This document shows, one piece after another, positions 1 to 26,845 of a DNA stretch of 26,845 nt (position 1 is the stretch's first letter; each line of letters begins with the position of its first letter). The position numbers were made by a program, and so were the translations under genes. The notes beneath the pieces are model-generated. The model saw only the letters and a list, made by a program, of their open reading frames with translations. It was not told the DNA's origin and searched no databases. Source of the DNA: a virus; the IMG/VR virus record IMGVR_UViG_3300034998_000106, positions 1 through 26,845 of that record; one strand, 5' to 3'.

Positions 1-20
1 AAATATATAATAAATATATT

Positions 21-40
21 ATACTACTCTATACTACTCT
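21..40. repeat. 10-bp tandem repeat, two copies
   Basis: The decamer atactactct occurs twice in direct tandem, followed by the related actctaatctaatct. The repeat sits in the AT-rich left margin, outside any gene. Its function is unknown. Confidence 0.7.
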
Positions 41-150
41 ACTCTAATCTAATCTATTTTATGTATTTTTCCCCAAAATCATTCCCACCCGCCCCAAGTT
101 GGCCTCAACACCTACTGACAGTAGGGCGGTGGCTCAGGGTTAGCCATCTT

Positions 151-170
151 CCCACCCTTCCCACCCACCC
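151..170 (-). other. G-quadruplex motif on the - strand
   Basis: The + strand has five CCC tracts separated by 1, 2, 1 and 1 bases. On the - strand this gives GGG tracts with one- and two-base loops, the arrangement that favours stable parallel quadruplexes. Further motifs lie at 245-266 and 329-365. This rests on sequence pattern only. Confidence 0.6.
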
Positions 171-426
171 TTTTTAAATCCCAGAAACCGCTCTGCACCA
201 AGGGTTGTGGCTAGGGGTAGGGGCTATTCCCCCCACTTTACTCTCCCATTTCCCCCCTACCCACCCAGTCTGTGGTCATAGCACTAGACACCGCCTTACA
301 CTACCGGGTAAACTGCCCCAGCTAAAAACCCCCTAATCTTACCCCCCTATACCCCTATCCATCCCAAACCCTCCATAAATAGCTGTTAAACGCCGTATAA
401 CCCCCCATACTGAGCTGTTTACCCCT

Positions 427-445
427 TACCCTAGGGCATAGGGTA
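427..445. repeat. Perfect 7-bp inverted repeat
   Basis: Arms TACCCTA (427-433) and TAGGGTA (439-445) flank the 5-base centre gggca. There is no T-run, so an intrinsic terminator is unlikely. It could be a protein-binding site or a replication-associated hairpin in the non-coding left region. Confidence 0.5.
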
Positions 446-538
446 CCCCAGCCCCTTAAACCCCCTAAAACGCGCTTATATTAAGCCGAGCCCGATATTG
501 CTGTGGAAATAGCGAGAAATCATGGGTCAAACAGGCAT

Positions 539-561
539 AAAAAAAGCCGCGTTTTCGCAGC
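539..561 (-). terminator. Rho-independent terminator of the leftward operon
   Basis: Read on the - strand, the sequence is GCTGCG, a four-base AAAA loop, CGCGGC (one U-G wobble), then seven U residues (the A-run at 539-545 of the + strand). It lies 35 bases past the last leftward stop codon at 596, so it closes the 6630-to-596 transcription unit. Confidence 0.85.
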
Positions 562-595
562 CTCTTTTCGGGGGTGTTTCTAAGGGGGTTTTTCG

Positions 596-1072
596 CTAGT
601 TTTTGCGCTCGGTAATTTGCTTAACTAGGGCGGTAAATTCGAGGTAAGTTTTCACCGCATCGAAGTTATTTTTCTGTTGTAAATTCAGAAAAACGGCGAG
701 GATTTCTTCCAATTCTGAAGCTGTTTTTTCGTCCGTTGGGGTGGCTTTTTGAGGTACTCTTAACAGCCTTTCAACGGGTTTTGCACCGAAAACTCGGGTG
801 GATTTTGAGGCAGTATCCGTGACCCAATGCCCTTGTTTGAAGAGCAAAACCCGCTCTAAATCTGCTACTTTACATAGCCACCACTCGCCCTCTTTTGGCA
901 GTTCTGGGGGCTGTTCCCCTATGTAATAGACCACTGGTTTAGCCTTTAATTGGTTCCTTTTATAGGTTTGTTCGGTCATTTTTTCCCACGGAAAGCTCCC
1001 TTCCTTGCATTTTATCCACAGTTTTCCATCTACGGCGCTGATATTAGTAGCGGCTTCGCTAGGTTTTTTCAT
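596..1072 (-). CDS. Hypothetical protein, last gene of the leftward operon
   Basis: 158 residues, family not recognised. The N-terminal half is rich in Lys, Trp and Tyr (for example GEWWLCKV around residues 62-69) and looks like a small beta-rich fold. The C-terminal 45 residues (ASELEEILAVFLNLQQ onward) look helical. There is no signal peptide or membrane segment. The start is supported by AGGA about 8 bases upstream and by a 4-base ATGA overlap with the 194-residue gene, implying translational coupling. It is followed by the operon terminator. The function is unknown; its position downstream of the primase-helicase suggests an early accessory role. Confidence 0.8.
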   Translation of the reverse strand: MKKPSEAATNISAVDGKLWIKCKEGSFPWEKMTEQTYKRNQLKAKPVVYYIGEQPPELPKEGEWWLCKVADLERVLLFKQGHWVTDTASKSTRVFGAKPVERLLRVPQKATPTDEKTASELEEILAVFLNLQQKNNFDAVKTYLEFTALVKQITERKN

Positions 1073-1653
1073 GTTATTTCCTGGTTTTTAGGGTGGTTCG
1101 GCGAGAAAGTCCGCCGGAGTATCTTATAAGGCAGCTCAGTATCCGATGAAAAAGACATATAATCTAACAGAAATATGGATCCTACAGTAACCAACCGGGG
1201 TTTTTCCTTTGTTTTGTGGTGATAGCTGAAGTCATTCAGCAAGGTCAGAGAAGTTACCCGTAAATACTGCTGGGTCAGAAAATGTACTTCTCTGCTTTGT
1301 TGGTTGGTTGGGTGGATTAGCCAATGCCTTTCGGAGGCTTTCATAGCTCGCAGCCAGTTTTTGAAGCTGGGGTTCAGGGTGGCTTGCTTTATCTTATTAA
1401 CCACTTTTTTCGGGTAGCTTGCTTTCAATTCTCTCAACATTTGGTGAAAGCTACACCGCAGCATATCCCGAAAACCTTGGTACCCGGAGGTCTGGAACAA
1501 TAACCACACTAGGTCGGTTACGGGGAAATCGCGATGTACCAAAGAAGCTACCGGTTGTGGTTCCCTAGAATGGTTCACGAATGCTAGGTACCGGGCTATC
1601 CCAGCACAACAGGCATCCGACTGCTCTAGGTAGCTCGCGCTAATGGTATTCAT
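1069..1653 (-). CDS. Hypothetical protein, largely helical, basic
   Basis: 194 residues, not recognised. It is rich in aromatic and basic residues (FRDMLRCSFHQMLRELK and NWLRAMKASERHWL), suggesting an alpha-helical, possibly nucleic-acid-binding protein. It has no metal-ligand cluster and no transmembrane segment. GAGGAG lies about 9-14 bases upstream of the ATG, and the preceding stop codon (1656-1658) is only two bases away, so it is translated as part of the same string. It overlaps the next gene by ATGA. Confidence 0.8.
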   Translation of the reverse strand: MNTISASYLEQSDACCAGIARYLAFVNHSREPQPVASLVHRDFPVTDLVWLLFQTSGYQGFRDMLRCSFHQMLRELKASYPKKVVNKIKQATLNPSFKNWLRAMKASERHWLIHPTNQQSREVHFLTQQYLRVTSLTLLNDFSYHHKTKEKPRLVTVGSIFLLDYMSFSSDTELPYKILRRTFSPNHPKNQEIT

Positions 1654-1655
1654 CG

Positions 1656-1880
1656 CTAGAGCTCCTCGAAGTTGATAATGTGGTTAAAATCATCCTCGCT
1701 CTCGCCTACCCGCACGCTAAAGAATTCATCTTCCATTACGGAAACCCCTTCCGCGTATTCTTCGTTAACAAAATAGATTTCAAAATAGGCGTCGTATTCT
1801 ACGTCTGCAATATAGGCAGCGAGGATCTCTTTCTTATCCATTAATGGGATGTCCGAGGTAAAGGCTATTGGATGCATCAT
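1656..1880 (-). CDS. Small acidic hypothetical protein
   Basis: 74 residues, strongly acidic: about 19 Asp/Glu, clustered in VNEEYAEGVSVMEDEFF and VGESEDDF, against very few basic residues. A DNA-mimic or inhibitor role is conceivable for such a small acidic early phage protein, but there is no homology evidence. AAGGAG lies 9 bases upstream of the chosen ATG; an ATG immediately following (MM) is an equivalent start. It sits two bases upstream of the 194-residue gene. Confidence 0.78.
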   Translation of the reverse strand: MMHPIAFTSDIPLMDKKEILAAYIADVEYDAYFEIYFVNEEYAEGVSVMEDEFFSVRVGESEDDFNHIINFEEL

Positions 1881-1898
1881 GGTAACACTCCTTTGTGG

Positions 1899-2420
1899 CT
1901 ATAGCAGATGGGCTAGGTTTTGACCTAGGGCTCTGGTCATTGAGAAATAGTGGGTGGTTAGCTTATAGCAGATCTCCGGTAGGTCGAAGTCCGGGTAGCC
2001 CTGCCTTCCAACCAATTCCGCGGTTTCTGATAAGAACATCAGCGACTTTAAATAATGGTAGGAGGTGCTGCCCACCACCTTGCAATGGTCGCGTATAATG
2101 CGCTTTACAGCCATTTTAACGTCCGGGGCGTATGCTATTGGGTCCTCGAAGAAAAGCCCTATAAGGCAGCTATCGGCGACCGGGCAGCCAGCGGGTAATA
2201 GCCCCATTAGGTCCGCCACTTCATCGCAAGATTCCTCCAATACCGTTTCAGGGGAACGTAGCATTATTAGCAGGAAATACCATTCTACCGGCGATTCCGC
2301 TACCTCGCCTAGCTCGGTACCGCCATTGGGGAAGAAGGTAGAAAAGCGGGCGATTTCTTCTTCCGGTGCATTCCAGCCTATTAGATCACGGTAGGTAAGT
2401 TCATGACATACTTTTTGCAT
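1899..2420 (-). CDS. Hypothetical helical protein next to the AAA+ gene
   Basis: 173 residues, not recognised. It is acidic in the first half and helix-rich throughout, with long hydrophobic/amphipathic stretches (VEWYFLLIML and YHYLKSLMFLSETAEL) but no convincing membrane span. AGGAT precedes the ATG. It follows the AAA+ ATPase gene across a spacer made mainly of a (CTAA)n repeat, and resembles the 171-residue protein on the other side of that gene in size and helical character, though no clear sequence identity is visible. A partner or adaptor of the ATPase is a reasonable guess, not a finding. Confidence 0.78.
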   Translation of the reverse strand: MQKVCHELTYRDLIGWNAPEEEIARFSTFFPNGGTELGEVAESPVEWYFLLIMLRSPETVLEESCDEVADLMGLLPAGCPVADSCLIGLFFEDPIAYAPDVKMAVKRIIRDHCKVVGSTSYHYLKSLMFLSETAELVGRQGYPDFDLPEICYKLTTHYFSMTRALGQNLAHLL

Positions 2421-2441
2421 TGGTTCATCCTGTGGTATGGT

Positions 2442-2465
2442 TTAGTTAGTTAGTTAGTTAGTTAG
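2442..2465. repeat. (TTAG)6 / (CTAA)6 microsatellite
   Basis: Six perfect TTAG units on the + strand (CTAA on the coding strand). The stop codon of the AAA+ ATPase gene (2458-2460) is inside the repeat, and the rest forms the spacer to the next gene. The unit supplies stop codons in all three frames on both strands. Confidence 0.9.
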
Positions 2466-3177
2466 TTTGTGTTAATCTTTCCAGAGCCTTTTCCACGCGC
2501 TTAAGCCCTAGGAACTCTTGCCCATCCAGCACCATATCCTTTATCGCGCTATTAAGGGCTTTCGCAATATGTGCGGGGGTAGCATTTCTAAATAGTTTAA
2601 CCACTTCGCCGGTCGGTTCAAACTGTCTATGCACTCCCCTTAGCCTGATATTTAGAAGCCGTATGATTTGCGCATCGCTTAAGTAGCCGAATTCCTGTAC
2701 TTCCTCTACCCGGCGCAAGAAGTTAGCCGGCGGTAGCTGTTGGCATTCGAAGATGATCAGGCTTTTACCATTAAACTCATCCATGATCTGCGGTAGGTCC
2801 TTAGACCGGAGAAGCGCGTCAAATTGGTCAAAGATTGCTACCACCGAAGTTCCTTGGAGGAATTCCATTACCTTGCGTAGGTTTTGTGGTGATAAGGTGT
2901 CCGCAGAGATCCTACAGAATGGGCGCTCCAGCTCGTAGGCAAGAAGCTTGGCGGTTAGGGTCTTACCGTATCCGGTAGGTCCATAGAAACAAATTTGTGA
3001 AACCGGGCGTAGCCCCCAGCTTCTTAAAACATCCTCCCGGTGATATTCCTTGAGGATACGCAACACCACCTCTTTGGACTCCCCAAGCGCTACTCCCTCT
3101 CGGCTAACCCTAGGCTTGCTTAACCTTATCAGCGGCGCACCGCTTTCCATGTCCACAGGGATGTTATTGATATCCAT
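2458..3177 (-). CDS. AAA+ ATPase with atypical Walker B
   Basis: 239 residues, about the size of a single AAA+ module. Walker A is GPTGYGKT at residues 66-73. Walker B is VVAIFDQFDAL, so the catalytic Glu that normally follows the Asp is Gln118; the codon is CAA on the coding strand. A sensor-1-like strand (SLIIFECQQL, about 139-148) and a C-terminal helical lid follow. In AAA+ enzymes a Walker B Glu-to-Gln change usually permits ATP binding but blocks hydrolysis, so this protein may act as an ATP-dependent switch or need a partner. Its neighbours are unknown helical proteins of about 170 residues. AAGGAA lies upstream of the ATG. A helicase-loader role is possible but not shown. Confidence 0.85.
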   Translation of the reverse strand: MDINNIPVDMESGAPLIRLSKPRVSREGVALGESKEVVLRILKEYHREDVLRSWGLRPVSQICFYGPTGYGKTLTAKLLAYELERPFCRISADTLSPQNLRKVMEFLQGTSVVAIFDQFDALLRSKDLPQIMDEFNGKSLIIFECQQLPPANFLRRVEEVQEFGYLSDAQIIRLLNIRLRGVHRQFEPTGEVVKLFRNATPAHIAKALNSAIKDMVLDGQEFLGLKRVEKALERLTQTN

Positions 3178-3188
3178 TGGTACGTTCC

Positions 3189-3704
3189 TTATTCGGTCCG
3201 CGCATAATGCGGAAGATTTGATTTGATACAGCCGATTAAAATATTACGAAAAGAATCTAGGTCATCGCTTAGTACGGAACACCGGACCATAGAGCTTTCC
3301 TCAGTCACTAGAATGCCCATCAATAACCTCAGGTACTTGCTTAACCGCAACGTGGTCATTGGGGCGGTATTGGAGTCTAGTTCCAGATCCCATAAGGCAG
3401 CGATGAGATCCTCGATTTCTTCCTTCCCCGCCTTATCATTGGCTACCGATTGGATAGCCACACATAGGGAATCACTAAAGTAATCTGGTTCAGCAGCAAT
3501 TCTAAAAAAGCAAGACTTCAGTAAGGTTCTGGTGACCTCCGCCTGCTTATCGCAAATTTGATTCACCAACCAAGCGAGCTCGCCTATACCCGCATCGTGG
3601 TACAGTTGGCTTTCTGTAATAGTCTTACCGTCCGTAAAGGCAACCAGCTTTAACTGTCCGGCTTTACAGGGGCTACGCTTCATTATTTCTTCTACTTTTA
3701 TCAT
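3189..3704 (-). CDS. Hypothetical helical protein
   Basis: 171 residues, not recognised. The N-terminus (MIKVEEIMKRSPCKAGQLKL) is followed by helix-rich, acidic sequence with several Leu-rich stretches (LRLSKYLRLLMGIL). It has no signal peptide; the five or so Cys residues are scattered and do not form a metal site. AAGGAA precedes the ATG. The stop codon is only 11 bases upstream of the AAA+ ATPase start, so the two are probably co-translated and may act together. Confidence 0.8.
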   Translation of the reverse strand: MIKVEEIMKRSPCKAGQLKLVAFTDGKTITESQLYHDAGIGELAWLVNQICDKQAEVTRTLLKSCFFRIAAEPDYFSDSLCVAIQSVANDKAGKEEIEDLIAALWDLELDSNTAPMTTLRLSKYLRLLMGILVTEESSMVRCSVLSDDLDSFRNILIGCIKSNLPHYARTE

Positions 3705-3730
3705 ATGGTGTTCCTTAAGTATGGGGTGGG

Positions 3731-3991
3731 TTACTTATGGGGTCTTAGCTTGGTATATAGCGATAGCTTAGCCAGCTGTTTGTACTGACGCTTAAGGATG
3801 CAATGTTCGCACTGCCAGTGGGATATCTGGTCCACTTGCTGCGGATGATGCCCTTTGCATAGCAGAAGAGGTCGGGGCTTTTCTTCCGCCCCTACACTGT
3901 GGTGAGAGGAAGCAGGCTCAGGCGCCGGGTTCTTTTTTCTCTTGGCAGCGGAAAGAAAGCGAAGGTAGAAATCATAGATTTGATGCAACAT
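3731..3991 (-). CDS. Small basic protein with Cys/His cluster
   Basis: 86 residues and strongly basic, with no recognised family. The N-terminal helix (MLHQIYDFYLRFLSAAKRKK) is followed by a Pro-rich linker and a C-terminal CKGHH...H...CEHC arrangement that could hold one zinc ion. AGGA lies upstream of the ATG. It is the first gene downstream of the primase-helicase, 84 bases from its stop. A small nucleic-acid-binding protein is plausible. Confidence 0.7.
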   Translation of the reverse strand: MLHQIYDFYLRFLSAAKRKKNPAPEPASSHHSVGAEEKPRPLLLCKGHHPQQVDQISHWQCEHCILKRQYKQLAKLSLYTKLRPHK

Positions 3992-4075
3992 AGTAAGTCC
4001 TATTGGGTTATGAGGTAGAGATCCTATTAGTTACTATAACGGCTATCCCGGATAGGGACACCGTAATAGATTACA

Positions 4076-6400
4076 TTACTCCGGGTCGGGCGCTTGCCAG
4101 TTATCCCCAAGAATGAACACTTTTGCTTTTGTTTGGAACTTCTGGAAGCACTGCGTCGGTGGCATTTCCGCAAGGTAAGCACTTTCCACCGCCTCCTGAA
4201 TCTGCTCGCGTAAAGCCCTACTACCGCCCCTTGGGTCGTTTCGGAAGCTAGCCAGCGTCTTAACGTTATCCCGAAACCAACAAACCGGTATCGCACCGTT
4301 ATCACGGTACTTCTTATAGCGGGTGGTCTTAGCCTGTGGTTTGCGGAAGTAGTTATCAATTTTCCGGAACAGGTCGGTAGTTTGCTTGCTTTCCCCGCTA
4401 CCCACATCTCCGTTTTCAAATCTATTCAACAAGGTTCCAATATCCTTCTTAACAAAATCCATTGCCCAAGTTAGGGTTCTTTCGGTTATAACTGGGTGGT
4501 TGTAATTGCACCCCACCGCTATCAGCGCAGCAAGCTTCAGCACCTTAAGGTGAGCTCGGTTCCATAGCTGGGAATACACTTGATTGGTTGCACCGTTGAT
4601 GAGATCTGTGGTTTCCTTTTCAAAAGCATCGGATAACGCCTTGGCACCGTCCTCCATAACCACATCCACATGGGAGTTATTGCTCTGCATAGTAAGCACC
4701 AAGGAGCTTAGATCCACTAGCTTGGAGATGAGGCTGTCGCTTGGTTTAAAGCCGTTTCGCGCGTTAAGGTAGGGGCGCTGCCCTGTATATTCCTGAATAG
4801 TAAATCGTGGGATCAAACCATCTGCAATGTGGTATTCTGATAGCCCCTCTAGGAAAGTCTCTGGGGTGGATTCCCCTAGCAAGCTCAGCGCTGGGGATTG
4901 AACCAAATCTGTGTTCTTTTCCTTATCGCTGTATACCGATGCTTTCAGGGCAGAATGCTTACCCGATTTTTGATAAAGATCCAGAAGGGCATGGCGCAAG
5001 GATACATGAGCTCCCATAGCTTTCGGATCACAGAGTTGCTGCAGGGTTAAACCAAATTCGCCAAGCACGGAAAGGAAAGCAGGGCTATCGCTCATGTGCT
5101 TTACCAATGCCGGACCGGAGGCGAATGCACTGGGTCCTTGGAACTGATCCACCATAGGTACGGATTTTCTAACTTCCCCCATTAGCCGATCTATGCCGCT
5201 AACAATACCTTCCTTACCACTACCCGTCTTGGCGAGCAATATAAGGTAATGGTTTAAGCCTACCCCGCTGATATTATATTGGCGCCCCACTAGCCCGCTT
5301 ATTAACCCTAGAGCACCCATGAGCCCGAATAGCTTAACCGGGCGAGCTGCGGATTCGGTTATATAAGCGGCTACCTCGCCAACTAGCCCCGGGGGGTAGA
5401 TATCCCCTTCTTCCACATCCGGTGGTGGCGTTGGGGCAAAGCCCTCGGTGCTAGCCCCTAGCTGTGGCGAAGCCTCTACAACGCGTTGGTTATAGGTATC
5501 CATAGGATTAGGTTGTGGTTTGCTAAACTCTGCTACCTTGAGCTTGAGCTCCGAGAAATCCACTTCCTCTGGTGGCGGGTTTGCAGCCCTGATCTTACCA
5601 AGGGCGAAGTTCAGGTAGGTATCATTCTTCTGGCTCTTATCCCGCTGTCCTAGTGGGCATTGGCGAAATATTCTGCGGACCTGCTCATTGCTATCGGTAT
5701 AGAAAGCGATAATAGCTAGTAGCGCGAAATCAGCCTCGGACTGGCTACCATACTCGGACCATTCCCCAGAATATAACCGGTTAAACTTAGCCCCGTTTTC
5801 TGCCCTGCCAGCGATAGCGATGATATCCTCATCTTCCATCGTTTGTTCGTTTTCCACCAATGGCATGCTTCGCGAGTGGCTATCCATTTCCTCAAAGAGG
5901 GCGGTTAGCATAACTTGGCAATCCATAATCGGAAGATCTTTAATTATCCGACCGGTGCAGATCATATACCTCTGCGAGCTATACATTTCCACAGTATCCC
6001 GGTTCACCCCATGAGGTACTGATCCCCTTACTACTATGTGGGCACCCTTTCCGGATTGGCTAACTTCGGTATAGCTTGGAAACGAATCTAGGATCTTGCT
6101 ATTTAACGCCGCGAGCTCATCCCTTTTCGCTTCATCCCAATCCTTAGAGGGATCATAAGGGTCGTCGAGGTCTATAATGCAGTACGGATCTGTGGAGGTT
6201 AGCACGAACCCAACGTGCGGCCATTTCTCGCGACCCTCCGCTGCAGTTAGGAAGTCTACCCACGTATCCCGGTTAGTTGGGGATGCCATGGTTCCGGTTA
6301 CCGGGTTGATCGGGATTTTATCCTCAGATTTAACTTCTGAGCTGGTAGCACACACCCACTGGGGGAGGTTTCGCATTTCTTGGGGGATATTAGCGATCAT
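4076..6400 (-). CDS. AEP-type primase fused to DUF3987-like helicase/ATPase
   Basis: 774 residues, combining priming and ATPase functions for phage replication. The N-terminal domain resembles archaeo-eukaryotic primase/prim-pol proteins: LPQWVC near residue 12, an IDLDD metal motif at 76-80, and SQSGKGAH at 114-121. A PriCT-like helical segment (GSQSEADFALLAIIAFYT, about 218-235) follows. The C-terminal half resembles DUF3987: YPPGLVGEVAAYITES, then a P-loop AKTGSGKE at 390-397 and a LSVLGEFG strand. It supplies the only obvious primase of the window, and no DnaB-type helicase gene is seen. The ATG follows the HTH gene stop by 8 bases with only a weak ribosome site, so translation is probably coupled. 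Confidence 0.9.
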   Translation of the reverse strand: MIANIPQEMRNLPQWVCATSSEVKSEDKIPINPVTGTMASPTNRDTWVDFLTAAEGREKWPHVGFVLTSTDPYCIIDLDDPYDPSKDWDEAKRDELAALNSKILDSFPSYTEVSQSGKGAHIVVRGSVPHGVNRDTVEMYSSQRYMICTGRIIKDLPIMDCQVMLTALFEEMDSHSRSMPLVENEQTMEDEDIIAIAGRAENGAKFNRLYSGEWSEYGSQSEADFALLAIIAFYTDSNEQVRRIFRQCPLGQRDKSQKNDTYLNFALGKIRAANPPPEEVDFSELKLKVAEFSKPQPNPMDTYNQRVVEASPQLGASTEGFAPTPPPDVEEGDIYPPGLVGEVAAYITESAARPVKLFGLMGALGLISGLVGRQYNISGVGLNHYLILLAKTGSGKEGIVSGIDRLMGEVRKSVPMVDQFQGPSAFASGPALVKHMSDSPAFLSVLGEFGLTLQQLCDPKAMGAHVSLRHALLDLYQKSGKHSALKASVYSDKEKNTDLVQSPALSLLGESTPETFLEGLSEYHIADGLIPRFTIQEYTGQRPYLNARNGFKPSDSLISKLVDLSSLVLTMQSNNSHVDVVMEDGAKALSDAFEKETTDLINGATNQVYSQLWNRAHLKVLKLAALIAVGCNYNHPVITERTLTWAMDFVKKDIGTLLNRFENGDVGSGESKQTTDLFRKIDNYFRKPQAKTTRYKKYRDNGAIPVCWFRDNVKTLASFRNDPRGGSRALREQIQEAVESAYLAEMPPTQCFQKFQTKAKVFILGDNWQAPDPE

Positions 6401-6408
6401 CGGAGCAC

Positions 6409-6630
6409 CTATGGGTTAACATCGAGTTGTTTTTTCGCTAAGTACTCATATAGGTACTGCACCCGGTTAACTGATGGATCTTTTGCGGTACCTTTAGAAA
6501 AGCTAACCAGCCAATAAAAGGGCAAACCGGTTTCCTTGAAGATATCGTGCGGTTTAAGGTTAGATTGTTGAATCATACCTCGTGTTCTTGCGAGAAGAGT
6601 GCATTCCGCCTCTTTATTATAGGGTAACAT
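6409..6630 (-). CDS. Small HTH-like DNA-binding protein, first gene of leftward operon
   Basis: 73 residues. The segment LKPHDIFKETGLPFYWLVSF (about 25-44) fits a helix-turn-helix of the Cro/XRE kind, followed by the conserved-looking DPSVNRVQYLYEYL. GGAG precedes the ATG at good spacing. It is the promoter-proximal gene of the leftward operon and lies beside the divergent control region, so autoregulation, and control of the rightward promoters, is the natural hypothesis. A role as a replication initiator/origin-binding protein is an alternative because the primase-helicase follows directly. Confidence 0.75.
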   Translation of the reverse strand: MLPYNKEAECTLLARTRGMIQQSNLKPHDIFKETGLPFYWLVSFSKGTAKDPSVNRVQYLYEYLAKKQLDVNP

Positions 6631-6666
6631 GTTATTCTCCTTCGTGGTTAATTACAGGTGTTTATT

Positions 6667-6694
6667 ATTATCCATACGTAACCCACATTAGCAA
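6667..6694 (-). promoter_or_regulatory. Leftward sigma70-type promoter
   Basis: On the - strand, TTGCTA (6694-6689) and GATAAT (6672-6667) are separated by 16 bases. They lie about 36 bases upstream of the ATG of the first leftward gene. The rightward promoter at 6740-6767 starts less than 50 bases away, so the two are a divergent pair. Confidence 0.6.
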
Positions 6695-6739
6695 TATTAT
6701 TTTAGAGTTATTTTTTTACTGTTATTTTACCGAAACTGC

Positions 6740-6767
6740 GTGCACTACTTGTTTGGCTATATATAAT
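6740..6767 (+). promoter_or_regulatory. Rightward promoter with GTGCAC element
   Basis: GTGCAC (6740-6745), a 16-base spacer and a perfect TATAAT (6762-6767). The presumed start of transcription is followed by ACCAACCAATA, which recurs after the next promoter at 7084-7094. The upstream bases GCGTGCACTA are identical at both sites. It drives the 55-residue gene at 6803. Confidence 0.65.
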
Positions 6768-6802
6768 AAGCACACACCAACCAATAACAGAGCGAAAATA
6801 AC

Positions 6803-6970
6803 ATGACCACTTCATACAAAATTACATTCGTAGATCAAGAGCCAATGGTAATGGAAAAGGCAAACATTAAAAGCACCCGCCTATTATCTGCTATAGCCCA
6901 CCTAGAAAAGGAAAGGTATGCCGTAGGGGTTACGCTTAAAAATGGCATAAAGATTGAAAAAGCCTTGTAA
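6803..6970 (+). CDS. Hypothetical 55-residue protein, first rightward gene
   Basis: A short reading frame encoding 55 residues, basic at the C-terminus (GVTLKNGIKIEKAL) with a short helical centre (TRLLSAIAHLEKERY). It begins with MTTSYKITF and directly follows a well-formed promoter, with its stop codon in the loop of a perfect hairpin, so it looks like a genuine early gene. The ribosome-binding site is weak (agcgaaaataac). The family is unrecognised. A small host-takeover or regulatory peptide is possible but unproven. Confidence 0.65.
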   Translation: MTTSYKITFVDQEPMVMEKANIKSTRLLSAIAHLEKERYAVGVTLKNGIKIEKAL

Positions 6971-6978
6971 TACAAGGC
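6962..6978 (+). other. Perfect hairpin spanning the stop codon
   Basis: GCCTTGTA (6962-6969), one central base, TACAAGGC (6971-6978). The TAA stop of the 55-residue gene (6968-6970) lies at the apex. There is no T-run, so it may protect the mRNA 3' end or cause partial termination. Confidence 0.6.
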
Positions 6979-7010
6979 GCTACCAAGGGCTGCACGCTGC
7001 GGTCCTCGGT

Positions 7011-7033
7011 AATAATATTTTAATCATATTATT
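7011..7033. repeat. AT-rich inverted repeat upstream of the second rightward promoter
   Basis: Arms AATAATAT (7011-7018) and ATATTATT (7026-7033) enclose a 7-base loop. The 11-mer ATATTATTTTA at 7026-7036 recurs at 6694-6704 beside the divergent promoters. This is a candidate operator for the HTH protein encoded at 6409-6630. Confidence 0.5.
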
Positions 7034-7045
7034 TTATAATAACGC

Positions 7046-7074
7046 GTGCACTAACAGGCAGACTGCACCATAAT
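7046..7074 (+). promoter_or_regulatory. Rightward promoter with GTGCAC element
   Basis: GTGCAC (7046-7051), a 17-base spacer and CATAAT (7069-7074). It is a near-duplicate of the promoter at 6740, sharing GCGTGCACTA upstream and ACCAACCAATA downstream. It drives the 143-residue gene at 7119. Confidence 0.6.
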
Positions 7075-7118
7075 AAGTCCCATACCAACCAATACGCATA
7101 ACCACAAGGGGAAACAAT

Positions 7119-7550
7119 ATGCTTATTTCAACACCTGTAATAGTAGCGATCGACCACGGACACGATGAAAGCATGGGTGCTTTCACCACTTTCATTACTT
7201 GGGACGGCGAGTCGCTGGGTAGCTTGGGTGGCATGTATAGCGGGCTGGCTTATAACGCCTACGCGGTAAATGCTACGGCAGAGCAAATTGAGGCGGCTGC
7301 TAGCTGCTATCAGCGCGAAAATCGCAGCGGTAAGCTCATGGGTGCTACCGTTACGTTAAAGCGTAGCAGAAAGGCAGCAAACGGCGTTCCGCTGCTAGTT
7401 ACGGACATACGCGACGCGTTTAACGATGCGTTTACCGGGTATTCTTACCCTGAAATGGTAGAAGTAATTGGTAAAACAGGGGAACCTACCTTGGTATCCT
7501 CATCTTGCGTTAACGAAGTGCTTCTAGGAGCCCGCCCTTGGTGGGGCTAA
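7119..7550 (+). CDS. Hypothetical protein
   Basis: 143 residues, unrecognised. The N-terminal part contains VIVAIDHGHDESMG and a Gly-rich stretch (LGSLGGMYSGLAY). The middle is basic (GATVTLKRSRKAANG) and the end is VNEVLLGARPWWG. No membrane segment or clear motif is seen. AAGGGG lies upstream of the ATG, and the gene has its own promoter (7046) and a post-stop hairpin (7565). It appears to be an independently transcribed early gene of unknown function. Confidence 0.8.
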   Translation: MLISTPVIVAIDHGHDESMGAFTTFITWDGESLGSLGGMYSGLAYNAYAVNATAEQIEAAASCYQRENRSGKLMGATVTLKRSRKAANGVPLLVTDIRDAFNDAFTGYSYPEMVEVIGKTGEPTLVSSSCVNEVLLGARPWWG

Positions 7551-7564
7551 AATAGCAAGCTAAT

Positions 7565-7581
7565 CGGGGCACAGCGCCCCG
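7565..7581 (+). other. GC-rich post-stop hairpin
   Basis: CGGGGC (7565-7570), loop acagc, GCCCCG (7576-7581). It sits 15 bases past the stop of the 143-residue gene. There is no T-run. It could be an mRNA-stabilising structure or a weak terminator. Confidence 0.55.
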
Positions 7582-7604
7582 GTATACCTAACTTGGGGAA
7601 ACGT

Positions 7605-8114
7605 ATGCACTTAACCGAAATACAAGCTGCACCGGAGCTATACCCAGTGCCGCAAATGGGAAAACCTATGATCTTTAAAGAGCTACAAGAGCGCCTAGAG
7701 CGCGCCGGCTTTGGTGTTATGCTGAGAGAATCTACCGGTGGCTGCTACCAGCGGGCAATGATTTTAGATACCGACGGCGCTCATATTGCTAGAGTTACCG
7801 TTAACCGTGGGGCAGTGCTTGGTATCCGCTGGTTTACCGACCACGGCAGCCCGTTTGAGGATCCTTCTTGCGCGTTGGCTTGCATAGCCGTTCGCTATAA
7901 TAAGGCGCTAACCGCTGCCGGCTATACCGATATTATGGTGGAAGCGAAGGCGCGGCAGAAGCAGGATTACGCGGAAAAGGTAGCGTGGAGGGCGGAAAAC
8001 CCCCCTACCCCTAGGGCGGACGGTAGCATACGCAGCCGACCTAAGCTGCAGGGAAAGCGCTTGAGCGCGTTTATTGGTAAAGCAGTGATCGATAAATTCG
8101 GGAAAATAGAATAA
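7605..8114 (+). CDS. Hypothetical protein
   Basis: 169 residues from the ATG at 7605, preferred over an upstream TTG because GGGGA lies just before it. The protein begins MHLTEIQAAPELYPVP; the middle is mixed (FKELQERLERAGFGVML, then short beta-like strands with ILDTDGAHIARVTV), and the C-terminus is very basic (RADGSIRSRPKLQGKRLSAFIG split by short turns), suggesting nucleic-acid contact. No known family is recognised. It follows the 143-residue gene without a clear promoter of its own and precedes a promoter at 8121. Confidence 0.78.
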   Translation: MHLTEIQAAPELYPVPQMGKPMIFKELQERLERAGFGVMLRESTGGCYQRAMILDTDGAHIARVTVNRGAVLGIRWFTDHGSPFEDPSCALACIAVRYNKALTAAGYTDIMVEAKARQKQDYAEKVAWRAENPPTPRADGSIRSRPKLQGKRLSAFIGKAVIDKFGKIE

Positions 8115-8120
8115 TACCTA

Positions 8121-8149
8121 GTGTATTTTATACTTTGGTAGTTTATTAT
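8121..8149 (+). promoter_or_regulatory. Putative rightward promoter, GTGTAT/TATTAT
   Basis: GTGTAT (8121-8126), a 17-base spacer and TATTAT (8144-8149). It resembles the GTGCAC-type promoters in the window. A 5-bp GGGGG/CCCCC hairpin with a GTAA loop (8162-8175) follows in the leader, and the next gene starts at 8198. Confidence 0.45.
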
Positions 8150-8161
8150 TAAATCTCACTC

Positions 8162-8175
8162 GGGGGGTAACCCCC
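8162..8175 (+). other. Leader hairpin with GNRA-type loop
   Basis: GGGGG (8162-8166), loop GTAA, CCCCC (8171-8175), 22 bases before the ATG at 8198 and upstream of its AGGA site. It lies in the 5' leader, so it may affect mRNA stability or translation of the 155-residue protein. Confidence 0.5.
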
Positions 8176-8197
8176 ATAACCTAGAAAGGAAAAAACA

Positions 8198-8665
8198 ATG
8201 AGCAACACAGAACTAGCAATGGAAAGCGTTACCGCCCTTATGGATCAAGCCACCAAGCTTATTAACGATGAGCTTCCTAAGGATAAGAACCTTAAGCTGT
8301 TGGCTTGGGAAGAAGTTAGCCGAGCTTTAAAAAAGCTGAAGGTTGTGGAAAAAACTCTGCGGGACGAATGCGTGGATGCCCATTACCACGATATCGCGCT
8401 CAAGGAAGGGGTTAACGCGAAGGATCTTGGCAATGGCTGGAAGCTTAAGGCGAAAGTAACTATGCGCCGCAAGATCGATGAATCTGCAATAGAGGGTGTT
8501 TTCGAGAAGCTCCCGAACGTTGCTAAGTCGGATCTTATTAACTTTAAACCGGAGCTCAAGCTTTCCGCATACCGCAAGCTAAGCACCTCGGATCAGCGAA
8601 TATTCGATGAGCTATTAACCACAGTGCAAGGCAGTACAGCGCTGGAGTTACTCCCCCCGCATTAA
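8198..8665 (+). CDS. Hypothetical phage protein (early/replication region)
   Basis: 155 residues. A helical N-terminal half rich in Leu and Lys (WEEVSRALKKLKVVEKTL) is followed by DLGNGWKLKAKVTMRRKIDESAI and a helical C-terminus ending SYRK-like and LLTTVQGSTALELLPPH. This general layout occurs in small uncharacterised phage proteins near replication genes, but I cannot name a family securely. AGGAAA precedes the ATG. It sits immediately upstream of the SprT-like protease and is followed by a hairpin. Confidence 0.8.
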   Translation: MSNTELAMESVTALMDQATKLINDELPKDKNLKLLAWEEVSRALKKLKVVEKTLRDECVDAHYHDIALKEGVNAKDLGNGWKLKAKVTMRRKIDESAIEGVFEKLPNVAKSDLINFKPELKLSAYRKLSTSDQRIFDELLTTVQGSTALELLPPH

Positions 8666-8675
8666 GCCATTCCAC

Positions 8676-8693
8676 GGGGCTTTAGCCAGCCCC
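8676..8693 (+). other. GC-rich post-stop hairpin
   Basis: GGGGCT (8676-8681), loop ttagcc, AGCCCC (8688-8693), 10 bases past the stop at 8665. No T-run follows. Confidence 0.55.
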
Positions 8694-8788
8694 ACCCTAT
8701 CCCCCTACTAATAATGGAAACGCAGTTTAACGGGCGTTACCGGCTGCCATACGGCGAGCGCTGTATGCCGCACCATAAGGAAGAAATA

Positions 8789-9562
8789 ATGCTAGACCTA
8801 ATTTTAGATGCACAAGATAAACTGAACCTAGCCGGTCTTGGCGAGCAAGGTTGGAGGGTTGTGGTTGATCGCCACACCGGGCTTAGACGCCGTCTAGGGC
8901 ATTGCCGTTATGAGAAGAAAGAAATCGGCATCTCTCAATTCTGCATAAAGTACGGCAATGTGGATCTTGTGCGCGACGTGTTAACCCATGAGATAGCGCA
9001 CGCCCTTACCCCCGGTGATCAGCACGGCAGGAAATGGAAGGCAATGGCGAAACGCCTAGGGCTACAAAAACCTAGGGCTTCTATCCGCCTTGCCAACTAT
9101 GGGGTAAGGGATAGCCACTTCATTGATGATTTTGTGATCTTTGCTTACACCGGACTCAACAGAACGGAGTTCGTTTCCTACTCCTCGAAAATGCAACTGG
9201 AACTCTTAGAATCTTATATAAAGGGGAGAAAGCCTAGCACAATTGGTAAACTGGTTTGCGTAGACAGGCTTACTTGGGAAGCGTTTGAGGCGAAGGAGAT
9301 CACTTGCTCCGAGATGCTGCTAAGTAGTAAAAGTGATACTGTGGAGCCCATTCTGCGGAAACAGCGGGAGGACGCAATACCCAAGGGCAAGCGAAAGGCA
9401 CCAACGCCTGCGAACGCGATAAGCAGAGAAATCTATAAACCGGGTATGGATCAGAGTACTTTCAAAACCCTATACCGCAAGAAGAAACCAAAGAGTGCTG
9501 AGAGCACTATAACCCGCCAATACGGCTACGCGATGAGAGAACATGTAAATGCTACTAATTGA
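8789..9562 (+). CDS. SprT-like zinc metalloprotease
   Basis: 257 residues from the ATG at 8789. This start has AAGGAAG five bases upstream, whereas an in-frame ATG at 8714 has no ribosome site. The zinc motif is HEIAH at residues 67-71, with the third ligand His79 in DQHGRKW, the usual SprT arrangement. The remaining about 170 residues are basic and lack the zinc ribbon of many SprT proteins. SprT/SPRTN-family enzymes degrade proteins crosslinked to or bound on DNA; in the phage the substrate is unknown. The gene overlaps the ClpX-like AAA+ gene by 14 bases, suggesting that the two work together. It contains QLELL in a predicted helix, a weak resemblance to a clamp-binding motif. Confidence 0.85.
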   Translation: MLDLILDAQDKLNLAGLGEQGWRVVVDRHTGLRRRLGHCRYEKKEIGISQFCIKYGNVDLVRDVLTHEIAHALTPGDQHGRKWKAMAKRLGLQKPRASIRLANYGVRDSHFIDDFVIFAYTGLNRTEFVSYSSKMQLELLESYIKGRKPSTIGKLVCVDRLTWEAFEAKEITCSEMLLSSKSDTVEPILRKQREDAIPKGKRKAPTPANAISREIYKPGMDQSTFKTLYRKKKPKSAESTITRQYGYAMREHVNATN

Positions 9563-10409
9563 AGAACAAGAAAAAGTTGCCAACAACCTGCGCCGACTCA
9601 TGGAAATATTCCGCGGGTCGAAAGGCGATATCCGCCCACACTTTATCCTTACCGGTCCCAGCGGTTCGGGTAAATCCCATATCGTGAAAGCGCTTGCCAC
9701 CGAGTTCCGTCTCGGGTATGTGGAGGTTAATGCCGCCCAGCTTACCAAGGAAGGCACACCGGGTAATAGCTTGAGCAAGGCGCTAACCCCGCTAGTTAAC
9801 CAACCGGAGCTTACCTTATGCTTTGTGGATGAGTTCGATAAGCTATTCATCTCGGGTAATTTAAATACCGACCTAGCCCATGAAACTACCAATGGGGTTC
9901 AGAATGAGTTCCTAACCGTTTTAGAGTCTGAAACCACCTCGGTGTTTGGCGATTACGGTAAGTATATAAATGCACCGGTTAGTAACGTGCTATTTATTTT
10001 CGCAGGGGCGTTCAATGGCGAGAAAGACATAAACATGGATAGGCTGCGTGAATTCGGGCTTAAAACCGAGTTCTTGGGGAGGGTAGGGTTAGTATTCGGT
10101 ATGGAGAAACTCAGCGTTAACTCGATGTACGCTGCCCTAACGCGCTCCAAACTGCTAGCGAATTACTTAGCCCTATTCCCAGATACGGATGTGGATCACT
10201 TCTATTCCACAATAATGAAAATAGTGGAAGAAAACCATGAGAAGAATACCCTTGGTATCCGATTGCTTAATACGCTGATCAACCAATACTTTATACATGG
10301 CGGGGAGATTCCGGAGCAGAAGAAATCGGCCTTCCAAGAGGAACCAGTCGTAAAGCTAAACTTCTCTGTAGGGGAAACTGCAGCGGCATCGAGCTCTGGA
10401 TTTGAATAG
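9549..10409 (+). CDS. ClpX-like AAA+ ATPase
   Basis: 286 residues. Walker A is GPSGSGKS at 36-43 and Walker B is CFVDEFDKL with intact Asp94-Glu95. A sensor-1 strand (NVLFIFAGAF), then GLKTEFLGRV resembling the ClpX/HslU box with the arginine finger, and a sensor-2-like GIRLL follow. It lacks the N-terminal zinc domain of ClpX. Likely role: ATP-driven remodelling or unfolding of proteins, perhaps feeding the SprT-like protease whose gene it overlaps by 14 bases. The C-terminal tail is acidic and Ser-rich. Whether it contacts host ClpP cannot be told; no clear IGF-type loop is seen. Confidence 0.85.
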   Translation: MLLIEEQEKVANNLRRLMEIFRGSKGDIRPHFILTGPSGSGKSHIVKALATEFRLGYVEVNAAQLTKEGTPGNSLSKALTPLVNQPELTLCFVDEFDKLFISGNLNTDLAHETTNGVQNEFLTVLESETTSVFGDYGKYINAPVSNVLFIFAGAFNGEKDINMDRLREFGLKTEFLGRVGLVFGMEKLSVNSMYAALTRSKLLANYLALFPDTDVDHFYSTIMKIVEENHEKNTLGIRLLNTLINQYFIHGGEIPEQKKSAFQEEPVVKLNFSVGETAAASSSGFE

Positions 10410-10453
10410 TCCTAGCTGGTGCCAAGGTAAACGTTTTTAGTCTAACAAACCTG

Positions 10454-10482
10454 TTTGCAAGGGTAGTGCACTCCCCTATAAT
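10454..10482 (+). promoter_or_regulatory. Rightward promoter with internal GTGCAC
   Basis: TTTGCA (10454-10459), a 17-base spacer and TATAAT (10477-10482). GTGCAC (10466-10471) lies inside the spacer, five bases before the -10, unlike its -35 position at other promoters. CCATACCAA follows, as after the promoter at 7046. It drives the 67-residue gene at 10537. Confidence 0.65.
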
Positions 10483-10536
10483 AACCCCATACCAAGCACA
10501 AAGGGTGCTGGTAAAACACTAAAGAGGAAACAAACA

Positions 10537-10740
10537 ATGAAAATTATCCCACAACCAGATTGGGTACCCGGCGGCGAAATTATCTTTACAACCAAGCACA
10601 TGGCGGTAAGGAAAAGCGTTAAGCACGCCTCGCTATACTTCGTCGATATCGCTACTCACGATATTACCGTGGGTGCTGTCGAAGATAAAGCCGAGGCTAT
10701 AGAAGCCGCTACAAAACTTCAGGGATTGCTTGAAGCATAA
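10537..10740 (+). CDS. Hypothetical small protein, paralogue of the next gene
   Basis: 67 residues. The core EIIFTTKHMAVRKSV...AIEAATKLQGLL aligns almost without gaps to the next gene's product (KIIFGTPLTQVKKMV...AVELATAIQGFL). The pattern suggests two or three short beta strands and a C-terminal helix. AGAGGAAAC lies upstream of the ATG. Family and function are unknown; the tandem pair looks like a gene duplication. Confidence 0.8.
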   Translation: MKIIPQPDWVPGGEIIFTTKHMAVRKSVKHASLYFVDIATHDITVGAVEDKAEAIEAATKLQGLLEA

Positions 10741-10747
10741 AACATGG

Positions 10748-10763
10748 AGCGCCGAGAGGCGCT
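10748..10763 (+). terminator. Short hairpin, possible weak terminator
   Basis: AGCGCC (10748-10753), loop GAGA, GGCGCT (10758-10763), followed by only three more T (10764-10766). It lies just past the stop of the 67-residue gene. Confidence 0.45.
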
Positions 10764-10775
10764 TTTCCAACCGAT

Positions 10776-10994
10776 ATGGGCACAATAATGCAACAAGCTA
10801 AGAAAGAAAACAGAGCGTCTGCGGAAAAAATTATTTTCGGAACCCCTCTAACCCAAGTAAAAAAGATGGTCCGCGACAACCGCTGGATCTATTGTATTGT
10901 GGGAACCGAGAGCAACCACACCTATGCTACCATTAGCGACCCGGTAGCAGCGGTTGAGCTCGCCACCGCTATCCAAGGCTTCCTGAAAAAGTAA
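10776..10994 (+). CDS. Hypothetical small protein, paralogue of the previous gene
   Basis: 72 residues from the ATG at 10776; an in-frame ATG at 10788 would remove four. Neither has a strong ribosome site. The core aligns to the 67-residue neighbour: IIF.T, V.K.V, a central strand pair, D...A.E.AT..QG.L at the end. Divergence is high outside these positions, so the duplication is not recent. Function unknown. Confidence 0.75.
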   Translation: MGTIMQQAKKENRASAEKIIFGTPLTQVKKMVRDNRWIYCIVGTESNHTYATISDPVAAVELATAIQGFLKK

Positions 10995-11012
10995 CAAAAG
11001 AGAGAACAAAAA

Positions 11013-11462
11013 ATGCGAATTTCTAACCCCGGTTATCCAGAAGGAACAGATATGTCTTATTTCGATGCGCGTGAAAGAGTGGAACCCCTAAAATCTGCGA
11101 AGGGTCAAATGGAACTAACGTTCGATTTTGATTGCCCACATTGCGGGCATCGTATATGCGCCGATGCTGATGAATTTGTGGATGCTGCCTCCTACGAGGA
11201 CGCTTGCTGGGAATGCGGAAGCCCCGTTGAGTTCACCATAAGCGAAGCGGAGCATAACTTCATCCGAGCAAACTCTGTCAGCGAGTCGCTAAATTGGGAT
11301 CCTATAGAAGGTAACCTATATGAATTCTCTGACTTCCATGATTTTCATCAGCTTGAATATGGGATATTCTCGCGGTTCGTCTCGGGCACCTACCGCTACG
11401 TTGATAAGTCGGATACCATGTGGAAATATGTTCGTCCAATTCAATGCAAAGTAGGCGAATAG
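11013..11462 (+). CDS. Zinc-ribbon hypothetical protein
   Basis: 149 residues. A CPHC (residues 41-44) and a CWEC (66-69) pair could form one zinc ribbon, set between acidic stretches (CADADEFVDAASYEDA). The C-terminal half is aromatic-rich (FSDFHDFHQLEYGIF). The ATG at 11013 has agagagaac upstream, like other starts here; an alternative ATG at 11052 has AAGGAA at good spacing and would shorten the N-terminus by 13 residues. A protein- or nucleic-acid-binding role is possible; the family is not recognised. Confidence 0.75.
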   Translation: MRISNPGYPEGTDMSYFDARERVEPLKSAKGQMELTFDFDCPHCGHRICADADEFVDAASYEDACWECGSPVEFTISEAEHNFIRANSVSESLNWDPIEGNLYEFSDFHDFHQLEYGIFSRFVSGTYRYVDKSDTMWKYVRPIQCKVGE

Positions 11463-11501
11463 CTCGGGATCACAAAAAACCGAAAAGGGGCATTAAATTG
11501 G

Positions 11502-11529
11502 GTGCCCTTCTAATACCGAGAGCTATAAT
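11502..11529 (+). promoter_or_regulatory. Rightward promoter, GTGCCC/TATAAT
   Basis: GTGCCC (11502-11507), a 16-base spacer and TATAAT (11524-11529). An imperfect stem (AAGGGGCA 11485-11492 with TGCCCTT 11503-11509) overlaps the -35. It drives the Sak4-like ATPase gene at 11557. Confidence 0.55.
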
Positions 11530-11556
11530 AGCTACCACGAACGAGGAAACTAACCA

Positions 11557-12288
11557 ATGAAAATTCAATCATCACAACAACTATCCACAACTTCAGGCAT
11601 TAAGGTTCTCATCTACGGTAACGCTGGTATGGGCAAAACCATTCTCGCGGCAACCGCACCAGCCCCCGTTCTGCTTAGTGCAGAGAGCGGCTTGCTATCG
11701 CTATCCAAGCGCAATATCGAGCGCGTATACGGGGTGGATACACCCGGTATTACTTACGATATCCCCGTTATTATTATCAAAACGGTAGAGGATATTTCCG
11801 CAGCCTATACTTGGTTAACTACCAGTAAAGACGCTCAAGGCTTCCAAACCATCGTTATAGATTCTATTTCCGAGATTGCAGAGGTTATTTTAGCCAATGC
11901 AAAACCACAGGTTAAAGATGCGCGCCTAGCCTACGGAACCATGATGGAGCAAATGGCAAACACCGTTCGCTTATTTCGGGATCAGCCGAAGAATGTTTAT
12001 TTTACCGCTAAGTCGGAGCTGGTTAAGGATGAGAATGGGGTAGCGCAATACGCCCCATCATTACCCGGTAATAAGATGAGCCAACAGATCCCCTACTGGT
12101 TAGATGAAGTGTTTAACCTAGGTATGGGTACCACGGCGGACGGTTCGGAGTACCGCTACTTACGAACATCGCCAACTATGAAGTTCACTGCTAAGGATCG
12201 GTCAGGATCACTAGAAGCAATGGAAGAACCCCACCTCGGGAAAATATTCTCGAAAATATTGGAGGACTGCAGCACCAACCAAGCATAA
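11557..12288 (+). CDS. Sak4-like RecA-fold ATPase (putative recombinase)
   Basis: 243 residues. Walker A is GNAGMGKT at 21-28 and a Walker-B-like strand TIVIDSI ends at about 104, the layout of the phage nucleotide-binding/Sak4 family. Sak4 proteins are RecA-like single-strand-annealing or recombination proteins that act with an SSB. The next gene encodes a DUF669-type ssDNA-binding protein, the usual partner in such phages. GAGGAAAC precedes the ATG and the gene has its own promoter at 11502. Assignment as ATPase is secure; the recombination role is inferred from family and context. Confidence 0.85.
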   Translation: MKIQSSQQLSTTSGIKVLIYGNAGMGKTILAATAPAPVLLSAESGLLSLSKRNIERVYGVDTPGITYDIPVIIIKTVEDISAAYTWLTTSKDAQGFQTIVIDSISEIAEVILANAKPQVKDARLAYGTMMEQMANTVRLFRDQPKNVYFTAKSELVKDENGVAQYAPSLPGNKMSQQIPYWLDEVFNLGMGTTADGSEYRYLRTSPTMKFTAKDRSGSLEAMEEPHLGKIFSKILEDCSTNQA

Positions 12289-12345
12289 GCAACACCCCAG
12301 CAACACCAATCAATTTTCATAACTTAGATAAAACAGGAACACCAA

Positions 12346-12978
12346 ATGGCTACTATGAACTTTAACGCGGCATCTGTAGAACCGCAACAATCTTTCGACG
12401 CAATCCCTGCAGCTTGGTACGATGTAGAGATTGATCAGTCAGAAATGAAACCGACTAAGGCTGGCACCGGCACTTACTTGGAACTTCGTCTTAATATCAT
12501 CACTGGGGACTTTACTAACCGTAAGTTATTCTGTCGCCTTAACGTTGAGAACCCTAACGCCGTTACTGTGGAAATCGCTTATCGTCAGCTTTCAAGCATT
12601 TGCCACGCGGTAGGTGTAATGGAGCTTACTGATTCTCAGATGCTTCACGGCAAGCCGCTTCAGGCTAAAGTAGCGCTAGTACCGCCCGGTGCCGGTTATA
12701 CAGATCCAACCAACGAAGTTAAGTCTTTCCGCCCTTGTAAAGCTGGCGCACCTGCCGCTGCGACGCAAGAAGCACAGCCAGCTTGGGCTGGGCAGCCTGC
12801 TCCCGCTGCTACCGTGGCTCCAGCCCAACCTGCCGCTACAGTAGCTCCAGCCCAGCCTGCAGCCGCTCAGGCGCAAGGTGGACAGTGGCAAGCACCACAG
12901 GCGCAAGCTGCTCAGGTTCAACCGTCTACAGTTGCTTCTGCACCCGCTGCTGGTGATACACCACCGTGGGCTCAATAG
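12346..12978 (+). CDS. DUF669-type single-stranded-DNA-binding protein
   Basis: 210 residues. The first about 140 residues match the DUF669 pattern (FDAIPAAWYDVEIDQSE, TGTYLELRLNIITGDFTNRK, and a GKPLQAKVAL strand), a family encoded beside phage recombinases and thought to bind ssDNA. A roughly 70-residue Ala/Pro/Gln-rich low-complexity tail contains a duplicated ATVAPAQPAA unit and ends DTPPWAQ, a layout reminiscent of SSB tails that bind partner proteins. It follows the Sak4-like gene and is closed by a strong terminator. It likely coats ssDNA during replication or recombination. Confidence 0.8.
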   Translation: MATMNFNAASVEPQQSFDAIPAAWYDVEIDQSEMKPTKAGTGTYLELRLNIITGDFTNRKLFCRLNVENPNAVTVEIAYRQLSSICHAVGVMELTDSQMLHGKPLQAKVALVPPGAGYTDPTNEVKSFRPCKAGAPAAATQEAQPAWAGQPAPAATVAPAQPAATVAPAQPAAAQAQGGQWQAPQAQAAQVQPSTVASAPAAGDTPPWAQ

Positions 12979-13003
12979 GCTTAAATAGCTTGTTGTTTTA
13001 AAC

Positions 13004-13027
13004 GGGAGGCTGCGGCCTCCTTTTTTT
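13004..13027 (+). terminator. Rho-independent terminator
   Basis: GGAGGC (13005-13010), loop TGCG, GCCTCC (13015-13020), then seven T residues (13021-13027). It lies 26 bases past the stop of the ssDNA-binding-protein gene. Confidence 0.9.
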
Positions 13028-13047
13028 ATCCGGACGGAACTGATCTT

Positions 13048-14088
13048 ATGAAGATAGCAGGAAAAACACACGATCTAATAGAAAACTCCATCGCCCGAGA
13101 TGGGGGAACTAGCTTTCGAAAAGCCCTTCAGACCCTTCTGCCGAAAATGGAAGATGCCTACCGCGAGTCGGGGGAACGCTTCCGCAGCCACTTTGGTTAT
13201 TCTAGCGCTGGGGATGCTTGCGCAAGGAAGCTGTGGTATTCGTGGCGCTGGGTTAAAGCACCAGAGTTTCCCCCCAAGATCCTACGCCTATTTAACCGAG
13301 GGCATCTAGAGGAAGCCCGCTTTCTGGCGATGCTGGAAAGCGCAAAGATACAAACTTGGTACGAAACTGAAGATGGCGGGCAGTTCAGGATACAGGACCA
13401 TAATGGGCACGCTGGGAGCGCGTTAGACGGGGTTGTTAAGGGGCTGCCGGAGCTACCGAAAGATACCCCAGCACTTGTGGAAATGAAAACCCACAATATG
13501 AATCAGTTTACAAAGTTAAAATCTAAGGGGGTACGATCTTCTCACTGGAAGCATTATATCCAGATGCAAATCTACATGAGGAAAATGAACCTTTACTACG
13601 CGCTATATATGGCGGTGAACAAGAACAACGAAGAACTGCACTTAGAAATCGTAGAGCTAGATAAGGAAATAGCAGACCGGTTTATTGAGCGCGCCGGTGT
13701 TATTATTTACGCGGAGGAAGCTCCAGACCGGATTAATGAAAGCGCTAGTTTCTTTGATTGCAAGTATTGTGATTACCGGATGGTTTGCCACGGTTTCCAA
13801 GTACCGGAAATAAATTGCAGAACGTGCATATCCTCAAACCCAATGGGCGATGGAACTTGGTTCTGCACCCGATACGGAAAGGAGCTAGGAAAGCAGGATC
13901 AGCTAACAGGCTGCCAGTCCCATGTCTTCCACCCCGCCCTTCTCAATGGGGCAATGGTAGTAAAAGATCGCGTAGACGACGAGGGCTACTTACGTATCCA
14001 GTGGCGGGACCAGCTCATGAACCTAGGGGCGTCGGAGACCGAGCATTGCAGTTCCAGTATGGATCTTATAGAGGCGTATAATGTATAA
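13048..14088 (+). CDS. Cas4-like PD-(D/E)XK nuclease with iron-sulphur cysteines
   Basis: 346 residues. The RecB/Cas4 nuclease core is visible: Asp127 in GSALDGVV, Glu145 and Lys147 in VEMKTHN, and Q172-x3-Y176. Cys58 (AGDACARKLWY) together with Cys238, Cys241 and Cys247 fits the one-plus-three 4Fe-4S layout of Cas4/AddB. A further Cys-rich tail (CxxC at 257-260, C273, GC at 288-289) is extra and resembles the 73-residue protein encoded at 15735. Likely role: DNA end processing in phage recombination or replication; there is no CRISPR context. The start has a weak GGACGG site, just after a terminator. It overlaps the helicase gene by 8 bases. Confidence 0.88.
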   Translation: MKIAGKTHDLIENSIARDGGTSFRKALQTLLPKMEDAYRESGERFRSHFGYSSAGDACARKLWYSWRWVKAPEFPPKILRLFNRGHLEEARFLAMLESAKIQTWYETEDGGQFRIQDHNGHAGSALDGVVKGLPELPKDTPALVEMKTHNMNQFTKLKSKGVRSSHWKHYIQMQIYMRKMNLYYALYMAVNKNNEELHLEIVELDKEIADRFIERAGVIIYAEEAPDRINESASFFDCKYCDYRMVCHGFQVPEINCRTCISSNPMGDGTWFCTRYGKELGKQDQLTGCQSHVFHPALLNGAMVVKDRVDDEGYLRIQWRDQLMNLGASETEHCSSSMDLIEAYNV

Positions 14089-15760
14089 ACTAAGGTATTA
14101 TCAACAGGATGCTATTGATTCTGTTTATAAGTACTTTTCCACACATAAAGGAAACCCAGTAATAGCTCAGCCTACCGGTACGGGAAAGTCTGTGGTTATT
14201 GCTGGCTTGCTTAAGCGGGTGTATAACGATTATCCTCAGCAGCGGATAATGATGCTCACCCACGTAAAAGAACTTATTGAACAGAACTTTGAAAAACTTA
14301 TCAGTTTATGGCCGACCGCACCCGCGGGGATCTATTCCGCTGGGCTAAAGAGGAGGGATACTGATAGAAAAATTATCTTTGCTGGGATCCAGTCCGTCGC
14401 CAAAAAACCCGATCTATTCGGGCATGTAGATCTAATCGTTATCGACGAATGCCATAGGGTCTCGCCTAACGCTGAAACAAGCTATGCGAAATTCATAGGG
14501 CACCTACTAACGGTTAACCCCCATCTCAAGGTTATAGGGCTGTCTGCAACGCCCTATCGCCTAGGCTTGGGGCTGCTTACTCAGGGGTCGATATTCGACG
14601 ATATCTGCTACGATAACACGGACCTTAAGGGCTTCAATAAATTGCTAGATGAGGGGTTCTTATCCTCGCTGGTGCCGAAGCATACCAACACCCAGATTGA
14701 TGTGGATAGCGTTAAGCTCCGAGGGGGCGAGTTTGAGGAAAAGGGGCTTCAGCAGGTTACCGATATTGAATCCATAACCCGAGCTGCAGTTCAGGAAATA
14801 ATGGCTCAGGGGCAGCACCGAAAACATTGGCTAGTGTTTGCCACCGGGGTGGAGCATTGTAACCACCTTGTTGAGATGTTTGAATCTTACGGGGTAACCG
14901 CGGCAGCTTGCCACTCTAAGCTTACCGAGCAGGAAAACGCGAAGGCGATGATGGATTTTCGGGCAGGTAGGGTTCGCGCGTTGGTTAACAACAACAAGCT
15001 AACCACAGGTTACGATTTTCCGGGTATCGATCTTATTGCAGTTCTTCGCCCTAGCAACTCTGCCAGCTTATGGGTTCAGATGCTTGGTAGGGGTACCCGA
15101 CCGGTTTACTCGGAGGGGATGCCGCTAAGCACGGCACAGCAGCGGTTAGCAGCCATTGAAGCCGGACCGAAGAGGAATTGCCTAGTTTTAGATTTTGCTG
15201 GCAATACTGCGAGGCTCGGACCGATTAATGATCCGCTAATACCTGATCCCAAGGGGAAAAAGAAAGGCGGGGGCATGGCACCAATTAGAACCTGCCCCGA
15301 GTGCAATACCATGTGCCACGCTAGCCTAACCAGTTGCCCCGAGTGTGGAGCAGAGTTCCCGCGTAGCGTTAAGATAAGCCACACAGCGTCGGCTAACGCA
15401 TTGGTTGCAGATGGGCGACCCGTAGTGAAAGTATTCAAAGTGGATCGGGTAACCTATACCCTGCACCGGAAAGCGGGACGCCCGCCATCCATTAGGGTAA
15501 CCCACTACTCCGGGATAAAGAGGTTCACCACTTACGTATGCTTTGAACACGGTGGCGGTGCTGGCGCGATGGCGCGAAGGTGGTGGGCAGCTAGGAGCAA
15601 GTATCCTGCACCCCCTACTACTGATGAGGCTATGGGCTACCTCCACAAATTACCAACACCGACCCACGTGAGGGTATGGCTGAATAAGAAGTACCCAGAG
15701 ATCAAAGCCTATTCCTTTACAGGAGGATTCGAAGATGAAGAAATTTCAGAGACCGGATAA
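14081..15760 (+). CDS. SF2 DEAD/DEAH-type helicase with zinc ribbon
   Basis: 559 residues. Motif I is QPTGTGKS at 30-37, motif II DECH at 122-125, and motif III SAT at 155-157; the RecA2 domain ends with motif VI QMLGRGTRP. A zinc ribbon follows (CPECNTMC...CPECG), then a basic C-terminal domain of about 130 residues. It probably unwinds or remodels DNA during phage replication or recombination, in concert with the Cas4-like nuclease whose gene overlaps its start by 8 bases. The helicase and nuclease pair parallels AddAB/RecB-type end processing, but that functional link is inferred. Confidence 0.9.
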   Translation: MYKLRYYQQDAIDSVYKYFSTHKGNPVIAQPTGTGKSVVIAGLLKRVYNDYPQQRIMMLTHVKELIEQNFEKLISLWPTAPAGIYSAGLKRRDTDRKIIFAGIQSVAKKPDLFGHVDLIVIDECHRVSPNAETSYAKFIGHLLTVNPHLKVIGLSATPYRLGLGLLTQGSIFDDICYDNTDLKGFNKLLDEGFLSSLVPKHTNTQIDVDSVKLRGGEFEEKGLQQVTDIESITRAAVQEIMAQGQHRKHWLVFATGVEHCNHLVEMFESYGVTAAACHSKLTEQENAKAMMDFRAGRVRALVNNNKLTTGYDFPGIDLIAVLRPSNSASLWVQMLGRGTRPVYSEGMPLSTAQQRLAAIEAGPKRNCLVLDFAGNTARLGPINDPLIPDPKGKKKGGGMAPIRTCPECNTMCHASLTSCPECGAEFPRSVKISHTASANALVADGRPVVKVFKVDRVTYTLHRKAGRPPSIRVTHYSGIKRFTTYVCFEHGGGAGAMARRWWAARSKYPAPPTTDEAMGYLHKLPTPTHVRVWLNKKYPEIKAYSFTGGFEDEEISETG

Positions 15761-15956
15761 TGAAGACCTAGAACATATCGTGGCATACTTGGAAGATGCT
15801 GTGAGCCGGGTAGAGAAAGCGAAAACAACTACCCATTGTATCGACTGTCTTCATTTTATAGAGGGACAGGAACTTTGCACCGTAGCAAACTCCCGACCGC
15901 CCGCAAGGGTAATAGTTTCAGGCTGTCCAAAGTTTTTAGAGGATATTCCGTTTTAG
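15735..15956 (+). CDS. Small Cys-motif protein
   Basis: 73 residues. An N-terminal acidic helix is followed by CIDC-x9-C-x14-GC and the end FLEDIPF, a small metal-binding pattern seen in uncharacterised phage proteins. The same spacing (CxxC-x12-C-x14-GC) occurs in the tail of the Cas4-like nuclease. AGGAGG lies ideally before the ATG, and the gene overlaps the helicase by 26 bases, so production is coupled to the helicase. A zinc- or iron-sulphur-binding accessory factor is likely. Confidence 0.8.
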   Translation: MKKFQRPDNEDLEHIVAYLEDAVSRVEKAKTTTHCIDCLHFIEGQELCTVANSRPPARVIVSGCPKFLEDIPF

Positions 15957-16021
15957 GGGCTAGTCTAGTAAGCTAGAGTAGTCTATATTAGTTACACATT
16001 CGGCAAACAGGAGAAAGCTAG

Positions 16022-16618
16022 ATGGAAACCACATTATTGCTTATTGAATACCCGCAGATGATTCCGCACCGTAAAGCGGTAGCATCTGAGGAAGAGGCGC
16101 TTGCCCGCCTTGAGTATTGGAGCGAGATTATCAAAACCGATGGCGACCCCCATATAATGGGAACCAGTCCGGAAGATTACGCCCGCTTTACCCCGGATCA
16201 GCTAGAGCTACTTTATACCAACATCACAGGGCAAGAGGCAACGGAAGCGGACCGAAAATCTATTCAGGCTCGGCTAACCGCAGCGGTATCGGATAATATG
16301 GCATTGGATAATACCGGCATCGACTGGCTCAAGAAAAAGCTTGGTCGCCCGCTAGCCGCACCGGTTCATGGTGCTGCGAAGAAGTCAGCGCCGGCACCAG
16401 CCACGTCAGCGCCCGTAACTATAAAGCGCCCGAAGCCCGGTACCACTAGCGCCCTCGTCTGGGAGGAAGCGGATAAAGCGCTGCCCTCTGCTGGGGTTGA
16501 GCTGGATAGGGCTTTCCGGGATATGGTCATCGATAACTGCGTAAGTGCGGGCATCGCTAAGGCTACCGCAGCGACCCAGTATGCAAAGTGGAAGAAAGAT
16601 CAGCTAGCCAACGGCTAA
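16022..16618 (+). CDS. Hypothetical protein with C-terminal 'TAATQY' domain
   Basis: 198 residues in three parts: an acidic helical N-terminus (about 1-110), an Ala/Pro/Lys linker (111-138), and a C-terminal domain (about 139-191) with the pattern RPKPGTTSALVWEEAD...TAATQYAKW. That domain is clearly related to the 81-residue protein encoded at 17547. The basic, helical, Trp-ending layout suggests a small DNA-binding fold, perhaps HTH-like. AGGAGA precedes the ATG. Function unknown. Confidence 0.8.
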   Translation: METTLLLIEYPQMIPHRKAVASEEEALARLEYWSEIIKTDGDPHIMGTSPEDYARFTPDQLELLYTNITGQEATEADRKSIQARLTAAVSDNMALDNTGIDWLKKKLGRPLAAPVHGAAKKSAPAPATSAPVTIKRPKPGTTSALVWEEADKALPSAGVELDRAFRDMVIDNCVSAGIAKATAATQYAKWKKDQLANG

Positions 16619-16629
16619 CCATACCAGAC

Positions 16630-16646
16630 GGGGGTTATACGCCCCC
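16630..16646 (+). other. GC-rich post-stop hairpin
   Basis: GGGGG (16630-16634), loop ttatacg, CCCCC (16642-16646), 11 bases after the stop at 16618. No T-run follows. Confidence 0.55.
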
Positions 16647-16675
16647 ATCATTAATACTATAAAGGAACAAACAAA

Positions 16676-17023
16676 ATGTTTAATACTCCCGACCGCGCCA
16701 CCCGAATTACTGCTATCAATTCATGCATTTCCCGCCTAGGCTTGCTAGGTACTGATCCGTCGGCGGGTGCTGCTTTAGTAAGGCATCGGTTTGTGGTCAG
16801 CGCTAAGCCTGTGGTAACTTTCCGCAAATTAAGTGCCTTTATTTTCCGCGTTACCCTAGCTGATAACGCCCCTATGCTGTGCCCCTCGGACGCCCAGAAG
16901 CTCGAGATAGCGCTTAGTAGCTACGGTGGGCTAGCCCAGCGGGTTATTGTTAAACTCAATGAAAGCTTTCTTCTGGGGCGCCAAACAGTCGATATTACCT
17001 TTGTTAATAAGCCCGCCCGATAG
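16676..17023 (+). CDS. Hypothetical protein
   Basis: 115 residues, basic, apparently alpha/beta (ITAINSCISRLGLLG, then FRKLSAFIFRVTL, RVIVKLNESF, TVDITFVN). No motif or family is recognised and there is no membrane span. AAAGGAAC lies upstream of the ATG. It lies between the two genes that share the TAATQY domain and is followed by an imperfect hairpin (GGACCT at 17028 with AGGTCC at 17058). Confidence 0.75.
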   Translation: MFNTPDRATRITAINSCISRLGLLGTDPSAGAALVRHRFVVSAKPVVTFRKLSAFIFRVTLADNAPMLCPSDAQKLEIALSSYGGLAQRVIVKLNESFLLGRQTVDITFVNKPAR

Positions 17024-17090
17024 CAAGCGGGGACCTGCTATTTAAGTATAAAGCGGTAGGTCCTTATGCTGTTTTAGTATCGAATGCGTA

Positions 17091-17119
17091 GTGCACTATA
17101 TACCCCGCACACCTATAAT
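17091..17119 (+). promoter_or_regulatory. Rightward promoter with GTGCAC element
   Basis: GTGCAC (17091-17096), a 17-base spacer and TATAAT (17114-17119). The upstream GTAGTGCACT matches the promoter region at 10464-10472. It drives the 89-residue gene at 17173. Confidence 0.65.
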
Positions 17120-17172
17120 ATATAGCAAGCAAGGGGAATAAGCCCTAACGCAAACATAGAGCAAACAAGGTA

Positions 17173-17442
17173 ATGTATAAATTCTGCGTATTCGGTAGTA
17201 ACGGTCTTCGCTATGATTCAGTATCCATCGCGGCGCAATATACCGCGGAGGTTACGGTTCAGTTCAATGACCACAACGGGACGATGGTTATCCCAGCGGA
17301 ACAAGAGGCAGGCGACCCACCGAGGGTAGATCTTTGTGCTATTAATGCCTTCTTGGAATCGGATCACAGTAAACCCGCGGTTGTGCGGACGCTAATTTAT
17401 TCGCAGGAAGACGGCGCGTTTTACATCACCCTGAAATATTAA
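17173..17442 (+). CDS. Hypothetical protein
   Basis: 89 residues, acidic, mostly beta-like strands (YKFCVFGSNGLRYDSVSI, VTVQFNDHNGTMVI, GAFYITLKY). No family is recognised. It has its own GTGCAC-type promoter 54 bases upstream and is followed by a separate promoter at 17465, so it is a single-gene unit. AAGG lies close to the ATG. Confidence 0.75.
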   Translation: MYKFCVFGSNGLRYDSVSIAAQYTAEVTVQFNDHNGTMVIPAEQEAGDPPRVDLCAINAFLESDHSKPAVVRTLIYSQEDGAFYITLKY

Positions 17443-17464
17443 CGGAAAAACATCATCGAAACGG

Positions 17465-17493
17465 TTGCCAACCGAGCGTTGGTATACCATAAT
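17465..17493 (+). promoter_or_regulatory. Sigma70-type promoter upstream of the TAATQY/que genes
   Basis: TTGCCA (17465-17470), a 17-base spacer and CATAAT (17488-17493). It lacks the GTGCAC element. No clear terminator is seen before queE, so it may also transcribe the queE-queC-queD-folE genes. Confidence 0.6.
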
Positions 17494-17546
17494 CAATTCC
17501 TCGTTTAGAGATAGTTTAACTCCACCCCCCACTTAAGGAAAATACA

Positions 17547-17792
17547 ATGAGTAACGATACCCCAACCAAAGAAGCCAGCGAAGTTCGCAATGGCATCTCT
17601 CGCCCGAAATCAGATACCGCTACTGGTAAAGTTTGGGAAATTGCAGACGAATTATCAAAGCAGATTGAGGCTCCAATTGGGCGTAAACTTCTTCTTGATA
17701 AAGCTGTAGAACACGGGCTTAATGCTTCCACCGCTGCTACGCAATATGGCAGATGGCGTCGCTTTAACGGCTTAGTGAGCTCCGCTACGTAA
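17547..17792 (+). CDS. Small 'VWE...TAATQY' domain protein, putative DNA-binding
   Basis: 81 residues, nearly all one domain: RPKSDTATGKVWEIADEL at about 19-36, a helix RKLLLDKAVEHGL, and STAATQYGRWRR at about 61-72. This is the stand-alone version of the C-terminal domain of the 198-residue protein at 16022. The basic C-terminus (YGRWRRF) supports nucleic-acid binding. AAGGAA precedes the ATG. It is the first gene after the promoter at 17465 and lies upstream of the que cluster, so it could regulate that cluster or act on modified DNA. Confidence 0.8.
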   Translation: MSNDTPTKEASEVRNGISRPKSDTATGKVWEIADELSKQIEAPIGRKLLLDKAVEHGLNASTAATQYGRWRRFNGLVSSAT

Positions 17793-17871
17793 TAGCTCCA
17801 CCGGTAGGGTCGCTCTTTGCTTGCTCGTTTTAGCGGCTCTACTTCTTTCTCCTACAAACCAAGGCAAAAAT

Positions 17872-17979
17872 ATGTTAACCAATAACCACGCATTATCCCT
17901 CTCGTTTTACCTCCCCGTTAGAATCGGCTTAATCGCTTATTCCTGCGTGCGAAAACCCAACAGCTACTCCAAGGCATAA
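17872..17979 (+). CDS. Possible 35-residue leader ORF before queE
   Basis: ATG at 17872 with CCAAGG upstream; the stop at 17977-17979 is two bases before the queE ATG. The predicted peptide (MLTNNHALSLSFYLPVRIGL and 15 more) is hydrophobic and basic. The spacing suggests translational coupling to queE, but a chance frame cannot be excluded. It lies in the otherwise empty 189-base gap before queE. Confidence 0.35.
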   Translation: MLTNNHALSLSFYLPVRIGLIAYSCVRKPNSYSKA

Positions 17980-17981
17980 CA

Positions 17982-18698
17982 ATGAATAACCAACCTCTAT
18001 CGAAATCCGTGAAAACGGATGGCGCGAATCTGCTTGTGCATTCTATTTTCCAAACCATACAAGGCGAGGGTCCTTTTACGGGGGTTCCCGCCGTATTCGT
18101 AAGGCTCGCCGGATGTAACATCCGCTGCCCCGGTTGCGATACCGAATATACCGAAGGTGCTACAGAAATGAGCATTGAGGATATCTTTAAAGAGATCGCA
18201 ATAAAATCCGCTGGGTACGCGGCAACGCTGGTGGTAATTACCGGCGGAGAACCATTCAGACAGAACATTACCCCGCTGGTGGATCAGTTACATTTTAATG
18301 ATATCCGCGTGCAGATTGAAACCAATGGCGTCCTACCACCCCAAGAACCGTTCAAGGTTAAGCCCGTTATCGTTTGCAGCCCAAAGACCAGCAACATCTC
18401 GCCGGTTATAGCGGAAATCGCTGACGCTTTCAAGTATGTTGTGGATTACAAATATGTAGATATCCGGGACGGGCTACCGATTACCGCCCTCGGGCATAAG
18501 GCTTCCCCTAGATTGTGGCGACCTCCAGTTGGTTCTAAAACCCCGTTGTATATCCAGCCTATGGATATGACATTTACTTTAGGCGAAGCGGAAGCAGAAG
18601 CCTATAACCACAAGAACCTTCGACACTGTGCGGATAGCGCGATGCGCTTTAACTATACCGTTCAGCTCCAGGTTCATAAAATCCTCAACGTAGAGTAA
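17982..18698 (+). CDS. queE: 7-carboxy-7-deazaguanine synthase (radical SAM)
   Basis: 238 residues. QueE converts 6-carboxy-tetrahydropterin to 7-carboxy-7-deazaguanine, the ring-contraction step of the preQ0 pathway. The N-terminus carries FQTIQGEGPFTGVPAVFVRL, the QueE signature. The radical-SAM cluster is Cys45-x3-Cys49-x2-Cys52 (GCNIRCPGCDTEY), and the SAM-binding segment is VVITGGEPFRQ. The length fits the family. AAGG lies before the ATG. queC starts five bases after its stop. Confidence 0.95.
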   Translation: MNNQPLSKSVKTDGANLLVHSIFQTIQGEGPFTGVPAVFVRLAGCNIRCPGCDTEYTEGATEMSIEDIFKEIAIKSAGYAATLVVITGGEPFRQNITPLVDQLHFNDIRVQIETNGVLPPQEPFKVKPVIVCSPKTSNISPVIAEIADAFKYVVDYKYVDIRDGLPITALGHKASPRLWRPPVGSKTPLYIQPMDMTFTLGEAEAEAYNHKNLRHCADSAMRFNYTVQLQVHKILNVE

Positions 18699-18703
18699 AT
18701 AAC

Positions 18704-19387
18704 ATGGAAATAAAGAAAGCACTTGTAGTTCTATCCGGCGGGCAAGATTCCGTAACCACATTAGGCGTAGCACTTGCTGAATACGATGCGGTGGAAGCCA
18801 TTATGTTCGACTACGGGCAACGCCACAGCGTGGAGTTAATTCAGGCGCAAGAGATCTGCCGCTTGCACGGCGTTCCCTTTACCAGTATGAAGATTCCGAT
18901 GCTGCAGGAGCTAGGCGATAGCGCCTTAATTGAGGGCTCCGAGCACACCGACGTAAATAAGCCGCACCACGCGAATAAAGATCTACCCGCGAGCTTTGTG
19001 CCAAACCGTAACGCCCTATTCCTAACCACAGCTCATGCTATGGCGCAGAAGATAGGGGCTCAGGATATCCTAACGGGGGTTTGCCAAACGGATTATTCTG
19101 GCTATCCAGACTGCCGCGAGGTATTTATAAAGAGCTTGGAAAAAACCCTGAACGTGGGTTACGAAACGGACATCTCTATTAAAACGCCACTAATGAACTT
19201 AACCAAGGCGCAGACATTCGCCCTTGCAGAAAGTTGTGGATTCCTAGATACCGTGGTTGCCCTTTCCCATACCTGCTACCTTGGTGATCGCACCAAGATG
19301 CATGAGTGGGGTGCTGGGTGCGGGGAATGCGCCGCTTGTAAGCTGCGGAAAAAGGGGTTCGAAGAGTTCAAGGAAGGCATCGCATAG
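18704..19387 (+). CDS. queC: 7-cyano-7-deazaguanine (preQ0) synthase
   Basis: 227 residues. QueC is an ATP- and ammonia-dependent enzyme that turns 7-carboxy-7-deazaguanine into preQ0. The PP-loop SGGQDS is at residues 11-16. The zinc site is Cys191, Cys206, Cys209 and Cys212. The length is that of a stand-alone QueC, so it is not a Gat-QueC fusion of the kind linked to archaeosine-type bases in DNA. It follows queE by five bases. Confidence 0.95.
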   Translation: MEIKKALVVLSGGQDSVTTLGVALAEYDAVEAIMFDYGQRHSVELIQAQEICRLHGVPFTSMKIPMLQELGDSALIEGSEHTDVNKPHHANKDLPASFVPNRNALFLTTAHAMAQKIGAQDILTGVCQTDYSGYPDCREVFIKSLEKTLNVGYETDISIKTPLMNLTKAQTFALAESCGFLDTVVALSHTCYLGDRTKMHEWGAGCGECAACKLRKKGFEEFKEGIA

Positions 19388-19450
19388 GGTAGAGCGATTA
19401 TCTAACCGGGGCTATATTATATAGCTCTGGATTACAAAAGGGGTATAACA

Positions 19451-19894
19451 ATGGGTTATAGAAGCACAAAAACTTACGGGCATGAGCTGGGATTATCCTG
19501 CTGTTTCAGGCAATGGCGAGCGGATCATTCGCACTGCTCGCTTCTGCACGGATACGCGTTAGCTGTACGTATTGAATTTGCTGCGGAAGAACTGGATCAT
19601 CGTAATTGGGTTCAGGATTTCGGTGGGCTGAAAGAGGTTAAGAGCTACCTTCAGGATACTTTTGATCATAAGGTAGTGGTTGCCGCCGACGATCCAGAGA
19701 TGTTTACGTTTGGTAGGTTACAGGAGATGGGCTTGGCGGAGATCCGGGTAATGGAACGCGTAGGCTGCGAGGCATTTGCGGAGGCTATATTTAAAACTGT
19801 GGAAAGCATAATAGATTCCGACCGCGTTAGTGTGGCTTCCGTGGAAGTAAAAGAACATGGTGCAAATTCAGCAATTTATCTAGGGGATAAGTAA
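19451..19894 (+). CDS. queD: 6-carboxy-tetrahydropterin synthase homologue
   Basis: 147 residues. QueD makes 6-carboxy-5,6,7,8-tetrahydropterin from dihydroneopterin triphosphate. The N-terminal region has His26, His28, Cys29 and His33 (DHSHCSLLHGY). The family's HGH motif is HGY here (Tyr35), so one usual zinc ligand is absent or supplied by a neighbouring His. The same HGY variant occurs in some bacterial and phage QueD-like proteins, so this is probably a functional subtype. AAGGGG precedes the ATG, and the stop overlaps the folE ATG as TAATG. Confidence 0.88.
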   Translation: MGYRSTKTYGHELGLSCCFRQWRADHSHCSLLHGYALAVRIEFAAEELDHRNWVQDFGGLKEVKSYLQDTFDHKVVVAADDPEMFTFGRLQEMGLAEIRVMERVGCEAFAEAIFKTVESIIDSDRVSVASVEVKEHGANSAIYLGDK

Positions 19895-20469
19895 TGAACC
19901 AAGAGAAAGTAGAAGGTTTAATCAAACAGCTATTAGTTGAGATTGAAGGCGAAGAGGTAGCAAACCGCGAGGGGCTGCAGGATACGCCAATGCGTGCAGC
20001 GAAAGCGTATGCAACATGGTTTAGCGGTTACGGTAAGGATGCCGGTGAGCTCCTGAAAGTGTTTAAGGATGGGGCGCACGCATACGATGAAATGGTAGCG
20101 GTGGTAAAGATCCCTTTCTATTCCCACTGTGAGCACCACATCGCAATGATAATCGGGGAGGCTACGGTAGCTTATATCCCCAACAGTAAGGATCCGCGTA
20201 TTGTAGGGCTATCCAAGCTTAACCGCTTGGTAGATATGTTTGCTCGCCGCCTGCAGGTTCAGGAGCGCTTAACCACAGATATCGCCGACGCGCTAGAGGA
20301 GCACCTGCAGCCGGATGGTATCGGTGTTTACATCAAAGCGCGACACATGTGCATGGAATCTCGTGGGGTTCAGCAGCAAGGGCACTACACTATAACGTCC
20401 GCCCTTAAGGGGGTAATGAAGAATGATTCAGCTTGCAGAGCAGAGTTCCTAACCCTCGCGAAAAGCTAA
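19894..20469 (+). CDS. folE: GTP cyclohydrolase I
   Basis: 191 residues. FolE opens and rearranges GTP to dihydroneopterin triphosphate, the first step toward preQ0. The zinc site is visible as SHCEHH (Cys79, His82) and RHMC (Cys153). GLSKLNRLVDMFARRLQVQE and the QQQGHYTITS segment are typical of the family. The segment after CEHH reads IAMI instead of the common LLPF, a modest deviation. Having folE means the phage does not depend on host FolE flux for the deazaguanine pathway. A terminator follows 12 bases after the stop. Confidence 0.95.
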   Translation: MNQEKVEGLIKQLLVEIEGEEVANREGLQDTPMRAAKAYATWFSGYGKDAGELLKVFKDGAHAYDEMVAVVKIPFYSHCEHHIAMIIGEATVAYIPNSKDPRIVGLSKLNRLVDMFARRLQVQERLTTDIADALEEHLQPDGIGVYIKARHMCMESRGVQQQGHYTITSALKGVMKNDSACRAEFLTLAKS

Positions 20470-20481
20470 GCTAACCCGGCG

Positions 20482-20513
20482 ACCCTGAGCTGGTTACCGG
20501 CTCGGGGTTTTTT
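20482..20513 (+). terminator. Rho-independent terminator after folE
   Basis: ACCCTGAGC (20482-20490) pairs with GCTCGGGGT (20500-20508), nine base pairs including one T-G wobble, followed by a T-run (20508-20513). It separates the four precursor-synthesis genes from the dpdA-clamp-polymerase string. Confidence 0.88.
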
Positions 20514-20536
20514 ATACTTTGAAACAGGTGAATACT

Positions 20537-20986
20537 ATGAGTAAAAAGCAGAAACAATTAGTTATCTGCCCATACTGCGGTAACCCTGCAGAGCTCAGCC
20601 CCGGTAATGAAATATACTTTGGACGCAAGGAAACAGAGGATCGATGGTTTTGGGAATGCGTACCATGTGGTGCCCACGTTGGCGCGCACGCTAACAGCCC
20701 TAGCCACAAACCAATGGGCGGGCTAGCAAAACCCGAGCTGAGAACGGCAAGGGCGGAAGCGCACCGGGTATTCGACCCGTTGTGGTTAGAAACCAGTATG
20801 AGCAGAACTGCAGCGTACCGATGGCTTGCGGACGAGCTTGGGATAGGTCGGCACAACTGCCACATAGGTTATTTCAACTTGGAGTGGTGCGAGAGAACCA
20901 TTTCTATGGAAAGAAAAATACGCGCAATGATTCGAAGAAGGCGCAAAGAAGCAAAGCAACCGAGGAACGAAGGAACTACGAAATGA
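20537..20986 (+). CDS. Zinc-finger protein, DUF3268-like, coupled to dpdA
   Basis: 149 residues from the ATG at 20537, preferred over an upstream TTG; AGGTG lies just before it. Two CxxC pairs (Cys11/Cys14, Cys41/Cys44) form a zinc ribbon. The continuation CGAHVGAHANSP and SRTAAYRWLADELGI...HIGYF with a basic end matches the DUF3268 family as I know it. The gene shares an ATGA overlap with dpdA, so the two proteins are probably made together. Function unknown; a DNA-binding partner of DpdA is a plausible idea from context. Confidence 0.85.
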   Translation: MSKKQKQLVICPYCGNPAELSPGNEIYFGRKETEDRWFWECVPCGAHVGAHANSPSHKPMGGLAKPELRTARAEAHRVFDPLWLETSMSRTAAYRWLADELGIGRHNCHIGYFNLEWCERTISMERKIRAMIRRRRKEAKQPRNEGTTK

Positions 20987-21900
20987 GAATATACCTAGCC
21001 GGATTATATACCGCAAGCTTTAACATTGGCGGCAAGAAGTATAATGATCTAAGCGAAAAAGAAAAAGCCGACCGCAGGGGTGCTGAATGGAAGCTGGAAT
21101 CCTACCACTATGTACACCGCCAATCCTATGTGGATAAGATGCGTAACGATGGCGTTAAGATCTTTCTGGATTCCGGTGCCTTCTCTGCTTTTACCCAAGG
21201 AGCTACCATCGATATCGCGGGCTACTGTAACTACATTAAGGAAAACGCAGATATCATTCAGGTGGAAGATGGGGCGGTTATGGCATCGGTGTTGGATAGC
21301 ATCGGGGACGCACAAGGAACCTATGATAATCAGAAAACTATGGAAGGCTTGGGAGTTCGCCCGCTACCCTGTTTCCACTATGGGGAAGATCCGAAGTTCC
21401 TAGAATATTACGTGGCAAATTATAGCTACATTACCTTGGGTGGTATGGTTGCGCAATCCACAAAGGATCTCTTAATTTGGCTGGATGAAATGTGGGAAAA
21501 ATACCTAACCGATGGTTCTGGCAGACCGAAAACAAAGGTTCACGCGTTTGGTGTAACCACACCATTGCTAATGAAACGCTATCCGTGGTTCAGCGTGGAT
21601 TCCTCCTCGTGGGTTCAGGTTTCTGCGAACGGCTCAATCCTATTCAACGGTAAGGCACTAGCGATATCAGATCAGAGCCCTAGCAGAAAAGTTCATAACC
21701 AGCACTATAATACAATAAGCCCACCGATGCAAGCGGCGGTTCTGAAGCAATTAACCGAGGAAGGCTATTGCGTAGAGAGGCTAGCTACCGAATACGCCTC
21801 CCGATGGGTTTATAATGTGTTCGCATTCGGGGAGATGCACAAAACCTTTCCCCCATACGAGGACGCGAGATGGGTTCAGGATCAGATGGGGCTTTTTTAA
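20983..21900 (+). CDS. dpdA: DpdA-like DNA guanine transglycosylase
   Basis: 305 residues from the ATG at 20983. DpdA proteins are relatives of tRNA-guanine transglycosylase that swap guanine in DNA for a 7-deazaguanine. FLDSGAFSAF (Asp63) matches the first catalytic Asp segment of TGTs, HAFGVTTPLL (187-196) the substrate-binding region, and FSVDSSSWV (Asp206) the nucleophile segment. The tRNA-type zinc motif CxCxxC is absent, as expected for DpdA. The last five residues, QMGLF, resemble the bacterial sliding-clamp-binding motif. The start has AAGGA about 10 bases upstream and an ATGA overlap with the DUF3268-like gene. The precursor genes lie immediately upstream. Confidence 0.92.
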   Translation: MRIYLAGLYTASFNIGGKKYNDLSEKEKADRRGAEWKLESYHYVHRQSYVDKMRNDGVKIFLDSGAFSAFTQGATIDIAGYCNYIKENADIIQVEDGAVMASVLDSIGDAQGTYDNQKTMEGLGVRPLPCFHYGEDPKFLEYYVANYSYITLGGMVAQSTKDLLIWLDEMWEKYLTDGSGRPKTKVHAFGVTTPLLMKRYPWFSVDSSSWVQVSANGSILFNGKALAISDQSPSRKVHNQHYNTISPPMQAAVLKQLTEEGYCVERLATEYASRWVYNVFAFGEMHKTFPPYEDARWVQDQMGLF

Positions 21901-22160
21901 TGGATGTGGTAATAGCTTTCTTCGTACCGATGATCTATGTATTCCTGCGGGTGTTCCAACAGCGCAATGTTGCCAACGAGCAGTATACATGGATTATTGG
22001 AACCTCTTACTTGATAACCGCGTTTGAGATAGTTAATATTACTCTAATCGTTTCGAGGGGGTGGGAATTATACATACCCCTCAGCGCCGGCGCCGCGATT
22101 GGATCTACCGTGGCGGTTTATACTCACAAAAGGATAGTTAGAAATGTTAGAAGCACTTAA
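21900..22160 (+). CDS. Small three-helix membrane protein
   Basis: 86 residues from the ATG at 21900, which overlaps the dpdA stop as TAATG. Three hydrophobic segments are apparent: about 2-19, 31-52 and 57-75 (LYIPLSAGAAIGSTVAVY), with a basic C-terminal tail (THKRIVRNVR). The C-terminus overlaps the clamp gene by 17 bases. No family is recognised. Its place between DNA modification and replication genes is unusual for a membrane protein; membrane anchoring, transport or superinfection functions are open possibilities. Confidence 0.8.
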   Translation: MDVVIAFFVPMIYVFLRVFQQRNVANEQYTWIIGTSYLITAFEIVNITLIVSRGWELYIPLSAGAAIGSTVAVYTHKRIVRNVRST

Positions 22161-23097
22161 ATTTGTTCAGGGGGCAGTAGCTTCCAAGGGCTTTGCCCCG
22201 GAGCTTACCCACTTCTGTATTAGGGACGGTTACGTAAAGGGGTTTAACGGCTCCCTCGCGCTCTCTAGCCCTATTGAATTGGATATCGAAGCTACCCCGA
22301 AGGCTGTGCCATTCATTAAGGCTATACAGGCGTGCAGGGGCGAGACAGCGCTGCACCTTTCCAAGGCTGGCAGGCTTGGTATTAAATCAGGAAAGTTTAA
22401 AGCGTTTATCAATTGCATTGATCAGGAATACCCCGATGTGGAGCCAGAAGGGGAAAAGGTAGAGATTAGTGGGTCTTTCGTAAAGCACCTGAGGGTGATC
22501 CTTCCTTTCGTGGCTGAGGATGCATCCCGCCCGTGGTCGCGGGGTATATTGCTAGAAGGTAAAACCGCCACCGCTACCAATAACATTATTATACTGCAGA
22601 AATGGCTCAGCGAACCATTTCCTATCCGGGTTAACCTGCCCCTAGCCGCGGCTCGGGAGCTGGTAAGAATTAAGGAGGAACCTACCCACTTTAGCCTAAC
22701 TGAAAACACCATAAGCTTTTACTACGAGGACGGTAGGTGGTTGCGCACCAACCTAATTGATCAACCTTGGCCGGACATCTCCCCTATCCTAGAACGCCCC
22801 GCGGAGGTGGCAAGCTTCCCTGAAGGGTTCTTCCAATCGGTGGAAGACGTTATCCCATTTCTGGATGAGGCTAATACCCTACGGTTTAAAGATGGGGTAA
22901 TGAAAACCTCTGAAGAGGAAGGGGACGGCGCTTCTGTGGAGTACCCCGAGATTACAGAGAACTTTGCCTTTAACGGAAAGCAGCTTCTCAAACTTGCGGG
23001 GGTTGCCGATACTATAGATTTTAGTCTTTACCCTGCACCTTGCCTGTTCTTTGGGGATTCCTTAAGAGGGGCTATTGTAGGGATGCGTATAGAATGA
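22144..23097 (+). CDS. Sliding clamp (DNA polymerase III beta-like)
   Basis: 317 residues. The protein resembles phage beta-clamp-like proteins: DGYVKGFNGSLALSSPIELD at the N-terminus, CRGETALHLSKAGRLGIKSG, and repeating beta-strand/helix units with PWPDI before the third domain. It is shorter than E. coli DnaN (366). Likely role: a processivity ring for the phage family A polymerase encoded next, with an ATGA overlap. AAAAGGA lies before the ATG. No clamp-loader gene is obvious, so host loader or self-loading would be needed. Confidence 0.8.
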   Translation: MLEALKFVQGAVASKGFAPELTHFCIRDGYVKGFNGSLALSSPIELDIEATPKAVPFIKAIQACRGETALHLSKAGRLGIKSGKFKAFINCIDQEYPDVEPEGEKVEISGSFVKHLRVILPFVAEDASRPWSRGILLEGKTATATNNIIILQKWLSEPFPIRVNLPLAAARELVRIKEEPTHFSLTENTISFYYEDGRWLRTNLIDQPWPDISPILERPAEVASFPEGFFQSVEDVIPFLDEANTLRFKDGVMKTSEEEGDGASVEYPEITENFAFNGKQLLKLAGVADTIDFSLYPAPCLFFGDSLRGAIVGMRIE

Positions 23098-25103
23098 GAG
23101 ATGATTCCATTGGTATGTTCTGGCAAGATATTCCGGCTGTTAAGGGGACGGAAAGGAAGGCAGCTGTTATGCCCGATATCCCCGATACTGGCTGGGTTAA
23201 GCCAACCTCTTTCCCCGATTTATCCACATCCTCTATTATTTCTCTGGATACCGAGACCTACGATCCAGAGCTAACTGATTACGGTCCCGGTTGGGCTAGG
23301 GGGAAAGGGCACATAGTTGGGGTATCCGTTGGGGACGATAAAGGCAACGCGTGGTATTACCCAATGCGCCATGAGATTCGCCCAGAGGAAAACTTCGACC
23401 CGGAGGTGGTTCTAGCTTGGCTTCGAGTTCAGCTTAGTAATCCAAAGCAACCGAAGGTTGGGGCTAATATTATCTACGATATCGGCTGGCTGAAGCAGGA
23501 AGGGGTAGAAGTAGCGGGAATTTGCTATGATGTGCAGTACGCGGAAGCGCTGTTGCATGAAGCGGAAACTGTAGCGCTAGAAGATCTAGGGCAGCGATAC
23601 TTAAACCTAGGTAAGGAATCCAGCTTGCTGTATCAGTGGTGTTCCAATTACTACGGGGGATCGGCAACTGGAAAGCAGCGGAAGAATATCTATCGCACCC
23701 CGCCATCGCTTACCGGGTTCTATGCGGAATCCGATGCGTACCTACCTGTGGAGATCCTTCGCAAACAATGGCCGCTTCTGGTAGCAGAGGGGCTTATAGA
23801 TCTATTCGTTATGGAATGCGAGCTGATGCCCCTATACGTTTCAATGCGTTTTGCGGGGGTTACGGTAAACATCGATTATGCCGAGCAGCTTAAGGATAGG
23901 TTATCCGGACGGGAAAAAGAGTTCCAGAAGCAGCTTGAATCGCTGGTAGGGTTCGGCGTTAATGTTAACGCTGGGGATAGCCTGAAGAAAGTTTTCGATT
24001 CGCAAGGGCTGCAATACCCAACTACGGCGAAAGGCAATGCAAGCTTTACCAAGCAATTCCTGGAGGGGCTAGAGCACCCGGTTGGTAACATGATCCGAGA
24101 AATACGTTCTCACCAGAAGCTGAGAAGTACCTTTGTGGAAAGCTATATCCTAGATTCCCACGTAAACGGAAAGGTTTACGGGCAGTTCCATCCCCTACGC
24201 GGGGAAGGGGGCGGCACCCGGTCTGGCAGGTATAGCAGCTCCACGCCAAACCTGCAGAACATCCCATCTCGGGACCCGGTTCTTGCGCCAATGATACGCG
24301 GGCTATTTATCCCGGACGTAGGGCATCGCGCGTGGAGAAAATACGATTACTCCCAAATCGAGTACCGCTTTATGATCCACTTCGCGGTAGGTATGGCTGG
24401 GGACAGAGCAAGGAAAATGTTTAATGATAACCCAGACCTAGATTACCACGACTTTGCGCAAGACCTTGTTCATAGCAAGCTGGGTATAATGATACCGCGG
24501 AAATCTATTAAGGGGATCAACTTCGGGCTTATCTATGGTATGGGGCAAGCGAAGCTGGGTGCAGGGCTTGGGCTTAGTAAAAAAGAATCCAAGGACCTCT
24601 TTGAATCCTATTTCGACGCTGTGGATTTCGCGAAGCCAACAATGGAGCAAGCTATGAAGGAAGCGCAAACCACAGGGGTTATACGTACCATCATGGGGCG
24701 GAAGTCGAGATTCGATTTGTGGGAGCCGACGCAATGGGACAGTAACAGCGTCGCTATGCCCCTAGATAAGGCGTTACGCGAGCACAGTAGCATTAGGAGG
24801 GCTTATACGCACAAAGCGTTAAATCGCAAGCTACAGGGCAGTGCTGCGGACCAGATGAAAATGGCTATGCATAAGTGTTACAAGGATGGGGTATTCGATG
24901 AAACTGGGGTACCTAGGCTTACTGTCCACGATGAGCTAGATTTTTCCGACCCCGGAGGTCGCAATAAAGCATTCGAAGAAATGAAGCATATAATGGAAAC
25001 GGCTTTGCCGCTGCTAATCCCAGTTAAAGCGGACGGAGAAATTGGTGCAGACTGGGGGCATATAACCGATATAGGTTCGGAAGAATCTAAGGCTTTCATG
25101 TAG
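23094..25103 (+). CDS. Family A DNA polymerase with 3'-5' exonuclease
   Basis: 669 residues from the ATG at 23094, which overlaps the clamp stop as ATGA. Exo I is LDTET (Asp52, Glu54), Exo II N125-x3-D129 (GANIIYDIGW), Exo III Y210-x3-D214. Polymerase motif A is DYSQIEYR from Asp418, motif B R469-x3-K473-x2-NFGLIYG, and motif C VHDE at 611-614. All catalytic residues for both activities are present. No 5' nuclease domain is seen. This is the replicative polymerase and probably uses the adjacent clamp. Confidence 0.95.
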   Translation: MRDDSIGMFWQDIPAVKGTERKAAVMPDIPDTGWVKPTSFPDLSTSSIISLDTETYDPELTDYGPGWARGKGHIVGVSVGDDKGNAWYYPMRHEIRPEENFDPEVVLAWLRVQLSNPKQPKVGANIIYDIGWLKQEGVEVAGICYDVQYAEALLHEAETVALEDLGQRYLNLGKESSLLYQWCSNYYGGSATGKQRKNIYRTPPSLTGFYAESDAYLPVEILRKQWPLLVAEGLIDLFVMECELMPLYVSMRFAGVTVNIDYAEQLKDRLSGREKEFQKQLESLVGFGVNVNAGDSLKKVFDSQGLQYPTTAKGNASFTKQFLEGLEHPVGNMIREIRSHQKLRSTFVESYILDSHVNGKVYGQFHPLRGEGGGTRSGRYSSSTPNLQNIPSRDPVLAPMIRGLFIPDVGHRAWRKYDYSQIEYRFMIHFAVGMAGDRARKMFNDNPDLDYHDFAQDLVHSKLGIMIPRKSIKGINFGLIYGMGQAKLGAGLGLSKKESKDLFESYFDAVDFAKPTMEQAMKEAQTTGVIRTIMGRKSRFDLWEPTQWDSNSVAMPLDKALREHSSIRRAYTHKALNRKLQGSAADQMKMAMHKCYKDGVFDETGVPRLTVHDELDFSDPGGRNKAFEEMKHIMETALPLLIPVKADGEIGADWGHITDIGSEESKAFM

Positions 25104-25112
25104 GAGGATAAC

Positions 25113-25376
25113 ATGGCATCGAACTATAAATTTCAGAGCCCAAGAAACGACCTAATCCGAAAGTTTTACGCACACCACGGATGGCGGATCGACCACTTAG
25201 GGAATCTAACCAAGGGAATAAAAAGTAAGACCGGTACAGTTTTGTATCAGAGGGTATTCTTCGAAAATAGGCTGGAGCTTCAAGCAAGGTATAACAAAAA
25301 GTGGTACCGCTCGTACGGGGTAGATCTGGAGGGGTTAGAAAAGCGTATTAATAACGGTACCCTTGTTACTTCCTAG
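25113..25376 (+). CDS. Small basic hypothetical protein, end of rightward block
   Basis: 87 residues, strongly basic with many aromatic residues (HHGWRIDHLGNLTKG, RYNKKWYRSYGVDLEGLE), resembling a small nucleic-acid-binding domain, though no family is recognised. AGGAGG lies ideally before the ATG, 10 bases after the polymerase stop. Its stop codon overlaps that of the opposing gene (CTAG at 25373-25376). Confidence 0.8.
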   Translation: MASNYKFQSPRNDLIRKFYAHHGWRIDHLGNLTKGIKSKTGTVLYQRVFFENRLELQARYNKKWYRSYGVDLEGLEKRINNGTLVTS

Positions 25377-25627
25377 CTTTGGGACATCACTAGGATAATA
25401 TCCCCAACTATCGTAAGGGTCAGAATACCAACTATGGTTAATAGACCCTTTCGCTTAGCCGCTTCTGAAGCCTGTCGCCATTCTCTGAGATGCTGAAAAT
25501 CCCGTTGCATCTCCATCGGGGAACTATTTTCAATACCGATTTGGAGCAGGGTATCGTGGATCGTAGTTTTTATAAGGTCGCGAAGCTCTGCCTCGGTTAG
25601 CTTTACATTTTTCTCCGCTGGTGGCAT
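25373..25627 (-). CDS. Small membrane-anchored protein, lysis/tail region
   Basis: 84 residues: a helical, charged N-terminal part (LTEAELRDLIKTTIHDTLLQ), MQRDFQHLREWRQAS, then a C-terminal hydrophobic helix (about 61-81, GLLTIVGILTLTIVGDIIL). A single tail anchor with a cytoplasmic helical head. Similar small proteins sit beside tail genes in some phages; a holin-like or lysis role is possible but not shown. It is the promoter-distal gene of the leftward tail block. Confidence 0.75.
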   Translation of the reverse strand: MPPAEKNVKLTEAELRDLIKTTIHDTLLQIGIENSSPMEMQRDFQHLREWRQASEAAKRKGLLTIVGILTLTIVGDIILVMSQS

Positions 25628-25670
25628 AGAATGCGCTACCTTATTTAGTACGCTAAATCAATAGAATATA

Positions 25671-25704
25671 GGATATTGGGTGATTTTGCACCACCCGAAT
25701 ATCC
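25671..25704 (-). terminator. Strong hairpin, possible terminator after tail gene
   Basis: GGATATT-GGGTG (25671-25682) pairs with CACCC-(G bulge)-AATATCC (25692-25704) around a 9-base loop. On the - strand it lies just past the stop of the 143-residue tail-region gene. The following bases (tatattctatt) are only moderately U-rich, so it may terminate partially or stabilise the mRNA. Confidence 0.55.
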
Positions 25705-25711
25705 ACATCAG

Positions 25712-26143
25712 TTATACAGCACTTAGATCTCCGGAAAGATGCCAAGTATTGTTTGCTACCTTATGAATATGGATCTGTTTATAAGCCTCGTCTGTATCTG
25801 GGGTTGTACTAGCAGGGTACTGAAGCGTTACCCCGACATCCCCAGAGATGAGCATAGGTCCAGCGGAAACCTGTCGCAGGGTAATCCTAGTCCCAACTTT
25901 AAACGGTACCAGCGATGCCACAGGTATATTAATAACTGTGGAAGTAGCATTGGCGCAGGTTATGGTTCTCCCAGCATCCGCTATGACAAGAGCATAGGTC
26001 GCAGGGGAGATCGGGTATACCGGGGAAGCCGTTAGATCACTGTGGCTAAGTTTTTTGGTGCTACCACTTTGGACGGTTTCGAATAGCTCGCCGCCGCTTA
26101 TGGTAGTACCGTCGTCCATATCTGTAATTCTTAAATCTGCCAT
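25712..26143 (-). CDS. Tail-associated structural protein (probable)
   Basis: 143 residues. The N-terminus MADLRITDMDDGTTISGGELFETVQSG is cut short here as DLRITDMDDGTTISGGELF and SGSTKKLSHSDL, a layout common at the start of phage tail-fibre or virion-appendage proteins. The rest is beta-rich with many Thr/Val/Ser (NATSTVINIPVASLVPF, ITLRQVSAGPMLISG). Its ATG overlaps the stop of the upstream tail gene as TAATG. A receptor-binding or tail-tip accessory is likely; exact function unknown. Confidence 0.65.
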   Translation of the reverse strand: MADLRITDMDDGTTISGGELFETVQSGSTKKLSHSDLTASPVYPISPATYALVIADAGRTITCANATSTVINIPVASLVPFKVGTRITLRQVSAGPMLISGDVGVTLQYPASTTPDTDEAYKQIHIHKVANNTWHLSGDLSAV

Positions 26144-26845
26144 TAGGGTTCCTCTGCGACTCGTCTTGAGCCATCTTCTGTTATTCGGACATCGCCGACT
26201 TGGGTGATTCGCTGGTCTATTACTTCAAACGGGAAAACTGCAATATAGGTCTGGTAACTGGTATAAGTCGAGTCCCGCACGCTATACATCTGAATCTTCA
26301 TATTGAAGCTGGTGCCGTAGGAATAGTTGAGGCTAAGTAGATACTGCGTACCGGTAAGTCCGCTCTGTGTTTGTATCAAAGCGTTTGTGTCCGCGTTTGT
26401 GACCACAAGCTCATAGGTGACCCCAGCTTCTGGGCTACCAAGCGATACAGAGTACCAATCTTCAATCCCCGCGAGCTGCTGGGTCCTGTCTTGGTGCTCC
26501 CAAGTAATTAGGATATCATTGCTATTGACCAGTTCTGGGGCATATTCCCCAGCAATCTGAATCCCAGCTGGCAGGTATGGCTTACCGAAGCGGCCCACCG
26601 TGTTAAGGGACATTTCATCCGCGGCTGTGATATCCAATACCCCGAGGCTGGTTTGCGTAAGAGCTTTAGCCCTTATTTGAGACCCTGTGGTAAAGAGCTC
26701 ATCTATGATACCGACGTTAGAGTCCGCAAAGTATATCCGATCATTTAGACTATGGCTTAACGGATAGGTGTCAAACACCCCTCTACCTATCCGAATAATC
26801 ATATTGTCCATATCAACTTCATCTACGCGGACATATTCATTGCCG
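26143..26845 (-). CDS. Large tail protein, C-terminal part (runs off window)
   Basis: The reading frame is open to the right edge (GNEYVRVDEVD precedes the first ATG in the window), so only the C-terminal about 233 residues are here. DNMIIRIGRGVFDTYPLSH matches the C-terminal region of siphophage tail-tip/host-specificity-type proteins, and the following beta-rich part ends with DVRITEDGSRRVAEEP. It is probably a component of the tail tip or baseplate. The gene points left, toward the 143-residue gene, which it overlaps by one base. Confidence 0.75.
   Translation of the reverse strand, partial: GNEYVRVDEVDMDNMIIRIGRGVFDTYPLSHSLNDRIYFADSNVGIIDELFTTGSQIRAKALTQTSLGVLDITAADEMSLNTVGRFGKPYLPAGIQIAGEYAPELVNSNDILITWEHQDRTQQLAGIEDWYSVSLGSPEAGVTYELVVTNADTNALIQTQSGLTGTQYLLSLNYSYGTSFNMKIQMYSVRDSTYTSYQTYIAVFPFEVIDQRITQVGDVRITEDGSRRVAEEP

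Follow-up and report, generated by a model that had tools for sequence, protein, structure and literature searches.

DNA polymerase II (Pol II) of Escherichia coli carries QLGLF (residues 779–783), an established clamp-binding motif whose Leu-Phe pair inserts into the groove of the beta clamp, and changing it to QLGAA shortens residence (PMC3716654, PMC5731819). Among phages, the alpha-glucosyltransferase (alpha-GT) of T4 co-purifies with the gp45 clamp, and a role alongside replication has been proposed for it; according to a 2026 study, however, the alpha-GT share of glucosylation depends mainly on the strength of promoter and translation and not on clamp binding (PMC13216743). The phage 7-deazaguanine systems of 9g, CAjan and Dp-1, with the gene set FolE-QueD-QueE-QueC-DpdA, use the same enzyme family as the locus described here (PMC6884629), and the DpdA of bacterial Dpd systems (NF041059) embodies the same enzymatic idea at distant homology.

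The window analyzed here is a stretch of 26 845 nucleotides of viral DNA (IMG/VR record IMGVR_UViG_3300034998_000106, positions 1 to 26 845), which encodes a DpdA that has, like Pol II, Q-x-G-L-F at the extreme C-terminus on a flexible end. Pol II is a polymerase with shown binding to the host clamp, whereas DpdA is a base-exchange enzyme, the clamp would be that of the phage, and binding is putative. DpdA resembles the T4 alpha-GT as a phage DNA-modifying enzyme putatively linked to the phage's own sliding clamp, but gp45 belongs to another clamp family, and enzyme and chemistry are unrelated. In the phage deazaguanine literature we found no link between DpdA and a clamp, a full-text search with both terms returning only incidental co-mentions (subscription papers lay outside its scope); the first-pass annotation likewise knew of no description of replisome coupling for DpdA. 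The T4 alpha-GT is a precedent for this kind of coupling.

We consider it probable that the tail of phage DpdA holds the enzyme on the phage clamp, where it modifies newly replicated DNA. How phage guanine is modified in time to escape restriction has so far been unexplained, and the clamp motif of DpdA offers a directly testable answer. If this is true, replication-coupled modification would recur among phages and not be a peculiarity of T4. The locus would also offer an accessible phage clamp interactome, comprising DpdA, two polymerase families and perhaps QueC.

The dpdA gene, the clamp and their neighbors

The features of the locus are given in Table 1. The dpdA product matches phrog_887 (phage queuine tRNA-ribosyltransferase) and scores 16.6 bits against the bacterial DpdA equivalog NF041059, for which the curated cut-off is 200; by its sequence, the window DpdA is a separate, phage-type subfamily, apart from the bacterial Dpd DpdA. 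D63 (DSGAFS) and D206 (SVDSSSW), which we take, by analogy with TGT, to be the two catalytic aspartates, are invariant in an alignment of 24 sequences that includes Streptococcus phage Dp-1. The translation of 20983–21900 ends in YEDARWVQDQMGLF, followed by the stop codon TAA (21898–21900), and the last five residues of the tail WVQDQMGLF are exactly those pointed out in the first-pass annotation. The gene order described there, an overlapping string with a clamp gene 243 bases past the dpdA stop and then a polymerase, also stands: the successive starts are at 21900, 22144 and 23094, and the ORF beginning at 22144 matches phrog_947 ('DNA polymerase processivity factor'). The intervening holin-like ORF overlaps the dpdA stop by one base, and the clamp gene overlaps the start of the family-A polymerase at 23094. 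This small ORF is missing or replaced in many relatives, and the dpdA-clamp junction is direct in L008, L009, L013, L016 and L017.

Table 1. Positions of the features discussed, in the window or, where a locus is named, in that relative
Feature	Position	Strand	Basis
dpdA, phage-type DNA-guanine transglycosylase, 305 aa	20983..21900	+	phrog_887 E 7.1e-73; tblastn
DpdA C-terminal tail W297-V-Q-D-Q-M-G-L-F305	21871..21897	+	aromatic at -8 and clamp-binding-like QMGLF; column information, pLDDT
QMGLF codons CAG ATG GGG CTT TTT	21883..21897	+	sequence
Small membrane (holin-like) ORF, 86 aa, between dpdA and clamp	21900..22160	+	phrog_7045 E 2.6e-8
Phage sliding clamp, 317 aa, DnaN-like fold	22144..23097	+	phrog_947 E 5.6e-69; Foldseek; profile matches to beta clamps
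Clamp groove segment T145-N-N-I-I-I150	22576..22593	+	aligned with E. coli T172-L177
Clamp groove segment P210-...-I215	22771..22788	+	aligned with E. coli P242-V247
Clamp C-terminal groove strand A310-I-V-G-M-R315	23071..23088	+	aligned by eye with E. coli V360-R365
Family-A DNA polymerase	23094..25103	+	PF00476 E 5.4e-60
Polymerase N-terminal MRDDSIGMFWQD, proposed clamp tether	23094..23129	+	G[LMF]FW-type element
QueC with clamp-like motif	L007:1679-2530, L008:1289-2140, L028:1821-2672, L042:552-1358, L040:1206-1970, L073:2035-3489		

The clamp scores 12.7 bits against the DnaN equivalog TIGR00663 (cut-off 137.65), and PDB searches with the single sequences of DpdA and the clamp gave no match; a profile of 28 phage clamps matched DnaN chains by sequence. 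The predicted clamp model has the three-domain DnaN fold, with DnaN 6d46 as its best Foldseek match (E 1.1e-20, 374 aligned columns, whole length), and judged from sequence comparison the window clamp is a divergent phage subfamily of DnaN type. T145 and P210, which correspond to T172 and P242 of E. coli, are invariant in all 66 phage clamps compared, and the positions of E. coli L177, V247 and M362 are occupied mostly by L/I/V, V/I/L and V/I, respectively (M362 aligned by eye). Since the groove-equivalent positions are hydrophobic or invariant, the hydrophobic groove of the putative partner is present in principle. The possibility raised earlier, that the pocket for QLxLF might be absent from the 317-residue clamp, was not borne out, the protein being DnaN-like over its whole length with conserved groove positions.

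Two single chains were modeled with AlphaFold2, namely a read-through fusion of DpdA, linker and clamp (20 paired rows) and a chain of DpdA tail, linker and clamp from the relative L042. In the former the clamp is confident and the motif has pLDDT values below 50 from residue 301. In both chains the clamp folds well and the motif is left undocked, with pLDDT below 50; single-chain modeling is not designed to predict complexes and was run without a positive control. The models support a disordered end of the DpdA tail and lend no support to docking. Together with the unconserved linker, the low pLDDT from residue 301 places the motif in flexible sequence, as is typical of clamp-binding motifs, which mostly lie near a terminus.

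Conservation of the DpdA tail

By tblastn, relatives of DpdA were found in 226 phage records. Neighborhoods were compared across annotated phage records and IMG/VR and genome loci (29 loci first, about 118 DpdAs in total), and 59 DpdAs with less than 75% mutual identity formed the non-redundant set. All 59 have an [LF]F ending at most 12 residues from the stop, and 54 have Q at -3 or -4; in 15 of the 59 the Q is shifted by one position toward the end (QxLF), which departs from the strict consensus, and in 16 extra residues, up to 10 or 11, follow the LF motif. With the tails anchored on LF (n = 59), F and L are the most conserved columns (F0 4.19 bits, L-1 3.98 bits), the aromatic at -8, Q-4 and G/E-2 have 2.86, 2.33 and 2.03 bits, and most remaining tail and linker columns have about 0.4–1.1 bits; the preceding linker is unconserved and variable in length. 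The consensus is roughly [FYW]-x(2)-[DE]-Q-x-[GE]-L-F, a smaller class ending in ...x-Q-E-L-F, and in the alignment of 24 sequences F305 is invariant and L304 nearly so. The tail therefore carries a QL[SD]LF-like pentapeptide with dominant L and F, and the exact QLGLF ending occurs in two relatives, L041 and L046. The aromatic eight residues before the last F (W297, window 21871–21873) is F in 46 of the 59 DpdAs, and perhaps provides an extra clamp contact or anchors the tail on DpdA.

The DpdA of Dp-1, which is 27–28% identical to that of the window, keeps the motif as QRRLF, and Dp-1 has its own clamp. Profile searches for distant relatives added 80 and 29 loci. Deep branches, the Dp-1-like one included, often end in LF, FF or LW (KQKSLF, YQKTLF, QNRLF, TQINLF, EQHGLF and KQSLW), and many Dp-1-like tails have no Q. 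The first-pass annotation had proposed an alignment of homologs to test the conservation of the ending; the motif is kept in close and distant homologs that retain the clamp gene. Deep branches also often have GFGL-type endings, and the DpdAs of L119 and L156 end in QKGLGLI and KGFGLI; these recall the Pol IV clamp motif QLVLGL, and are perhaps a different solution for the same groove. In the actinophage-type DpdAs the motif is absent and the endings are of unrelated sequence. Cellulophaga phage phi3ST:2 has the clamp and a short DpdA (240 aa) without the motif; a CxxCxxCC protein encoded just upstream of its dpdA ends in QVNLF (L032:3233-3886).

Nearly all close relatives have the clamp gene beside dpdA, and the order dpdA, (small gene), clamp, polymerase recurs in the 29 first loci and among the roughly 118 DpdAs overall. 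The phrog_947 clamp is present in 32 of 39 distant records of motif-bearing branches, as well as in Dp-1 and phi3ST:2; it was found in none of 20 and none of three (Cracklewink, Finch and Ares) actinophage-type records, the DpdAs of which lack the motif. The clamp-motif association has a Fisher p of 1.9e-4 with kinship ignored, but it is not significant after kinship correction, because the DpdA tree has no more than three changes in clamp presence (three independent contrasts); from these sequences the link between clamp presence and the motif is suggestive only. In the comparison of phages with and without a clamp, proposed earlier, the motif is found in clamp-bearing branches and is absent from the actinophage type, in whose records no clamp was found; five records with LF tails have no detected clamp, and ten distant clamp-bearing phages have other hydrophobic DpdA endings or none. 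One of those five records is a 7.4-kb fragment, and PCNA was not found in any of them.

Other readings of the ending

Among 1448 other non-redundant ORFs of the same loci, three end in LF, nine carry LF no more than three residues from the end, and one has a Q-x(1-3)-LF ending. DpdA is alone among 21 ORF families (at least eight non-redundant members each) in having an LF-type ending. A chance origin of QMGLF is ruled out by the 59 of 59 [LF]F endings against three of 1448 in this background, and the earlier caveat that a five-residue match could arise by chance is thereby removed. A Shine-Dalgarno sequence (CAGGAGCTNTTYTAATG) serving the next, overlapping gene could instead have fixed the conserved ending: QELF is frequently encoded by CAG GAG CTN TTY, the ATG of the following gene then overlapping the stop, and E at -2 is mostly GAG. 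However, LF is retained in all 24 DpdAs where no start codon lies at the stop, in Dp-1 a terminator occupies that place, and the invariant LF codons lie outside the Shine-Dalgarno part. The L of the motif uses all six Leu codons, and Q is CAG in 24 cases and CAA in 30. This reading is refuted for L and F by the codon mix and the cases without a downstream start, and as an account of the whole ending we regard it as barely conceivable; a minor influence on the residues at -2 and -3 is possible. The motif persists without a gene touching the stop, with mixed codons and with added residues, which excludes both a ribosome-binding site in disguise and a signal that has to be strictly C-terminal. 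Short hydrophobic C-termini can act as degrons, but 16 of the 59 have residues beyond the motif, the ending follows the clamp-motif consensus and a clamp gene adjoins; a degradation signal, or a localization signal of another kind, is therefore very improbable.

The tail might also pack on DpdA itself or mediate dimerization, LF being conserved for the enzyme fold. The aromatic at -8 is conserved besides LF, so that selection may reach beyond the clamp motif, and the DpdA model is confident to about residue 300. We nevertheless judge this improbable, since the linker varies freely in length and sequence, up to 10 or 11 residues come after LF, the motif is predicted to be disordered, and a whole DpdA clade lacks it. 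It is unlikely, if somewhat less so, that the motif binds the host beta clamp and not that of the phage. It fits the bacterial consensus (Pol II QLGLF), and five LF-tailed DpdAs come from records without a detected clamp; yet dpdA adjoins the phage's own clamp gene, and the actinophage-type phages, in which no clamp was found and which would depend on that of the host, are without the motif.

In the preferred reading, tethering to the phage clamp, the flexible tail of DpdA would end in a short linear motif that binds the clamp. L304 and F305 would enter the hydrophobic groove of the DnaN-like clamp encoded by the phage, and Q301 would touch the clamp rim, as with QLGLF of E. coli Pol II on beta. 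The clamp, loaded with the phage polymerase on newly made DNA, would hold DpdA on the nascent duplex, and preQ0 or a derivative would replace G shortly after synthesis and ahead of host restriction. The analysis establishes the motif with its conservation, its independence of the start signal of the next gene and its predicted disorder, as well as the DnaN fold and groove positions of the clamp and the gene order; we infer the DpdA-clamp binding, the phage rather than the host clamp as partner, and the timing of modification.

Clamp-like motifs on polymerases and pathway enzymes

In 100 of 106 loci, an ORF downstream of the clamp opens with a sequence of the type M[RS]xDxxG[LMFI]FW[EQ]D, a count somewhat favored by use of the pattern in finding the start. 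This N-terminal element, whose core G-[LM]-F corresponds to the final residues of QMGLF, is common to family-A polymerases (PF00476, phrog_17) and to the phrog_1252 family (annotated PolB), the bodies of which have no mutual BLAST match. For one short element on two unrelated polymerases beside a single clamp, a clamp tether is the best explanation, and the G[LMF]FW element is probably such a tether, transferable and kept through polymerase swaps. A further element, P-x-x-W-x-x-P-x-YLP-x-L, follows the polymerase N-terminus in both families (L003-L118).

A canonical clamp-like motif occurs in six of 54 QueC ORFs, approximately four independent cases, against one of 1073 other plus-strand ORFs (Fisher 6e-8, kinship ignored). 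It is N-terminal in some relatives (MSEQQLELF, MTQQLELF) and C-terminal in others (QLSLF, QLELEF). That the whole deazaguanine pathway is gathered on the phage clamp, including the preQ0-making QueC, so that the base would be both made and inserted at the fork, is a rather doubtful extension. GTP cyclohydrolase (FolE) has an N-terminal QLQLEL or QDELF in two relatives (L016:3333-3956 and L078:3411-4133). The QueC ORF of L073 (2035-3489) is split by an in-frame LAGLIDADG domain (PF00961), by appearance an intein or an inserted homing endonuclease.
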